Shown one piece after another: positions 1 to 64,000 of a stretch of DNA of 64,000 bases. This DNA is from Robertkochia flava (GTDB taxonomy: Bacteria; Bacteroidota; Bacteroidia; Flavobacteriales; Flavobacteriaceae). The stretch is from assembly GCF_020166515.1 (NCBI RefSeq), contig NZ_JAINZT010000002.1:248001-312000 (forward strand), written 5' to 3'. Position 1 is the first letter of the stretch. Every line of letters begins with the position of its first letter. The position numbers and the translations under genes were made by a program. Under the pieces are notes generated by a model. It made no database searches. It saw nothing but the letters and a program-made list of their open reading frames with translations, and was not told the DNA's origin.

Positions 1-838
1 TCATACGTAATTGAGTACCTCCAATGCTAAGCGCATAATCGCTTGCTTTACTGTTAATGTAGAATTTATCTTCCCAACTTTTAGCTGCAAATCTTTCTAC
101 CGGAGCAGTTTCATCGGTATATTTTTCAAAACGGTTTTTGGTTGTAATTAAGCCAAAGGCCGAGCATCCGGAATCGTACAAAAACTCGTACTCCTTACCA
201 TCAACGACAGCAGGCAGCATAACACGACGCCCCGGAAAATCAAAAGCTTTAAATCCATTGAGGTTCTGCATCCACTCAGGACGTTCTTCAAAGAACTGAA
301 TGGTCTGATTTTTAAAATCAATTGATGTGATCCGGTCTACAAGGATATCGCTACCAATGGTGCCAATACAAACGTTAGTTTCCGGGTTCAACTCAGCCGA
401 AAAGGTATTGCCATAATTGGGGTAGATCTTTACCATGGATAAGGTAACCGGTATACCCCCTAAAGTTAATTTCAGGGATTTCACGAACCGGAATCCGTCC
501 TTCTGAACTTCCTCAAAAGTATACCCCAAATTACTTAATGAAATAAGATCCTTTTCATAGAGAAAAGAGTCAGGCGCACCTGTATCAAATTGCATATTGA
601 GATTATGTTGAAGGTTGCCGATCTGGACAGGTATTAAAAGAGCTGACTGATATTCGATATGGCCTTCCACCTTATGATGGGTCCATTTAAAATTCATGGG
701 GTGAGATTCATGACTGAGTTCTAAGTACGCCGGGCGTTCCTTAAAATAGGTGTTATTGAATTTTCTAATGCCATAAATTCCAAGAATGAATACAAGACCT
801 AAAAGGCCTAATACGCTGTAACCGATAATTCTTTTCAT
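1..838 (-). CDS. Retropepsin-like aspartyl protease (partial, C-terminus beyond window)
   Basis: Reads leftwards from an ATG at 838 and is still open at base 1, so 279 residues are visible and the C-terminus is missing. Residues 1-25 are a hydrophobic N-terminal segment (signal or membrane anchor). The aspartyl-protease hallmark FDTGAP lies at about residues 84-89, followed by IGSDIL near 161-166 (the G-x-D-I-L strand usual in retropepsins) and a second Asp motif YDSGCSAFG near 221-229, where the usual DTG is DSG. This suggests a single-chain, envelope-anchored pepsin-like fold with two lobes, probably facing the periplasm. It stands alone, 118 bp from the next gene on the same strand. Whether it is an active protease is inference; the motifs are seen directly. 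Confidence 0.75.
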   Translation of the reverse strand, partial: MKRIIGYSVLGLLGLVFILGIYGIRKFNNTYFKERPAYLELSHESHPMNFKWTHHKVEGHIEYQSALLIPVQIGNLQHNLNMQFDTGAPDSFLYEKDLISLSNLGYTFEEVQKDGFRFVKSLKLTLGGIPVTLSMVKIYPNYGNTFSAELNPETNVCIGTIGSDILVDRITSIDFKNQTIQFFEERPEWMQNLNGFKAFDFPGRRVMLPAVVDGKEYEFLYDSGCSAFGLITTKNRFEKYTDETAPVERFAAKSWEDKFYINSKASDYALSIGGTQLRM

Positions 839-956
839 GATTAGTTAAAATTTTGAATAAACATTAATTAAACTTTCATGAAGCAAAGAAATAGCGAATC
901 TCAGTAATAGCGCGGGATTTCATGCCGCCAATTTTACGACAATTTCAGTTTCAGGT

Positions 957-1538
957 CTAAATAAGACGCAAAGGGAGGTTTAAAAAATCAAAATCCTGGT
1001 GTTGAATCTTAATGGCAGTACGGATGATCACTACGATATTAAAAAGGTAGGCAAGAAGCACTGAAATCAATATCAAAGGAATACCGGGGAATAGTTTTGC
1101 AACGGTAAATGGCAATAAGATAAGTAGTAGAGATAGGATAAGCGTAAACAAAATTTGAAAATTAACGATCCGTCGACCTACATCATCTACGAGTTGGGAA
1201 TCCCGGTTGCTCCTCCAGAGAATTAAAGGCAGAATCAGATTCCCGAAAGGAATTCCAAGAAAGGATAAGACCGATAAATTTATGATCCTAATGGTGGTGA
1301 TTTCAGAATCCCGAGAACGCTTGGTGTTTATAAATTTAGCCTGTAAGGCAGAAGGGTCCATATTGAATTCTTCCGCCAGTGCGCTTAAGGTAAACCCTTT
1401 AGGAACTTTATTTGTGTTTTCTAAACGCTGGATCGTACGTAAAGACAGGCCCGTTTTCGCAGCTAGATCATTCTGGGTGTAACCTTTTTGTTCTCGTATG
1501 GATTTAAGAATACTCACAAAAAAAGTGTATTTGAACAT
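957..1538 (-). CDS. XRE-type helix-turn-helix protein fused to a DUF4870-like membrane domain
   Basis: 193 residues from an ATG at 1538. Residues about 8-60 form a Cro/C1-type helix-turn-helix (KSIREQKGYTQNDLAAKTGL, then SLRTIQRLENT). After a short linker, residues about 85-185 hold a hydrophobic domain with 3-4 membrane segments and the DUF4870/Tic20-like pattern PLILWRS..SQLVDDVGRRIVNFQ. It is therefore probably a membrane-tethered DNA-binding regulator. Such proteins are common in Flavobacteriaceae but their targets are unknown. The gene is isolated; an AT-rich stretch and the GC-rich repeat array lie upstream. An earlier start is excluded by lack of an upstream ATG in frame close by; a slightly later non-ATG start cannot be ruled out. 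Confidence 0.75.
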   Translation of the reverse strand: MFKYTFFVSILKSIREQKGYTQNDLAAKTGLSLRTIQRLENTNKVPKGFTLSALAEEFNMDPSALQAKFINTKRSRDSEITTIRIINLSVLSFLGIPFGNLILPLILWRSNRDSQLVDDVGRRIVNFQILFTLILSLLLILLPFTVAKLFPGIPLILISVLLAYLFNIVVIIRTAIKIQHQDFDFLNLPLRLI

Positions 1539-1750
1539 CCGGGTTCATTATAAAACTCACGGATGTGATTATACCTAATTGAATGGTGATTATTTTTTAT
1601 TTAATCCAAAACTAGAAGAAGTTGTTAAAAAAACACAGTTTTATTTTCCTTTTTCAGAATTTATAAAAGTGATCTTGTCCATAAAAAACGTGTTTATTGC
1701 GCTCAAGATTGCAAGTCAGATGCTACAATAGTTTAGAAAAACGTATCGGA

Positions 1751-2225
1751 GGCATTTTCACCTGGGTTAACTCGCTGCGCTCGTTGGGCCGGACCGAGCG
1801 TGAAGAAAACAGCCGGTGGCTGTTTTTAGCGAAGGGGCCAGCCGGCGCGAGGGGAGGTGAAAATGCAAACCCGCTCCTGCTATCAAATAAATATCGTATT
1901 GGCTCCCCGCCCTGGTCAGGGAGGGGTGAACCCGGCTAGTGCCGGGGACGGGGTGGGTGGTAATATTCCCACCTGGGTTAGCTCCCTTTGGTCGCTGGGC
2001 CAGGGGACCGAGCGTGAAGCAAAGTGCCGGTGGCACTTTGTAGCGATGGGGCCAGCCGGCGCGAGGGGAGGTGAAAATGCAAACCCGCTCCTGCTATCAA
2101 ATACTTATTGAATTGGCTCCCCGCCCTGGTCAGGGAGGGTTGGCACCGGCTAGTGCCGGGGACGGGGTGGGTGGTAATATTCCCACCTGGGTTAGCTCCC
2201 TTTGGTCGCTGGGCCAGGGGTTCCC
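1751..2225. repeat. GC-rich tandem repeat, about 2.2 units of 211-214 bp, with covarying hairpins
   Basis: Units begin at about 1761, 1972 and 2186 with CCTGGGTTA. The spacing is 211 then 214 bp, neither a multiple of three, so the array is not a protein repeat. The third copy is truncated after about 40 bp and jumps to the TGAAAATGCAAACCC segment seen inside the complete units. The array is far richer in G+C than its flanks. Two palindromes differ in sequence between units yet keep pairing. Arms AAAACAGCC and GGCTGTTTT (1806-1826) become CAAAGTGCC and GGCACTTTG (2020-2040). The 17-nt element at 1769-1785 becomes a differently paired one at 1980-1996. Each unit also holds constant hairpins (CCCTG/CAGGG, CCGGC/GCCGG, GGTGGG/CCCACC). 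Origin and function are unknown. Confidence 0.85.
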
Positions 2226-2246
2226 TCTCCTGAAAATGCAAACCCC

Positions 2247-2326
2247 AACTGCTACCGCAGTTGCCAGTTTTTTGTTTCCTCTCCGCTTACATAAGCAAGC
2301 TTATGACGCTACAGGAAACAAAAAAC
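2247..2326. repeat. Nested inverted repeats at the right edge of the GC-rich array
   Basis: AACTGC and GCAGTT (2247-2262) form a 6-bp stem followed by a T-run, which looks like a + strand terminator. The T-run is itself the left arm of an exact 14-bp inverted repeat: GTTTTTTGTTTCCT at 2267-2280 and AGGAAACAAAAAAC at 2313-2326. The 32-bp spacer holds a further palindrome, CATAAG / CTTATG. The structure lies between the repeat array and the tRNA terminator; it may be a terminator pair or the end of a decayed element. Confidence 0.6.
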
Positions 2327-2353
2327 CCCCACTCTTTTCAGAGTGAGGGTTTG
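2318..2353 (-). terminator. Rho-independent terminator of the tRNA gene
   Basis: Read on the - strand, arms CCCTCACTCT and AGAGTGGGGG with a GAAA loop are followed by TTTTTTG. It starts about 10 bp beyond the 3' end of the tRNA gene, in the right orientation to end its transcript. Confidence 0.75.
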
Positions 2354-2362
2354 CGCTTTAAG

Positions 2363-2436
2363 TGGTCCCACCTGGGCTCGAACCAGGGACCACCTGATTA
2401 TGAGTCAGGTGCTCTAACCAACTGAGCTATAGGACC
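2363..2436 (-). tRNA. tRNA with CAT anticodon (tRNA-Ile2 or elongator tRNA-Met)
   Basis: 74 nt; the 3' CCA is not encoded. Acceptor arms GGTCCTA and TGGGACC pair with one G-U, the D-arm AGCTCAGTTGGTTAGAGC is standard, the anticodon stem is CCTGA/TCAGG with loop CTCATAA (anticodon CAT), and the T-arm is CCTGG-TTCGAGC-CCAGG. It is not an initiator: position 1 pairs normally and the GGG/CCC anticodon stem is absent. C4-G69 and C5-G68 in the acceptor stem are positive determinants for the lysidine synthetase TilS in E. coli, so tRNA-Ile2 (decoding AUA) is as likely as, or likelier than, elongator Met. The cloverleaf is certain; the charging identity is inference. Confidence 0.93.
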
Positions 2437-2779
2437 ATTCTTTTAAAAAACAAAAGAATTTATTTTTGGTTAAGATACTTATTTTTCAACCACATTTTTC
2501 CATACCCGCTTTTTAAATACTTTTCTCTGGCTCTCGCTGATAACCTATCAGGATAGCTTTCGGTGTGTATTAGTGACCATGGCCTGAAGGGCTTTGTACT
2601 TCGCACCCTCCCATTTTTGTGATCGTGTAAACGCTTTTCAACATCCATTGACAAACCAACATAAAGTCTGCTGTCTAATTGGCTAATTAAAACGTAAACA
2701 AATACCATTTCAATATTTCAAATACCTTTTCAGGTGCTCCCTGCCTGCCGTACCGCCAGGTGGGCAGGTAGGACCATTC
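2430..2779. repeat. 11-bp direct repeat of the tRNA 5' edge flanking the GIY-YIG gene
   Basis: TAGGACCATTC occurs at 2430-2440, where it covers the first seven tRNA nucleotides plus four upstream bases, and again exactly at 2769-2779. The GIY-YIG gene and a hairpin (CCTGCC 2740-2745 with GGCAGG 2763-2768) lie between. It could be a trace of a duplicated tRNA or of an insertion at the tRNA 5' end; no integrase is present. Confidence 0.6.
2460..2708 (-). CDS. GIY-YIG nuclease-superfamily protein
   Basis: 82 residues from an ATG at 2708. The N-terminus VYVLISQ...LYVGLS matches the GIY-YIG core (here VYV and YVG), and the following RLHDHKNGRVRSTKPFRP gives the conserved His/Arg and the Lys region of the small single-domain UPF0213-like family. 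Proteins of this size contain only the nuclease fold and are abundant in Bacteroidota; a role in DNA repair or recombination is usually assumed but not shown. It follows the tRNA on the same strand with 23 bp between and lies inside the direct repeat described separately. The usual catalytic Glu near the C-terminus is not obvious: a Glu lies in ARAREKYLKSG, which fits the family. Confidence 0.85.
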   Translation of the reverse strand: MVFVYVLISQLDSRLYVGLSMDVEKRLHDHKNGRVRSTKPFRPWSLIHTESYPDRLSARAREKYLKSGYGKMWLKNKYLNQK

Positions 2780-2890
2780 GGATTAAGCACTTTCAAAGTA
2801 CATAAATATTCCGAAAAATTGGAGTGCAATATTACTATTAATTCTTCAACAGTGCAAACCTTTTCAAAGGCAAATTGCCGCCAGGTTTGC

Positions 2891-3301
2891 CTATTGCCCG
2901 TCTTCGATATCCTGGCAAAGTTCTACCAAAACCCCATTGGTGTTCCTGGGGTGCAGAAAAGCCACCCATTTATTATCTGCCCCGCGCTTCGGGGTTTCAT
3001 TAAGCACTACGAATCCCTCCTCCTTTAACCTTTTGATCTCTCCCTTGATGTCTGCCACTGCGAAGGCGATATGGTGAATCCCCTCTCCCTTCTTTTCAAG
3101 GAATTTAGCGATGGGACTGTCTTCCCTTGTAGCTTCCAGCAATTCCACCTTGCTCTCTCCCACTTCGAAAAACGAGGTTTTCACGCCCTCAGAAGCCACC
3201 TCTTCCTCCTTGTATGGGTGTACGCCGAGCAACTTTGTGAAAAGTTCGTTGGAAGCTTTCAGGTCCTTTACCGCGATTCCCAGGTGTTCTATTTTGTTCA
3301 T
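2891..3301 (-). CDS. mce: Methylmalonyl-CoA epimerase
   Basis: 136 residues from the ATG at 3301; an in-frame TTG at 3313 would add four residues but has no better case. It belongs to the vicinal-oxygen-chelate (glyoxalase) superfamily: IEHLGIAVKDL near residue 3 supplies the first metal-binding His, GEGIHHIAFAV the second, and VELCQ at the C-terminal end the Glu. The length is typical of the epimerase. It interconverts (R)- and (S)-methylmalonyl-CoA in the cytoplasm, between propionyl-CoA carboxylase or decarboxylase chemistry and methylmalonyl-CoA mutase. No mutase gene is in the window. Other VOC enzymes are possible in principle, but the overall match, including the HPRNTNGVLVEL segment, is specific. 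Confidence 0.9.
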   Translation of the reverse strand: MNKIEHLGIAVKDLKASNELFTKLLGVHPYKEEEVASEGVKTSFFEVGESKVELLEATREDSPIAKFLEKKGEGIHHIAFAVADIKGEIKRLKEEGFVVLNETPKRGADNKWVAFLHPRNTNGVLVELCQDIEDGQ

Positions 3302-3413
3302 GTTTGATTTCAATTACAGGTTTCCACAAATTTAGCCATATCTGTCCGGAAAACTGTAACGAAAAAGTGGCACAGCCGTCTATTTGATATATCAATCAAA
3401 TTGCGACGCCGTT

Positions 3414-4904
3414 ATGACCCTCTTCCGAAAAAGTATTTCTTCTCTTACCCTCTCCCTCTTTTTTGCCCTTGCAGCAAATGCCCGGCAAAGCGACTCCTAC
3501 ACCCTGAATTACTCGGCCGAACATCCGGCCAGAATAACAGTAGAAGCTACCATTACCCTGGAAGATTCCCTGCTGTATATGAGTCCCTACGGTTCAAAGG
3601 CATCCCGATTCCCTGCCTATGTTCATGAACTTCATGTCACCGATATATCGGGAAGAAATATCCCCGTTGAATTCAGAGACTCCTTGCAATGGATTGTAAA
3701 AGGGGCCAAAACAGGCACCCCTATACACCTTTCCTATCAGGTGTATGTCGAACATGAACAGGAAGCCTGGCCCGGAGGTACCGATGGGATTGCCTATAAA
3801 AGAGATTATGGCACCATGACCTCAGGCAGAGTTCTGTTTATTATTAACGGAGCGGAAAAAAAGGATATCCTGGTTACGCCCGAACTGCCCGATACCTGGA
3901 AGGTAAGTGTACCCTGGAAACTTCACCCGGATCAACCGGGAGTATACCAGGTTCCAAACCTTGCAGCATTACAGGAATCGTTTGTGTTTGCCGGTACTCA
4001 CCGTGAGATCCTGGTAAAACGGGAGGACTTTACCCTTAAGTTCGTTCTGGGAGGAGAAAATCTGTACGCACAGGAGCCACAGATCACGGCCATGGCCAAC
4101 GAACTTCTCGATTACTATATCGAACTCATGGGCGGTATTCCAAAACCTGACCCGAAAGAAAAGATCAACCAGGCCATGGTCATCATAACAGAAAATGAGA
4201 TCACCGATGGAGAAGTGATCGGCAACCATATCAGCATGTTCATGAACCCCAACGGAGACCCGCAATCACAGATGATCGGATGGTTTATCTTTGCGCATGA
4301 GTTTTACCACCTTTGGAACGGCAAATCCATCAAATTCGAAGGGTCCGGGTCTGATTGGTTTAAGGAGGGCGTCTCTAACTATTACACCCTGAAAGGACTC
4401 TACACGGTTGGATTTTTAAAGGAAGAAAGTTATAAAGCCGTCCTGAACAATCTTTTCTACCAGCGGTACATAAACGACCCCGGACTTGGTGAAATGAGTC
4501 CGGTAGCCTCTGCAGATGGGTTTTCAAAAGACCGCCACTGGGGACTTATCTACGGGGGTGGGCTCTTTGCAGGGATCGCCGCCGATATGGAGATACGCAC
4601 GCATTCTGAGAATCAAAAAAGCCTGGATGATCTGATGAAAGACCTTTTTCAGAACAGTGTGAGAAACCCTGTTTTTTACAATAACGACGACCTCATTGCC
4701 AAGATACAGGCTTATGGCTTTGCGGCCTTTCCTGAATTCTTTGAAAATCACCTGAAAGGAACAGAAGTGATCTCCCTGGCTCCCTATCTGAAACATGCGG
4801 GAGTAGATGTTTCAACGGCGAACGGTCAGCTTACCATAGAACATCAGCCTGAAAAATCGGAAATGGAGGCCGCGATCTGGGAAGGGTTTCTTGGAGCCCG
4901 TTGA
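3414..4904 (+). CDS. M61/M1-like metallopeptidase, exported
   Basis: 496 residues from the ATG at 3414; an upstream TTG at 3384 would only add ten residues in front of a good signal peptide (residues 1-20, ending near ANA-RQ). The zinc site is HEFYH at residues 295-299, with the third ligand Glu at 318 in WFKEGVSNYY, giving the HExxH-x18-E spacing of gluzincins. The pattern HEFYHLWNGKSI resembles family M61 (glycyl aminopeptidase) more than classical M1, and no GAMEN motif is seen. It probably acts in the periplasm or at the outer membrane on peptides. It is divergent from mce and stands alone. Substrate unknown. Confidence 0.8.
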   Translation: MTLFRKSISSLTLSLFFALAANARQSDSYTLNYSAEHPARITVEATITLEDSLLYMSPYGSKASRFPAYVHELHVTDISGRNIPVEFRDSLQWIVKGAKTGTPIHLSYQVYVEHEQEAWPGGTDGIAYKRDYGTMTSGRVLFIINGAEKKDILVTPELPDTWKVSVPWKLHPDQPGVYQVPNLAALQESFVFAGTHREILVKREDFTLKFVLGGENLYAQEPQITAMANELLDYYIELMGGIPKPDPKEKINQAMVIITENEITDGEVIGNHISMFMNPNGDPQSQMIGWFIFAHEFYHLWNGKSIKFEGSGSDWFKEGVSNYYTLKGLYTVGFLKEESYKAVLNNLFYQRYINDPGLGEMSPVASADGFSKDRHWGLIYGGGLFAGIAADMEIRTHSENQKSLDDLMKDLFQNSVRNPVFYNNDDLIAKIQAYGFAAFPEFFENHLKGTEVISLAPYLKHAGVDVSTANGQLTIEHQPEKSEMEAAIWEGFLGAR

Positions 4905-5282
4905 TAAAGACAATAAAAGTAACCAAGGTAATGAGGTAATGAGGTAATGGGGTGATGGGGTGATGGGATGATGGGTCATGCCGGAATAAACCAAAAAACA
5001 TCCTTACCTCTTTGCAGGCAGATCGTGGTTTTCCTCCGGGTACACCACGCCTCCGGGCTATCACAGGAAGATACGACCACACCTGCTGGTTCCTCCGTTC
5101 CTTTGGTCAGGAAGCCGACCTCACCCGGGTAAAATTTCCTTCCCGGGAAGACCTTTGTTGCATGCACTTCATGCTTCTGGACCTTCGTGCCTTGGTAACG
5201 CTCGTGAACCCTGATTTGTTTAGATCACACAACTTCATTACTTTGAAACACCATACCTTCGTAACCTCGTAACTTTATTTCG
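4905..5282. other. Intergenic region with octamer-like repeats
   Basis: About 380 bp without a convincing gene. At 4925-4976 an imperfect 8-bp repeat runs (TAATGAGG, drifting to TGATGGGG). The same kind of word appears in complement near the right end (CGTAACCTCGTAACT, 5263-5277). The middle (5000-5220) holds only short reading frames with no recognisable product or ribosome-binding site. Confidence 0.6.
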
Positions 5283-5290
5283 TACTTTTG
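5283..5290 (+). promoter_or_regulatory. Candidate TAnnTTTG -7 element before rbfA
   Basis: TACTTTTG matches the Bacteroidota -7 consensus TAnnTTTG. It ends four bases before the rbfA ATG, which would make the transcript leaderless or nearly so. No clear TTG -33 box is seen at the usual distance, so this is a candidate only. Confidence 0.35.
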
Positions 5291-5294
5291 TAGC

Positions 5295-5687
5295 ATGGAG
5301 ACGAACAGACAGAAGAAGATAGCAGGGGTTTTACAGAAAGACCTGGCAGAGATCCTGCAACGGGCAGCCCAGGGAGGCGGACTCACCAACACACTCATCA
5401 GTGTAACCAAGGTCAAGGTGACCTCAGACCTTTCAATTGCCAAGGTATATATCAGCTTTTTTCCTCACGAAAAGGGAAAAGAACTCCTGGAGGGCATCCG
5501 TTCCAACCAGCCGCTTATTAAGCACGACCTTTCCCAGCGCACCAGGAATCAGTTGAGAAGGGTTCCTGAACTGGAATTTTTTATTGACGATTCCCTGGAG
5601 TACATCAACCGAATTGAAAGCTCGCTCAAGGGCGACGACAACCCTCTTGACAACCCTGATCTGTTAGACAAACGAAAGAAAAGCTGA
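5295..5687 (+). CDS. rbfA: Ribosome-binding factor A
   Basis: 130 residues. METNRQKKIAGVLQKDLAEIL and the middle LISVTKVKVTSDLSIAKVYISFFP are characteristic of RbfA, a KH-like single-domain protein that binds the 30S subunit and helps mature the 5' end of 16S rRNA. The C-terminus RNQLRRVPELEFFIDDSLEYINRIESSL carries the conserved L-R-x-x-P-E-L-x-F-x-x-D-x-S pattern. It is followed after only three bases by an FtsX-type permease gene, so the two are probably cotranscribed; this neighbour pair is common in Flavobacteriaceae as far as I recall. Confidence 0.95.
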   Translation: METNRQKKIAGVLQKDLAEILQRAAQGGGLTNTLISVTKVKVTSDLSIAKVYISFFPHEKGKELLEGIRSNQPLIKHDLSQRTRNQLRRVPELEFFIDDSLEYINRIESSLKGDDNPLDNPDLLDKRKKS

Positions 5688-5690
5688 TCG

Positions 5691-6893
5691 TTGAACATCG
5701 CCCTGTACATAGCCAAACGCTACCTGGTATCCAAGAGCAGTCAGAATGCCGTGAACATTATCAACCTGGTAACCTTTCTTGTAACGGTTATCGGATCGGC
5801 AGCCTTGTTTATCGTACTTTCGGCCTTTGCAGGACTTAAAACCTTTAGCCTTTCCTTTGCGGATAATTTTGACCCTGACCTCAAGGCCATTGCTGCACAG
5901 GGAAAATACTTTGTTCTCGAACCCGAAGAGGAACAGGACATCGCCAGCCTGGAAGGGGTGGCTTCCTATTCCAAAGAGATCGAAGAACGCATCGTTCTTA
6001 CCCACGAACAAAAAAATCATGTGGCCTGGATAAAGGCTGTGGATACGCATTACCCTGATGTGATCCCGGTTGACAGCCTGTTGTACTTTGGCAGCTGGAT
6101 GTCTCAGGACCCCTACCAGACCGTTACCGGTATCTCCATTGCCAACCTGCTGGGCACCCATCCTAACGACTACAGCAGCCCTGTAAAGATCCTGGCTCCA
6201 AAACCCGGAGAAGGCAGCATTACGGGCACCCAAAAACCCTACAACGAACTCTCGGTTACCCTCTCCGGCGTCTATGCCGTTAACGAGGACCTGGATAAGA
6301 AATACGTATTCGCCCCCCTGAATACCATACAGCCTTTATTGGAAAAAGACAGCCTGGAGATCACAGGGATCAACTTCAAGCTAACACCCAACGCAGCCCC
6401 TTCTGCCGTTGCCACAGCCATTAACTCCATTCTTGGAGACAAGGTGGAAGTAAAAACCAGGGCGCAGCTCAACGATGCATTATACAAAATGCTCAATACC
6501 GAAAACCTCGCCATCTACCTCATCTTTACGCTGGTACTCATTATCGCCCTGTTTAATGTGGTGGGATCTATCATCATGATGATCCTCGATAAACGAGGCA
6601 ACCTGAAAACCCTCTTCAGCCTTGGTGTTCCGGTTAAAAAACTGCGGCGCATCTACCTGCTCCAGGGAATCCTGATCACTACTGTTGGAGGGCTCCTTGG
6701 AATCTTACTGGCCTCCCTGTTGGTATGGAGCCAGCTGGCTTTTAAATGGATCCGGCTCACCCCTTCCCTGCCCTACCCTGTAGAGTTTCAGATCGGCAAT
6801 GTCCTGGTGGTATTCGCCACTATTTTTGTGTTGGGGAGTATCGCTTCCAAGATCGCCTCTGCAAGGATCAATAAAGCCTTGCTGGAGATATAA
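5691..6893 (+). CDS. FtsX/LolC-like ABC transporter permease
   Basis: 400 residues read from a TTG at 5691; the next Met is far inside, and the N-terminus IALYIAKRYLVSKSSQNAVNIINL is the normal start of this family, so TTG is very likely the true start. Membrane segment 1 is at about residues 20-50, a MacB-like periplasmic domain follows (about 50-265), and three C-terminal segments (about 270-390) contain IIMMILDKRGNLKTLFSLG and RIYLLQGILI, the FtsX signature region. This architecture is that of LolC/LolE-type permeases that work with a LolD-type ATPase in lipoprotein release. No ATPase is adjacent. Coupled to rbfA by a 3-bp gap. Confidence 0.85.
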   Translation: MNIALYIAKRYLVSKSSQNAVNIINLVTFLVTVIGSAALFIVLSAFAGLKTFSLSFADNFDPDLKAIAAQGKYFVLEPEEEQDIASLEGVASYSKEIEERIVLTHEQKNHVAWIKAVDTHYPDVIPVDSLLYFGSWMSQDPYQTVTGISIANLLGTHPNDYSSPVKILAPKPGEGSITGTQKPYNELSVTLSGVYAVNEDLDKKYVFAPLNTIQPLLEKDSLEITGINFKLTPNAAPSAVATAINSILGDKVEVKTRAQLNDALYKMLNTENLAIYLIFTLVLIIALFNVVGSIIMMILDKRGNLKTLFSLGVPVKKLRRIYLLQGILITTVGGLLGILLASLLVWSQLAFKWIRLTPSLPYPVEFQIGNVLVVFATIFVLGSIASKIASARINKALLEI

Positions 6894-6905
6894 GAGACGT
6901 AAATT

Positions 6906-6942
6906 AAAAAAGCCCCTCCGTGATCCGGAAAGGCTCTTTTCT
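6906..6942. terminator. Probable bidirectional terminator
   Basis: A hairpin with outer arms AGCC/GGCT and inner TCCG/CGGA is flanked by A- and T-runs. It lies between the convergent permease and dusB genes. The stem is interrupted, so confidence is moderate. Confidence 0.5.
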
Positions 6943-7013
6943 TTCAACTATATATTTTTTACCGGCACTCACCACACCTGGCGCGGCCAGCTTGTCTTTT
7001 CCCGCTTCTCGTA

Positions 7014-8006
7014 TTACGCAAACTGAAAATTCCCGAACTTCTCCAGCACCTCATCAAAGGCGGCAAATACATCGGCGGCATCATCACTGGTCACCATTTT
7101 GGTTCTGTAATCCTTAAAATGCGGAATTCCCTTAAAGTAATTCGTATAGTGGCGACGGGTTTCAAAAACCCCGAGTTTCTCCCCTTTCCAGTCGATCGCC
7201 ATCTGCAGGTGCCTCCGTGCAGCATCCACCCGTTCTTCCATAGAAGGCGGCGGCAAATGCTCCCCGGTTTCAAAAAAGTGCTTCACTTCCTTGAAGAACC
7301 ATGGATAACCAATACTCGCACGTCCGATCATAGCCCCATCCAGTCCGTATTCGTCACGCATCTTCACAGCCATCTCCGGAGTGTTTACATCCCCATTTCC
7401 GAAAACAGGAATGTGCATACGCGGATTGTTCTTTACCTCCGCGATGGGCCCCCAGTTGGCGTTGCCTTTATACATTTGCTTCCGGGTACGCCCGTGAATG
7501 GAAATGGCCTTGATACCCACATCCTGAAGCCGCTCGGCCACCTCTACGATCTTTATGGAATCATGATCCCACCCCAGGCGGGTTTTTACGGTTACAGGCA
7601 GCTTGGTGCGCTTTACCATTTCTTCGGTAAGTTTTACCATGAGAGGGATATCCCTTAAGATCCCAGCCCCTGCATTTTTACATACCACCTTTTTTACCGG
7701 GCAACCAAAGTTGATGTCGATAATATCCGGATTGGATTTCTCTACAATATCAATGGCCTGAAGCATGGAATCCAGTTCAGAACCAAAGATCTGTATCCCT
7801 ACCGGACGTTCCTTTTCGTAAATATCGAGTTTCTGTACGCTCTTGGCAGCATCCCTGATAAGTCCTTCCGATGAAATGAACTCTGTATACACCACATCAG
7901 CCCCCTGTTCCTTACACAACTTCCTGAAAGGCGGGTCACTAACATCTTCCATGGGCGCCAGCAACAGCGGAAAATCTCCTAATTCTATGTCTCCGATCTT
8001 TACCAA
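7014..8006 (-). CDS. dusB: tRNA-dihydrouridine synthase B
   Basis: 330 residues when started at the TTG at 8006 (MVKIGDIELGDF...), which has an AAGAGG ribosome-binding sequence just upstream; a TTG at 8036 would add ten Lys/Arg-rich residues that lack a Shine-Dalgarno site. The FMN-binding TIM barrel begins PLLLAPMEDVSDPPFR, the catalytic Cys lies in INFGCPVKKVVCKNAGAG, and the FMN-phosphate region is FGNGDVNTPEMA...DGAMIGRASIGYPWFF. It reduces uridines in the D-loop of tRNAs using NADPH in the cytoplasm. The large outer-membrane receptor gene lies upstream on the same strand. Confidence 0.93.
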   Translation of the reverse strand: MVKIGDIELGDFPLLLAPMEDVSDPPFRKLCKEQGADVVYTEFISSEGLIRDAAKSVQKLDIYEKERPVGIQIFGSELDSMLQAIDIVEKSNPDIIDINFGCPVKKVVCKNAGAGILRDIPLMVKLTEEMVKRTKLPVTVKTRLGWDHDSIKIVEVAERLQDVGIKAISIHGRTRKQMYKGNANWGPIAEVKNNPRMHIPVFGNGDVNTPEMAVKMRDEYGLDGAMIGRASIGYPWFFKEVKHFFETGEHLPPPSMEERVDAARRHLQMAIDWKGEKLGVFETRRHYTNYFKGIPHFKDYRTKMVTSDDAADVFAAFDEVLEKFGNFQFA

Positions 8007-8078
8007 TTTCCTCTTTTTTAGGGATTTGCGGTGCAAAGATAATTCATTTTGCCATAAAACCTGAAGTTTGTGAATTTC

Positions 8079-10493
8079 TTAATTCCCCCCGTTGAGTTTA
8101 ATCCGCTCTGCCTCTGCCGGGGTCGTGTTCCGGTTATTGTCCTGCAACCTGAAGTTCCCGAAATTGTACCGGAAGGATACATAGACCTTGCGGGTCTCGG
8201 GCCGGGCGAAAAATCCGTTGTCCTGATTAAGATAGGTGGATTGCATCGGGACATTCATAGTATTGAACACATCATCCACCCCCAGGGTCAGGCTCCCACG
8301 CTGCCCCCACAGGTCTTTTCTTACCGACAGATTGAGGTAATGCTGATTGCTGAAACGATACGATCCCTGTATGTAATCACTCATATAGGTATAGGCTGCT
8401 TCCAGGTTGAGTTCGCCCTCCGCATCCAGGGTGATCCCGTTGTACAAATACCCCAGGAAACCTGCCGTGCTGTTCTTAACAAACACATTACCACTCTCTA
8501 CCCCCGGAAATCTATCCTCCAAATAATACGCCGAGGAATAGATATACATATACCAGCGCGAAGAAATACTCGCCGGGGCGGTAAAATCCAGACTGATCTG
8601 ACGGGAGTAATCGATGTTGAATTCCGAATCGTAAAGCTGTCTCTGCACATTCTGCTGGAATGGAAGGGTCATCAACGCATTGTCCATATTCTGGTAGTAC
8701 AGTTCAAAGGTGTACCGTTGCTTAAAGGTATAGCTCAGGGTGATCTTGTCTTCCAGTGCCCTGGTGAGATTCGGATTCCCTTCCTTATACTGGTCTTCTA
8801 TGATAAAGTACCGGAACGGATTCAGGCTTTGGTACCTGGGCCTGGTGATCTTTCTTCCATAACTTAACCCATAACTGTGGTTTGCGGAAGGAGTGTATTG
8901 CACTCCTGCCGAGGGAAACACCCCGAAGTACTCCTGGGTGTTCACCTCTCCCAGGGCAATGGAATTGGCCATGACATCGGTGTATTCTACCCGGGCACCC
9001 AGCTGCAACTCCCATTGATCCCATGACCGGTTGAAATCGACATAGCCGGCATAGATGGCCTCGTAATATTCGAAATTGTCGTCTACAGCCCCGATGGGGA
9101 CAGCCGTTCCCGCAAAACCTATATTGCTTTTACTTGCAATATCGGCATACTTTAAGCCGGTTTTAAACTCGCCTTCTCCAAGGGTCGTGCTCAGGTCGGT
9201 CTGGAGGGTGAAAATGTTATTCTTTTGTCTCCCGTCGCTGTTGAAACTACTGCTGAAAAGCGGTGAACCGGATGTCTCAAAATATTCGGTGGTCAGGGTT
9301 TGAAACTGAGCCTGCTCGAAATAGATATAGTTTGCGGCAGAACTCCAGGTGGTCCCTTTTTCATCGAGTTCGGTGTCGAATTCAGCTCCGAAAACATAGT
9401 TGTTCGTGTCATTTTCAAGAGCACTCCCTGTATTAAAATAATATTGAGACCCGGGTTGAGAAGATACCACATCCGTGCGAGCTTTATTATTGAAGGTCTT
9501 ATCCGGAGACCACAAAACATTTGCGCTCAGGGTCAGGGTACTCCGCTCTCCGGTGGCAATGTCCAGGATCGAATTGATACTGTGATCGTTTTGCCGGGTC
9601 ACCTTTTCAAAATCGGTATCCCAGCGCTCCTCCCCGAAACCGACATCGGAAAAATTCACATAAGAATCGTCGTTCTTAAACAGCTTGCTCCGGTTGAAAT
9701 TATAATTGAAATAGAAATCGATATCCCTGGTCTTGTAGTAGTGCTGGGTGTTGAAATTATACTTCGGGAATACCCCATAGGTCCCCTTAGTCTCGACTGC
9801 ACTCTTATAGCCAATGGAAACATTATTCCGGGTTACGATGTTTAACACCACACTGCCCTCGGCATCGAAACTTGCCGGCGGATTCGTGATCACCTCCACG
9901 GCGTCAACATTAGCTCCGGAAAATCCCTGCAGTAACCCGGCCAGTTCGGCGTCACTTAAATACACCCTTTTGTTATTCAGATAGATCACCGGGGTGGTGT
10001 TCTTTACCAGGAGCTTGTTATTCATTACGATCACCCCGGGAGTGCGCTTGAGAATGTCATACCCCGATAACACAGATAAATTGGTGTTGGCAACGCTAAA
10101 GATCAGTCGGTCCGGTCTTTTTTCTATGGTGGGTTTCCTGAAGCTAACGGTTATTCCCTGCAGGGCTTCTGTAGCCGGGCGTAATTCAATATTTCCCACA
10201 TCAAGGTTTCCCTTTACTTCCATACCGCGAAGATCAGACTGGTATCCGATATAGGACGATTTTAAGATGTAGGTTCCGGCAGCAACCCCCTCAATGCGAA
10301 ACCCACCATCGTCCATGGAGGTTACTCCTTTGATCATAGTGGAGTCTGTAGCTTTAAGCAATAAAATATTTACGAAGGAAAGTGGCTCCTTATTTTGATC
10401 GGAAACCCTTCCGGTAATGTCGAATTCCTGTGCAGAACCGTAAAAATATTGTACGAATAGAAAGCAAAAAGCTATCAGTTTTAGGTGGCGCAT
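8079..10493 (-). CDS. TonB-dependent-receptor-like outer-membrane beta-barrel protein
   Basis: 804 residues from an ATG at 10493. Residues 1-21 form a signal peptide (ending GSAQ). Residues about 24-105 are a carboxypeptidase-regulatory-like domain (FDITGRVSDQNKEPLSFVNILL...GTYILKSSYIGY). A plug-like domain follows (about 110-225: LSVLSGYDILKRTPGV, VEVITNPPASFDAEG), then a long Tyr/Asn-rich beta-barrel ending FRLQDNNRNTT. It matches the Bacteroidota outer-membrane barrel family (OMP_b-brl_3) related to TonB-dependent receptors. No SusD-like partner is adjacent, so it is not a standard polysaccharide-utilisation pair; ligand unknown. Barrel proteins of this class often end in an aromatic residue, here not evident because of a polar tail. 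Confidence 0.85.
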   Translation of the reverse strand: MRHLKLIAFCFLFVQYFYGSAQEFDITGRVSDQNKEPLSFVNILLLKATDSTMIKGVTSMDDGGFRIEGVAAGTYILKSSYIGYQSDLRGMEVKGNLDVGNIELRPATEALQGITVSFRKPTIEKRPDRLIFSVANTNLSVLSGYDILKRTPGVIVMNNKLLVKNTTPVIYLNNKRVYLSDAELAGLLQGFSGANVDAVEVITNPPASFDAEGSVVLNIVTRNNVSIGYKSAVETKGTYGVFPKYNFNTQHYYKTRDIDFYFNYNFNRSKLFKNDDSYVNFSDVGFGEERWDTDFEKVTRQNDHSINSILDIATGERSTLTLSANVLWSPDKTFNNKARTDVVSSQPGSQYYFNTGSALENDTNNYVFGAEFDTELDEKGTTWSSAANYIYFEQAQFQTLTTEYFETSGSPLFSSSFNSDGRQKNNIFTLQTDLSTTLGEGEFKTGLKYADIASKSNIGFAGTAVPIGAVDDNFEYYEAIYAGYVDFNRSWDQWELQLGARVEYTDVMANSIALGEVNTQEYFGVFPSAGVQYTPSANHSYGLSYGRKITRPRYQSLNPFRYFIIEDQYKEGNPNLTRALEDKITLSYTFKQRYTFELYYQNMDNALMTLPFQQNVQRQLYDSEFNIDYSRQISLDFTAPASISSRWYMYIYSSAYYLEDRFPGVESGNVFVKNSTAGFLGYLYNGITLDAEGELNLEAAYTYMSDYIQGSYRFSNQHYLNLSVRKDLWGQRGSLTLGVDDVFNTMNVPMQSTYLNQDNGFFARPETRKVYVSFRYNFGNFRLQDNNRNTTPAEAERIKLNGGN

Positions 10494-10613
10494 ACTGTAG
10501 GTTAATGGGTAATTTGGTTTAAAAATAACACTTTCTTAACAATATGAAACCCGGGTTGAAAGTTTTCTTCCGGCATATAAAAACCATTCCTGAGGATGCG
10601 TTTTAAAATAGCG

Positions 10614-10621
10614 TATATTTG
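10614..10621 (+). promoter_or_regulatory. Candidate TAnnTTTG -7 element before lepA
   Basis: TATATTTG matches the Bacteroidota -7 consensus exactly and lies 27 bp before the lepA ATG. A clear -33 TTG box at 19-20 bp upstream is not seen. Confidence 0.45.
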
Positions 10622-10647
10622 CAGTCTCATTCGATGAAAAGAAGACC

Positions 10648-12444
10648 ATGAAGCACATTAGAAACTTTTGTATAATTGCTCACATCGACCACGGGAAAAG
10701 CACCCTTGCCGACCGTTTACTGGATTTTACGGGAAGTGTTACCGAACGTGAAAAACAGGACCAGTTACTGGATAACATGGACCTGGAGCGCGAGCGTGGG
10801 ATCACCATCAAGAGCCACGCTATTCAGATGGAATACAACTACAAAGGTGAAGATTACATATTAAACCTGATCGACACTCCCGGCCACGTAGATTTCTCCT
10901 ACGAGGTTTCCCGATCAATTGCTGCCTGCGAGGGCGCCCTGCTGGTTGTGGATGCCGCGCAAAGCATCCAGGCGCAAACCATTTCCAACCTGTATCTCGC
11001 TTTGGAGAACGACCTGGATATCATCCCTGTTCTGAACAAGGTAGATCTGCCATCGGCCAACCCGGAAGAGGTTACCGATGACATCGTGGACCTGTTGGGT
11101 TGTGATGCTTCGGATGTTATCCCGGCAAGTGCAAAAACAGGGATAGGGATCGGAGAGATCCTGGAAGCCATTATTGAGCGCATTCCCGCTCCAAAGGGCA
11201 ACCCCGATGAGCCGCTTCAGGCCCTGATCTTTGATTCTGTGTACAATCCGTTTCGCGGAGTAGAGACCTATTTCCGGGTTATCAATGGAGAGATCAGAAA
11301 AGGACAACAAATTAAATTCCTGGCTACCGGAAAGAATTATGATGCCGATGAGGTGGGCACCCTGAAGCTAACCCAACATCCTAAACAGGTGATAAAAACC
11401 GGGGATGTAGGTTACCTCATCACCGGGATCAAGGACGCCAGGGAAGTAAAGGTAGGAGATACCATTACCGATGCCAAGCATCCTACGGCCAATATGATCG
11501 AAGGATTCGAAAACGTAAAACCCATGGTATTTGCGGGTATTTACCCTGTAGACACCGAAGAATACGAGGAACTCAGAGGGGCTATGGAAAAGCTGCAGCT
11601 CAACGACGCCTCCCTGGTATTTGCCCCGGAAAGTTCTGCCGCCCTCGGATTTGGATTCCGTTGCGGATTCCTGGGTATGCTCCACCTGGAGATCATACAG
11701 GAACGTCTGGAACGGGAGTTCGATATGACCGTGATCACCACGGTTCCCAACGTAAGCTATCACGCCTACACCAAAAAAGAGCCCGATACAAAGATCATCG
11801 TAAACAACCCTTCTGACCTTCCGGAGCCTTCAAAGCTGGATCGCGTGGAAGAGCCTTTTATTAAAGCCTCTATTATTACCAAGTCCGATTTTGTAGGGCC
11901 GGTAATGTCGCTCTGTATCGAAAAGAGAGGGGTGATCACCAACCAGAGTTACCTGACCCCTGAAAGGGTGGAGCTCAATTTTGATCTGCCGCTTGCCGAG
12001 ATCGTATTTGATTTCTATGACCGTCTTAAAACGGTTTCCAAAGGGTACGCTTCCTTCGATTATTCCCCGATCGGAATGCGCGAATCAAAACTGGTACGGG
12101 TAGATGTCCTGATCAACGGAAATTCTGTGGATGCGCTATCAGCCCTGATCCACACAGACAATGCATATAACATCGGGAAAAAGATGTGTGAAAAACTGAA
12201 GGAACTTATCCCGAGACAACAATTTGATATTCCGATCCAGGCCGCTATCGGCGCCAAGATCATCTCCAGGGAAACCATTAAGGCTCTGCGTAAGGACGTT
12301 ACGGCCAAGTGTTATGGTGGAGATATCTCCCGGAAAAGAAAACTGCTGGAAAAGCAGAAAAAAGGTAAAAAACGTATGAGACAGGTCGGGAATGTGGAGA
12401 TCCCTCAACAAGCCTTTATGGCCGTTCTCAAACTCAACGATTAG
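10648..12444 (+). CDS. lepA: Elongation factor 4 (LepA)
   Basis: 598 residues, the usual length. Translational GTPase motifs are AHIDHGKST (G1), RERGITIKS (G2), DTPGHVDF (G3), NKVDLPSA (G4) and SAKTG (G5). The domains then follow the LepA order, with a C-terminal domain that includes [20 protein letters not shown], which is specific to LepA and separates it from EF-G and BipA. LepA acts on ribosomes stalled or poorly initiated, and can back-translocate tRNAs in vitro. Monocistronic by context: its own candidate promoter and a strong terminator follow. Confidence 0.97.
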
Positions 12445-12450
12445 ATTGCT

Positions 12451-12478
12451 AAAACCTCCCTGACCGGGAGGTTTTTTT
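12451..12478. terminator. Bidirectional terminator between lepA and the convergent gene
   Basis: AAAACCTCCC and GGGAGGTTTT pair around a 5-nt loop and continue into a T-run. The last bases overlap the stop codon of the convergent gene at 12477. Confidence 0.85.
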
Positions 12479-13022
12479 ATGCCTCAAATATCCTGGTGTT
12501 CCCCCTGCTGTCTATGTGCAGGGTAAAGTCCCTGCTTTTTTCTACAACGGGATTCCGAAAAGAAAACCGGCAAACCATTCTTTCATCCGTGCTGTTTATC
12601 ATATCCACCTCAAAAAATACCAGGCCGGACCGGTTCCAGAATTCCGAATCTTTCTCTGAGGTACTCACCAGGTTTTTAAGAGATACCTCGCTGAAAAGTA
12701 CCCGATCCTGATAGCGGAACTCCATGATGGTATCGAAAACAGGGGTGCGCTCTACCACTGTGTTCCTGGGGTCATACTTCAATTTTACTCCCGGAGCTTC
12801 TCCGGTGTTTACCAAATAGGTTTTCAGGTGGAACCTGGTAGAGAGCAGGGTGTCTGTAACCGATACAAAATCTGTAAAACTCCCTGGGTCCGTAATAGAT
12901 AATCCGCTCCGCGGGTCCTGAGCTGACTGTTTTCCTGTTGCGGGCTTATGACTGAAATGCCCGGCTAGCATCATGATGCCAAAAATCAGTACCAGGTAAG
13001 GAAAAATACTTCTGTGTCTCAT
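12477..13022 (-). CDS. Hypothetical single-pass membrane or exported protein
   Basis: 181 residues from an ATG at 13022, one base after the stop of the antiporter gene, so almost certainly cotranscribed with it. Residues about 7-22 are hydrophobic (signal anchor). The rest is a soluble, beta-rich domain without cysteine and without a motif I recognise (for example FSEVSLKNLVSTSEKDSEFW and DERMVCRFSFRNPVV). The tight linkage suggests a role linked to the antiporter, but that is inference from position only. Confidence 0.7.
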   Translation of the reverse strand: MRHRSIFPYLVLIFGIMMLAGHFSHKPATGKQSAQDPRSGLSITDPGSFTDFVSVTDTLLSTRFHLKTYLVNTGEAPGVKLKYDPRNTVVERTPVFDTIMEFRYQDRVLFSEVSLKNLVSTSEKDSEFWNRSGLVFFEVDMINSTDERMVCRFSFRNPVVEKSRDFTLHIDSRGNTRIFEA

Positions 13023-13023
13023 G

Positions 13024-14901
13024 TCAGGAATTGTTTTCCGTTACTTTCCGGGAATCCTTATTCGCATCTTCCTTGATGAGCTTAATGGGTTTTCCCAGGT
13101 AAACCAGTTTGTATCCGGGTTCGATATTCATGGTCTCGTTAAAGGAGGCTATGATATGCAACTCTCCGGAAAGGTCTTTTACAAAAATTGGAATGGAGTC
13201 TTTCAGTTCATTCAGTTTCGACATCTGCTCCAGGTAGTCCTCCCGCGATTCGAGTTCGATCTCGTTGATCTTCGGATAATCCCTGGCCACCTCACTCAGA
13301 TTGATATAATCATCCTTCTTCGAGAACAGGATTTCCAATTGAGAATCATTCGGATCCTTCATCTCGTCGGAGGTGATCAGCCTGAAGGCACCATTCTCTC
13401 CCAGCTGCTCTTTAAATCGCTCTATGGCGTGTTTATTCACCTCTTCACTGGCCGTTAATGCCATGAGGTACCCTATATCGCTGAATTCGATATTATCGGT
13501 GAGTTCATCAGAAAATATATTGGCCTCTTCCGCATCAAGATCCATAGCCCTGGCCTTTTCAATGTTTTCCTTGTTGGAATCTATAAGCACCACATGGCGC
13601 CCGTTCTTTTGAAGGTATTTCCCAATAAGGCGGGATACATTGGAAGATCCCACAATGAGGATCCCTGTGGATTCTTCGAGAAACACCCCGGAAATTTTGG
13701 CGAACATTCTCGCCGTGGCCGCATTGAGCAATACCGTACCCAGTACGATCACAAACACCAGAGGGGTTATGTACTCCGCACCCGGTTCTCCAGCCAGGGC
13801 CAGGCGGCTACCAAAAAGGGAAGCGATACCGGCAGCCACGATACCACGCGGACCCACCCAGCTTATGAAAAGCCGTTCATTAAACTTCAGTCCGGAGCCC
13901 AGGGTACTCAGAAATACCCCCAGCGGCCTTATAAGAAATACCACACAGGCAAATAACAGCAAGGTATTCCAGTTATAAACCAGGTAGAGATCCGACATAT
14001 CGATATTCGCCGCAAGCAGAATAAACAGTATGGAGATAAGCAAGACGCTTAACGACTCTTTAAAGTACAGCAGCTCTTTCAGGTTGGGCAGGTCGATATT
14101 ACCCAGAACCATCCCCATAACCACTACAGAAAGCAGTCCCGATTCATGAGCAAACTGCTCCGAGAGAACAAATACCCCCAACACAGAGGAGAGGGCCATC
14201 ACATTCTTCAGAAAATGGGGTACCATGTCTTTTTTAATGGCGAAATACAATGCGTACGCAAAAGAAAAGCCGATGGAAAAGCCGACCACCACCGTTTTCC
14301 CAAATTCAATAAGGGCCTGCTGGGTATATTCTTCGCCCTGGCCAACAGAAATAAACTCAAACATCAGTACCGCGGCAACGGCACCGATAGGGTCGATCAG
14401 AATACCTTCCCACTTTAACACTGCAGACAAGTCTTTTTTAAGGGGTATATTTCTTAAAATAGGAGTTATTACCGTGGGGCCGGTTACGATGATAAGGGCT
14501 GCAAAAAGGAAAGAGATCGGCCAGCTCAGGTCAAACAAAAAGTGCGAAACCACCCCTGCTCCAAGAAAGGTCACTATGGTCCCTACCGTGATCAGTTTAA
14601 TGATCACAGGCCCCACATTCAGCACTTCATTGCGCTTCAGGGTGAGTCCTCCTTCAAAAAGGATCACCGCAATGGCAAGAGATACGAATTGAAACAACAA
14701 TTCCCCGGGAAACAGCCCTTTATTGTCCTCCGGGTGCCAAACGGGTTCAATGAGTTTGGTGCCGTCACCAGTGTATAAGGTGGAAACCGGTCCCACCACT
14801 AATCCGATGAGTATCAGTGGCAAAATTGCAGGAATCTTAAATCTCCAGGCTACCCATTGAGCAATAATTCCAAGTATGACAATCCCCGCTAGTTCTAACA
14901 T
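13024..14901 (-). CDS. CPA1-family Na+(K+)/H+ antiporter with RCK-type cytoplasmic domain
   Basis: 625 residues from an ATG at 14901. Residues 1-400 contain about a dozen membrane segments; GPTVITPILR near 140-150 and WEGILIDPIGAVAAVLMFEF carry the paired acidic residues of the CPA transport site (ILIDPIGA corresponds to the ND/DD-type motif). Residues about 410-530 are a Rossmann-like TrkA-N/RCK domain (GILIVGSSNVSRLIGKYL, then VVLIDSNKENIEKA), and about 570-615 look like TrkA-C. A nucleotide or ion sensed by RCK would gate export of monovalent cations for protons across the inner membrane. Ion selectivity cannot be read from sequence. Confidence 0.88.
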   Translation of the reverse strand: MLELAGIVILGIIAQWVAWRFKIPAILPLILIGLVVGPVSTLYTGDGTKLIEPVWHPEDNKGLFPGELLFQFVSLAIAVILFEGGLTLKRNEVLNVGPVIIKLITVGTIVTFLGAGVVSHFLFDLSWPISFLFAALIIVTGPTVITPILRNIPLKKDLSAVLKWEGILIDPIGAVAAVLMFEFISVGQGEEYTQQALIEFGKTVVVGFSIGFSFAYALYFAIKKDMVPHFLKNVMALSSVLGVFVLSEQFAHESGLLSVVVMGMVLGNIDLPNLKELLYFKESLSVLLISILFILLAANIDMSDLYLVYNWNTLLLFACVVFLIRPLGVFLSTLGSGLKFNERLFISWVGPRGIVAAGIASLFGSRLALAGEPGAEYITPLVFVIVLGTVLLNAATARMFAKISGVFLEESTGILIVGSSNVSRLIGKYLQKNGRHVVLIDSNKENIEKARAMDLDAEEANIFSDELTDNIEFSDIGYLMALTASEEVNKHAIERFKEQLGENGAFRLITSDEMKDPNDSQLEILFSKKDDYINLSEVARDYPKINEIELESREDYLEQMSKLNELKDSIPIFVKDLSGELHIIASFNETMNIEPGYKLVYLGKPIKLIKEDANKDSRKVTENNS

Positions 14902-15037
14902 ATGTTGGTTTTGTTCTGCTATATTAAGTTTATAAAAATATAAAAATGTTAAAAATAGGATAATAAAGATGCTCTATTTTACCTATCTATGCTGCTTTTC
15001 TTATTTTGCGTAACCTATTTTAACCCGATTATTCCAT

Positions 15038-15895
15038 ATGCGTTTATACCCGATTGAAACAGGTAATTTTAAGCTGGATGGTGGTGCAATGTTCGGGGTG
15101 GTTCCCAAATCGCTTTGGAACAGAACCAATCCTGCCGACGCCAATAATATGATCGATATCGCAGCGCGTTGCCTGCTCATAGAAGATGGCGACCGACTGA
15201 TCCTTATCGATACCGGGCTCGGAAACAAACAGTCTGATAAGTTCTTCAGCTATTACTACCTCTGGGGCGATCATTCCCTGGATGGCTCCCTGGCCAGTCA
15301 CGGGTTTCACCGGGATGACATTACCGATGTGTTTATGACCCACCTGCATTTTGACCACTGCGGGGGAAGTGTGGCTCGCAATCCAAAAGGAGACGGGTAC
15401 CAGCCGGCATTTAAAAACGCGCGGTTCTGGACGAATAAAGACCACTGGAAATGGGCCACCCAACCTAACGCGAGGGAGAAGGCCTCTTTTCTGCCGGAAA
15501 ATATTCTTCCGCTGGAAGAAAGCGGACAACTTCACTTTGTAGACACCCCCGAATCCGGCTTTTCGGAGCAAAACGACCTGGGGTTTGGAATTCTTTTTGT
15601 CGATGGCCACACCGATAAACAAATGATTCCGCATATTAACTACAAGGGAAAAACCATCGTCTTTACAGCCGACCTTTTACCTACCGCAGGACATATCCCC
15701 CTGCCTTATGTAATGGGGTATGACACCCGGCCATTACTTACCCTGGATGAGAAAGATGCCTTTTTGAAAACTGCCGTGGAAAATGACTTTTACCTCTTTA
15801 TGGAACACGATGCCCATAACGAGGTCTGTACCCTAAAAGCAACCGAAAAAGGTATCCGACTGGATAAAACTTTAAAATTTTCAGATATAATTTAA
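15038..15895 (+). CDS. Metallo-beta-lactamase-fold hydrolase
   Basis: 285 residues. The dinuclear-zinc motif THLHFDHCGG (H-x-H-x-D-H) lies near residues 106-115; later ligands are DGHTDKQM (His), FTADLLPTAGHI (Asp) and a C-terminal MEHDAHN. The N-terminus has no signal peptide, so it is cytoplasmic. This is the subfamily of quorum-quenching-lactonase-like and related MBL hydrolases, but the substrate is unknown and a lactonase role is not claimed. The S8 peptidase gene follows 10 bp downstream and is probably in the same transcript. Confidence 0.85.
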   Translation: MRLYPIETGNFKLDGGAMFGVVPKSLWNRTNPADANNMIDIAARCLLIEDGDRLILIDTGLGNKQSDKFFSYYYLWGDHSLDGSLASHGFHRDDITDVFMTHLHFDHCGGSVARNPKGDGYQPAFKNARFWTNKDHWKWATQPNAREKASFLPENILPLEESGQLHFVDTPESGFSEQNDLGFGILFVDGHTDKQMIPHINYKGKTIVFTADLLPTAGHIPLPYVMGYDTRPLLTLDEKDAFLKTAVENDFYLFMEHDAHNEVCTLKATEKGIRLDKTLKFSDII

Positions 15896-15905
15896 CTTAG
15901 AAATC

Positions 15906-17528
15906 ATGAATATTAAATTTTCAATGGCCTCAGGGGCCTTGGCAATTGGACTACTGGCAGGATGCGGGGCAGCTCCGATAGATCTGGATCCGGTACAGAA
16001 TACCGCCACTGCAGATTTTGCAAAAAATTCATTTACCGAAGCACAATATAAAAACTGGGGTCATGCAGACCTGTTAACCGATACCATTCCCGGTATGAGC
16101 GTTATCAAGGCATACCAGGATATCCTTAACAACCGGGAAGGGAAAAAGGTGATCGTCGGGGTAGTAGATTCCGGGATTGATATCAACCATGAAGACCTGA
16201 CCAGCGTGATCTGGGTAAATGAAGATGAGATCCCCGGTAATGGTGTTGACGACGATAAGAACGGCTTTGTGGATGATATCCATGGATGGAACTTTTTGGG
16301 TGCGTCTAATAACGAAAACCTGGAAATGACCCGGATCGTTAAAAAAGGAGATGATGGTTCCGAAATGTACAAGAAGGCAAAGGCAGAATTTGACGAAAAA
16401 TCAAGCTATGCCAAGCAGGGACTAAGCCGCTACACGGAGATCTATGAAATGGTGGATTCTGCTGATGGGGTTGTACAGGAGCAATTGGGAACAGATAGCT
16501 ACAATCTGCAGGATATTCAAAATATCACCTCTGAGGATGAGGCTGTGGTGAAAGCTGCAAAAGCATTGGAATACTGGATGTCCCGTGTGGGTTCTGTGGA
16601 AGAGATCAAAAAAGAACTGGAAGGCGGAATCGAATATTTCTCTGACCAGCTCGAATACAACCTCAACCCGGAATTTGACGGAAGAACCGTGGTAGGTGAC
16701 GATCCATATGATATTACAGACACCAATTACGGAGATAACAACGTTACCGGAGACCTGGATCATGCCACCCACGGTACCCACGTGGCCGGTATCATAGCTG
16801 CCAGCCGTAACAATGGTATCGGTATGGACGGCGTTGCTTCGAACACCGAGATCATGGTACTGCGTGCCGTTCCTAACGGAGATGAATACGACAAGGATAT
16901 TGCACTTGCCATTCGTTACGCAGTGGATAATGGAGCCAAGGTGATCAATGGAAGTTTTGGAAAAGGATATTATCCAAATAAGGAATGGGTTTATGACGCC
17001 CTCAGATACGCTGCAGAAAACGATGTGCTTTTTGTTCATGCAGCAGGAAACGACAGTAACTTTCTTGACGAGGCAGAGAACTATCCGAACGACCAGGAAA
17101 ATAACGGTCCGGAATTCTTTGACAACGTGATCACCGTAGGCGCCCTGAACTGGGCCTATGGCGAGCAAATGGTTGCCGGATTCTCCAACTACGGCAAGGT
17201 GAATGTAGACGTATTTGCCCCCGGAACAAAGATCTATGCCACCACCCCGGAGAATAACTACGAATACCTGCAGGGTACCTCTATGGCGGCTCCCGGAGTT
17301 GCCGGTATGGCTGCGTTGATCCGTTCGTATTTCCCTAAATTGAGCGCTTCTCAGGTAAAACACATTATCATGGAGTCCGGACTGGCTTCTGATGCCGAGG
17401 TGATCGTTGCCGGAGATCCGAACAACAAACAACCTTTCAGCTCGCTTTCCAAATCCGGGAAAATGGCCAACCTTTACAATGCCCTGATCATGGCAGATAA
17501 GGTTTCGAGAAAGAAAATTAAACTTTAA
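15906..17528 (+). CDS. Subtilisin-like S8 serine peptidase, lipoprotein
   Basis: 540 residues. The N-terminus has a lipobox LLAGC with Cys20, so the mature protein is probably lipid-anchored. The catalytic triad is visible: Asp88 in VVDSGID, His289 in HGTHVAG, Ser459 in GTSMAAP; the oxyanion Asn is in HAAGNDSNF. The Asp-His spacing of about 200 residues is far larger than the usual 35-60. The extra segment (about residues 120-265) is acidic, helical-looking and contains a predicted hinge rich in Glu/Lys. The gene is 10 bp from the upstream hydrolase and ends before a strong terminator. Substrate unknown. Confidence 0.92.
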   Translation: MNIKFSMASGALAIGLLAGCGAAPIDLDPVQNTATADFAKNSFTEAQYKNWGHADLLTDTIPGMSVIKAYQDILNNREGKKVIVGVVDSGIDINHEDLTSVIWVNEDEIPGNGVDDDKNGFVDDIHGWNFLGASNNENLEMTRIVKKGDDGSEMYKKAKAEFDEKSSYAKQGLSRYTEIYEMVDSADGVVQEQLGTDSYNLQDIQNITSEDEAVVKAAKALEYWMSRVGSVEEIKKELEGGIEYFSDQLEYNLNPEFDGRTVVGDDPYDITDTNYGDNNVTGDLDHATHGTHVAGIIAASRNNGIGMDGVASNTEIMVLRAVPNGDEYDKDIALAIRYAVDNGAKVINGSFGKGYYPNKEWVYDALRYAAENDVLFVHAAGNDSNFLDEAENYPNDQENNGPEFFDNVITVGALNWAYGEQMVAGFSNYGKVNVDVFAPGTKIYATTPENNYEYLQGTSMAAPGVAGMAALIRSYFPKLSASQVKHIIMESGLASDAEVIVAGDPNNKQPFSSLSKSGKMANLYNALIMADKVSRKKIKL

Positions 17529-17540
17529 TTTATACATCAT

Positions 17541-17573
17541 AAAGGCCCTTTTCTATGATCTGGGCCTTTTTTT
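17541..17573 (+). terminator. Terminator after the S8 peptidase gene
   Basis: AAAGGCCC and GGGCCTTT form a perfect 8-bp stem around a loop of about 15 nt, followed by a T-run; it starts 12 bp after the stop codon. Confidence 0.8.
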
Positions 17574-17588
17574 ATGCCTTAAATAACT

Positions 17589-19436
17589 ATGAAGAAATTT
17601 TTAATTACTGTGCTAAGCCTCGGACTGAGTACTGCCGGCTTTTCACAATTTGAAAACGACCGCCCGTATTACTGGCAACAACATGTGGATTACAAGATGA
17701 ATGTCGACATGGATGTGGAAACTTACCGGTTTACGGGAGACCAGGAATTGCAATACACCAACAATTCTCCGGACACCCTTAAAACCGTATTCTACCATTT
17801 GTATTTTAACGCTTTTCAACCGGGAAGTGAAATGGATGTTCGCAGCCGAAACCTACCGGATCCGGACAGAAGGGTAGGGGCGCGCATCAACAGTCTTGCC
17901 CCGGATGAGATTGGATACATGCGGGTAGGTACCCTAAAGCAGAACGGGGTGGAGATCGAGCACCACACCGAAGGTACGGTACTGGAAGTAGCTTTGAATA
18001 AGCCTATCCTGCCCGGAGAAACCGTGAATTTCACCATGGACTTTGAGGGTCAGGTTCCGGTACAGATCAGAAGAAGTGGCAGAAACAATGCCGAAGGGGT
18101 GGCCCTGTCTATGACACAATGGTATCCTAAGATGGCCGAATACGACTTTGAAGGATGGCAGGACCATGCGTATATCGCCCGTGAATTTCAGGGGGTATGG
18201 GGTGATTTTGATGTAAAGATCACCATTGATAAGGATTATGTTATCGGTGGTACAGGCTACCTTCAGAACCCGGAAGCGATCGGTCATGGTTATGAAACCG
18301 AAGGCATGAAGGTAAAGCGCCCGAAAGGAAAAAAACTTACCTGGCATTTTGTAGCCCCCAATGTACACGATTTTGCCTGGGCTGCAGATCCGGAATACAT
18401 CCACGATACCCTGAAAATGGAAAATGGACCTACCCTTCACTTTTTCTATAAAGACAAAGAGGAGATCAGGGAAAACTGGAAGAACCTGCAACCTAAAACC
18501 GCAGCCCTGATGGAATTCTTCAGTGCGAACGTGGGACCATACCCATGGGAACAGTACTCTGTGATTCAAGGCGGAGACGGAGGAATGGAGTATGCCATGT
18601 GTACGCTGATCACCGGAGAACGCAAATTCGGAAGCCTGGTTGGCGTTACCGCTCATGAGCTTGCCCATACCTGGTTCCAGCAGATCCTGGCCACCAATGA
18701 GTCTAAACACGAATGGATGGATGAAGGTTTTACTTCCTTTATTTCTGACCTTGCCGAAAACCAGGTCATGGAAAGAGGGAAAGACAATCCGTTCTCCGGA
18801 GCTTACCAGGGGTATCTGGCCCTTGCCAACTCAGATATGCAGGAGCCGCTCACTACCCAGGCAGACCGCTACAGCACCAACAGAACCTATGGGATTTCTG
18901 CCTACAGTAAAGGCGAGGTCTTCCTGAGCCAGCTCGGTTATATCATTGGTCAGGATAAACTCATGCAAACCCTCAAGCGCTACTACAACGACTTTAAATT
19001 TACCCATCCCACCCCGAATGACATTATTCGTACCGCAGAAAAGGTTTCGGGAATGCAATTGTGGTGGTACCTCAATGAATGGGCAGAAACCACCCATACG
19101 ATCGATTACGGTATTAAGTCGGTTACCGCAGAAGAAGGAAAAACCAGGATTACCCTGGAACGTATCGGGAAAATGCCGATGCCCATGGATATCCTTGTGG
19201 AATACCAGGACGGAAGTGTGGAAACCTTTTATGCACCGCTACGCATGATGAGAGGTGAAAAAGACAACCCTTACGAAGGTATCGAAAGACAAGGTCTTGA
19301 CGACTGGCCCTGGGTATACCCGGAGTACAGCTTTGCCATTGAGCGCGAAGTCTCAGAGATAAAAACCATCTACCTGGATCCTTCAGGGCTTATGGCAGAT
19401 ACCAATCGGGAGAACAATATTTACCAGGCCGAATAA
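17589..19436 (+). CDS. M1-family zinc aminopeptidase, exported
   Basis: 615 residues with a signal peptide at 1-19 (ending AGFS-Q). The catalytic motif HELAHTWF starts at His356, with the third zinc ligand Glu379 in WMDEGF, the exact HExxH-x18-E spacing. The preceding GGMEYAMC (near 325-332) stands in the place of the GAMEN exopeptidase motif. The N-terminal beta-sandwich and catalytic domain are present, but the long C-terminal helical domain of classical M1 enzymes is short. It likely trims peptides in the periplasm or outside the cell. Flanked by terminators on both sides, so transcribed alone. Confidence 0.9.
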   Translation: MKKFLITVLSLGLSTAGFSQFENDRPYYWQQHVDYKMNVDMDVETYRFTGDQELQYTNNSPDTLKTVFYHLYFNAFQPGSEMDVRSRNLPDPDRRVGARINSLAPDEIGYMRVGTLKQNGVEIEHHTEGTVLEVALNKPILPGETVNFTMDFEGQVPVQIRRSGRNNAEGVALSMTQWYPKMAEYDFEGWQDHAYIAREFQGVWGDFDVKITIDKDYVIGGTGYLQNPEAIGHGYETEGMKVKRPKGKKLTWHFVAPNVHDFAWAADPEYIHDTLKMENGPTLHFFYKDKEEIRENWKNLQPKTAALMEFFSANVGPYPWEQYSVIQGGDGGMEYAMCTLITGERKFGSLVGVTAHELAHTWFQQILATNESKHEWMDEGFTSFISDLAENQVMERGKDNPFSGAYQGYLALANSDMQEPLTTQADRYSTNRTYGISAYSKGEVFLSQLGYIIGQDKLMQTLKRYYNDFKFTHPTPNDIIRTAEKVSGMQLWWYLNEWAETTHTIDYGIKSVTAEEGKTRITLERIGKMPMPMDILVEYQDGSVETFYAPLRMMRGEKDNPYEGIERQGLDDWPWVYPEYSFAIEREVSEIKTIYLDPSGLMADTNRENNIYQAE

Positions 19437-19460
19437 CCCTGTTTCTCAATCAATAGTATA

Positions 19461-19496
19461 CAAAACCTCTCTTTTAAGGGAGGTTTTGTTATTTTT
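19461..19496 (+). terminator. Terminator after the M1 peptidase gene
   Basis: CAAAACCTC and GAGGTTTTG arms around a loop of about 11 nt, followed by TTATTTTT. It sits 25 bp after the stop and just before rnpA. Confidence 0.75.
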
Positions 19497-19513
19497 ACCC
19501 CTTTGAAACACCT

Positions 19514-19891
19514 ATGGACAGATCCTTTCCCAGAAAAGAAAAACTCAAAAGTCAAAAGCTTATCGAAGCGGTATTTACCGAAGGATCTTCCGTTTCCAAA
19601 TATCCCCTGAAGCTGGTGTATCGCCGCGCTGAATTCCAGGAGGATACCAAGGTTCAGATTGCCGTTACCGTACCTAAAAGACGCTTTAAAAAAGCTGTAG
19701 ACCGCAACCGGATCAAGCGTTTGCTTCGCGAAGCCTGGCGACTGGGGAAATGGCAGTGGATCCCGGAACTTCAGAAACCCTATGCCATGGTCTTTATCTA
19801 TACAGGAAGTGATATTCCTGATTTTATTACCATGGAAAAAACCATTGGAAAACTGATGAAAAAATTCCTCGATAAAAACGTAAACTCCTGA
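19514..19891 (+). CDS. rnpA: Ribonuclease P protein component
   Basis: 125 residues. The RNP-like signature RFKKAVDRNRIKRLLREAWR (Arg-rich helix) is diagnostic, as is the start SFPRKEKLKSQKLIEAVFTEG. It is the small protein subunit that helps the catalytic RNA of RNase P bind pre-tRNA and remove 5' leaders. rpmH is not upstream here, unlike in many bacteria; instead an S41 peptidase gene follows, an arrangement I have seen in Bacteroidota. Confidence 0.95.
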   Translation: MDRSFPRKEKLKSQKLIEAVFTEGSSVSKYPLKLVYRRAEFQEDTKVQIAVTVPKRRFKKAVDRNRIKRLLREAWRLGKWQWIPELQKPYAMVFIYTGSDIPDFITMEKTIGKLMKKFLDKNVNS

Positions 19892-20014
19892 ATTACAATT
19901 CCTTTATTCGTAAAAAGAAAGTTAAAAGTCTTTCGTTAATCGGTTATTCCTTTCCGGTACGAGGCAATTTTGGTACATTTAAGATGGCATCTGTCTATAA
20001 AAGTACCTAGAAGC

Positions 20015-21631
20015 ATGAAAAAGAAATTCCTGATCCCCTTGCTGGCCCTTACCGTTCTGGTCACAGCAACCAGTTACCGCAATGATTATTTTGAGATCGC
20101 AAAACAGGTAGAGATCTTCACCACCATGTTTAAAGAATTAAACATGAACTACGTAGATGAGACCAATCCTGCAGAATTAATGGATCACGCTATTAAAAGT
20201 ATGCTGGAAGACCTGGATCCCTATACCCGGTTCATGAACGAACAGGATGTGGAATCGTTCCGGATCAACAATAACGGCGAATACTCCGGCATCGGAGCCA
20301 TGGTGCGCAGCTACAACGATAAACTCCTCATCATTGAGCCTTATGAAGGATATCCGGCCGATAAGGCCGGATTAAAGGCCGGAGATGAAATTATACAGAT
20401 AGGGGATATCTCGGTGTCAGATTTTAAAGATGATGCCACAGAACTCCTTAAAGGGGCTAAGAATTCATCGGTGGAAGTTACCTATTTAAGGCAGGGGAAA
20501 ACCATGACCACCATGGTAGACCGGGAAGAGATTGAGGTAGACGCCGTGCCCTTTTACAGGATGGCCGATGAGAACACGGGATATATTGTGCTTTCCAGGT
20601 TTAACAGAAAAGCCGCTTCCCAAACCCGGGAGGCCCTTGAGGATCTTAAATCCAAAGGAGCCCGGCAACTTATCCTGGATCTGAGAGGCAATCCGGGAGG
20701 GTTGCTTAGTGAAGCCATAGAAATATGCAATCTTTTTGTGGAAGAAGGCGAACTTATTGTAAGTACGCGGTCTAAGGTGAAAAAGTTCAACCAGGAATTC
20801 AAAACCAGGAAACGTCCGGTGGATACTCAAATCCCCCTGGCGATATTGATCGACGATAAAAGTGCCTCAGCCAGTGAGATCGTAAGCGGCGCCCTCCAGG
20901 ACCTTGACAGGGCAGTGGTGGTAGGCTCCCGAAGCTTTGGAAAAGGTTTGGTGCAAAGGCCCATTAAACTCACCTATGGCACCCAGTTAAAAGTAACCAT
21001 CTCCAGGTATTATACCCCCAGCGGCCGGTGCATACAATCCATGGATTACTGGAACCGTGATGAACAGGGCAATGCCGTTTCCAAAAAATCATTCCGCGAA
21101 TACAAAACCAGAAACGGCCGCACGGTGTACGATAACGGAGGAGTAACCCCGGATGTGACTATTGAAGAGCTGCAGCAAAATGCCCTTACCCAGGCCCTGA
21201 ACAACAACCTGGTCATTTTTGATTTCGCCACCGATTTTTATTATAGGCATCCCAACCTGGATACGAATAACTTTTCCCTCTCCGATGAGGTCTACACGAG
21301 TTTTAAGTCGTTTGTTAAGGATCAGGGATTCGATTATGAAACAAGGGCAGAGCAGGTACTTCATAATCAGCTGGATCAGGAAGAGATTGCCCTGCTTGGA
21401 AATGAGGTGGAAACCGAATACCAGCAATTGCTCAACAGCATTTCCAAAAGCAAGATCAACGCCCTGGATACCCAGAAAGAGCGCATTAAAAAAGATATTG
21501 AGGATGAGCTGATCACCAGGTACACGTACAGGGAAGGCCTGTACAATTACTACCTGGATCACGACCAGACCATCATGCAGGCCCGGGGTGTATTAAACGA
21601 TACAGAGCGGTATCAAAGTATTTTACAATAA
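20015..21631 (+). CDS. S41-family C-terminal processing peptidase
   Basis: 538 residues from the ATG at 20015; an upstream in-frame ATG at 19970 would place 15 polar residues before the hydrophobic signal segment (MKKKFLIPLLALTVLV) and is less likely. A PDZ domain lies at about residues 85-165 (YSGIGAMV..., GYPADKAGLKAGDEIIQI). The peptidase core follows with the nucleophile Ser in DDKSASASEIVSGAL and the general base Lys in SFGKGLVQ. The C-terminal 190 residues are charged and helical. Such tail-specific proteases act in the periplasm on misfolded proteins or cell-wall enzymes. Usual length for the Bacteroidota form. Confidence 0.92.
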   Translation: MKKKFLIPLLALTVLVTATSYRNDYFEIAKQVEIFTTMFKELNMNYVDETNPAELMDHAIKSMLEDLDPYTRFMNEQDVESFRINNNGEYSGIGAMVRSYNDKLLIIEPYEGYPADKAGLKAGDEIIQIGDISVSDFKDDATELLKGAKNSSVEVTYLRQGKTMTTMVDREEIEVDAVPFYRMADENTGYIVLSRFNRKAASQTREALEDLKSKGARQLILDLRGNPGGLLSEAIEICNLFVEEGELIVSTRSKVKKFNQEFKTRKRPVDTQIPLAILIDDKSASASEIVSGALQDLDRAVVVGSRSFGKGLVQRPIKLTYGTQLKVTISRYYTPSGRCIQSMDYWNRDEQGNAVSKKSFREYKTRNGRTVYDNGGVTPDVTIEELQQNALTQALNNNLVIFDFATDFYYRHPNLDTNNFSLSDEVYTSFKSFVKDQGFDYETRAEQVLHNQLDQEEIALLGNEVETEYQQLLNSISKSKINALDTQKERIKKDIEDELITRYTYREGLYNYYLDHDQTIMQARGVLNDTERYQSILQ

Positions 21632-21651
21632 CAATCTGCATCCATGCAATG

Positions 21652-21692
21652 AAAAACCTGCATTGTCCTTTTTAGACATGCGGGTTTTTTTA
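21652..21692 (+). terminator. Terminator after the S41 peptidase gene
   Basis: AACCTGCA and TGCGGGTT pair (one G-U) and run into seven Ts; 20 bp after the stop codon. Confidence 0.75.
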
Positions 21693-21841
21693 TTGAAGGA
21701 GGCTGCAGGGTAACGAGTCCCGACCAACCCCTGACGCCATTTCTTATTGGAAAACCTGTTTAAACCTGCCTGCGAGCTCCTTGAAACATGTAAACGGGGA
21801 GGATACCCCCGACTTCGTAACTTTTCCCTAAATTGATTCCT

Positions 21842-23596
21842 ATGAAAGAAAAAAGCTTCAAATTATGCCTGACCATGGCCGGAGCCGTTTCCGCAGGTGC
21901 CTACACCGCAGGGGTGCTGGATGAACTCTTCGATATTTTGGATCGTTGGGAAAAAGCCAAACAACGAAATCGCTCCCTGGGAACAGATCATCCCGGATAC
22001 GACCATAGCCTGCCTATGCACCACCTGGAACTGGAAGTGATGAGCGGGGCTTCTGCCGGCGGCATCAATGCGGCTCTTTGTCTGCACAAGATTCTGGATA
22101 CCACCCCTTCCGGAATTTCAGAGAATACGGTCCTTAAAAATTGCTGGGTGAACATGGCTGATGATAAAGATGGATGTACCCTGGAAAAACTTCTGAATAC
22201 CGACGACCTGAACTCGGGAACTGTACCGCTTTCCCTCTTGAACGGAAATCCTTTGGAAGCCCTTGCAGACCGCTTCTTTACTCCTGTTAAAAAAACGGCA
22301 CGACCCTCGTGGTTTTCAGAACAGGCAGAAATACTTCTTACCACTACCAACCTGGAAGGACTACCCGTAAATATTCATTTTGAACAGGCCGACAAGGAAA
22401 AGAACGGGCACCAGATCACACAACACAGCAGTGTGTTCAGGTTCAGGCCCGGACAAAAATTCAAAAACACCCCGGAAACTGATTTCGATCATGATGCGTA
22501 TTTTACATTGGATATCACCCGGGAAAAGGATCTGGAGTACCTAAAACAAGCAGCGCTAAGTACCTCTGCCTTCCCCATCGGACTTCCCTCCAGAAAGGTG
22601 AAATTACCCCATAAACCCTATCTCAGATTCGCAGCGCACATGCCACCCCGCACTGCAGCTCCCGAACCAAACCCAACGACAGAAGATCACGCCTTTAACA
22701 GCATTGACGGAGGTCTGCTTAACAATGAACCTTACGGGTGGGGGGTTAGGTTACTAAAGGAGAAATGCCTCGAACAGTACCAAAGCAACCGGTATGCTGT
22801 GATCATGATCGATCCGCTTCCCAATAAAGATGCGCCTCAAAAGAAAGAAAAGAGGAATCATTTTCTGAATATTGCCATAGCCATGTTCCGGGCACTCCGC
22901 AATGAAGTTATGCTAAATCCTGAAGGTCTTGCAGAGGCTATTTCCCTTCGGGACCGGACTAAATTTCTAATTGCCCCTACAAAAGGAGCGGACTACCCCC
23001 GGGAATTAAACCAACTGGGAAAGGTGCTGGCTTCCTCTCCGCTCAGCGGATTCGCAGGATTTATTGATAAAAAGCAACGGGAACACGACTATGAGCTGGG
23101 TAGAAGGAATTGCCGTGACTTTATAAGGTTTCACTTTACCGTAACTCTTGATGATGCAGCACAAAGATTACAGGATATACCGTCTGAAGAAATGGCTTAC
23201 CGCTTTGGCATCTATCCATACAAAAATACAACCTCAGGGAAGCTTCACTATCCGTTGATCCCAGATATTCGGTTATCGTATGCGCGGGAAAATACCCTTA
23301 AAGCTTCATTTAAGGATAAAGATGAATATCCAAAGCTTCCGGTTTTCTCCATGGAAGAATTTCGTAAAAAATACGAGTCCCTGATCACCAGAAGAATGCA
23401 CAAACTGGTTACTTACACTACGGGAAAATGGTGGATAGGACTGGGATTCAGAATCTTCTTTCTTCCATCCCTCAGAACCCGGTTTTTACGCCTGCTGGAC
23501 AGGGAAATGAATTTTTATACCCCGTACCATACTGCCACCAAAAAGAAGGCTAAACCCGGAAATACGATAGCGATGGAAAATGTTAATAGAATTTAA
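21842..23596 (+). CDS. Patatin-like phospholipase domain protein
   Basis: 584 residues from the ATG at 21842 (an in-frame TTG nine bases earlier is unlikely). The patatin elements are present in order: the oxyanion-type glycine-containing start MAGAVSAGAYTAGVLDEL, the nucleophile elbow SGASAGG with Ser71, and the catalytic Asp289 in DGGLLNNEP. The C-terminal half (about 330-584) has no match I recognise beyond other large bacterial patatin-like proteins; residues 530-550 are hydrophobic (WWIGLGFRIFFLP), perhaps membrane-associating. Predicted lipid acyl hydrolase, cytoplasmic because there is no signal peptide. The next gene starts 48 bp downstream on the same strand. Confidence 0.88.
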   Translation: MKEKSFKLCLTMAGAVSAGAYTAGVLDELFDILDRWEKAKQRNRSLGTDHPGYDHSLPMHHLELEVMSGASAGGINAALCLHKILDTTPSGISENTVLKNCWVNMADDKDGCTLEKLLNTDDLNSGTVPLSLLNGNPLEALADRFFTPVKKTARPSWFSEQAEILLTTTNLEGLPVNIHFEQADKEKNGHQITQHSSVFRFRPGQKFKNTPETDFDHDAYFTLDITREKDLEYLKQAALSTSAFPIGLPSRKVKLPHKPYLRFAAHMPPRTAAPEPNPTTEDHAFNSIDGGLLNNEPYGWGVRLLKEKCLEQYQSNRYAVIMIDPLPNKDAPQKKEKRNHFLNIAIAMFRALRNEVMLNPEGLAEAISLRDRTKFLIAPTKGADYPRELNQLGKVLASSPLSGFAGFIDKKQREHDYELGRRNCRDFIRFHFTVTLDDAAQRLQDIPSEEMAYRFGIYPYKNTTSGKLHYPLIPDIRLSYARENTLKASFKDKDEYPKLPVFSMEEFRKKYESLITRRMHKLVTYTTGKWWIGLGFRIFFLPSLRTRFLRLLDREMNFYTPYHTATKKKAKPGNTIAMENVNRI

Positions 23597-23644
23597 CATG
23601 TTGATTTCTTGATAATTAGCTTCAAAAATTGTATGTTAATAGCT

Positions 23645-24019
23645 ATGATAGCACTGGACAGAAAAAACTACGAAGACTTTTTGACGCAAACCGTTAATTA
23701 CCTGGAGAACAGAGGTTTTAAAAACATCAAAACCGCATTAGAGGGCTATGAAAGTCCGAAATCGTTCCTGAAAAGGGGCAGTGATATAAGCGTTACTCCG
23801 GATATCGTTGCAGAGAAAATGGGCATCAAACACTATTTTGAGATCAGTGTAAAATCGGAAAAACCAAACCTTCTTAAATCCAAATGGATGTTCCTGGACG
23901 CTCTGAGCAAAAGGAACTCCTCCCGCTTCAAAATCGTTACCACCAAAGGGCATTACAAGTTTACACACACCATGCTTGATGATCTGAACCTGGAAAAGAA
24001 TATGATCAAGATCAATTGA
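23645..24019 (+). CDS. Hypothetical protein, possible PD-(D/E)xK-like fold
   Basis: 124 residues from the ATG at 23645; a TTG start at 23609 would add a hydrophobic run that is not conserved-looking. The segment ISVTPDIVAEKMGIKHYFEISVKSEK has a Pro-Asp, then a beta-strand with Glu and Lys, the layout of a restriction-endonuclease-like active site, although the E-x-x-x-K spacing differs from the usual E-x-K. KWMFLDALSKRNSSRFKIVTTKGHY follows. Small proteins of this pattern occur in Flavobacteriaceae as hypotheticals. Its 3' end overlaps the convergent acetyltransferase gene by 8 bp. Nuclease assignment is weak inference. Confidence 0.7.
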   Translation: MIALDRKNYEDFLTQTVNYLENRGFKNIKTALEGYESPKSFLKRGSDISVTPDIVAEKMGIKHYFEISVKSEKPNLLKSKWMFLDALSKRNSSRFKIVTTKGHYKFTHTMLDDLNLEKNMIKIN

Positions 24020-24458
24020 CGGATCTGATCATACGTACATGGGGAATACCATCTTCCAGATAGGTTTCTCCAACCGCCAAAAAACCGTGGACATTGTAGA
24101 ACTTTTCCAGATAGGTTTGTGCCGAGATCTCGATCGTCTGATGACCGTACAAGGTTTCCACCGTTTGGATGGAAGCCCTGAGTATCTCATGTCCTAAATT
24201 TTGTTTTCTGTATTCCATCTTAACGATCACCCGTCCGATACTCGGGCGTTCGAAATAATCACCGGCATTAAAGATCCTGGTGTATGCCGCCAGCGTTCCG
24301 TTTTCATAACCCAGAACATGAATGGCCTTCTGATCCTTATTGTCAATATCCTGATACACACAATCCTGTTCAACTACAAATACTTCCGAACGCAGTCGCA
24401 GCATTTCATAAAGCTGATCAATGGATAATTCCTTAAAAGTCTTTACCTGTATTTCCAT
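24012..24458 (-). CDS. ElaA-like GNAT acetyltransferase
   Basis: 148 residues. The N-terminal LYEMLRLRSEVFVVEQDCVYQDIDNKD is the typical ElaA-family start, and the acetyl-CoA loop is IGRVIVKMEYRKQNLGHEIL (R-x-x-x-x-L/G-H form of the GNAT Q/RxxGxG/A motif). C-terminal AQTYLEKFYNVHGF completes the fold. Substrate unknown. It lies 9 bp downstream of the CDF gene on the same strand, so rpiB, the CDF exporter and this gene may form one transcript. Confidence 0.88.
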   Translation of the reverse strand: MEIQVKTFKELSIDQLYEMLRLRSEVFVVEQDCVYQDIDNKDQKAIHVLGYENGTLAAYTRIFNAGDYFERPSIGRVIVKMEYRKQNLGHEILRASIQTVETLYGHQTIEISAQTYLEKFYNVHGFLAVGETYLEDGIPHVRMIRSVN

Positions 24459-24467
24459 TCCTGAAAT

Positions 24468-25376
24468 TTAATCCTGTACAATAAAATCCTTTGGGTCTTC
24501 CTTGTTGAATTCAGGTTGAATATTTACATGATTAATCCCGTATTCATCGTGTAATACCTGCTCAATTTTTATCAGAATCCGGTTGAATTCACTTAGGGTG
24601 ATATCTCTTTTAAAATCGAGATGGGCTTCCAGGTGGAGTTCATCCTCATTCAAACACCAGACGTGTATGTGGTGCAGTTTGTTCACATCTTCGATCTGGT
24701 GTACCGAACGCACAAGGGCTTTGATATCGATGTGCTCCGGAGTAAAAAGCATAAGCATACGCGTGGAGCTTTTTAGCAGATCAATGGCTACGTAAATAAG
24801 ATAGATCCCGATAAGAAAGGTCAGTAAGCTGTCTATCCAGAAAATACCGAAGAACTTCATTAACAATCCGCCTGCCAGTACGGCAACACTGGCCAGCATA
24901 TCAGTGAACAGATGCAAATAAGCCGATCGCATGTTCAGGTTCTTATCTGCATCCTTTTTTAAAATAAACACACTTAAGCCGTTGGCAGCGATACCCAATA
25001 GTGCAAGCCAAATCACCAGGTTCGACCCAATGGGTTCGGGGGATTGCAGTCGCTTTACAGCTTCGATCATGAGGATAACGGCAATGATCAAAAGGGTAGC
25101 GGCATTGATAAATGCCGCTATGATTTCTGCCCTTTTATACCCGAAAGTTTTATTCGTGGAAGCTTTGGATCGGGCAAGCCGATTCGCCACATAACTAATG
25201 ATCAAAGAAATAACATCCGTAAAATTATGAAGGGCATCTGATAGTAATGCCAGACTTCCCGATATGATCCCGCCAATAACCTGGGCAATGGTAATGCCTA
25301 CATTAAGCAGTATCGATATCAGCAGGTTTCTTCCCTTTAACGGTTGGTGAAAACTATGATCATGATCATGGGCCAT
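24468..25376 (-). CDS. Cation diffusion facilitator, CzcD-type metal exporter
   Basis: 302 residues. A His-rich N-terminus (HDHDHSFHQ) precedes six membrane segments. Segment II carries LSDALHNFTD, and segment V carries IDSLLTFLIGIYLIYVA, giving the His/Asp zinc-site residues of the CDF family. The C-terminal cytoplasmic domain (about 205-300) contains VHQIEDVNKLHHIHVWCLNEDELHLEAHLDF. It exports Zn2+ or related divalent ions by proton antiport. Starts one base after the rpiB stop codon. Metal specificity is not resolved. Confidence 0.92.
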   Translation of the reverse strand: MAHDHDHSFHQPLKGRNLLISILLNVGITIAQVIGGIISGSLALLSDALHNFTDVISLIISYVANRLARSKASTNKTFGYKRAEIIAAFINAATLLIIAVILMIEAVKRLQSPEPIGSNLVIWLALLGIAANGLSVFILKKDADKNLNMRSAYLHLFTDMLASVAVLAGGLLMKFFGIFWIDSLLTFLIGIYLIYVAIDLLKSSTRMLMLFTPEHIDIKALVRSVHQIEDVNKLHHIHVWCLNEDELHLEAHLDFKRDITLSEFNRILIKIEQVLHDEYGINHVNIQPEFNKEDPKDFIVQD

Positions 25377-25377
25377 A

Positions 25378-25812
25378 TTAGCAACCTAATGGAATTTTAT
25401 CTACTCTTCTTTGATGTCTGCCCCCTTCAAACTCGGTTTCGATAAATGCCTTGACCATATCCATGGCCTGTTCCTTCGCCGTAAACCTGGCAGGTAAGCA
25501 AAGGATATTAGCATTATTATGAGAACGGGTTAATTCAACCAGTTCCCTGGTCCAGCACAATCCTGCTCTTACATTGGCGTGTTTATTGGCGGTCATGGCC
25601 ACCCCGTTACCACTGCCACAGATCAGGATGCCATAATCTGCTGTTCCGTTTTCAACCGCATTGGCTACAGGATGTACAAAATCCGGGTAATCAACACTGT
25701 CTGAAACGTTTGTTCCGAAGTTCTCCACCTCCATGTTCATCTCCTTCAGCATCTCAACAATAGCAAACTTGTACTCTGTTCCGGCGTGATCGTTTCCGAT
25801 GGCAATTTTCAT
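25378..25812 (-). CDS. rpiB: Ribose-5-phosphate isomerase B
   Basis: 144 residues. MKIAIGNDHAGTEYK and CGSGNGVAMTANKHANVRAGLCW are the RpiB/LacAB hallmarks, with the catalytic Cys in CGSGNG and the phosphate-binding His/Arg region RSHNNANILCLPAR. It interconverts ribose 5-phosphate and ribulose 5-phosphate in the pentose-phosphate pathway. First gene of a likely rpiB-CDF-acetyltransferase unit; its upstream region is the long AT-rich gap proposed as a replication origin. Confidence 0.95.
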   Translation of the reverse strand: MKIAIGNDHAGTEYKFAIVEMLKEMNMEVENFGTNVSDSVDYPDFVHPVANAVENGTADYGILICGSGNGVAMTANKHANVRAGLCWTRELVELTRSHNNANILCLPARFTAKEQAMDMVKAFIETEFEGGRHQRRVDKIPLGC

Positions 25813-25849
25813 AGCTTCAATAGTTTAAAAATGATGAAACAAAGGTAGT

Positions 25850-26437
25850 AAATACCAGCTTTTCCACAGTTATAAACAACCGTCTTAAGTGTTATATTTC
25901 AAAACATTGATTTAAAGACATTTATAAAACAGGCTCTTTTGTTAATAAGTACAGGGTTATTTGTATTAAAAAAATTTGGTCACCTGAACCGGGATCTCAA
26001 TTTGTAAAAATCAGCGAATAATACAAGCTTTAATTTTATTTTTTAATTGACAATTCCTGAACCGGTTTGATGTTAAAATGAACATTGTTAACAGGTATTA
26101 ATTATTAAGAAAAATAATAGCATTACAGTTGTTGACAATTGTTAACAGGAGTCGTCTGTGTCTTGATCCTTAACGATTTAAGTTCAGTAAAAGATGTTAA
26201 TAGCTGTTTATAACCATCGCGCAACTGTAGCTTCCAAGCATTTTTCCGAAAAGTTATACCGGTTATTAACAAGCCATAATAGACATCATTAATTTTAAAT
26301 TTTTAAAAAGAAGAAAAAGATATATAATGAATATGGTTAATAAGTTGAAAAGGTATGGAAGGAAGAGATCCTGATTGAAGAAGAAAGAAGGGGCCGATTG
26401 TGAAAAAGAGAGAAGGACCCTCGGGGTGGTGTTTTCT
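25850..26437. other. Candidate chromosomal replication origin (oriC)
   Basis: A 625-bp gene-free AT-rich gap. Seen directly: TTTTCCACA at 25860-25868, one mismatch from the DnaA box TTATCCACA, running into GTTATAAACA (25869-25878), which recurs inverted as TGTTTATAAC at 26205-26214; the 12-mer ATTGTTAACAGG twice, at 26084-26095 and 26138-26149; GTTAATAAGT at 25941-25950 and 26336-26345, plus TTATTAAC at 26263-26270; a very AT-rich run at 26288-26330 that could unwind; and a strongly purine-rich strand from 26340 to 26415. The divergent neighbours and a parS site 10 kb away fit an origin. dnaA itself is not in the window. Assignment is inference. Confidence 0.42.
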
Positions 26438-26692
26438 TCAGACCACGCGCAGATTGGAAGGGGGAGTGTTGAGATTGTTGATAAGTTCGGTTACGTAAGT
26501 GGCGTAGTCAATATGTACCAGTAACCTGATGCCTCCCAGGGCATTGGAGTAAAAGGGAGAGATCCCTATCATGGTCTCATTCTCGAATACGAAGGGTACG
26601 TTCTCTTCCTCCATGAGGAATTTAAGTACCAGGTATTCATGAGGATAGGTGAAGGTCGCTATATGCTTAAAGTTTTGCACAGGATAACACAT
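26438..26692 (-). CDS. DUF2007 small protein
   Basis: 84 residues. IATFTYPHEYLVLKFLMEEENVPFVFENETM and the following GGIRLLVHIDYATYVTELI match the DUF2007 pattern, a short alpha-beta fold of the PII-like/ACT-like type described as a putative signal-transducing protein. No partner is obvious. The gene ends at the edge of the candidate origin region. Function unknown. Confidence 0.8.
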   Translation of the reverse strand: MCYPVQNFKHIATFTYPHEYLVLKFLMEEENVPFVFENETMIGISPFYSNALGGIRLLVHIDYATYVTELINNLNTPPSNLRVV

Positions 26693-26739
26693 TGATTTAC
26701 AGGTAAAAATAAGAAAAAAAGTCAGAGAAGGGTCTCTTT

Positions 26740-26898
26740 TTAGACGTGTTGTTGATCGGAGTAGGTTACTTTCTCAATTTCAGCTGCTTTGGCCTTTTCC
26801 TTCTTGTCAAGGCTGTAGTTTATATAACCGGCAAAAGCCCCTATTCCCAGTAGAAAAAGAAGTATAAATAAAAGCAATATGCGGTAAAACCTTTTCAA
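26740..26898 (-). CDS. Small single-pass membrane protein, hypothetical
   Basis: 52 residues when read from a TTG at 26898 to TAA at 26740. The start KRFYRILLLFILLFLLGI is basic then strongly hydrophobic, and the rest (NYSLDKKEKAKAAEIEKVTY) is charged, so a single membrane helix with a short tail is expected. No ATG and no clear Shine-Dalgarno site are present, which lowers confidence; the biased composition is what argues for coding. It fills the space between the DUF2007 gene and the rnr promoter region. Function unknown. Confidence 0.5.
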   Translation of the reverse strand: MKRFYRILLLFILLFLLGIGAFAGYINYSLDKKEKAKAAEIEKVTYSDQQHV

Positions 26899-27030
26899 GA
26901 ATCTAAGTGTTTTATATTAAAGACGTTTGCAAATATAAAACGTTACAAAATTTTTAATATTATTTTAACCTTATTTGAAAAACCTTTTCCTTGCTTATTA
27001 ATTCGTACTTTCGAAGGATAAAATAATACT

Positions 27031-29220
27031 ATGTCAAAACGTAAAAAGAGAACGGAAAAGCAACGTAAGAATGAAATCACGAAAGGGATTTTTTCAGTTC
27101 TCGAAAGTGACCACAATAAAAGCTTTAATTATAAGCAGATTGCTGCCAGACTCAACATTGAGGACCCTGCAGGGAGAAATCTCCTGATCAGGCGACTCGG
27201 TGAACTGGCCGGTAAAGAGAAAATTAAAGAGGTCGAAAAAGGAAAGTTCAAATTGATCCCCAGCCGGAATTATTATACCGGTACCGTGGATATGACTGGC
27301 AGAAACAATGCCTATGTGGTATGTGAAGAGCTGGATACGGATGTTTTTGTACCCCAAACCCTACTGAATAAGGCCTTACATGGCGATACCGTGGAGGTAT
27401 ATGTTTTTCCACGAAAACGACGTGGAAAGAAACTGGAAGGGGAAATTACCAGCATTCTGGAACGCAAGAAGACCAAGTTCGTCGGTGTATTACAGATGCA
27501 AAAGAATTTTGGATTTGTACTGCCATCAGATCATAAGATGTACACGGATATTTTTGTACCTAAAAGCAGGATCAATAATGCAGAACATGGCGATAAGGTG
27601 ATCGTGGAGATCATTGACTGGCCTGCCAATGCAGATTCTCCCTTTGGGACCGTTATTCAAACCTTAGGGAAACCCGGCGATCACGATACCGAAATGCACG
27701 CCATTCTCGCAGAGTATGGATTGCCATATGAGTTCCCGGCAGAGGTGGAGCACTACGCCAATACCCTGGATACCTCTATTCAGGAAGCAGAAATTAAAAA
27801 GCGCAGGGATATGCGCTCGGTTCCCACCTTTACCATTGATCCAAAGGATGCCAAGGATTTTGATGATGCCCTGTCTTTCCGGAAACTGGAAAACGACTTA
27901 TACGAGGTAGGAATTCATATTGCCGATGTTTCCCATTACGTGCAACCCGGGACTATTCTGGATGAGGAAGCCTACAACAGAGCAACATCTGTATATCTGG
28001 TAGACCGGGTGGTACCCATGTTGCCGGAGATCCTTTCCAATAAAGCGTGTTCCCTGCGACCTGAGGAAGAGAAATATACCTTTTCGGCGGTTTTTACCAT
28101 GAATAAAAACGCGGAAATTAAAGAGCAGTGGTTTGGACGTACGGTGACCTATTCCGATAGGAGATTTGCCTATGAAGAGGCCCAGGCCATTATTGAATCA
28201 GGGGATAACCGGGTGCCTGAAGACGTTTCCTTAAGCGGGGAGGCCTATGAGGTGGAACCTCATATTGCTGAAGCTATACAGGAAATGAACCGGATGGCCC
28301 GGATCATGAGAAAAAAACGGATGAATGCCGGGGCGATTTCTTTTGATAAGGTGGAGGTGAAATTTAACCTCGATGAAAACAATGAGCCTATCGGGGTTTT
28401 CTTCAAAACCTCAAAAGAGGCCAACAAAATGATCGAGGAATTTATGCTGCTGGCTAACAGAAGGGTGGCTGAATTTATAGGCAAACAAAAGAAAACTTTT
28501 GTTTACCGGGTACACGATGAGCCGGATGAAGAGAAATTAATGCTTTTACAGGGCATTATCAGGCGATTTGGATACAGTATAAACATGAAGAGCAAAAAGA
28601 CCATCTCAAGCTCTTTAAATGAACTTTTGGAAGATGTTCAGGGGAAGAAGGAACAGAACCTGGTAGATACCCTTACCATAAGATCGATGAGCAAGGCGGC
28701 CTATACCACCGATAATATTGGTCATTACGGGCTGGCTTTCGATTACTATACGCATTTTACCTCTCCGATACGGCGTTATCCCGACGTAATGGTGCACAGG
28801 TTATTACAGCATTACCTGGATAAAGGAGAATCTGTTAAGGAAGAAGCCTATGAGGAGAAATGCAAGCATTCTTCCAGTATGGAATCCCTGGCTACCAGCG
28901 CAGAAAGGGATAGCATTAAGTACATGCAGATTAAATTTATGGAAGATCATAAAGACCAGGATTTCCTTGGTGTGATCTCCGGGGTAACCGAATGGGGATT
29001 GTATGTGGAGATTGTTGAAAATAAATGTGAGGGAATGATCCGAATCAGGGATATCAAAGACGATTACTACGTTTTTGATGATAAGAATTATGCCCTGGTA
29101 GGAGAAGTAACCAAGAATCAATACCAGTTAGGGGATGAGGTGTATGTAAGTGTAAAGAATACCGACCTGGTAAAGCGACACCTTGATTTTGCCCTGCTGG
29201 GAAAAAAAGAAGATAAGTAA
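27031..29220 (+). CDS. rnr: Ribonuclease R
   Basis: 729 residues. Order: an N-terminal winged-helix-like region (about 1-70), cold-shock OB domains (about 75-230), the RNB catalytic domain with the metal-binding acidic cluster IDPKDAKDFDDAL near 270, and a C-terminal S1 domain (about 640-725, GVISGVTEWGLYVEIVENKCEGMIRIRDI). It is the 3'-to-5' exoribonuclease that degrades structured RNA and helps rRNA quality control. The start is 27 bp after a TACTTTCG box close to the Bacteroidota -7 consensus. DUF2807 protein gene follows after 22 bp. Confidence 0.95.
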   Translation: MSKRKKRTEKQRKNEITKGIFSVLESDHNKSFNYKQIAARLNIEDPAGRNLLIRRLGELAGKEKIKEVEKGKFKLIPSRNYYTGTVDMTGRNNAYVVCEELDTDVFVPQTLLNKALHGDTVEVYVFPRKRRGKKLEGEITSILERKKTKFVGVLQMQKNFGFVLPSDHKMYTDIFVPKSRINNAEHGDKVIVEIIDWPANADSPFGTVIQTLGKPGDHDTEMHAILAEYGLPYEFPAEVEHYANTLDTSIQEAEIKKRRDMRSVPTFTIDPKDAKDFDDALSFRKLENDLYEVGIHIADVSHYVQPGTILDEEAYNRATSVYLVDRVVPMLPEILSNKACSLRPEEEKYTFSAVFTMNKNAEIKEQWFGRTVTYSDRRFAYEEAQAIIESGDNRVPEDVSLSGEAYEVEPHIAEAIQEMNRMARIMRKKRMNAGAISFDKVEVKFNLDENNEPIGVFFKTSKEANKMIEEFMLLANRRVAEFIGKQKKTFVYRVHDEPDEEKLMLLQGIIRRFGYSINMKSKKTISSSLNELLEDVQGKKEQNLVDTLTIRSMSKAAYTTDNIGHYGLAFDYYTHFTSPIRRYPDVMVHRLLQHYLDKGESVKEEAYEEKCKHSSSMESLATSAERDSIKYMQIKFMEDHKDQDFLGVISGVTEWGLYVEIVENKCEGMIRIRDIKDDYYVFDDKNYALVGEVTKNQYQLGDEVYVSVKNTDLVKRHLDFALLGKKEDK

Positions 29221-29242
29221 ACACCTAATTTTTTAATCAGAC

Positions 29243-29920
29243 ATGAAAAGATGGTTAGCGTTATTGGTGGTATGTACCATACATGCTACTTATGCACAGG
29301 AAACGATTACAAAGGATATCGATGCCTTTTCTGAACTGAAGGTATTTGATGGAATTGCTGTGGAACTGGTGCCTGCAGAACAGAACAGGGTAGTGGTAAC
29401 CGGTGCAAATGCCAACGAAGTGATAGTAAAGAATACCAATGGGAAATTGAAGATTCGAATGAACATTAATAAAATGTTTACGAGTCACGAAACCTTTGCC
29501 AAGATATACTACAACGGAATGCTTGCAGTGCTGGACGTAAATGAAAATGGATTTATATCTGCTGCGGAACCCATAAAACAAATTGATCTGGAACTGCGCT
29601 CCCAGGAAGCCGGAGAGATCGATATCGAATTGGATTTACAGCGTTTAAAGGTAAAATCGGTTACCGGAGGTACCATTGAGGTTAAGGGCAGTGCAAAAAA
29701 TCAGGTAGTCGATGTAAATACAGGAGGAGCTTACGAGGCCGGTAACCTGGAAACCGAACAAACGGAAGTAACCGTTAATGCCGGAGGATATGCAGATATT
29801 CGGGCTTCAGAATATGTGGATGCTACCGTTAAGGCAGGTGGAAATATCAATATTTACGGAAAACCGAAGGTCATTGATCGCACGACCTTTCTCGGAGGAA
29901 CTATTAAAGAAATAAAATAG
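29243..29920 (+). CDS. Head-GIN-domain (DUF2807) exported protein
   Basis: 225 residues with a signal peptide at 1-18 (ending ATYAQ). The body is a run of beta-strands of the head-GIN/DUF2807 type: FSELKVFDGIAVELVPAEQNRVVVTG, later VDVNTGGAYEAGNLE, VTVNAGGYADIRASEYVDATVKAGGNINIYGKP. Such proteins form right-handed beta-solenoid-like folds and are annotated as putative autotransporter adhesins in Bacteroidota, without experimental support for most. Envelope location likely. Only 22 bp after rnr, so possibly cotranscribed. Confidence 0.85.
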   Translation: MKRWLALLVVCTIHATYAQETITKDIDAFSELKVFDGIAVELVPAEQNRVVVTGANANEVIVKNTNGKLKIRMNINKMFTSHETFAKIYYNGMLAVLDVNENGFISAAEPIKQIDLELRSQEAGEIDIELDLQRLKVKSVTGGTIEVKGSAKNQVVDVNTGGAYEAGNLETEQTEVTVNAGGYADIRASEYVDATVKAGGNINIYGKPKVIDRTTFLGGTIKEIK

Positions 29921-29970
29921 AACTGTAAGCATTTCGCCTTCCTTCTATAGGGCTACTGCCCGTGTTTTTA

Positions 29971-29978
29971 TATTTTTG
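29971..29978 (+). promoter_or_regulatory. Candidate TAnnTTTG -7 element before the LysE-family gene
   Basis: TATTTTTG matches the consensus exactly and lies 20 bp before the ATG at 29999. A -33 TTG box is not clear. Confidence 0.4.
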
Positions 29979-29998
29979 GTCTAAATCAATATGTATTC

Positions 29999-30682
29999 AT
30001 GCTAGAAGATATAGCAGCAGGTATACCCTTAGGCATCTTACTCTCTTTTACCATAGGTCCGGTTTTCTTTGTACTCCTGGAAACCGGTGCGCTAAAGGGA
30101 TTTCGTGCGGCTATTAGCTTTGATATTGGGGTGGTTTTGGGTGATGTTGTATTTATCCTTATCGCCTATTTCAGTACCAACAGAATCCTGGAACGTATAA
30201 AGGACGACCCTTCTTTATTTATCTTCGGGGGGGCCTTATTGATTACTTATGGAGTAATTTCTTTTATTCGTACAAAGAAGAAATATGAAAGGGAAGTAGA
30301 TGAGGATGTGGAGGAAATTATTAAAAAGAACAATTACCTGCACCTGTTACTTAAGGGGTTTTTACTCAACTTTATCAATGTAGGTGTTCTTGGATTCTGG
30401 CTTGGAATCATCATCATTTTTGGTCCGCGTCTGGAAATGAATGAAGGCAGGATTATCGTATTTATAAGCAGCATACTTATTACCTACATCCTGGTGGATT
30501 GCGTTAAAATACTTCTGGCCAAACAATTAAAACACAGGCTTACCCCTTATCTTATATTTCGAATTAAGCGGGTAATAAGCCTGATCCTGATATTTTTTGG
30601 AGCCATACTCATGTTTCAGGGTTTTTTTCCAAAGGAAAAGGAAAAGATCAAAGGCGTAATTGAAAATATAAGAACCAATTAA
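29999..30682 (+). CDS. LysE/RhtB-family exporter
   Basis: 227 residues, about six membrane segments. The N-terminal GIPLGILLSFTIGPVFFVLLETGALKGFRAAISFDIGVVLGD is the LysE-family signature. The central loop is long and charged (RTKKKYEREVDEDVEEIIKKNNYL), which is usual for the Bacteroidota members. It would export amino acids or related small molecules across the inner membrane; the substrate is not deducible. The DoxX-like gene follows 10 bp downstream. Confidence 0.88.
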   Translation: MLEDIAAGIPLGILLSFTIGPVFFVLLETGALKGFRAAISFDIGVVLGDVVFILIAYFSTNRILERIKDDPSLFIFGGALLITYGVISFIRTKKKYEREVDEDVEEIIKKNNYLHLLLKGFLLNFINVGVLGFWLGIIIIFGPRLEMNEGRIIVFISSILITYILVDCVKILLAKQLKHRLTPYLIFRIKRVISLILIFFGAILMFQGFFPKEKEKIKGVIENIRTN

Positions 30683-30692
30683 TTAAACTATT

Positions 30693-31079
30693 ATGTACTA
30701 TCTGGAATCCTTAATACTCCTATTCGTATTGATCACTTTTCTTCAGAGTGGTATTGACAAAATCACCGATTGGAAGGGAAATGTGGAATGGCTAAACGGG
30801 CATTTTAAGGATAGTTTGCTGAATGGTAAGGTGCCCCTGGCGTTAGGCATTATCCTGGTTCTGGAGGTGTTCACTGCAGCAACTGCCGTACTTGGAATGT
30901 ATTATTTATGGAGCTTTGGAGATGTTTGGTGGGCAATGGTTAGTTTGGTGTTATCCGGAATAACCCTGTTATTCCTGCTGCTTGGGCAACGTCTGGCTAA
31001 GGATTATGACGGTGCAAGAACCATAGTAATTTACCTGATGCCGGTTTTATTTGGGTTATATGTAATGCAATTGTTTTAG
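30693..31079 (+). CDS. DoxX-like membrane protein
   Basis: 128 residues with four hydrophobic segments. The start LILLFVLITFLQSGIDKITDWKGNVEWL and the middle PLALGIILVLEVFTAATAVLG match the DoxX/DoxD-like four-helix fold. Most members are of unknown function, some linked to oxidative stress or thiosulfate chemistry. It overlaps the convergent gene by 4 bp at its stop and is probably cotranscribed with the upstream LysE-family gene. Confidence 0.8.
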   Translation: MYYLESLILLFVLITFLQSGIDKITDWKGNVEWLNGHFKDSLLNGKVPLALGIILVLEVFTAATAVLGMYYLWSFGDVWWAMVSLVLSGITLLFLLLGQRLAKDYDGARTIVIYLMPVLFGLYVMQLF

Positions 31080-32569
31080 GTCATGGCGGTGAGTAGAGCC
31101 TTCTGTATCCCAAGCCACAAATAGTTGAAAAAGGATCTTTCCTTGTTTCTTTCTACTTCAAAGGTTTCCTGTTTGCCAGAATCATTTTCTTTTTTAATGA
31201 TCACATTTGCTACGGCCGAAAGCAGTTTTTTTTCCTTAACTCCCTTTTTATCCATGATGGATACCTTATAATCCTTGTAAGCCATTAAAACATTTCCCTT
31301 GGCATTATTTTCATTGCCGTTAAGAGTTATAAAGGCATCTTTTATCAAACCTCTATTGACTACGTTCATATTCGGGGACGTAAACGCATTTAACCGATGA
31401 TAATGCAAGTTAGATAAATGAATAGACAACCTAAACCGGTTGTCGGCAGCGTAGACAGGAAATGCACCCATACCCTGTACAATACCCTCTTCCATGATTT
31501 TTGCTGTAAAAACCATGTTTGTGGTATCCCTGGTCCTGCTGCGCAGGGGATTCATTTCAAGATTGATTTCGGAAATCAGGATTTCGCCGATCACCCCATT
31601 CGAATTTACAAGTTCTCCGTATCGGACACTGCTGTCATGAATTCGAATACTGTCTATAGAAGTTGCTAGGGGGGCATCGCGTATAATTGCAGAGAGCATT
31701 TTTTTGTATTCATCTTTTCTCGGTATGAATTTATCCCTGAACACGTCCATGTCTGCCTTATAAATGTCTATAGAAGCAGCCTTAAACAAACGGTCTTTCA
31801 GGTGTTGATGTCCGGGGTTATTGATAACTATGGAATCGATGGAAACAACGATCCGGTCGTTTTGATATTGGAGGTATTTGGTATAGTTGCGTTTGGAATA
31901 TTTTGGTACCAGATCCATGGCGGTTATTTTCCACTGGTTAGTGTTGAGTTGGATCTTCTTGAGGTGTAGGTTGTTCAATGGATCGGGTTGGACCAGGAGA
32001 TTTTCCAGTTGGATGGCATATTCCTCTGTATTATATTCTTCTTTGGATTCAGGATCAATTACCAGCTTTTTTAGTTCCATATGAATCGGGTCTGCAATGA
32101 AAAGGGTATCCGAATTTTTTGAAATTTTTATTGCTTGACCTTCCTTTAGTCTTAAGGTACCTAGTTCTATAGAGGGTTGTTTTTTCGATTCTGTTAAGGA
32201 TGATATGGGTACGGTGTCTTTAGAGGGCAGAAGGTGTATGTCCGGGTCTAGAATTACCAGACTGTCGGCCTTTAATTTACCTTCCAGCAACAGGCTGGTG
32301 TAGTGTATTCCGTATAAAGCGATTTGTGAGGCCTTAACAGATAAGCTGTCGTTAGAGAATCTGTAATGCAGGTCAGGACCTTTTAAGATGGTTGAATTCT
32401 TTAAGATACTGATGTTTGCTGTAATAGTAGTTAAGGAGAATCCGGGCAGCTTTAAATCAGTGAGGTCTTTTTCAACTTGGATGATCTTATAGCGCCCATA
32501 GAAGAAGATCGCCGCAAGAAAAACGATTAAAATTATAGCCGCGGGTTTTATGGCTTTTATTCTACTCAT
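31076..32569 (-). CDS. AsmA/DUF748-like membrane-anchored protein
   Basis: 497 residues from an ATG at 32569. Residues about 10-27 form a single membrane segment; the rest is periplasmic and rich in short beta-strands with the repeated ...SIDSIRIHDSSVRYGEL..., ...LTTITANISILKNSTILKGPDL... and ...LEGKLKADSLVILDPDIHLL... patterns typical of AsmA-like and DUF748 proteins (repeating-beta-groove lipid-transport relatives). Such proteins may move or buffer phospholipid between membranes. Assigned by general pattern only; no catalytic motif is expected. It lies downstream of the OmpH-like gene with a terminator between them. Confidence 0.6.
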   Translation of the reverse strand: MSRIKAIKPAAIILIVFLAAIFFYGRYKIIQVEKDLTDLKLPGFSLTTITANISILKNSTILKGPDLHYRFSNDSLSVKASQIALYGIHYTSLLLEGKLKADSLVILDPDIHLLPSKDTVPISSLTESKKQPSIELGTLRLKEGQAIKISKNSDTLFIADPIHMELKKLVIDPESKEEYNTEEYAIQLENLLVQPDPLNNLHLKKIQLNTNQWKITAMDLVPKYSKRNYTKYLQYQNDRIVVSIDSIVINNPGHQHLKDRLFKAASIDIYKADMDVFRDKFIPRKDEYKKMLSAIIRDAPLATSIDSIRIHDSSVRYGELVNSNGVIGEILISEINLEMNPLRSRTRDTTNMVFTAKIMEEGIVQGMGAFPVYAADNRFRLSIHLSNLHYHRLNAFTSPNMNVVNRGLIKDAFITLNGNENNAKGNVLMAYKDYKVSIMDKKGVKEKKLLSAVANVIIKKENDSGKQETFEVERNKERSFFNYLWLGIQKALLTAMT

Positions 32570-32601
32570 TGGGATGGAAATGAGTAATGAATATAAAAAA
32601 T

Positions 32602-32630
32602 AAAACCCTCATTATGAGGGTTTTAGGTTG
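32602..32630 (-). terminator. Terminator between the OmpH-like and AsmA-like genes
   Basis: AAAACCCTCA and TGAGGGTTTT form a 10-bp stem with a 3-nt loop; on the - strand it is followed by TATTTTTTATA. It ends the OmpH-like transcript. Confidence 0.75.
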
Positions 32631-32645
32631 TTTTGTACGGGGCTT

Positions 32646-33161
32646 TTATTTTTTAGCCTTATAAGTATTGTTCAATTCGGTTAACACCTCGTCAGTAATG
32701 TCTTTGGAATCTTCTCCATAGAATACGTTTCCTCCTTCATTTTCTGCAAGGATAAAGGTATACCCGTTATTCTTTCCGTAATCCTTAATAAATCCTCTTA
32801 CCTTCTTAACCAGAGAATCTACTTCCTGGGAACTTTCCTGTTGCAGCATTTGCTCCTGTTGTTGAAGGGATTGAGCCATTTGTTGACGCTTTTGCATCAA
32901 AGCATTATATTGCTCCTGCGCTTTGGCCTGACCTAAAGATTTGGCTGAACTTTCGAATGCCTGGGCTTCCTTCTGGAACTCTGAAGATACACTGTCGTAT
33001 TTCTTTTGAAAATTTTCATATTTGATCTTGTACTCATTTTCAAGATCGATCTTCTCCTGGTATTCCTTAATGAGTTTTGTGTTGTCTACATAGGCGATCT
33101 TATCTTGCTCACAAGAAATAGCGGTAATCGCTGCAAAGACGAGTAGGGATATTTTTTTCAT
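32646..33161 (-). CDS. OmpH/Skp-family periplasmic chaperone, lipoprotein form
   Basis: 171 residues from the ATG at 33161, chosen because the signal peptide starts there (MKKISLLVFAAITAISC); an earlier in-frame start at 33209 would add 16 residues. The lipobox AISC suggests a lipoprotein, unlike the soluble Skp of Proteobacteria. A long Gln/Glu-rich coiled coil follows (about 40-130), then the C-terminal GFIKDYGKNNGYTFILAENEGGNVFYGEDSKDITDEVLTELN, the usual OmpH ending. Skp-like proteins hold outer-membrane proteins in the periplasm. No bamA is adjacent, which would be the usual neighbour. Confidence 0.88.
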   Translation of the reverse strand: MKKISLLVFAAITAISCEQDKIAYVDNTKLIKEYQEKIDLENEYKIKYENFQKKYDSVSSEFQKEAQAFESSAKSLGQAKAQEQYNALMQKRQQMAQSLQQQEQMLQQESSQEVDSLVKKVRGFIKDYGKNNGYTFILAENEGGNVFYGEDSKDITDEVLTELNNTYKAKK

Positions 33162-33291
33162 GTTGATTAATTTTTCAGACCTGCCAAAAATAGAAAAACA
33201 AGATTTCATTTTGGTTTTAATTTTACTTATTTGTTAGTATAGAGATTACCTATAATTAATTAATTTACAATATTTATTTACTATTCAATAC

Positions 33292-33316
33292 AAGGCGTTT
33301 TAAGGCGTTTTAAGGG
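33292..33316. repeat. Short tandem repeat AAGGCGTTTT, two and a half copies
   Basis: AAGGCGTTTT occurs twice in tandem at 33292-33301 and 33302-33311 and is followed by a degenerate AAGGG. It lies in the 216-bp gap between the OmpH-like gene and the methyltransferase gene, where nothing else is seen. Confidence 0.7.
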
Positions 33317-33377
33317 ACTTTTACCTTCTCTTGAATACCCAATATACTTCATTAGTAAAATCGTGCCAGGAAGGTCG

Positions 33378-34217
33378 CTAATCGTTTTTCTCCTTCAGAA
33401 TATAGATAAGGGAAGAGTATTCTTTGTTCCACGTGGCTTTGATGTTAGACAAGGTAGCGATGAGGAATGCACGTACTGGAGCGAGGGTGTTTTTTTTATA
33501 TTTCTCACTTAGGAGACTTACATAAAATGCGTCCCAGACCATCGGTAGGAATTTTATTACCTGAAGATTTTGTGCAGTAGCAAGAGAGGTAAATGAAGGT
33601 TTGTCGAAATGCCAAAAATGGCGCGGCACATCATAGGCGGCCCAAAAGGAATTATAATACCCGGCATCAAAGGATCGGAAGTTTGGCAGGGCAATGATGA
33701 GAACACCCCCTGGGTTCAATAACGATCTTAGTTTCTTGAGGGTAGATTCCGGATGGGGCATGTGTTCAAAAACATGCCATAGGGTAATTACATCGTAGTG
33801 ACCTTCTACTGCTTGCAGCGATGGATAAATGTTTAGCTTTTTGGCTTTAGCCAGGGCTGCAGCCTTGGTATTAATTTCGACCCCGGTAGTTTTATAATTA
33901 CCCTTAATGCGGTTTAAAAAATCCCCGGTTCCACACCCTACATCGAGTACTGCTTGCGCTTGGGGATGTACGGATTTGAGGAGGTTGAATTTATGGTTGA
34001 GGTTTATTTTTTTAATGGTGCGATATAGCATACCGAACAATCCGTTGCCGGAATCGTCATGAGAGAGATAGCTTTGAGATTCGTAATATTTATCGAGTTG
34101 TTCGGGTTGGGGTTGGGGCTCAGTACGCAGAAATCCGTGAACCGGATCAGGGGTCAGGGTAAAGGATTCCCCGGTGATGAAATGATCTTTTACCGTATGG
34201 GGCAGGGTTGTTTTCAT
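33378..34217 (-). CDS. Class I SAM-dependent methyltransferase
   Basis: 279 residues. Motif I is VLDVGCGTGDFL near residue 92; motif II YDVITLWHVFEHMPHPE and motif III LLNPGGVLIIALPNF follow in the usual order of the methyltransferase type 11/12 group. The N-terminal 70 residues and the C-terminal LKEKND tail have no recognised domain. Substrate unknown; relatives act on cell-surface sugars, quinones or small molecules. A GTTCCACGTG word lies inside its 3' end (33425-33435). It follows mnmG on the same strand but is separated from it by a strong terminator. Confidence 0.88.
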   Translation of the reverse strand: MKTTLPHTVKDHFITGESFTLTPDPVHGFLRTEPQPQPEQLDKYYESQSYLSHDDSGNGLFGMLYRTIKKINLNHKFNLLKSVHPQAQAVLDVGCGTGDFLNRIKGNYKTTGVEINTKAAALAKAKKLNIYPSLQAVEGHYDVITLWHVFEHMPHPESTLKKLRSLLNPGGVLIIALPNFRSFDAGYYNSFWAAYDVPRHFWHFDKPSFTSLATAQNLQVIKFLPMVWDAFYVSLLSEKYKKNTLAPVRAFLIATLSNIKATWNKEYSSLIYILKEKND

Positions 34218-34247
34218 GTGGCAAACTTACATTAAAATAGGTATAAA

Positions 34248-34279
34248 AAAAATAGCGTTCCACGTGGAACGCTATTTTT
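34248..34279 (-). terminator. Perfect palindromic terminator with a parS-like core
   Basis: A loopless perfect palindrome centred between 34263 and 34264: GCGTTCCACGTGGAACGC at the core, flanked by A- and T-runs. It lies between the mnmG stop (34304) and the methyltransferase start (34217), so it ends the mnmG transcript; the opposite strand also reads as a terminator. The central 16 bp (34256-34271) match parS at 13 of 16 positions. Confidence 0.8.
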
Positions 34280-34303
34280 TATTTTCGAGTGGGCTCAAAA
34301 ATT

Positions 34304-36175
34304 TTACCTACCCATATAGACGAGCATCACCGAAATATCGCTGGGGGATACCCCGCTTATTCTGGAGGCTTGTGACAGGGTTTTGGGTTTTATGTTTTTT
34401 AGTTTTTCCCGGGCTTCAAACGAGAGGGATTTTAATTTGTTGTAATCGAAATTATCCGGAATAATGATGTTTTCCAGTTTATTTAATTTATCGGCATTGT
34501 TTTTTTCCTTGGCAATATAGCCGGAGTATTTGACCTGGATTTCTGTTTGTTCCAGGACCTCGGTATCTAACGATTCGTTTGTTATGAATGATTCTACTGC
34601 TTCCAGTTTGCGCATATGTCCTAAGGTAACTTTAGGGCGACTAAAGATTTTAAACATCTTATCCGACTGTTTCATGGGAGAGGATTTCAGATCTTCCAGG
34701 ATGGGATTGATCTCTTCCGGAGTAACGCTGGTGTCCTTAAAGAATTGAACAAAAGCGTTTGATTTCTTTTGTTTGTCTTCCATCCTTCGCATGCGTTCTT
34801 CTGTGGCAAGTCCAATTTCATAAGATCGTGGAGTTAACCTGAGATCGGCATTATCCTGTCGTAACAGGGTGCGGTATTCAGCACGGGAGGTGAACATGCG
34901 ATAAGGTTCTTCGGTTCCCTTGGTAATAAGATCGTCGATCAATACCCCGATATACGCTTCGTTTCGTTGTAAAGTAAATGGATCTTTCTCCTGACATTTC
35001 AGGGCAGCATTAATACCTGCCATCAGTCCCTGAGCCGCGGCTTCTTCATACCCGGTAGTACCGTTTATTTGTCCGGCGAAGAACAATCCTTCAATTAACT
35101 TGGTTTCCAAAGTATGCTTTAATTGCGTAGGAGGGAAGTAGTCGTATTCGATGGCGTAGCCCGGACGAAAGAATTTTACATTTTCAAAACCGGCTACCGA
35201 TCGCAGTGCACGGTACTGTACATCCTCAGGTAAGGAGGTGGAAAATCCGTTTACATACACCTCTACCGTATCCCAACCTTCGGGTTCTACAAAAAGTTGA
35301 TGGCGGTCTTTATCAGCAAATCGATTGATCTTATCTTCGATAGACGGACAATATCTGGGACCAATACTTTTTATGCGTCCATTAAACATAGGCGAACGGT
35401 CAAAGCCTTCTTTGAGTAATTCGTGTACCTCGGGGGAGGTGTACGACATATGACAACTGCGCTGTCTGGACAGGGGTTTTGTGACGGGGGAATATGAAAA
35501 TTTTTCAGGCTGTTCGTCTCCGGGTTGTTCGGTCATTTTGGTATAATCCAGGGATCTTCCGTCTACCCTTGGCGGAGTTCCGGTTTTCATTCTTCCAGCA
35601 TCGAAGCCGTGGTTGATCAGGTCTTCGGTAATTCCCGTGGCGGCACGTTCCCCGGCACGACCCCCTCCGAATTGCTTTTCTCCAATATGGATGAGTCCGT
35701 TCAGGAAGGTTCCGTTGGTAAGAATTACGGTTTTAGCATATACTTCCAATCCCAGGGAGGTACGCACGCCTTTAATGCGGTCGTTTTCTATAATTAGTCC
35801 CGAGACCATATCCTGGTAAAAATCCAGGTTGGAGGTTTGCTCCAGCATCAAACGCCATTCCTCTGCAAATCGCATCCTGTCGCTTTGTGCCCTTGGCGAC
35901 CACATGGCCGGACCCTTAGATTTGTTTAGCATCTTGAATTGTATGGCCGTTTTATCGGTGACAATTCCGGAGTATCCGCCCATGGCATCAATTTCACGAA
36001 CAATTTGGCCCTTTGCAATGCCACCCATGGCAGGATTGCAGGACATTTGTGCGATGTTTTGCAAATTCATGGTGATGAGCAGGGTAGAGGCACCCATATT
36101 AGCAGCAGAAGCCGCAGCTTCAGATCCTGCATGTCCTGCGCCTACCACAATAACATCATAGGTTGTACTAAACAT
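34304..36175 (-). CDS. mnmG: tRNA uridine-5-carboxymethylaminomethyl modification enzyme MnmG (GidA)
   Basis: 623 residues. The FAD-binding motif VIVVGAGHAGSEAA starts at residue 8; the family signature GGIAKGQIVREIDAMGG and the second GidA signature TGTPPRVDGRSLDY, together with the conserved FAGQINGTTGYEEAAAQGL, are all present. With MnmE it installs the cmnm5 group on U34 of certain tRNAs. The 3' terminator is the parS-like palindrome; ybeY lies directly upstream (13 bp) on the same strand. In many bacteria gidA sits close to oriC, which agrees with other signs in this window. Confidence 0.96.
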   Translation of the reverse strand: MFSTTYDVIVVGAGHAGSEAAASAANMGASTLLITMNLQNIAQMSCNPAMGGIAKGQIVREIDAMGGYSGIVTDKTAIQFKMLNKSKGPAMWSPRAQSDRMRFAEEWRLMLEQTSNLDFYQDMVSGLIIENDRIKGVRTSLGLEVYAKTVILTNGTFLNGLIHIGEKQFGGGRAGERAATGITEDLINHGFDAGRMKTGTPPRVDGRSLDYTKMTEQPGDEQPEKFSYSPVTKPLSRQRSCHMSYTSPEVHELLKEGFDRSPMFNGRIKSIGPRYCPSIEDKINRFADKDRHQLFVEPEGWDTVEVYVNGFSTSLPEDVQYRALRSVAGFENVKFFRPGYAIEYDYFPPTQLKHTLETKLIEGLFFAGQINGTTGYEEAAAQGLMAGINAALKCQEKDPFTLQRNEAYIGVLIDDLITKGTEEPYRMFTSRAEYRTLLRQDNADLRLTPRSYEIGLATEERMRRMEDKQKKSNAFVQFFKDTSVTPEEINPILEDLKSSPMKQSDKMFKIFSRPKVTLGHMRKLEAVESFITNESLDTEVLEQTEIQVKYSGYIAKEKNNADKLNKLENIIIPDNFDYNKLKSLSFEAREKLKNIKPKTLSQASRISGVSPSDISVMLVYMGR

Positions 36176-36188
36176 AGAATTTTAAATT

Positions 36189-36608
36189 TTAGTGTTCCAC
36201 GTGAAACAGCGCCATCTTTTCTTCTTCCTTGGCGCGCATTTGTTGTTCTTCGGCTTCAGTCTTATCCTTATATCCACAGTAATGTAATACCCCGTGAATC
36301 ATAACCCGGGAGAGTTCACTTTTGAATTCGGTATGGAATTCTTTGGAGTTTTCCCGGACCCGGTCAATGGAAATAAAAATATCTCCGCTTAGTTCTCCCT
36401 GGTTGGAATAATCAAAACTAATGATATCGGTCAGGGTGTCGTGATCCAGATAGGTAACATTGATCCGGTGAAGGTAGTCGTCATCACAGAAAATGTAATT
36501 GATGGTTCCGGGTTGAAATCCCTCAGAAACAATTACCCGTTCGATCCATTCCCTGTAGGCGGATGCATTTTCCAGATGGAAGTTGGTTTCATAATGAAAG
36601 TCAATCAT
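36189..36608 (-). CDS. ybeY: Endoribonuclease YbeY
   Basis: 139 residues. The metal-binding signature is MIHGVLHYCGYKDKTE; the first two His (HGVLH) are present, but the third His of the classical HGxLHLxGYDH is replaced by Lys-Asp-Lys, a form I associate with Bacteroidota. INVTYLDHDTLTDIISFDYSN and ISIDRV complete the match. It is a zinc ribonuclease required for 16S rRNA maturation and ribosome quality control. The start overlaps the upstream DUF4175 gene by 8 bp. Its last codons encode FHVEH because they contain an exact parS site. Confidence 0.92.
   Translation of the reverse strand: MIDFHYETNFHLENASAYREWIERVIVSEGFQPGTINYIFCDDDYLHRINVTYLDHDTLTDIISFDYSNQGELSGDIFISIDRVRENSKEFHTEFKSELSRVMIHGVLHYCGYKDKTEAEEQQMRAKEEEKMALFHVEH
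36193..36208. promoter_or_regulatory. parS centromere-like site (ParB/Spo0J binding)
   Basis: TGTTCCACGTGAAACA, an exact match to the 16-bp consensus TGTTNCACGTGAAACA. It lies inside the last codons of ybeY. Established knowledge: ParB spreads from parS to organise the origin-proximal chromosome, and parS sites are mostly near oriC. parA and parB are not in the window. Confidence 0.85.
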
Positions 36609-39600
36609 TTCCTTTAAAATAGCGCTGAACTTTTAGCTTGTAAATTTCGCGCAAAGGTAAGACTTGTCTTTGTAATATCTCAAGCTCCTGAAAAGAATCT
36701 TGAGCTTCATTGGATTGATTAGAAGTATTTTGAGTGAATTCCTTTCTGTTGGTGCTGCTCTCGCGTTCTTGTTTTTGACCTTGCATACGCTCGGCATCTT
36801 CCAGTTTAAGCAATTGATGCTGCAAATTTTGCATCCTTCTCAGGGTTTGAGCATTTAATCCATTGTTCAATAGCTCTTCTTCGATCTGCTCCATTTGCCT
36901 GCTTAGATTTTTGGCGCTTTGTTTATTGCCTTCCCCCTGCATGTCCTTGAGCTGATTTTCCAAAGCCTGTCTTAATTGCTGCTGCTGCTTGTAAATTTCA
37001 AAGATTTCCTCAGACATGGATTCCCCTTGCTGCGTTCCGTCTTGTTTCCCGCCGTCCTGTTCTCCTTTTCCTTCTTGTTCACTTGCGCCTTCTTTTTCCC
37101 CATCTTTCGAATTGCCTTCTTGCTGCTTCTGCATACCCTCCTGCATTTTTTTATTTAACTCCTCCTGGGATTGTATTATATCCGGTAATTGAAAAGGATC
37201 TCCTGAACCATTTCCCGAACCCATCATCATGTTTTGCATATTGTCGAGCATGTCACTTAAAAAATCAGAAAGGTTGTTGGCTGCCGTAAGGGTGTACTGC
37301 TGATGGGTGATGCCCTGATAATACTGGTTGTCGGCAAACCGTTCTAAAGACTTATCCATATTGTAATATACCTCAGTGATATTGGTATTTACCACCTCAC
37401 TTAACTCCGGCCTTCTTAAACTTAAGGCAAAAAGACTGTCGTCTACATGTTCGAAAAGAGACTTCAGGTCGTTCTGCCTGCGCAGATATACAGGTAGGTT
37501 AGGATTGTTCTGATCGTAGTTATTTAAATTCTCCATAATCTCTTCCTGGTCAAAAGTGAATTTAATAAGATTATCCAAAATTTGTCGTAACATTGCCGCA
37601 TCTTCATTGATCATTTCTGCATTCGCCATGCTCATGGCACTTGTCATATTTTGTGCTAATTTTCTGACTTTCTGTGATATATTTTCTTGTTTCTTGTTTG
37701 TTTCCTTATTTGAAGGTGTTTGCTCCTTCATAGGCGCTTTAAGTTGGTCCAAAGCTTCCTGCTGTTCCTTTTTGATCTGTTCTTCCTGCTCCTTGTCGCG
37801 GCCCAGATCCATGGGCGACTTCAGGGCATTATTTTCCTGCTGAAGTTGTTCTAGTTTTTCCGAGGTTTCTTCAAACTGTTTGTTTAATTCTTCCTGGGAT
37901 TGACTCTCCTGGCTGTCATTTATCCGGCTTAAGGAATCCTGAATTTCAGCCTGTTCTTCGAGTGCTTTTCGAATGTTTTCTGCTTTGGCCTGCACATAAT
38001 ACCGTTTGGTTAATTCCAGCAATTGTTCCAGGCTGCGTTTATTGCTTTGTTGGGACTTTGCCAATTGCTCAAGCCTGTTGGAAAGTTCTTCCTTGTTTAT
38101 TTTTTCAGACAACTTTTTCATCTCCTCCAGCAGTTGTTGGTTTTTTTCAATTTCAAGTTGCTGACGCTCCAGGCGTTCCTTGAGGAGCTCGTTGAATTCG
38201 TCTTTCTGCTCTTTACCCTGCTGGAATTGTTCGAGATTTTCCTGCATTTTCCGGGTGTATTTTTTCATTAAAGCTTCCTGCTGCTGTTGCCTGGATAGAA
38301 AATTGTCGAGTTTTCGCTGATCGCTATACGTCAAATTCTCCTTTTGCTTATTGATGTTTTTTAACTCTTCCAGTTCAGACTCCTGCCGTTCCATATGCTC
38401 GATATTCCTGTCCAGGGTCTTGATATTTTCTTTCTGTTGTTCTAATTGCAGGGATTCCCGCTCCTGCGCCTTCATGGAATAAAAGGAATACAAAGTACTT
38501 TCTGCTGTTTTCCCATTGCGCAAGGCGTCATTGTCGGTTACCCGAAAAGCATATCTGTAATTATGGCCTGCTTCCAGTTGTATTTGGCCCGGGAAAGTAT
38601 ATGCGAACTTATCTATGGTACCTGCCGGCTGACTGAGAAGTACCTTTTGTTCCTCCTGGGGTCTGTCTTCCCTGTAATAAATAAGCTCCAGTTTCTTAAA
38701 CCCGTAATCATCACTAATTTCCCCGATGATCCTTTGTGACCCGGCAGCTGACAGGCTGTCCTCCATGGCTGTGGTTTGAATCTCCGGATGCTGGTCTTTT
38801 ATGACCTGGATGCGAAAGCCGAGTTTTTCAAATCGTTGCAGGTCTGCATTGCTGGTGGCAATTTCATAAGGAAGTGTTTTATATACCTTTTGGTATATTT
38901 TATAATATTCATTTTCAGTATCAAATTCCAGGGTCGAATCCAAAAGCATAAGCTCTACCTTCGTGGTATGCGCGGCCCTTACCTTCCAGGACACCGAAGT
39001 GCCTTCCGGGACGGTAGCGTTTCCACTATTTTCTAATACTTCATCTTTTTTGCCGGTATATCCCGGATAATCCAATGACATGCTAAAGTTCAGTAACGCA
39101 GGAACAGGTAACACATCAATAGTGTAGGGCCCGCTGCTTACCTCATTGGACTTGAGATAAAACCGGATGGGGCCTTCTGCGGGGTCAAGGGTATATTCGA
39201 AAGTTCCGTTCCGGCCGGGTTGCATAAAGCTTTCTGTACCATCCCGGTCGATCATTACTGTTTCGGGAAGGAGTTTTCCGGAGGTGGCTACCCGTAACTG
39301 GAATGGCACTCCGGAGATGGCCGTCATGGAATCATTTAAAACGGTAAATGAAAAAGGGGCCGGCGGATTATAAACTGTTTGATAATTTACCATTCTGGTG
39401 TAGCTGTCTTTTAAGGAAATAGCCTTACCACTTAACCAAACGATCGCCAGAATGAGTAGGGGAATGGCTAAAAATTTGAGGTATTTAAGATTGGAGGATA
39501 ACTGAATGGCTTTTTGAAATGGGATATTGCGCAATTCTTCTGACCGCTGTTGTATTCCGGCGAGAAGCAGCTCACTTTTCTCCGGATGATCTGCAAGCTG

Positions 39601-39939
39601 TAACAGGTTAAGGAGTTTGTCATCGATTTCCTGAAAATGAGCGCCAATCATTTTGGAAGCGGTTTTTTCATCGAGACCTTTGCGAATCTTCAGCAAATAG
39701 AGCAGGGGTATGAAAATAAACTTCACGAAAAGGATCATCTCCACCCCGATAAAAAGCCAGAATAAGATCGCACGTATTTCCGGAGATAACCATAAAAAGT
39801 ATTCAATGGCCAGGGTGAGCAGGAAATACAATCCTCCGGTGGCCAGGAAGAGGATGCTGCCTTTTATGAGCATTCCGGTGTAGTATTTATTGAGAAATGC
39901 GGACAGTTTCCTTTTTATAAGAACGATCTGGTTTTCCAT
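36601..39939 (-). CDS. DUF4175-family membrane protein with long Gln/Glu-rich coiled coil
   Basis: 1112 residues. Three hydrophobic segments lie near 24-46, 55-80 and 150-170; a large extracytoplasmic beta region follows (about 190-500, with NFSMSLDYPGYTGKKDEV), then a very long Gln/Glu/Lys coiled coil (about 500-1050) interrupted by a Gly/Ser-rich linker near 900-960. This is the DUF4175 architecture of Bacteroidota; the function is unknown, though an envelope or scaffolding role is plausible. The 3' end overlaps the start of ybeY by 8 bp, so translation may be coupled. Composition in the coiled coil is strongly biased. Confidence 0.85.
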   Translation of the reverse strand: MENQIVLIKRKLSAFLNKYYTGMLIKGSILFLATGGLYFLLTLAIEYFLWLSPEIRAILFWLFIGVEMILFVKFIFIPLLYLLKIRKGLDEKTASKMIGAHFQEIDDKLLNLLQLADHPEKSELLLAGIQQRSEELRNIPFQKAIQLSSNLKYLKFLAIPLLILAIVWLSGKAISLKDSYTRMVNYQTVYNPPAPFSFTVLNDSMTAISGVPFQLRVATSGKLLPETVMIDRDGTESFMQPGRNGTFEYTLDPAEGPIRFYLKSNEVSSGPYTIDVLPVPALLNFSMSLDYPGYTGKKDEVLENSGNATVPEGTSVSWKVRAAHTTKVELMLLDSTLEFDTENEYYKIYQKVYKTLPYEIATSNADLQRFEKLGFRIQVIKDQHPEIQTTAMEDSLSAAGSQRIIGEISDDYGFKKLELIYYREDRPQEEQKVLLSQPAGTIDKFAYTFPGQIQLEAGHNYRYAFRVTDNDALRNGKTAESTLYSFYSMKAQERESLQLEQQKENIKTLDRNIEHMERQESELEELKNINKQKENLTYSDQRKLDNFLSRQQQQEALMKKYTRKMQENLEQFQQGKEQKDEFNELLKERLERQQLEIEKNQQLLEEMKKLSEKINKEELSNRLEQLAKSQQSNKRSLEQLLELTKRYYVQAKAENIRKALEEQAEIQDSLSRINDSQESQSQEELNKQFEETSEKLEQLQQENNALKSPMDLGRDKEQEEQIKKEQQEALDQLKAPMKEQTPSNKETNKKQENISQKVRKLAQNMTSAMSMANAEMINEDAAMLRQILDNLIKFTFDQEEIMENLNNYDQNNPNLPVYLRRQNDLKSLFEHVDDSLFALSLRRPELSEVVNTNITEVYYNMDKSLERFADNQYYQGITHQQYTLTAANNLSDFLSDMLDNMQNMMMGSGNGSGDPFQLPDIIQSQEELNKKMQEGMQKQQEGNSKDGEKEGASEQEGKGEQDGGKQDGTQQGESMSEEIFEIYKQQQQLRQALENQLKDMQGEGNKQSAKNLSRQMEQIEEELLNNGLNAQTLRRMQNLQHQLLKLEDAERMQGQKQERESSTNRKEFTQNTSNQSNEAQDSFQELEILQRQVLPLREIYKLKVQRYFKGND

Positions 39940-40112
39940 GAATGACCTTTGTTTTAAGGATGCCCCCTGAATATACAGGAGTATTTTTAAGCTTCACAGG
40001 TGGGTTCCAGGAGAATTCCCTGTACACCAACCCCTTGTTTGTTTTAAAATTACGATTTTAAGGAGTAAATTAGAATTTCAACGCATCTAAGTTTCTGTTA
40101 AAAGGATGGTCT

Positions 40113-41168
40113 ATGGAATGGTCAGATTTAAAATACCTTGCTTCCTACAGTATACCTGCTTCTTTGGCGGCAGGATTCTTACTTGGCGGAGTTTTTTATT
40201 GGTTCACACCGATTTTTACCTTTCTCCTGATCCCCCTTATGGAAGTGCTGTTACCAGTGAATCATAAGAACCTGAGCAAGACAGAAAAAGAAATTAAAAA
40301 TCACCTTTTCTTTTTTGACGCATTGCTATACCTCAATCTTCTTATGGTCTACAGTGTTCTTGGGTACAGTCTGTGGTTGTTATCCACGGTTGAACTTCCT
40401 TTGGACCAGCAACTCGGAATCGTTTTTTCCTGTGGAATCGTCATGGGGTCCAATGGCATTAACGTGGCTCATGAACTCGGGCATCGTAGCGATCTTTTTT
40501 CAAGAATTTGCGCTAAACTGCTGTTACTGCCATCCTTGTATTCTCATTTTTATATCGAACATAATTTTGGTCACCATCTTCATGCAGCCACTCCAGAAGA
40601 CCCTGCTACGGCGCGTTACCGGCAGAGTGTCTATTCGTTTTGGATCACTTCGGTGACCCGTCAATATTTCAAAGCCTGGAAAATTCAAAGCCAACTGCTG
40701 CGAAATGACGGGCTGCCTTTTCTTTCCGTTAAGAACGATATGTTTTGGGCCACCCTTTTTCAATTAGGGTATCTTATTGTCGTAGGCTATCTCTTTGGAA
40801 TATTCACGGTGCTGTATGCCATCGGGATCGCGGTGGTGAGCTTTCTGTTGCTGGAAACCATAAATTACATTGAGCATTACGGCTTATTAAGGACAAAACT
40901 GCCCAGCGGCAGATACGAGCGGGTTCGGGAGGTGCATTCCTGGAATTCCGATCATATCATGGGAAGGATCATGCTGTATGAACTTACCCGCCACAGCGAT
41001 CACCATTACAGGGCTTCAAAGAAGTATCAGGTACTGGATAACCATGAAACGAGTCCGCAAATGCCTTTTGGGTATCCAACCTCCATGGTCTTATCATTAC
41101 TTCCGCCCCTCTGGTTCAGAATAATGAATCCGAGGATCCCGGAGAAAATGAAACAGCTGGCGGCTTAA
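40113..41168 (+). CDS. alkB: AlkB-type alkane 1-monooxygenase
   Basis: 351 residues with about six membrane segments. All three histidine boxes of AlkB-type non-haem di-iron hydroxylases are seen in order: NVAHELGHRSD, EHNFGHHLHAATPEDPATAR, and LTRHSDHHYRAS; the extra NYIEHYGL box also agrees. It would hydroxylate medium-chain alkanes or other terminal methyl groups at the inner membrane, using electrons from a rubredoxin and its reductase, neither of which is adjacent. The related fatty-acid desaturases have different box spacing, so AlkB is preferred. Likely monocistronic. Confidence 0.9.
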   Translation: MEWSDLKYLASYSIPASLAAGFLLGGVFYWFTPIFTFLLIPLMEVLLPVNHKNLSKTEKEIKNHLFFFDALLYLNLLMVYSVLGYSLWLLSTVELPLDQQLGIVFSCGIVMGSNGINVAHELGHRSDLFSRICAKLLLLPSLYSHFYIEHNFGHHLHAATPEDPATARYRQSVYSFWITSVTRQYFKAWKIQSQLLRNDGLPFLSVKNDMFWATLFQLGYLIVVGYLFGIFTVLYAIGIAVVSFLLLETINYIEHYGLLRTKLPSGRYERVREVHSWNSDHIMGRIMLYELTRHSDHHYRASKKYQVLDNHETSPQMPFGYPTSMVLSLLPPLWFRIMNPRIPEKMKQLAA

Positions 41169-41208
41169 GGTTTCTTTACTCTTCACTCCGGAATTCTGCC
41201 TGATGCCT

Positions 41209-41216
41209 TATCTTTG
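41209..41216 (+). promoter_or_regulatory. Candidate TAnnTTTG -7 element before gltX
   Basis: TATCTTTG matches the consensus exactly, 14 bp before the gltX ATG. No clear -33 box. Confidence 0.4.
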
Positions 41217-41230
41217 CCAAAAAATTTGAG

Positions 41231-42748
41231 ATGAGTAAGCCAGTACGTGTTCGTTTTGCACCCAGTCCGACCGGTCCTTTGCATATCGGAGGGGTTCGCA
41301 CCGCTTTGTTCAATTATTTGTTTGCCAAAAAACACGGAGGAAGCTTTATCCTCAGGATAGAGGATACAGACCAGAATCGTTATGTGGAGGGTGCAGAAGA
41401 TTATATTATTTCTGCCCTGAACTGGTGCGGGATGCCCCTGGATGAAGGCCCCGGGGTAGGAGGAAACTACGGACCTTATCGTCAGAGTGAACGCAAACAC
41501 CTGTACAGGGAATACGCCGATCTGCTTATTTCGGGCGGACACGCATATTATGCCTTTGACACTCCGGAAGAACTGGATGCGATACGAAAGGAATATGAAA
41601 CCCAGGGGAAAACCTTTATCTATAACTGGCATAACCGCAATACGCTAAAAAATTCGCTATCTCTTTCCGCGGAAGAAGTTCGCACCCGTCTGGAGCGCGG
41701 AGACCATTATGTGATCAGGTTTCTTTCTCCTGAAGATGAAAAGGTACAGTTTAAAGACCTGGTAAGGGGAAGTATGGAGATAGACAGCAAGGTGCTTGAT
41801 GATAAGATCCTGTTTAAGAGTGACGGGATGCCTACATACCACCTCGCTAATGTTGTAGACGATCATTTGATGGAAATCACCCATGTGATCAGGGGAGAGG
41901 AATGGCTTCCGTCCCTGGCCCTTCACGTACTTTTATACAGGGCTTTTGGCTGGCAGTCACCGGAGTTTGCACACCTGCCCCTGATCCTTAAGCCTGTTGG
42001 TAAAGGAAAGCTTAGCAAGCGGGATGGGGATAAACTCGGTTTCCCGGTCTTTCCTTTGCAGTGGGAAGACCCGAATTCGGGAGCAATATCCACGGGATAC
42101 CGCGAAGAGGGGTATTTCCCTGAAGCTGTGGTGAATTTCCTGGCCTTGCTGGGTTGGAACCCGGGTACGGAACAGGAGCTCTTTTCGATGGACGAACTGG
42201 TGGAGGCTTTTGATATTTCCAGGGTAAACCGTTCCGGAGCCCGGTTTGATCCGGAAAAGATCAAATGGTTTAATCAGCATTACCTGCAGGTAGCGGATAA
42301 TGAGGATGTAGCTGCGGCTTTTCAGGGCTTTCTGAAGGAAAAGGGCATAAAAAAGGACCCTGCCTATGTGAAAAGAGTGGTAGAACTTTTAAAAGAACGG
42401 GCGGTTTTCGTCAAAGAACTTTGGGATCTTGGGAGTTATTTCTTTTTTGCACCCGAACACTACGATCCAAAAGGGGTTAAAAAGACCTGGAAAGAAGATA
42501 CCAAAGGGTATATTCTTGAATTAGCCGGAGTTCTGGAAGGGCTGGAAGATTTCAGTGCTGCCCACACCGAAAAGATCGTAAAGGATTGGATCGGGGAAAA
42601 GGAACTTGGTTTCGGAAAGGTGATGCCCCCCTTGCGTCTTGCCCTGGTAGGAGCTATGCAGGGGCCGCATGTTTTTGATATCATGGAGTTATTGGGGAAA
42701 GAGGAAACCGTTCAAAGGATGCATCGCATTTGTGAGTCGCTGGGATAA
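41231..42748 (+). CDS. gltX: Glutamyl-tRNA synthetase
   Basis: 505 residues. Class I signature HIGGVRTALFNYLFAK (HIGH box) near residue 18 and KLSKRDG (KMSKS box) near residue 260. RFAPSPTGPLHIGG is typical of bacterial GluRS, and the C-terminal anticodon-binding domain (about 330-505) is present. Because a separate glutaminyl-tRNA synthetase occurs further along, this enzyme need not be the non-discriminating type. Ends in front of a good terminator. Confidence 0.96.
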   Translation: MSKPVRVRFAPSPTGPLHIGGVRTALFNYLFAKKHGGSFILRIEDTDQNRYVEGAEDYIISALNWCGMPLDEGPGVGGNYGPYRQSERKHLYREYADLLISGGHAYYAFDTPEELDAIRKEYETQGKTFIYNWHNRNTLKNSLSLSAEEVRTRLERGDHYVIRFLSPEDEKVQFKDLVRGSMEIDSKVLDDKILFKSDGMPTYHLANVVDDHLMEITHVIRGEEWLPSLALHVLLYRAFGWQSPEFAHLPLILKPVGKGKLSKRDGDKLGFPVFPLQWEDPNSGAISTGYREEGYFPEAVVNFLALLGWNPGTEQELFSMDELVEAFDISRVNRSGARFDPEKIKWFNQHYLQVADNEDVAAAFQGFLKEKGIKKDPAYVKRVVELLKERAVFVKELWDLGSYFFFAPEHYDPKGVKKTWKEDTKGYILELAGVLEGLEDFSAAHTEKIVKDWIGEKELGFGKVMPPLRLALVGAMQGPHVFDIMELLGKEETVQRMHRICESLG

Positions 42749-42770
42749 GCCTGAGTGATACAGAATAGGA

Positions 42771-42797
42771 AAGCCGGATTTTATCCGGCTTTTTTAT
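42771..42797 (+). terminator. Terminator after gltX
   Basis: AAGCCGGAT and ATCCGGCTT arms with a 3-nt loop, followed by TTTTA. Confidence 0.85.
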
Positions 42798-42886
42798 TGG
42801 AGATCACAGAATTGTAACATTTGATGGGTTCACATGACATATAGAGAATATAAGTTGTAATTTAACACAACATAAAATTCCATAAA

Positions 42887-43822
42887 ATGACATTTTTCTA
42901 TTTACCCTTATTAGCAGTTCTAACCCTGTTGTTCACTTTAGGGATGTTCTTTATCGTAAAACAGCAGACGGCTGCGGTTATTGAACGCCTGGGAAGGTTT
43001 CACAGCATCAGGAATTCCGGATTGCAATTAAAGATCCCGATAATAGACCGTGTTTCCGGTCGGTTAAGTTTAAAGATCCAGCAGCTCGATGTGATCGTGG
43101 AAACCAAAACCCTGGATGATGTTTTTGTGAAGCTCAAGGTTTCGGTCCAATATGTGGTTATTAAGGAGAAGGTGTACGAAGCCTTTTATATGCTGGAATA
43201 TCCGCACGAACAGATCACCTCTTACGTATTTGACGTAGTAAGGGCGGAAGTACCAAAGATGAAACTGGATGATGTCTTTGTTAAAAAGGACGATATTGCG
43301 ATAGCGGTAAAGGCCGAACTACAGGACGCTATGCTGGAGTACGGGTATGACATCATAAAAACCCTGGTAACAGATATCGATCCGGATGCACAGGTAAAGG
43401 CGGCCATGAACCGCATTAACGCCTCGGAAAGAGAAAAAATAGCGGCCCAATTCGAGGGAGATGCCGCCAGGATACTTATTGTGGAAAAAGCGAAAGCAGA
43501 GGCCGAAAGCAAGCGCTTACAAGGGCAGGGTATCGCAGACCAGCGAAGGGAAATTGCCCGCGGACTGGAGGAATCTGTAGAGGTACTCAATAAAGTAGGG
43601 ATAAATTCGCAGGAAGCGTCGGCACTAATCGTTGTCACCCAGCATTATGACACCCTTCAGGCTATAGGGGAAGAAACCAACAGCAATTTAATCCTGTTGC
43701 CGAACTCCCCCCAGGCCGGCAGTGATATGCTCAACAACATGGTGGCCTCCTTTACGGCCAGCAACCAGATAGGCGAGGCCATGAAGAGGCAAAGTCAAAA
43801 AAAGGATTCTGATAAGAAATAA
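42887..43822 (+). CDS. SPFH/Band-7 (stomatin-like) membrane protein
   Basis: 311 residues. One N-terminal membrane segment (about 3-24) is followed by the SPFH domain (about 25-190: VKQQTAAVIERLGRFHSIRNSGLQLKIPIID, then VSVQYVVIKEKVYEAFY) and a helical region rich in Ala/Glu/Lys (about 190-260: EREKIAAQFEGDAARILIVEKAKAEAE). This is the slipin/stomatin arrangement, which forms large membrane rings or microdomains and can recruit proteases or transporters. No NfeD-like gene is adjacent, but three small membrane-associated genes lie convergently next to it. Confidence 0.9.
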   Translation: MTFFYLPLLAVLTLLFTLGMFFIVKQQTAAVIERLGRFHSIRNSGLQLKIPIIDRVSGRLSLKIQQLDVIVETKTLDDVFVKLKVSVQYVVIKEKVYEAFYMLEYPHEQITSYVFDVVRAEVPKMKLDDVFVKKDDIAIAVKAELQDAMLEYGYDIIKTLVTDIDPDAQVKAAMNRINASEREKIAAQFEGDAARILIVEKAKAEAESKRLQGQGIADQRREIARGLEESVEVLNKVGINSQEASALIVVTQHYDTLQAIGEETNSNLILLPNSPQAGSDMLNNMVASFTASNQIGEAMKRQSQKKDSDKK

Positions 43823-43824
43823 GG

Positions 43825-43853
43825 AAAGGCCCGGGGAACCGGGCCTTTTTTTT
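43825..43853. terminator. Bidirectional terminator between convergent genes
   Basis: AAAGGCCCGG and CCGGGCCTTT with a 4-nt loop and A/T-runs on both sides; it separates the SPFH gene from the convergent DUF6327-like gene, whose stop it overlaps. Confidence 0.85.
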
Positions 43854-44061
43854 ATTTGAATATCTTGCTGATGATCTTGGCGATCACCGCTTTTTTTGCC
43901 AGAAAACTTGTGGCACTGCCGAGGATACTGAAAAAGCTCATCTGTTGGCGGGCTTCGTTATATTGCTGCGTAACCCTGGCTTTTTCGAGCTGCGCCTCCG
44001 TTTTCAGGATTTCCAATTGCAGGTCGATCTCTTCAAAACTACTGTAAATATGCTTAGCCAT
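43852..44061 (-). CDS. Small DUF6327-like helical protein
   Basis: 69 residues. KHIYSSFEEIDLQLEILKTEAQLEKARVTQQ forms an amphipathic helix or coiled coil, followed by a hydrophobic C-terminal part (FFSILGSATSFLAKKAVIAKIISKIF). I recall this pattern from DUF6327 proteins that sit next to YtxH and holin-like genes in Flavobacteriaceae; function unknown. Last gene of a three-gene set with 10 bp to the upstream gene. Confidence 0.75.
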   Translation of the reverse strand: MAKHIYSSFEEIDLQLEILKTEAQLEKARVTQQYNEARQQMSFFSILGSATSFLAKKAVIAKIISKIFK

Positions 44062-44071
44062 CCGTTGTGGT

Positions 44072-44413
44072 TTAATCGAAGAATTCTTTAGAGGATGCCT
44101 TCAGAATACGGACATCCAGACGTTTTTTAAATACTTTTACGAACAGGAAGAGAATGATGGCATAAAAGAGGCCCATGATAATAAAGGCCAGCGGAATATT
44201 ATCCAGCCATCCGGCCAGAGACCATGCCCCGGCCAGTGAAATAAAGATGACGGTCAAAAATAATATGGCGCCGATAATGAGAAAATGAACAAAGGCAGTA
44301 GCCCCTTTCATTAATTTTTTGAACAAACTCAGCTTGTAATACTCCAGTTGTTTCTCAATGTATTCCTGGCTGTGTTCGTTTATATGCTGTACATTCTCCT
44401 TTAAGTTGCTCAA
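44072..44413 (-). CDS. Phage-holin-like / YqjE-type membrane protein
   Basis: 113 residues from a TTG at 44413 with CAGGAGA placed a few bases upstream, and no alternative ATG before residue 36, so TTG is the likely start. An amphipathic N-terminal helix (about 5-35) precedes two membrane segments (about 42-68 and 74-96), as in the putative holin/YqjE family. Despite the family name there is no prophage context; such genes are part of envelope-stress sets with YtxH proteins. Middle gene of the trio. Confidence 0.8.
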   Translation of the reverse strand: MSNLKENVQHINEHSQEYIEKQLEYYKLSLFKKLMKGATAFVHFLIIGAILFLTVIFISLAGAWSLAGWLDNIPLAFIIMGLFYAIILFLFVKVFKKRLDVRILKASSKEFFD

Positions 44414-44456
44414 GGTCTCCTGTTTTTAAGTTCAGTTAGGATGCTGTTCCCGGTGG

Positions 44457-44798
44457 TTATTTCTGCAATTTGGCGTTTTGTGCCTTCAGGTCTTCCAGTT
44501 TCGATTCCAAAGCATCGATGAGGTCTTCCGTTTTGTAGCTCATGCTGGATAAAGCACTTTCCAGGTTGGTGTCAAATTTAGCCCTGGCTTCTGATAATTT
44601 TGCACTCATATCAGCCTTGGTCTGGTTGAGTTGCTTTTCCATATCTTCCTGAGCCTTGCGGGCTTTCTTTTTAATTTTTTTGCGGGTTTCCTCGCCCTTG
44701 TCGGGGGCGTACAATAGCCCGACGCCTGCACCGATTAACGCTCCGGTTAACAGTGCTACAATCGTACTTCCAGTGTTGCTGTTCATAATCTTATACAT
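44457..44798 (-). CDS. YtxH-domain protein
   Basis: 113 residues from the ATG at 44798, chosen because AAGGGGTGA lies just upstream and the YtxH domain starts here; the longer frame to 44957 has no such support. STIVALLTGALIGAGVGLLYAPDKGEETRKKI is the YtxH glycine-rich membrane segment with the conserved LYAPxxG, followed by a Lys/Ala/Glu coiled coil to the end. YtxH proteins are general-stress, membrane-associated proteins of unknown mechanism. First gene of the trio. Confidence 0.9.
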   Translation of the reverse strand: MYKIMNSNTGSTIVALLTGALIGAGVGLLYAPDKGEETRKKIKKKARKAQEDMEKQLNQTKADMSAKLSEARAKFDTNLESALSSMSYKTEDLIDALESKLEDLKAQNAKLQK

Positions 44799-44892
44799 TT
44801 TAAATTCACCCCTTAAAGTAAGGAATTTATAGGGTTTAACCATAGAAAATACGTTATAATAACTTAATTTTGAGTTAAATACGATGAAATAA

Positions 44893-44920
44893 AAAAAGCA
44901 CCCGCTACGGGTGCTTTTTA
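44893..44920 (-). terminator. Terminator after glnS
   Basis: AAAAAGCACCCG and CGGGTGCTTTTT with a 3-nt loop; on the - strand it follows the glnS stop at 44941 by about 20 bp. Confidence 0.85.
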
Positions 44921-44940
44921 AAATAAATATACCAATCGGT

Positions 44941-46626
44941 TTATTTCTTGTTTTCAATTTTAGCCCAGCTATCTCTAAGACCTACGGTTTTGTTGAAAAC
45001 CAGTTGATCTGCTGTGCTGGATTTGTCTGCACAGAAATACCCTAAACGCTGGAACTGGTAACGATCTCCGGGCTTTGCTTCTGCAAGACTTGGCTCGACA
45101 TAGGCGGTTGTAATTTCCAGGGAGTCGGGATTGATGAACTCCATAAAGTCTTTTTCCTTGTCTTCTTCAGGCTCGGCAACGGAGAAAAGCCGGTCGTACA
45201 GTCGAACCTCTGCCTTTACAGCGTGCGCTGCAGAGACCCAATGCAAAGTTCCCTTTACTTTCCGGGTACTCTCCGGGGTGCCGCTGCCACTTTTACTGAG
45301 CGGATCATAGGTACAGTGCACCTCCAGGATTTTTCCGTTATCATCCTTTACTACGTTTTCGGCCTTTATGATATAAGCGTTTTTCAGGCGCACCTCACCA
45401 CCCAGCTTCAAACGGAAGAACTTTCTGTTGGCTTCCTCGCGAAAATCCTCACGCTCGATATACAGTTCTCTTGAAAAAGGCACTTCCCTGAACGTAAGTT
45501 CTTCTTCCTCAGGATTGTTTTCCGCCTGCAATTGCTCTGTCTGTCCCTCAGGATAATTGGTGATCACGACCTTGAGCGGATCGAGCACCCCCATAACTCT
45601 GGGCGTTATCTTATTCAGGTGTTCCCGTGCACAGAATTCCAGGAGGGAAACATCTATCAGGTTCTCGCGTTTTGCAATTCCTATGGTGTTGGCAAAATTC
45701 CGGATGGACTCCGGGGTATACCCCCTGCGGCGTAACCCGCTAATGGTAGGCATTCTGGGGTCATCCCAGGCTTCTACCACCCCTTCCTGTACCAAACGCA
45801 ACAGTTTACGTTTACTCACCACGGTGTGACTCAGGTTCCTTCTGGCGAATTCCCTTTGTTTAGGTCGCACCTTATTCGGGTCATAGACCTGGTCGAGGAA
45901 CCAGTCGTACAGCTCCCGGTGCATGGCGAATTCAAGGGTACAAAAGGAATGCGATACCTGTTCCAGGTAATCGCTCTCTCCGTGCGTCCAGTCATACATG
46001 GGATAGATACACCAATCGGATCCGGTGCGGTGATGCTCCTTATGCATAATGCGGTACATGATCGGGTCGCGCATGAGCATATTCTGATGCCCCATGTCTA
46101 TTTTTGCCCTTAAAACGTGTGCTCCGGCCTGGAATTCTCCGTTTTTCATGCGTTCGAACAAGTCGAGATTTTCGTCAACACTGCGATCGCGGAACGGGCT
46201 GTTGGTTCCCGGACGGGTAGGCGTACCTTTTTGCTCGGCTATACTTGCCGCATCCTGGCTGTCTACATAGGCTTTTCCCTGTTTAATGAGCTCAACGGCC
46301 CAATCGTATAATTGCTGGAAATAATCGGAGGCATAACACTCTTTATCCCATTCAAAGCCAAGCCATTCCACGTCCCGTTTAATCGCTTCCACAAATTCCC
46401 GCTCTTCCTTTTCCGGGTTGGTATCGTCAAAACGCAGGTTAACCGGGGCCTGGTAATCCAGGCCTAAACCGAAGTTCAGGCAAATGGAACTGGCATGTCC
46501 GATATGGAGATAGCCATTGGGCTCCGGTGGAAAACGAAATCGGAGGTTATTTTTTTCAAAGCCATTTCGAAGATCTTCTTCGATAATGTGCTCTATAAAA
46601 TTCAGTGATTTTACTTCTTCTGCCAT
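44941..46626 (-). CDS. glnS: Glutaminyl-tRNA synthetase
   Basis: 561 residues. The class I HIGH box [16 protein letters not shown] lies near residue 40 and the KMSKS-like VVSKRKL near residue 270; [14 protein letters not shown] is specific for GlnRS as against GluRS. The C-terminal beta-barrel anticodon-binding domains are complete. Its presence means Gln-tRNA is charged directly rather than only by the transamidation route. Own terminator downstream; the long upstream gap separates it from the divergent adhesin cluster. Confidence 0.96.
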
Positions 46627-46887
46627 TAGCGTAAATTATAGCGGCAAAATTAAGAAATTAGAAGGTTTCTCAGAGTTATTAACAATAATAATCGGGGAGA
46701 GGGGAGTATACCGTATGGTATATTTGTATTTCACTTATTAGGAAAACTCTTATAATCAAATACTTGCCATATAAAATAGGATGTTTCACCACAATTGTCA
46801 ATAATTGTTGAAAAATTCTAATAACTTTAGGAAAATAATTGCAAAAAGGTTTACTTTGTAATTACCCAAATTAATACCTATTCAATA
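46627..46887. other. AT-rich divergent promoter region between glnS and the adhesin cluster
   Basis: About 260 bp without a gene. TATATTTG at 46719-46726 matches the -7 consensus for a transcript to the right, but is 160 bp from the next ATG; TTACTTTG at 46851-46858 is closer (30 bp) with one mismatch. The repeated AATTGT words (46792-46809) may be a binding site. Nothing here is strong enough to call a promoter. Confidence 0.4.
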
Positions 46888-49077
46888 ATGAAAGCCTTAC
46901 AGCCCCACAGATTAATCTTTCTGCTGCTTGCAGTATTTTCGCTAGCAGGGGTTTCCGTATGTGCTGCTCAAACATTGGGAAAACCAACCCCCGACTTCTC
47001 TTATGCTTGTGCATCTTCCTCGTTTAATGACTTTGCTGTTTCTTTTTCATGGCTGTCACCAGCGGTCGCATCGGACAACCAGTTTATCCTCGAATTATCT
47101 GACGCAAACGGATCTTTTTCAAATCCGACAATATTAAGCACTTTGTCAGATAAGAATACATCCTACGAATTTAAATTCAACATTAATTTCCCGAACACAA
47201 CAGCAGGAGATTCCTACAAAGTTAGAGTGAGAAGTACTAGTCCTCAGAAGGTTAGTGCAGAAAGCGATGCGTTTTCCGCCTATTACATGAAGGTAAACGA
47301 GGCGCTTGTACTTAACAATTACCAGGAAGCGTCCATGTGTGAAGGTACCGGGTATATACTAAGTGTAGATAACTATCCAAATGAACCGGCCTATAACTGG
47401 TATAAGGATATGGCCCTGATCCCCGGTGAAAATGGGTCCTTCATAGAAGTAACCGAGCCCGGGATTTATTTTGTGGAAATAGATTATGGGGATTACTGTT
47501 CCATAGCGACCTCTTCCAATCTTGTGGAAGTTTACCAACCCAGTTCGCTGGGCATTTCTTTGCTGGGTGATGCCAATGTTACCCTTTGCCAGGGAGACGC
47601 CTATACCCTTGAAGCCAATTATAACGAAACTACCCTGGTGTACAAGTGGTATAAAGATGGCAACCTGATCGTGCAGAACAATAGTCATACCTATACGGTA
47701 GATGCTTCCAACCCCGGATTTGAAGGGAAGTACAACCTGGTGGTGGAAAATACGCTGACCGGATGTGAGGAAGCCTCGAACATTATTACCGTGGGTTCAG
47801 ATGGATTTAACGCCAACATGAACACCCCGGACGGACTGGTATTATTACCCGGGAAATCCGTTAGTTTAAATGTAACCACCTCGGCCAGTAATCCATCATT
47901 TGAATGGTATAAAGATGAAGTACTTATGGCCGGTCAGAACGGTTCCCAGATATCGGTGAACGCTCCAGGCGTATATAAAGCCAAAGTAATTGGAAACGGA
48001 TCCTGTGTGACCGAAAAATTCACCCCTGTTGCAGAGGTGATTCTTCCGGATGCCTTTGCGGTAAGCATGAACACCGGTGGGTATACCGACTGCATGACCG
48101 GGTCCCTCACCCTGAATCTCGATAAGATCGAAGCGGTTGCGGGGAATGACCGCTATGTGCTTGCGGAATCTTCCCTGGCGCTTTTCAGTTATCAGTGGAT
48201 GTTAAATGGAACGTCAATAGCGGGACAAAACAACAGAAGCATTACCATCAACGGGATAGATGCCTCCGGTATTTATGCGCTTCAGGCAAGTTTTAATACA
48301 GAAACCGCCCTGTCTCAGGAACTGGACGTTAAAATGGGAATTACAGAAACGCCTCAGATCGATGCCCCGGTAACGATTACCTGTAATGATGGTGTTTTAC
48401 TCGATATTACCTCTAACATGACCTCTTCGGCATACACCTATGTATGGTATCGCAATGGGGTGGCCATGTCTGAAACAGCAGCCAACCTGCAAACCACGCT
48501 TCCGGGCACCTATAGTCTTGAGGTAGAAGCCAACGGTTGTACTGTACGTTCGAATGAGGTGACAATTTCAGAAGTGAGTGCCGATATGGTGCAGCTTGAC
48601 GTACCGTCTAAATTTTCGATTCCCGAAGGACAAAGCAGGATTGTGACAGCCACCGGCGGGGAAAGCTACATTTGGTATGATGCCGATTATAACGAACTGA
48701 GCACCTCGGCCTCTGTAGAACTATCTGCTGAGGGACAGTACATGGTGAAGGCTCTGGTAGGGAATTGCGAGGTGGTTAAGACCCTGGAATTATCCTTCCA
48801 GCTTAGCTACAGCGTACCCAATGCCGTTACTCCCAATGGCGATGGCTTCAATGATCTCTGGATCCTGCCATCGGCCTATGCATACCAACCGGATATTCAG
48901 GTAACGATTTATAACGAAAGCGGCGTTCAGGTGTTTTCTTCTGTAGCATACCAGAACAACTGGCCGGAATCGTCAGATAATATGAATTATAACGGAGCCA
49001 AGCCTCCGATCTATTACTATACCATAAGCAAAGGAAAGGAAATTGTGAAACGAGGAACCATTACCGTGGTGAAGTAG
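46888..49077 (+). CDS. Exported repeat protein with gliding-motility C-terminal (T9SS type B) domain
   Basis: 729 residues with a signal peptide (about 1-27, ending CAAQT). A fibronectin-like start (about 35-125) is followed by several Ig/PKD-like repeats of about 80-90 residues with the pattern Y-x-W-Y-K-D/N-G (YNWYKDMALI, YKWYKDGNLI, FEWYKDEVLM, YVWYRNGVAM). The C-terminal 85 residues, SVPNAVTPNGDGFNDLWIL...YYYTISKGKEIVKRGTITVVK, are the CHU_C/gliding-motility C-terminal domain that acts as a type B sorting signal for the type IX secretion system. So it is a surface protein, secreted by T9SS. The SprF-like gene starts 10 bp downstream, so the two are cotranscribed. Confidence 0.9.
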   Translation: MKALQPHRLIFLLLAVFSLAGVSVCAAQTLGKPTPDFSYACASSSFNDFAVSFSWLSPAVASDNQFILELSDANGSFSNPTILSTLSDKNTSYEFKFNINFPNTTAGDSYKVRVRSTSPQKVSAESDAFSAYYMKVNEALVLNNYQEASMCEGTGYILSVDNYPNEPAYNWYKDMALIPGENGSFIEVTEPGIYFVEIDYGDYCSIATSSNLVEVYQPSSLGISLLGDANVTLCQGDAYTLEANYNETTLVYKWYKDGNLIVQNNSHTYTVDASNPGFEGKYNLVVENTLTGCEEASNIITVGSDGFNANMNTPDGLVLLPGKSVSLNVTTSASNPSFEWYKDEVLMAGQNGSQISVNAPGVYKAKVIGNGSCVTEKFTPVAEVILPDAFAVSMNTGGYTDCMTGSLTLNLDKIEAVAGNDRYVLAESSLALFSYQWMLNGTSIAGQNNRSITINGIDASGIYALQASFNTETALSQELDVKMGITETPQIDAPVTITCNDGVLLDITSNMTSSAYTYVWYRNGVAMSETAANLQTTLPGTYSLEVEANGCTVRSNEVTISEVSADMVQLDVPSKFSIPEGQSRIVTATGGESYIWYDADYNELSTSASVELSAEGQYMVKALVGNCEVVKTLELSFQLSYSVPNAVTPNGDGFNDLWILPSAYAYQPDIQVTIYNESGVQVFSSVAYQNNWPESSDNMNYNGAKPPIYYYTISKGKEIVKRGTITVVK

Positions 49078-49087
49078 ATAAGGAATA

Positions 49088-51289
49088 ATGATCAGAAATT
49101 GGTGCTACATATTGATGTTTATGTTGTTTGGTGCCTGGGTACACGCCCAGGAGGAGACCCCTGTGGCTGCAATTCAAATTCCTTCGCAGAACCTGCTGAA
49201 GTTTAACAGGTTCCTTATTAACCCTACCTTTTCGACGGTAAATGAGGATAAATCATACCTGAATTTCTACCATCGAAACCAGTGGGCGGCCTATGAAAAC
49301 AATTATAACACCTACCTGGCCAGTTATTCCGGAAGGATTGGTGACCGCATGGGGGTGGGCTTAAGTGTTTACCACCAGAATTTCGCCACCATTTCCAATT
49401 TCGGATTAATGGCAAACTATGCCTACGGGGTTAAGCTGGCCGAGAAGAGCAACCTGACCTTTGGTTTTAACCTGTCTTATTACAACAGCGGTATTGATGA
49501 CAGTAATCTCAATACTGCCCAGCCGGACGATCCGCTTCTGGTAGGACTCGACGGCAGTTCAATGGTGAGCTTTCAACCCGGGATCAACCTTTCTTTAGGA
49601 AGTTTTGACCTTGGGGTTTATGCAGAGAACCTGTTCGATTACAACCTGCGTACCAATGAGTCGTTAACCAGCTTCGGTGAAAAGACCTATACCGGTCACC
49701 TGATGTATACCCGAAAATTTCAAAATGGTTCAGGAATGTTTGAGAACGGGAAATTCAGCGTTCTCTCCCGAGCAAGAAATATTGCCGGAGACGACCTGAA
49801 TCTGTCGGGAAGCCTCATCCTGGACCTGCCCAAGCTGGGGTGGCTGGAAACGGGGTATGACGATTTTTACGGCGTTGCTGCGGGACTTGGCTTTAACCTG
49901 ACCGACCGGATCTCCATAGGATATACGGCCGAAAAAGGGATTGATGACCAGATCTCCAATTTCGGGGTAACCCACGAAGTTCACTTTGCTTACTCCTTTA
50001 CTCCTACACTTACCGAAAACAGGGTTTACGAGGATTTCAGCGAAGAAAACCAAATGGTATATTCGGAGGAGGCGCAGGATTCCATCAAGGATAAAAATGC
50101 TGAGATCGCCAGGCTGCGTGAATTGGTGGAAGAGAACAATATGATCATCGAAGAGATGATGTTCAGGCAGGATTCTATGGAAGAGGCCAGGCAGAAGTAT
50201 ATCAATAAGCGATTTGCTTACATGCAGAAGTTCATTAAAGATTATGCCAATAAGGAGAATCAGGGGCAAATGAACGCGCAACTGCAGCAGTTTAAAAAAG
50301 ACATCGAAGAAGGGGTGGCATTTAGAGAGCCCTCCATAGATACCGATAAGTATAAAAAGAACGAGGCGGCTAAACCGGAACCGGTTTCCTATGCCAGCCA
50401 AAACACACTGGCCGCGGCGGACATACCTGTAAAGGAAACCGCTGACAAGGCAGTAAAACGATCAGTTACAGATCGAGATACCCAATCAGAAGCTGCGGCC
50501 CCGAAAAGGGGAAACACCTCTCTTCAGGCCACGACCACCCAGCGTGTCGATGGAGCAGGGAAGGGGTATTACCTGATCGCGAATGTGTTCCGTAAGGAAT
50601 CTAACCTGAACCGTTTCCTGAAGGAATTGGAAGAGAAGGGAATTAAGGCCTCTTCCTTCAAAAAGAACGGGTTGAATTATGTATACCTGGAGCGATTCGA
50701 GAAACTTGCTGATGCGCGTGTTGCATACGAATCCAATCTCGATGGTGTCTACCAGGGCAAATCATGGGTCTTGCGCATTAAGCAGGACAGCGATATGCCG
50801 GAGCGAAACAGAACCGAAACCCGACTTGCAAAGGCGGAGCTACCCGAGCTGTTATCGGATAAAAATGGTATCGCATCTGCAGATCAGAAAAACAAGGATT
50901 ACAAATCTTTTATCAACCGACAGAGAGCAGTAATTTCTGAATGTACCGAACGGTATGTAAATAACCTCATGAAGCCCTTCCTTAAACCGGAAGAGCGGGA
51001 AGTGCTTTTTGCCGAAAACAGAGAGGTTACCCCCAGAAAGACCGATGATCTTAAAGGATATTACATCGTCGCCAATGTGTATAAGAATGAACAATACGCC
51101 AGGCGATTTGTGGAATCCCTAAAGAAAAAAGGAATTGAAGCTAATATTTATATCAACCCAAGAAACAATTATAAATACGTTTACCTGCAGAAGTACAACT
51201 CATGGCGGCAAGCCGTGGGCTCGTACAGGTCTAATGTCAACTATACCTATGAAGATGACATCTGGATCATGCCGGTAGGAAGTTCATAG
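49088..51289 (+). CDS. PorP/SprF-family T9SS membrane protein with coiled coil and two SPOR-like domains
   Basis: 733 residues. A signal peptide (about 1-20, ending VHAQ) is followed by a PorP/SprF outer-membrane barrel (about 30-310; FLINPTFSTVNEDKSYLNFYHRNQW is the family start). An acidic coiled coil follows (about 330-400), then a linker (about 400-485), then two SPOR-like alpha-beta units: about 495-570 (GYYLIANVFRKESNLNRFLK) and about 655-730 (GYYIVANVYKNEQYARRF). In Flavobacterium johnsoniae SprF is needed for surface export of SprB. The SPOR units could bind peptidoglycan or anchor the complex. The gene starts 10 bp after its neighbour and is 54 bp upstream of the giant adhesin. Confidence 0.9.
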   Translation: MIRNWCYILMFMLFGAWVHAQEETPVAAIQIPSQNLLKFNRFLINPTFSTVNEDKSYLNFYHRNQWAAYENNYNTYLASYSGRIGDRMGVGLSVYHQNFATISNFGLMANYAYGVKLAEKSNLTFGFNLSYYNSGIDDSNLNTAQPDDPLLVGLDGSSMVSFQPGINLSLGSFDLGVYAENLFDYNLRTNESLTSFGEKTYTGHLMYTRKFQNGSGMFENGKFSVLSRARNIAGDDLNLSGSLILDLPKLGWLETGYDDFYGVAAGLGFNLTDRISIGYTAEKGIDDQISNFGVTHEVHFAYSFTPTLTENRVYEDFSEENQMVYSEEAQDSIKDKNAEIARLRELVEENNMIIEEMMFRQDSMEEARQKYINKRFAYMQKFIKDYANKENQGQMNAQLQQFKKDIEEGVAFREPSIDTDKYKKNEAAKPEPVSYASQNTLAAADIPVKETADKAVKRSVTDRDTQSEAAAPKRGNTSLQATTTQRVDGAGKGYYLIANVFRKESNLNRFLKELEEKGIKASSFKKNGLNYVYLERFEKLADARVAYESNLDGVYQGKSWVLRIKQDSDMPERNRTETRLAKAELPELLSDKNGIASADQKNKDYKSFINRQRAVISECTERYVNNLMKPFLKPEEREVLFAENREVTPRKTDDLKGYYIVANVYKNEQYARRFVESLKKKGIEANIYINPRNNYKYVYLQKYNSWRQAVGSYRSNVNYTYEDDIWIMPVGSS

Positions 51290-51343
51290 AGCTACTAACT
51301 GAAGCCCCCTAATTCGCTTAGTGCTGCCCCAAAACAGAATGCT

Positions 51344-54300
51344 ATGATGAAAAACTACTCCAACTTAACCAATGTGTTGCTGGTTGCGTGCATAATTTTT
51401 GCAGGCACTTTTGCATTTAAGGTAACCCCTCAGGTGCTTACCGATGCACAACGCACTTCTCTCAAAGAGTTTTCTGAAGTTATTACCGAAGGATTCTCCG
51501 ATATTTCCTCAGAAATAGCCGGAGTTACCGAGGCATTTGACTTTAAAGCCCTTTTTAGCTCCGAGGCTGCGGAAGCGGTTGCTTTTGCCGATGAGGTGAA
51601 ACTGGTGAAAACGGTAAACAATGCCGGCGGTGGAACCCTCCTGGGCGATGCTGATCCGGGCCAGAACCTGATCTATGATCTGCGTTATGAGAACAGGGAC
51701 AGTGGGCCTGTAGCTAACTACACCATCATAGACACAATACCGAACGGTATAAATTATGTTGGAAACAACGGAGGGGGCACCTACGATCCTGTAACCAGGG
51801 TTTTAACGGTGAATGTTGGAAATCTTGCACCGGGGGCACAGGGGAATTTACAGGTAAATGTTCAGGTAGTTAACGATCCCGTCGCATTCCGGGATGCGTG
51901 CAGCTCCTTTATCAGCAACCAGGCCTATGGGGTGTACAATGGACTGCAGGAAGCGAGTTATCTCGGTTTTGCAGATGCCAGCCCGGCTCCTGCTACCTTT
52001 TTTGTAAGCGCAAACGAGTTGAATTATACCCGTACGGAAGCCATTTGTGGTACTGCGGGTATTGATATTTCCGCTACCGGGGGTTTTGATTCTTATACCT
52101 GGACCCGAAACGGCGCCTTTGTTGGGAATACCCAAACCGTTACGGCCACCGATCCGGGAACCTATGTGGTGGAGAAAACCGTTCAGTGTAACGGACGGGT
52201 GATCACCTATACCGAAACCTTAAATCTCTACGACGTAAACGGGATCGCAAACCCGATTCTGAACTTTGCAGATGATATCGGTACCTGTCCGAATAACGGA
52301 AGCCAGATGCCGAATCTTTTGTTGTGTGGTACCGAAGGAAGTCGAACCCTGAATATCGGGTTTTCCAGTACTGCCAGCAGTATTACCTGGAAAAAGCAAA
52401 ACGGAAGTTGTACCTCTATAGCCAACTGTGCCAATGCCTCCAATGCCTGCTGGACCTCGTCTGATGTGGTAGGAAGCGGGGATACCTTTACCGTTTCCGA
52501 AGCCGGAAGCTACAGGGTTGAGGTATTGTTTGAAGGAAACAGCGGTGCCAACTGTCTGAAGATCTACTATTTCAATGTATACAAAGATCAGCTAAACGCC
52601 TCCGTGTCCGTAACCAGCTATTCTCCTTCTTCCCTTGGGACCATCTCTATAGATGCAGGCGGGGTGGGACCTCAATACACCTATAGTATTGACGGACCGG
52701 ACGGTTACGATTACACTTATGGACCTACTACAGAAAACTCACATGTTTTTAAATATCTTATAGATGGGGATTACACTGTAACGGTAAGTAGCGATACGGG
52801 TTGTTCGTATACCGAAGTAGTTACCATTACAGATAATAATCCACTGTGGTTCGATGGAACCCTGTTTAACATCAAGGATTGTAACCGTGCAAGGATCCGT
52901 TTACAGCGTGGTGGGGGCGATCCGCCATACCAATTCGCGATCTGGAGTATAAACGGGGTGCCTAAATATGAAACCTTCCAGGAAATTCCGGATTCTAAAT
53001 TCTCAAATGAAGAAAGCGAAAGTACCGGGGGAAGCCAGGCCAGGGTATATGAATTCCTTATTGAAGAGGAAGGGGACTATATCTTTGTGATGCGCGATGA
53101 CAGCGGGAATTTTACCGTTTCAGGCGTAGTGCCAATAGCCCTGGATCCTAGTTACCGGTTCGATGTGAACCCGGAGGATGTGTTGTGCTACGGCGGTTCT
53201 GACGGGTCAGTATCCCTGTATTTCTATTCAGACCGTGTAAGTGAAGTTTTTACCGAGCTATATGATGCAGATACCTACGTGTACGGAGGTACCAATACGC
53301 CATTATTTACCGGAAACGGAAGCGGTACCTATCCCAACCTTTCTGCAGGCGATTATATTATTGAGGTGACCATTACGCTCAAACGGGGAAATTCGACCTG
53401 TTCCTTTATCCGGCCATTTACGATCAATCAGCCGGATGCGCCCCTGGAAGCCTATGCCGGGGTGATCACCGATGTTTCCTGTATACAGAACATCGGGGCA
53501 TCTGAGGTGAAAATTGCCAATGCGAGCGGAGGAACCCCGCCATACACCTATATTTTTAATGGGGTTGCCCAGGCAAGTAATATCGGATACCTGGCAAATG
53601 ATGGTATAGTTTCCGTGGTTGATGCCAACGGATGTACCTATGATATGTTCGTGGATGTAAATGCAGCCACGGAGATCCCTTCGGTCGATTACGAATTAAC
53701 CTATAATTGTGACGGTACAGGAAATGTGGCTCTTACGCCTTCTGTGGCCGATCCCAACCTGGTCTATATTTATGAGTACAGCATGAACGGAGATTACCCG
53801 GTATCCGACAGCTTGTTTACCTCTCTGCCTCCGGGGAATTATAATTTCAGACTGTACTACGAAAATGCAACTCCGGATAACCCAACTCCGGGATTATTGC
53901 TGGAAGAAGATTTTGGAACCGGCGAGAACACCACCTTAAGAGAAATTAACCCGGTTTACAAATACGAGTCCCAGGTAGTGGGACAAGACCCGCCTGCCGG
54001 CGATGACGACGCCATGCTTGATGACGGGGAGTATGTGGTTACTTCCAGTTTACAACCCATTGGCGGACAACAGTGGTTCGTGCCCTCTGATGTAGACGGA
54101 GAAGTTGGCGGACGTTACCTGGCGGTGAATATCGGAGATGTGGTTGGTGCCGGAGGCATCATCTACGACAAGATGCTTACGGACCTTTCCAGTGGTTCAG
54201 AGATCACCGTGGAACTCAGTATTATCAATCTGCTTCTCGCTTCTTCAGGGCAATGCGACCCGGATCTGATCGTGGAGCTTCTTGATGTAACCGGTCAGGT

Positions 54301-57300
54301 TGTTGACTCCAAAAGTACCGGAGCCATAGATAATAATGAGCAATGGCATAACATAGCCATGACACTGAACTCCGGAGGGAATTCCCAGCTAAGGTTCAGA
54401 ATAAGAAGCAATTCCACCTGTTTATCAGGGAACGATATAGCGATCGACGGCCTTCGGGTTTACCAGGTGCCTGAGATCTGTACAGCTGCAGTAGATGTGC
54501 CTATTGTAGTTCAGGACAACGAAGCCTTTGCCGGGGAGATCATTGCGCAAAGCGATCTGAGCTGTGCCAATATGACCAACCCCGACGGTTCTATCACCTT
54601 TGCGGTTTACAATTTTGACCCTGTTACCGGATATGAATACAGCGTGAATGGCGGTCCCTGGATCGCTTCTACAGATGCCCAGGTACAGGTAAATGGTCTT
54701 GGTTTGGGAGCTGTAACGGTAGATGTAAGGGTTCCGGGAGATGGTTCCTGTGATTTTACCATGGATGCATCTGCTCCGATCGGTCAACCCCAGGAACTGG
54801 ATCTGGAATATGAATTGACAAAACAGATCACCTGTGATGCCACCAATCCGGGGGCATCAGTAAACCTGACCGCTACAGGAGGAACTCCTCCATACGAATA
54901 TGGTATTGACGATGGCAGCGGCTCCGGCGTTACCTATGGAGGTAATAGTTTGATAACCGGACTTCTGTCAGGGAACTACGAATTCTGGGTGCGGGATGCC
55001 AATGGTTGTGAAACCAATATCGGCACTCCTGTAGTTTTGGAGGCTCCGGAGCCCATCCTGTTTGATGTGACTCCTACTGTATGTTATAACGGCAGCAATG
55101 GGGAGATCGTGGTAACAGTTACCCAGGGGAACGGAGATTACCAGTTCAGCCTGAACGGCACTGCGTGGTTCAGTCCAGATCCGGCTACGCCCGACACCTA
55201 TACCTTTGGTTCGCTGTCACCGGGCTCGTATAATGTCTATGTAAGAGACGGTTCGAATTGCCAGGAAATGCTCCCGGCTACCATTGATCCGCAAATCGGA
55301 ATTTCCGTTACCTCACAGGCCAATGTAGATTGTTTTGGAGAAGCCAACGGTTCCGCGGTATTAACAGTTACTGATTTTATTCCCCCATACACCTATACCG
55401 TGAACGGAGCAAATGCAGTAACCCAGAGCGGAAGTACGATCAACCTCGATAATTTAAGTGCAGGCACCTATACGGTGGCGGTAACTGATGACCGCGGTTG
55501 TAATACCACAGCCATGGTAACCATAGATGCCCCTGCAGATGCCCTTACCGCTACCCTTGACGTAACCGATCTTTCCTGTGTGGTTACTTCAGGAAGGGTG
55601 GTTGTAAATGCTACTGGAGGATACGGAAATTACAGGTATACCCTGACATATCCTGACGGAACCACGACCCTGCCTCAGAATAACAACAGGTTTACCAACC
55701 TTACCCAGACCGGTACGTATACCGTTACCGTAACGGATGCCGGAGGATGTAACATCCCTCTTGACTTTACACTTAACACACCCGTACCACCCTCCCTAAC
55801 GCTTGGCAGCGCAGGGTGTTACGACGGAACGAATAATGTGACTATTACCGCAACTCCAACCGGAGGAGTGGCGCCTTATACCTATAGAATCAACGGAGGG
55901 GCCTTCCAGGCTTCCAACACCTTTGATGTGGCCCCGGGAACCTATACCGTAACGGTAAGAGACGCCCTTGATTGTGAGGATACCGCGAGCATTACCATCG
56001 ACACTCAGTTGCAACTTACCGCTACAGCAGGGAATATTGCTGCCTGTGGTGGAAATACGGATATTACAGCGACTGCAAGCGGAGGGGACGGAAATTATGT
56101 GTTTGCATTCGTACCTGCAGGACAACCTGTAAGTGCAGGGGATTTTACCCCTTCGAGCACTTATAACACGACCCTTGCAGGGGATTATGACGTGTATGTA
56201 CGCGATAATTCCGGTAATGCGGAGTATTGCGAGACGGTGTATACTATTACCATCGGATCTACGACTCCTGTGGAAATTTTTGAGACCCATGTTAATGTAA
56301 ACTGTAACGGAGCTGCCGACGGAAGCATTTCTTTAAGTGCAACCGGAGGTACAGCGCCTTACCAATACAGTATAGATAACGGATCTACCTTCGTGAATAC
56401 CCCTGATTTCTATAACCTGCCAGCCGGTACCTATGAGGCGGTAGTAAGAGACGTGAACGGGTGTTTAGATAATGTGAGTATTGAGATCGAGCAACCGGAT
56501 CCACTTTCATATACCCATGTGGAAACAGCCTATACCTGTTCTGCGGATGCCCAGACCACCATTACCGCCACCGGTGGAAGTGGTACTTATGAGTTCAGCC
56601 TGGATGGCGGAGCATGGCAAAGCAGCAATGTATTTACCGGATTGCAGGATGGCAGTTATACCATCCGGGTAAGGGATGCCAATGCAGTGTCGTGTACATA
56701 CGAAGATGTGATCATTATTGATCCGCTTCCGGTAGCTCCTGTACTTTCTGCTGCAGTAGCATATACCTGTGACGGCCTTGGCGATATTACCGTGACTCCT
56801 TTTGATGCAGCCTGGACGTATACCTTGCTTGATAACACTGGAGCTCAGGTGGCTGCCCAGACAGGTCCTAATGCCAATATATTTATCGCCCAGGCTTCCG
56901 GAACCTATACCGTGGAGGTGGATTACGGAAGTGACTGTACGACTACCCTTCCGGTAGTAGTGGAGGGCGGACAGGATTTCGGTGCCGGAATTACCGGGGT
57001 TACCCATGTAAGTTGTAACGGGGCCACTGACGGATCCTTAACCTTTGAAGTCACCAATTTTGATACGACTGCGGGTTACCAGTATAGTTATGATGGCGGA
57101 GCTACATGGACTGCTTCAACTTCGGCTACGGAAACCATCAACGGTCTTGCTGCAGGTACCTATACCATCGATATTCAATTTGACTCAGCAGGCTCTTGTG
57201 TTCAGTCTTTAACAGAGACGATCACCCAACCTGATGCACTTACAGCGGGGGGAGCAACTATAGTAGAAGCAACCTGTAATGCCGGAGCAACCGTTCAGGC

Positions 57301-60300
57301 AACAGCATCGGGAGGTACCCGACCCTATGAGTTCAGGTTACTTGATAGTTCTTCAGCCGTTTTCAATGGCTATGATTATTCATCTAATGACACCTTTACC
57401 GACCTCCCTAACGGAGATTATACCATAGAAGTTCGGGATGCGAACGGATGTACAGCTTCATTCCCGATAACCGTAGATGCCCCGACAGATCTCGCATTTA
57501 CCGCTGTTGCGTCTACCTGTTACGCCGGAGATAATAACGGTACGGTAACAGTAACCATTGACCCGGTTAATAATGGGAACGGAAACTTGCAGGTGAGTCT
57601 GAACGGAGGTCCATTTGTACCTCTCAATAATGATCCTACAGGCCATACATTTACCGGACTTTCTGCCGGAAGCTATGATATAGAAGTTCGGGACGGATTT
57701 GGATGTCCGACTGCTCCTCAAACCGTTACCATATCTGAACAGGTCGTAGCCAACGCGATTCTGGATGCCGACCTGACCTGTTCCGCAGATGCACAAATAA
57801 CAGTGAATGCCACCGGAGGCACTGCACCATACACCTTTGCCTGGGGTACGACTGCGTCCGGACCCTTTACGGCCATGGGCTCAAATGTGTTTAACACCAA
57901 TGCTGAAGGAACCTATTATTTTGAGGTTACCGATGTTAATGGATGTAGTGATATTGCCGGACCAGTAACGGTTACCCCGGCAGATCCGCCTGTGTTTACT
58001 TTAACCCAGGTTAGCGACATCCTTTGTTTTGGAGGTAGTAATGGGGCCTTCCAGGTAAATATTGACACTACTGTTGGAGTTGGACCTTATCGTGTGGAGG
58101 TAAATGGGGTGGATTACGGCACTCAGACCACCATTTCCGGTTTAACAGCCGGGACTTATACCGTAGTGGTATTTGACAGCAAAGGTTGTGCTTCTTTACC
58201 ACAGGATATTACGATTGGGGAACCCAGTGAGATCACCTATAACGTTGATCTGGATCCGATCACCTGTTCCCTTTCCGGTTCCGGAACCACTCCGGGAGCA
58301 ATCACAGTTTCCAATGTTAGTGGAGGGACTCCTGGATATACGTATTACCTGACCAGCAATAATGGGTTTAGTGACAGCTTTGTTGCCAACTCGGGAGAGG
58401 ACCACATCTTTACCATTCTTGATTTTGGAATTTACCAGCTGGATATCATTGATTCTAATGGATGCTCCATCAGAAGAGAGGAAATTATAGCCTCTCCGCC
58501 AGATGACCTGGATATAAATATAGCCACCCCTACTGCAGACTGTGTTTCAGGGGGAACAGCCATCGTATCGGTTTCATCCGCGGTAGGTAGCGGTAATTAT
58601 GAGTTTGCGATCCTGGAGACCTTCTCGGCGCCTTACTCAACCAATTATATGGCACCTGATGTTGCAGGTGGAGATACGAAAACATTCACCGGTCTAACAC
58701 CGGGGATTACGTACACCTTTGTGGTACATGACCTGACCACGAATTGTTACTATTTTGAATCTGCCGACGGTCCGATCCTTACACCGTCGAATATGACTAT
58801 TGATAATCTTATTCCAAACAATGTTACCTGTACGGGGGCAGCAGACGGAAGTGTGACCTTTACCTTAGACAATTATGACGGGGGAGCTTCAGCTGTGGAA
58901 TGGGAGATTTTTAATGCACAGACCAACATTACAACCGGACAAACCGGAACCATTGCGGTAAATCCGCCTACCGGACCGGTTACGGAAACCGCAGGTATTC
59001 TTGCTCCGGGTTACTATTATGTGTTGTTCAGGGAGATCGGCGGTGCTTTTGATCAGTGTACCGTAGGTACTCAGGAATTCAGCATTATAGAGTCGACTAA
59101 TCCTTTACAGATTGCGGCAACTTCGATTAATGCTACTTGTAATACCGATGGGGTAATCACCGCTACCGCCCAGTTCGGAACAGCACCTTATACGTTTATT
59201 GTTCAACCGGATACTGCCCCGGCGGTGACCGATCCGCAGGATGCGCTCTGGACTTCAGGGGCACAAAACAGTAACGGGGTATTTAATGTGGCTGCCGGCA
59301 ATTACGTCGTATATGTAAAGGATGCCAATAATTGTATACAGAGTGTGCCGGTAACCGTAGATATCGATCCGCAGCCGGTTATTACTGCTGCAGTAGATGA
59401 TTACTGTGTTTCTGAAGGTAATTTCAGCGCTACTGTTTCACTTACATCCGTTGGTATGCCACCCTACCAGATTCGTGTTGACGGAGCTGCTTTTCAAAAT
59501 GTAAACCTGAGCAGCGGGTCTGCCCAGGTTACCGGGTTGAACTCCGGAACGCATACCATTGAGGTAAGAGACGCTAACGGGTGTACAACTTCAGCGACCA
59601 TTGATATTGTAGAGCCACTGGAATTCTCTGCGGAGGTTTCCAGGCTATTTGACTGTAACGGTCCCGGTGAGATCACCATAAACAACCTGATTGGATCCGG
59701 AAATTATGAGATAGCGATCACCGGTCCCGGAATTGATTTGCCGAGAACTGCAATCGCCTCAGTACCGTTTACCTATACAGATGCCAATGCGGCCGGGGTT
59801 TATTCGATCACGGTTTGGGACATGGCTACAGCTGATGCATGTTCGGTAACCAAAAATGTGGAGATCCTCGCGCCTATCCAGCCAAGTTTTACCCTGCTTC
59901 CGCAGCATGTGAGCTGTAATGGAGGAAACGATGGTTCGATTATCATTAATCAGGTAGATAATGGCACCCTGCCATTAACCTATACCATTAGCCCGATGCC
60001 AGCCGGAGCAAGCTTTAATGCCACAACCAATACTTTTGAAGGGTTAACGGCAGGACCTTATACCATTACCGGTGTTTCAACGGTTAACGGTTGTTCCTTT
60101 GTAGCAAGTACAACAGTTAATGAGCCTACTGCATTAAGTGGACTCACCTTAGTGCCGGATCAATTTGATTGTACCGTAGGAAATACGAGAAATTCTGCCC
60201 GGGTCTCTGCTTCAGGAGTTACCGGAGGAACCCCTCCTTATACCTATACTTTTGTTTATGACAACGGTACAACGGCGGATACCACCGACGACCTTACCCA

Positions 60301-63300
60301 ATCTGGAACAAGTACTTCGTATGTAGTATCTAACCCATTGGGAGGAAGTGTCACTGTTACGGTTTATGATGCCAACGGATGCTCCGATACTCATTCGGAA
60401 ACCATCCTTCCATTTGTAAGACTGGAAGATGTGACAACCCTTGCTACCGATCCTACCTGTTTAACAGGAGACGGAAGTATTACCGTAAACACAACAGTGG
60501 ACCCTGCTTTGGGCACCACCAACCTTCAGTATGACATCCTTCAGATCGGAGGAAGTTATAATGATTCCTTTACAGGAAATACTGCCACACATACGTTTAA
60601 CGGACTTGATTTCGGGGATTACCAGATCACGGTAACCAATACCGAAACCGGCTGCCAGTTGGTAGTAACGGAAAGCCTTAACGATCCGGACACCTTTGAA
60701 CTGGATATCGTTGCGGGAGCAACCTGTTACGGTGCCAGTACCGGTGAGGTAACCATCACGATGATCGACACCGACCCGACAACCAATGGTGACAACGCCG
60801 GAGACTTTAATTATACCATTACCGATACCGGAGGAACTATCGTTGCATCAGGAACAAGTTCGGGGGTTACCCTAACGATCCCAAATCTTCCAGCCGGCAC
60901 CTATGATGTAACGGCTACCCTGGTGGGAGCTCCTCAGTGTACGGTAACAGACTCCTTTATTATTGTGGAGCCAAGCGAGCCGCTTGCTGCAACTACCGTG
61001 GTGACCAATCCAACCTGTTTGGGCAATGATGGCGTGATCGAAATTCTGGCTACCGGAGGATGGGGAGGTATTACCTACTTTGTAGCGGATGTTTCCCAAC
61101 CTGCACCTGCCGGAACTGACTTTGTGAGCAGTCCGAGATTTGAAAATCTGGTAGCCGGAACCTACCAGGTCTGGATCCAGGATCAGAACGGATGTATCGT
61201 TCAGCTTGGAGACGAACTATTGATTGATCCGACTCCGATTACCGCAGATATCACGTCGGCAAATCCAAATTGCGCCGGCCTTTCAGGAGAAATAACTGTT
61301 GAAAATATCGCCGGGGGATACGGAAGTGCCTATACGCTTCAGTTAATTAAAAATGGAGTTCCCTTTGGCGCTCCGGTAACGGGGGTAAATACTACATATA
61401 CCTTTACCGGGTTAGGTGCGGGCACCTACCAGGTGGAAATATCTGATGCCTGGTCGTGTGATGTGGTTATTCCAACTTCGATTGAAATGTATGAGGAATT
61501 TATCGCAGATGCTACCATAGACAGCAACCTTTCCTGTGATGCCACTAATGGTTCTGTAGGTGGACAGATCACCTTGAGTGCCACCGGTGGATCCGGAGAT
61601 TTTGCCTATTCGGCAACATACCCTGATGGAACAACCATCCCGTTTGGCAGTAGTGCTGTATTCTCAGGGCTTACCCTTGACGGAACCTACACCTTTACTG
61701 TAAGGGATAATATTACCCTTTGTGAAGAAACCACAACGATTGAGATGACGGCTCCTGTGATCCCTGTTATTCAGGATATCCTGGAAACCAACGTCACTTG
61801 TTTTGGGAACGATGGAACAGTGACCGTGGAGTTAGATCCGAGCACCATGACTGATCCTCCATATATATATGAGATCAGCCAGGGCGGCAGTGTATTACAA
61901 ACCAATAATGACGGAGTATTCACTGGATTGCCCGATGGCTCTTACGATATTACCGTGACGTCTGATGCCGGATGTTTTGTAACCGGTATCGCTACGGTAG
62001 GAACAGATCCTACCCCGGAGATCGATCTGGAGATCACCGACAATTGTGATCCATCCGGTCAGTATGAGATTACTGTGAATATGACCCAGGAGGGAATTGC
62101 CCCTTACACGCTTAGTGTAAATGGTGCTGTACGTCCTGTTACCATAGACAGCAGTACGCCTTATGTGATTACCGGGCTTTCTGCAGGCACATACGATATC
62201 GCCATTACAGATGCCAATGGTTGTGGGGTGAATGTCACCGGAACCATAGACATCGTGCCTCTTGACTACTCAGCTCAGGTAACAGGATTGTTATACTGTG
62301 ATGGGCCGGCAGCCATCACCATCGATAATATTTCCGGTAGCGGACCTTTTGCATATGCCATAGACGGACCGGGTGCAGCAGACCAGGCTCAAACCACCCT
62401 TGATCCGGCCGGGACAACCTGGAACGGAGCTACCGTGGCAGGAACCTATACCATTACTGTTTATGATCTTAACGGAACCTGTTCCCTTACCAGGGAGGTT
62501 GTGGTTCCGGAAAGAGTGGAACCTGTTATTAACTTGGTGAGCCTTCAGGATCCGTCCTGTTCCGGTGACCTGGGGCAGATCATCGTGTCTTCTCCGGATA
62601 ATGGCATCGGGCCATTCACCTTTGAAATTGTGGATATAGACGGTACGGCTGCAGCGATTGCACCGAATCAGACAGACGGATATACTGCAACCTTCAGCAA
62701 CCTTAACGGGGATACTGCTGGAATTACTTATACCATTAGAGCTACAGCTCAAAACGGATGCGTTGTGGAGATCAGTGAAACAATCACTTCCCCGGAACCG
62801 GTTGCCATGCCAACGCCAAGAGTTACACACTTTAGCTGTAATGCAGGTAGCAACTCGTTCAACAATGCTCTTGTGGTGGTAGACCCTGCAACCATAACAG
62901 GGGGTAGCGGTAGTTATGTACGTTATGCCTTTAACTTTAACGGTGTAACCCAGGTTTCTTCTAATCCTCAGTTTATCGTAACTGACACCAGGGGAGGAAC
63001 TGGTACTGTTACCGTTTACGACAGCAATAACTGTAGTGTAACACGCAACTTTATTATCGATCCGTTTATCGGAATTGAAAATCCCCAGCTTAATGTAGAC
63101 ACCACGGCTACCTGTGTTAACGGAGAAGATGTTACTGTAAGCGTGGATATTTTTGAAGGGCTTTCCGGTACTCCGGGAACCACAGACCTGTTATATACGC
63201 TTACCGATATTAATGGAAATCCATTGGAGAACTCCGGAACTATTACGGCTACGGGAAGCTCCAGCCACACCTTTTCTGGTCTTGCACCCGGAGCATACTT

Positions 63301-64000
63301 TATAAATATCCTGAACGAGTATACCGGATGTGAGGTAAGTCTGAGTCACACGGTAGATGATCCGAATACGTTCGTAATGACTGCCACCGTAGTAGATCCT
63401 ACATGTTTTGGAGAAGCTACCGGTAGTGTTGAGCTTACCATGATCGACACCTTCCTCGGAGATGGAAACCAGGCAGGAAGTTTCGATTATGAGATCAGAA
63501 GAGTTTCCGACGATGCCCTGGTAGCTAGTGGTAACAGTAACGGACTAAGCAATATTACGGTGGGAAGTTTACCTGCCGGACATTATGCTGCAATTGCCAC
63601 TATTACCAGCGGAGGACTGGGATGTAGTGTGGAGCCTACTGAGTTTACCATAACCCAACCACAGGAAGATCTTACAGCGACCATAGAAGAGGTACATAAT
63701 GTAACCTGTTTGAATAATCGCGGAGAAATCTATGTGGATGCGTCAGGGGGGTATCCGTACTACGAGATCACCCTGGTGGGACAGAATACAGGATACAGTG
63801 AAACCCACACCAATGTGGACGGATGGGTATTCCTTGGGCTCGAAGCTGATATCTATACGGCTTATATAACCGATGCACAGGGGTGTACTTTTGAAACCCT
63901 ACCGGTGGAACTGATCAGGCCGGAATTTATTTCCGCAGAGATCACCGGACAACCAACCACATGTTTCGGATCTAATACCGGAGAAGTTTCTGCCATTAAT
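51344..64000 (+). CDS. Giant SprB-like repeat adhesin (partial, C-terminus beyond window)
   Basis: Open from the ATG at 51344 (or 51347) to the last base, 4219 codons with no stop or frameshift seen. The start has a hydrophobic signal segment (about 9-25). A DUF11-type domain follows (about 85-180: LIYDLRYENRDSGPVANYTIIDTIPNGINYVG), then Ig-like domains, then dozens of SprB-type repeats of about 75-95 residues with cores such as CNGAADGSISLSATGG, Y-x-Y-S-x-D-G, and AGTYTVxVRDxNGC. Residues about 850-1045 are a non-repeat insertion. SprB is the mobile surface adhesin of gliding in Flavobacterium johnsoniae, so this protein is probably exported by T9SS with help from the SprF-like neighbour. 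Cys occurs once or twice per repeat, suggesting disulfides. Confidence 0.93.
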   Translation, partial: MMKNYSNLTNVLLVACIIFAGTFAFKVTPQVLTDAQRTSLKEFSEVITEGFSDISSEIAGVTEAFDFKALFSSEAAEAVAFADEVKLVKTVNNAGGGTLLGDADPGQNLIYDLRYENRDSGPVANYTIIDTIPNGINYVGNNGGGTYDPVTRVLTVNVGNLAPGAQGNLQVNVQVVNDPVAFRDACSSFISNQAYGVYNGLQEASYLGFADASPAPATFFVSANELNYTRTEAICGTAGIDISATGGFDSYTWTRNGAFVGNTQTVTATDPGTYVVEKTVQCNGRVITYTETLNLYDVNGIANPILNFADDIGTCPNNGSQMPNLLLCGTEGSRTLNIGFSSTASSITWKKQNGSCTSIANCANASNACWTSSDVVGSGDTFTVSEAGSYRVEVLFEGNSGANCLKIYYFNVYKDQLNASVSVTSYSPSSLGTISIDAGGVGPQYTYSIDGPDGYDYTYGPTTENSHVFKYLIDGDYTVTVSSDTGCSYTEVVTITDNNPLWFDGTLFNIKDCNRARIRLQRGGGDPPYQFAIWSINGVPKYETFQEIPDSKFSNEESESTGGSQARVYEFLIEEEGDYIFVMRDDSGNFTVSGVVPIALDPSYRFDVNPEDVLCYGGSDGSVSLYFYSDRVSEVFTELYDADTYVYGGTNTPLFTGNGSGTYPNLSAGDYIIEVTITLKRGNSTCSFIRPFTINQPDAPLEAYAGVITDVSCIQNIGASEVKIANASGGTPPYTYIFNGVAQASNIGYLANDGIVSVVDANGCTYDMFVDVNAATEIPSVDYELTYNCDGTGNVALTPSVADPNLVYIYEYSMNGDYPVSDSLFTSLPPGNYNFRLYYENATPDNPTPGLLLEEDFGTGENTTLREINPVYKYESQVVGQDPPAGDDDAMLDDGEYVVTSSLQPIGGQQWFVPSDVDGEVGGRYLAVNIGDVVGAGGIIYDKMLTDLSSGSEITVELSIINLLLASSGQCDPDLIVELLDVTGQVVDSKSTGAIDNNEQWHNIAMTLNSGGNSQLRFRIRSNSTCLSGNDIAIDGLRVYQVPEICTAAVDVPIVVQDNEAFAGEIIAQSDLSCANMTNPDGSITFAVYNFDPVTGYEYSVNGGPWIASTDAQVQVNGLGLGAVTVDVRVPGDGSCDFTMDASAPIGQPQELDLEYELTKQITCDATNPGASVNLTATGGTPPYEYGIDDGSGSGVTYGGNSLITGLLSGNYEFWVRDANGCETNIGTPVVLEAPEPILFDVTPTVCYNGSNGEIVVTVTQGNGDYQFSLNGTAWFSPDPATPDTYTFGSLSPGSYNVYVRDGSNCQEMLPATIDPQIGISVTSQANVDCFGEANGSAVLTVTDFIPPYTYTVNGANAVTQSGSTINLDNLSAGTYTVAVTDDRGCNTTAMVTIDAPADALTATLDVTDLSCVVTSGRVVVNATGGYGNYRYTLTYPDGTTTLPQNNNRFTNLTQTGTYTVTVTDAGGCNIPLDFTLNTPVPPSLTLGSAGCYDGTNNVTITATPTGGVAPYTYRINGGAFQASNTFDVAPGTYTVTVRDALDCEDTASITIDTQLQLTATAGNIAACGGNTDITATASGGDGNYVFAFVPAGQPVSAGDFTPSSTYNTTLAGDYDVYVRDNSGNAEYCETVYTITIGSTTPVEIFETHVNVNCNGAADGSISLSATGGTAPYQYSIDNGSTFVNTPDFYNLPAGTYEAVVRDVNGCLDNVSIEIEQPDPLSYTHVETAYTCSADAQTTITATGGSGTYEFSLDGGAWQSSNVFTGLQDGSYTIRVRDANAVSCTYEDVIIIDPLPVAPVLSAAVAYTCDGLGDITVTPFDAAWTYTLLDNTGAQVAAQTGPNANIFIAQASGTYTVEVDYGSDCTTTLPVVVEGGQDFGAGITGVTHVSCNGATDGSLTFEVTNFDTTAGYQYSYDGGATWTASTSATETINGLAAGTYTIDIQFDSAGSCVQSLTETITQPDALTAGGATIVEATCNAGATVQATASGGTRPYEFRLLDSSSAVFNGYDYSSNDTFTDLPNGDYTIEVRDANGCTASFPITVDAPTDLAFTAVASTCYAGDNNGTVTVTIDPVNNGNGNLQVSLNGGPFVPLNNDPTGHTFTGLSAGSYDIEVRDGFGCPTAPQTVTISEQVVANAILDADLTCSADAQITVNATGGTAPYTFAWGTTASGPFTAMGSNVFNTNAEGTYYFEVTDVNGCSDIAGPVTVTPADPPVFTLTQVSDILCFGGSNGAFQVNIDTTVGVGPYRVEVNGVDYGTQTTISGLTAGTYTVVVFDSKGCASLPQDITIGEPSEITYNVDLDPITCSLSGSGTTPGAITVSNVSGGTPGYTYYLTSNNGFSDSFVANSGEDHIFTILDFGIYQLDIIDSNGCSIRREEIIASPPDDLDINIATPTADCVSGGTAIVSVSSAVGSGNYEFAILETFSAPYSTNYMAPDVAGGDTKTFTGLTPGITYTFVVHDLTTNCYYFESADGPILTPSNMTIDNLIPNNVTCTGAADGSVTFTLDNYDGGASAVEWEIFNAQTNITTGQTGTIAVNPPTGPVTETAGILAPGYYYVLFREIGGAFDQCTVGTQEFSIIESTNPLQIAATSINATCNTDGVITATAQFGTAPYTFIVQPDTAPAVTDPQDALWTSGAQNSNGVFNVAAGNYVVYVKDANNCIQSVPVTVDIDPQPVITAAVDDYCVSEGNFSATVSLTSVGMPPYQIRVDGAAFQNVNLSSGSAQVTGLNSGTHTIEVRDANGCTTSATIDIVEPLEFSAEVSRLFDCNGPGEITINNLIGSGNYEIAITGPGIDLPRTAIASVPFTYTDANAAGVYSITVWDMATADACSVTKNVEILAPIQPSFTLLPQHVSCNGGNDGSIIINQVDNGTLPLTYTISPMPAGASFNATTNTFEGLTAGPYTITGVSTVNGCSFVASTTVNEPTALSGLTLVPDQFDCTVGNTRNSARVSASGVTGGTPPYTYTFVYDNGTTADTTDDLTQSGTSTSYVVSNPLGGSVTVTVYDANGCSDTHSETILPFVRLEDVTTLATDPTCLTGDGSITVNTTVDPALGTTNLQYDILQIGGSYNDSFTGNTATHTFNGLDFGDYQITVTNTETGCQLVVTESLNDPDTFELDIVAGATCYGASTGEVTITMIDTDPTTNGDNAGDFNYTITDTGGTIVASGTSSGVTLTIPNLPAGTYDVTATLVGAPQCTVTDSFIIVEPSEPLAATTVVTNPTCLGNDGVIEILATGGWGGITYFVADVSQPAPAGTDFVSSPRFENLVAGTYQVWIQDQNGCIVQLGDELLIDPTPITADITSANPNCAGLSGEITVENIAGGYGSAYTLQLIKNGVPFGAPVTGVNTTYTFTGLGAGTYQVEISDAWSCDVVIPTSIEMYEEFIADATIDSNLSCDATNGSVGGQITLSATGGSGDFAYSATYPDGTTIPFGSSAVFSGLTLDGTYTFTVRDNITLCEETTTIEMTAPVIPVIQDILETNVTCFGNDGTVTVELDPSTMTDPPYIYEISQGGSVLQTNNDGVFTGLPDGSYDITVTSDAGCFVTGIATVGTDPTPEIDLEITDNCDPSGQYEITVNMTQEGIAPYTLSVNGAVRPVTIDSSTPYVITGLSAGTYDIAITDANGCGVNVTGTIDIVPLDYSAQVTGLLYCDGPAAITIDNISGSGPFAYAIDGPGAADQAQTTLDPAGTTWNGATVAGTYTITVYDLNGTCSLTREVVVPERVEPVINLVSLQDPSCSGDLGQIIVSSPDNGIGPFTFEIVDIDGTAAAIAPNQTDGYTATFSNLNGDTAGITYTIRATAQNGCVVEISETITSPEPVAMPTPRVTHFSCNAGSNSFNNALVVVDPATITGGSGSYVRYAFNFNGVTQVSSNPQFIVTDTRGGTGTVTVYDSNNCSVTRNFIIDPFIGIENPQLNVDTTATCVNGEDVTVSVDIFEGLSGTPGTTDLLYTLTDINGNPLENSGTITATGSSSHTFSGLAPGAYFINILNEYTGCEVSLSHTVDDPNTFVMTATVVDPTCFGEATGSVELTMIDTFLGDGNQAGSFDYEIRRVSDDALVASGNSNGLSNITVGSLPAGHYAAIATITSGGLGCSVEPTEFTITQPQEDLTATIEEVHNVTCLNNRGEIYVDASGGYPYYEITLVGQNTGYSETHTNVDGWVFLGLEADIYTAYITDAQGCTFETLPVELIRPEFISAEITGQPTTCFGSNTGEVSAIN
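53893..54478 (+). other. Jelly-roll-like domain inserted among the SprB repeats
   Basis: Within the giant adhesin, residues about 850-1045. It starts LLLEEDFGTGENTTLREINP and ends NDIAIDGLRVYQVPEIC. EDFGTG at the start and D-I-A-I-D-x-L at the end are the edge patterns of MAM-like/concanavalin-like jelly rolls, often carbohydrate- or adhesion-related. The stretch lacks the repeat motifs on both sides of it. Domain identity is inference. Confidence 0.55.

Follow-up and report, generated by a model that had tools for sequence, protein, structure and literature searches.

A dispersed palindromic repeat of Bacteroidota with a constant frame and a variable apex hairpin, found in an array behind a tRNA-Met gene of Robertkochia flava

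We analyzed a stretch of 64,000 nucleotides from Robertkochia flava, referred to here as the window, and found that a tandem array in it contains two copies of a palindrome, element A, whose relatives are dispersed in the genus and in Bacteroidota. We consider it probable that element A, a dispersed palindromic repeat made of a constant frame and an apex hairpin of free sequence, is a mobile DNA element of the non-autonomous kind. Its spread is something we infer, because no partner gene recurs beside the copies.

The array behind the tRNA-Met gene

The array was detected with TRF as a single tandem repeat at positions 1759-2220, with a period of 214, 2.2 copies, and 90% matches; from start to start, the spacing was 211 and 214 for element B and 214 for element A. 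Next to it, on the minus strand, there is a tRNA-Met (cat) gene at 2362-2436 (ARAGORN; Rfam tRNA at 2363-2436), whose 3' end is directed toward the array and whose terminator-like hairpin, called by the consensus scan only, is located at 2323-2352 of the same strand. The remaining features are given on the plus strand. Each of the three units begins with a remodelled copy of the tRNA-Met 3' end, at 1759-1790, 1970-2006, and 2184-2220, and these contain element B at 1769-1785, 1980-1996, and 2194-2210, respectively. Element A lies behind element B in units 1 and 2, at 1791-1854 and 2005-2068, and is absent in unit 3. Its boundaries were taken from the conservation profile of 182 copies, and a covariance model matched both places (G000:C6:249789-249856 and G000:C6:250003-250070, where G000 is the genome of the window). 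The variable apex hairpin was placed at 1806-1826 in unit 1, by direct reading and a DNA fold on both strands, and at 2020-2040 in unit 2, by direct reading and a DNA fold. Both units also carry a C-type palindromic repeat, at 1901-1960 and 2115-2174, identified by matches elsewhere in the genome and by the list of C frames.

The tRNA origin of element B was not visible in the MAFFT alignment, and it was the locus of a second Robertkochia genome, G004, that showed it. There, the unit behind the orthologous tRNA-Met gene is identical over 35 bases, up to CACCTGGG, to the 3' flank of the real tRNA; a version of element B is found in place of the T-loop, and the T-stem re-closes with CCAGGGG, all compared by eye. 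Because of this comparison, made for unit 1 with G004/L289, for unit 2 with the G004 locus, and for unit 3 with that locus along with direct reading, element B is a remodelled duplicate of the 3' end of the neighboring tRNA-Met, and the array is a duplication of the tRNA 3' end and terminator, with element A and palindrome C nested inside. Tandem units behind a tRNA that start with the tRNA 3' end are known from E. coli tyrT, and the window units also start in this way; they differ from the tyrT-type tRNA-linked repeats in having a replaced T-loop and other palindromes nested within them.

The two versions of element B at 1769-1785 and 1980-1996, 17 nt each, were as given in a preliminary description of this DNA, made from the sequence. 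The AAC/GTT or AGC/GCT pairs were retained in all five copies compared by eye (those starting at 1769, 1980, and 2194, one from L220, and one from G004/L289), and one inner pair was broken in two of the five, suggesting that the covariation case for element B is weaker than that for element A. Orthologous tRNA-Met loci exist both with and without element A: in G002 one unit has it and one lacks it, the G004 unit lacks it, and the G003 locus contains a decayed element A plus one element B with no A. No array was observed in the stretch of G001 that was read. Other tandem arrays were found right behind tRNA genes of G000, L014-L017 (C11, around 302.6-303.1 kb) and L006-L007 (C9, around 527 kb), and their units each contain terminator-like and B- or C-like pieces.

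A family of dispersed copies

When the array was used in BLAST searches, a 63-bp stretch around element A was the main repeat in many sites of the genus. A covariance model built from an alignment of 30 copies detected 12 copies in G000, none in G001, 8 in G002, 116 in G003, and 21 in G004, i.e., the five Robertkochia genomes. Searches of the family (80 genomes) and of a sample of the phylum (118 genomes) were run with stricter filters, at which weak matches are lost; they gave matches in 32 and 5 genomes, respectively, G000 being counted both times, and 55 copies in G025. The element is sharply bounded, with a length of about 66 bp: over 182 copies, conservation goes up about 3 bases before GGRCC and down 13 bases after GCCAG. 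The frame consensus is GGRCCGAGCGT..TAGCGANGGRGCCAG, and the architecture is that of an A-tract, a stem, and a T-tract.

Public genomes were also scanned with the frame only, CGAGCGT and TAGCGANGGRGCCAG being separated by 18 to 36 unconstrained bases and the hairpin left free. At least 120 distinct matches were obtained, including one on a viral contig (L192), the single match of this kind, and it showed no hairpin. Among the matches listed, 79 of 80 loci were from Bacteroidota (Flavobacteriia, Bacteroidales, and Cytophagales by name), and a hairpin of at least 7 pairs was present in 116 of 120, against 2% of shuffled gaps. This is the behavior of a cassette, a variable hairpin in a constant frame, as had been proposed from the window, and the suggestion of a REP-like dispersed repeat family was confirmed by the copies across the genus and Bacteroidota. 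At the search sensitivity used, no carriage of element A by plasmids or phages was found. As in dispersed non-autonomous palindromic repeats in general, there are many dispersed copies with shared ends and no gene of their own. In G025, a replication-strand bias was considered but set aside, the count being 32 of 55 copies, by eye and with the origin assumed at base 1. In 18 of the 20 stretches of this genome inspected by eye (the exceptions being L211 and L212), element A was inside a longer repeated unit of about 190 bp with conserved ends.

Pairing within element A and the readings it supports

The apex of element A is AAAACAGCC-GGT-GGCTGTTTT at 1806-1826 and CAAAGTGCC-GGT-GGCACTTTG at 2020-2040, and direct reading agreed with what had been described, including the GGT loop, the constant flanks, and the double change at three of nine hairpin pairs between units 1 and 2. 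Taken alone, a copy has no unusual stability: folded as DNA or RNA, it gave z values from -0.6 to -1.7 relative to dinucleotide-shuffled sequences; therefore, the case for element A rests on comparison. The sets used for the analysis of conservation, covariation, direct repeats, related sites, flanks, and stop codons were limited to copies that matched a fuzzy pattern of the frame and had 7 or more net pairs, and the inner-stem pairing values are conditional on this filter, while the count of 116 of 120 is unfiltered. The conservation profile, the 142-copy covariation, and the end-repeat, flank-pairing, and left-end counts were made on loci from outside G025.

Among the matches listed, 95 distinct fixed-length copies from the frame scan passed the hairpin filter, and 846 of their 855 inner-stem cells were paired; the best of 500 shuffles reached 71.5%, and slid partners 33-56%. 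Double changes numbered 247 in this set, and the 9-nt arms were of 36 different sequences. Uncompensated stem changes were looked for in these other copies and were rare, as only 9 of 855 inner cells were unpaired and 4 of the 120 frame-only matches listed had no 7-pair hairpin. That structure is kept while sequence changes was also observed in a set of 142 distinct copies with the most frequent gap length, one shared by 145 of 172 copies, and within a single genome: in 57 distinct copies of G003, aligned by fitting to the structure of the covariance model, 96.3% of cells were paired, and 128 were double-changed; shuffles gave 31.8 on average, and none of the 500 reached the observed number.

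The kinds of pairs were then informative. A stem kept for RNA pairing is expected to show G-U far above A-C. In the 95-copy set there were 842 Watson-Crick, 4 G-T, 4 A-C, and 5 other cells, and in the 142-copy set, 1256, 6, 7, and 9, respectively. The acceptor stems of 67 tRNA genes from the same DNA, in which pairs were picked for maximum Watson-Crick plus G-T and G-T was thus favored, gave 403 Watson-Crick, 60 G-T, 1 A-C, and 5 other of 469 cells. Since G-T was as rare as A-C, unlike in the tRNA control, the inner stem is in all likelihood kept as a DNA palindrome, with both strands treated alike and no RNA-type wobble. The preliminary description had taken compensatory change as a sign of selection on structure, and for the inner stem this is too strong, because template switching can create or repair such stems with double changes in one event (PMC8794818). 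The outer-frame pairs show 0 double changes in the 95-copy set, in which the frame is fixed by the pattern, and their covariation rests on the 142-copy set, with 30 double-changed cells. There, Watson-Crick swaps were found at 11-50 (C-G, A-T, G-C, or T-A), at 7-55 (G-C or C-G), and also at 14-46, and non-canonical covariation at 12.48 (G.A or A.C) and 9.52 (G.A, A.G, or C-G). As template switching cannot produce non-canonical covariation, this favors recognition of one folded strand, which would be ssDNA or RNA.

A structured RNA was among the earlier suggestions. Such a family, whether a 3' UTR element or a small RNA under selection for the way the RNA folds (Flavo-1 has been proposed to be one), is a reading that we regard as unlikely. 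Covarying stems, a criterion of such families, are present and strong, and pair 14-46 was G-T in 18 of 57 G003 copies, so a role of one transcribed strand keeps some place in the discussion. In addition, 54 of 83 cross-phylum copies lay after a stop codon on the same strand (p 0.008, median 45 nt, with ORFs called mechanically), and in four genomes (L116, L180, L227, and L232) element A was directly 3' of a TPP aptamer-like match, all four matches scoring under the Rfam gathering score; the hairpin might serve there as an expression platform. Nevertheless, the near absence of inner-stem wobble speaks against an RNA fold, and no Rfam match to element A was found. The minimum-energy RNA fold of the plus strand of unit 1 lacked the hairpin, which was formed in unit 2 and both minus strands. 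In G003, 22 of 37 copies followed a stop codon, which was not significant, and there was no orientation bias; because of this, the bias of the cross-phylum copies may be accounted for by retention. Finally, some copies are in coding sequence: two are in frame within tyrosine recombinases that still match PF00589, and five (L093, L123, and L161) are within ORFs with RHS-core sequence by eye, where the core model scored L123 above and L093 below the cut-off.

The same preference for the region behind stop codons, together with the layout of A-tract, stem, and T-tract and the free stem sequence, could be read as a bidirectional transcription terminator cassette, for which any G+C-rich stem between A and T tracts would be enough. 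This is rather improbable to us, since a constant frame with non-canonical covariation would be superfluous for termination, the stem has no wobble, copies occur inside open reading frames, and the consensus scan did not list element A as a terminator-like site.

Candidate partner genes were also considered. In passages of PMC6006769, Bacteroidetes subclass 2.6 Y1 genes are flanked by atypical structures, and element A could be the REP partner of such a Y1/RAYT transposase; these genes do occur in Bacteroidota, and size and dispersal are REP-like. However, Y1 transposase was absent from G000 and G025, it was present in 14 of 32 genomes with element A and 18 of 48 without (counted by hand), and the element A model had no match in the 50 loci searched around some of the Y1 matches. 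With no association across genomes or loci, this partner was rejected, and we find it quite improbable. Movement with a DUF559 gene, whose C-type flanking repeats often contain element A, is the least probable of all and was also rejected for lack of association over 80 genomes: element A copies do occur inside C hairpins, C repeats flank a DUF559 gene of G000, and in G065 such a gene lies between element A copies, but DUF559 was found in 17 of 32 genomes with element A and 23 of 48 without (by hand), and none was found in G025 with its 55 copies. No neighbor gene family was present in more than four element A loci. As a separate observation, direct repeats often flank stand-alone DUF559 genes, and in 7 of 23 loci a repeat of 16 bp or more is shared by the two flanks (L235, L044, L353, L358, L360, L361, L362, and L366 were noted), and the gene of G000 (L235, G000:C1:48800-52200) has C-type palindromes on both sides.

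Sites, spread, and comparison with known systems

Related sites were inspected by eye in 30 pairs, and in 24 the flanks were found with no element A between them; the other six were five comparisons of a copy with itself or a sister copy and one TPP site that was likewise filled. For at least 13 of the 24 A-less sites, the place of element A is in a loop or arm of some other palindrome, namely a C-type hairpin (9 cases), a CGTC-like repeat, the loop of a Flavo-1 element, the T-arm of a tRNA, or one further palindrome. Several A-less sites have a few other bases in place of element A, which is not what a clean insertion would show. At the left end, an abutting hairpin was found in 22.0% of 214 copies when the first two G are counted and in 15.4% when they are not, and shifted positions gave 8.4-11.7%. 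Pairing from flank to flank was in excess in a minority only, 9 of 220 against 1.0 (20-nt flanks, -18 kcal/mol). A fixed-length target-site duplication, as in a MITE, was not found: the ends carried direct repeats of 9-20 bp, variable in length, in only 8 of 174 copies; flanking direct repeats were nonetheless in excess, with 79 8-mers against 4.1.

Returning to the mobile palindromic DNA repeat, this reading is built on the dispersal and sharp ends of the copies, copy numbers that differ widely between Robertkochia genomes, related sites lacking element A, an excess of copies within or beside other hairpins, and an inner stem that stays paired with no wobble. We propose that one strand of the constant frame can fold so that a short stem with G.A pairs forms the base and the apex hairpin of free sequence stands on top. 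This folded single strand, most likely ssDNA during replication, may be recognized by some protein, or alternatively, copying could take place by template switching between hairpins; new copies would enter other palindromes at a loop or 3' arm. The apex hairpin would have no sequence-specific role, its perfect pairing presumably being kept at the DNA level by quasi-palindrome correction and selection. In the window, element A and C repeats would have colonized the tandem copies of the tRNA-Met 3' end and terminator.

Other frames showed a similar habit. With patterns that were picked after examples had been seen, end stems were found in 19 of 29 copies of frame C (12 arms; 68 vs 18% in chimera controls), 26 of 34 copies of the CGTC-like frame D (25 arms; 77 vs 13%), and 8 of 12 copies of the Flavo-1 frame (6 arms; 67 vs 29%), and the same test on frame B gave 2 of 11. 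Frame D is CGTCTTCGCGAG..GTGGCGATCTCC in L183, L213, and L325-L344 (Robertkochia), and nearly every copy has its own apex hairpin. Matches to Flavo-1 (RF01705) share loci with element A (L121:127-260, L077, L101, L153, L157, L158, and L180), and in L121 an element A copy is inside the Flavo-1 loop. The constant frame with variable apex common to frames C, D, and Flavo-1 hints at a general class. More tentatively, nested palindromic frames (A, C, D, and Flavo-1) might form one general class in Bacteroidota, with apices that are exchangeable; the frames would spread and swap apices by hairpin-targeted DNA copying, and covariation in such families, including that of Flavo-1, would then represent upkeep of DNA palindromes and not RNA function; we see this as possible, with the odds against it.

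Covariation is often read as proof of a functional RNA, and element A covaries very strongly with no wobble, pointing to upkeep at the DNA level; its copies are also a clean test set for template switching. As element A occurs in remodelled tRNA 3' ends, beside TPP aptamer-like sequences, and in frame in genes, its spread can alter both regulation and coding.

No description of the element A family was found in the open-licence PMC literature. Rickettsia palindromic elements are palindromes that are also found in frame inside protein genes, and element A is like them in having in-frame copies in genes, a likeness by description and not by sequence comparison. Flavo-1 has been proposed as a structured RNA of Bacteroidetes (passages of PMC2864571 and PMC9723704), and its matches in F. 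psychrophilum are described in part of PMC9723704 as having no strand preference relative to transcripts. It resembles element A in its Bacteroidetes-wide frame with a variable apex stem; nonetheless, the element A frame is different, and the Flavo-1 model had no match to the window element A at E up to 5. The CGTC-tagged palindromic repeats, also present in Bacteroidetes, are described in sections of PMC3733652 as short (20-40) and dispersed, with stems that vary within a family and no dedicated transposase known. Element A shares with them these traits of short, dispersed palindromes with variable stems, for which those sections know no dedicated transposase, and differs in having no CGTC (TGTC, CCTC) end tag in the position consensus, a greater length (about 66 bp compared with 20-40), and a constant frame outside the variable stem. 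Similarly, the GTAG REPs with RAYT transposases, which are dispersed hairpins in intergenic DNA according to parts of PMC3733652 and PMC6006769, are comparable in their dispersed hairpins, but the frame consensus of element A shows no GTAG or GTGG tag at the hairpin foot, and unlike a RAYT REPtron, it had no Y1 gene in G000 or beside it in the loci tested. Collectively, element A is best read as a mobile, non-autonomous palindrome of REP-like type, whose frame is new and whose apex varies, and not as one of the known Rfam RNAs.
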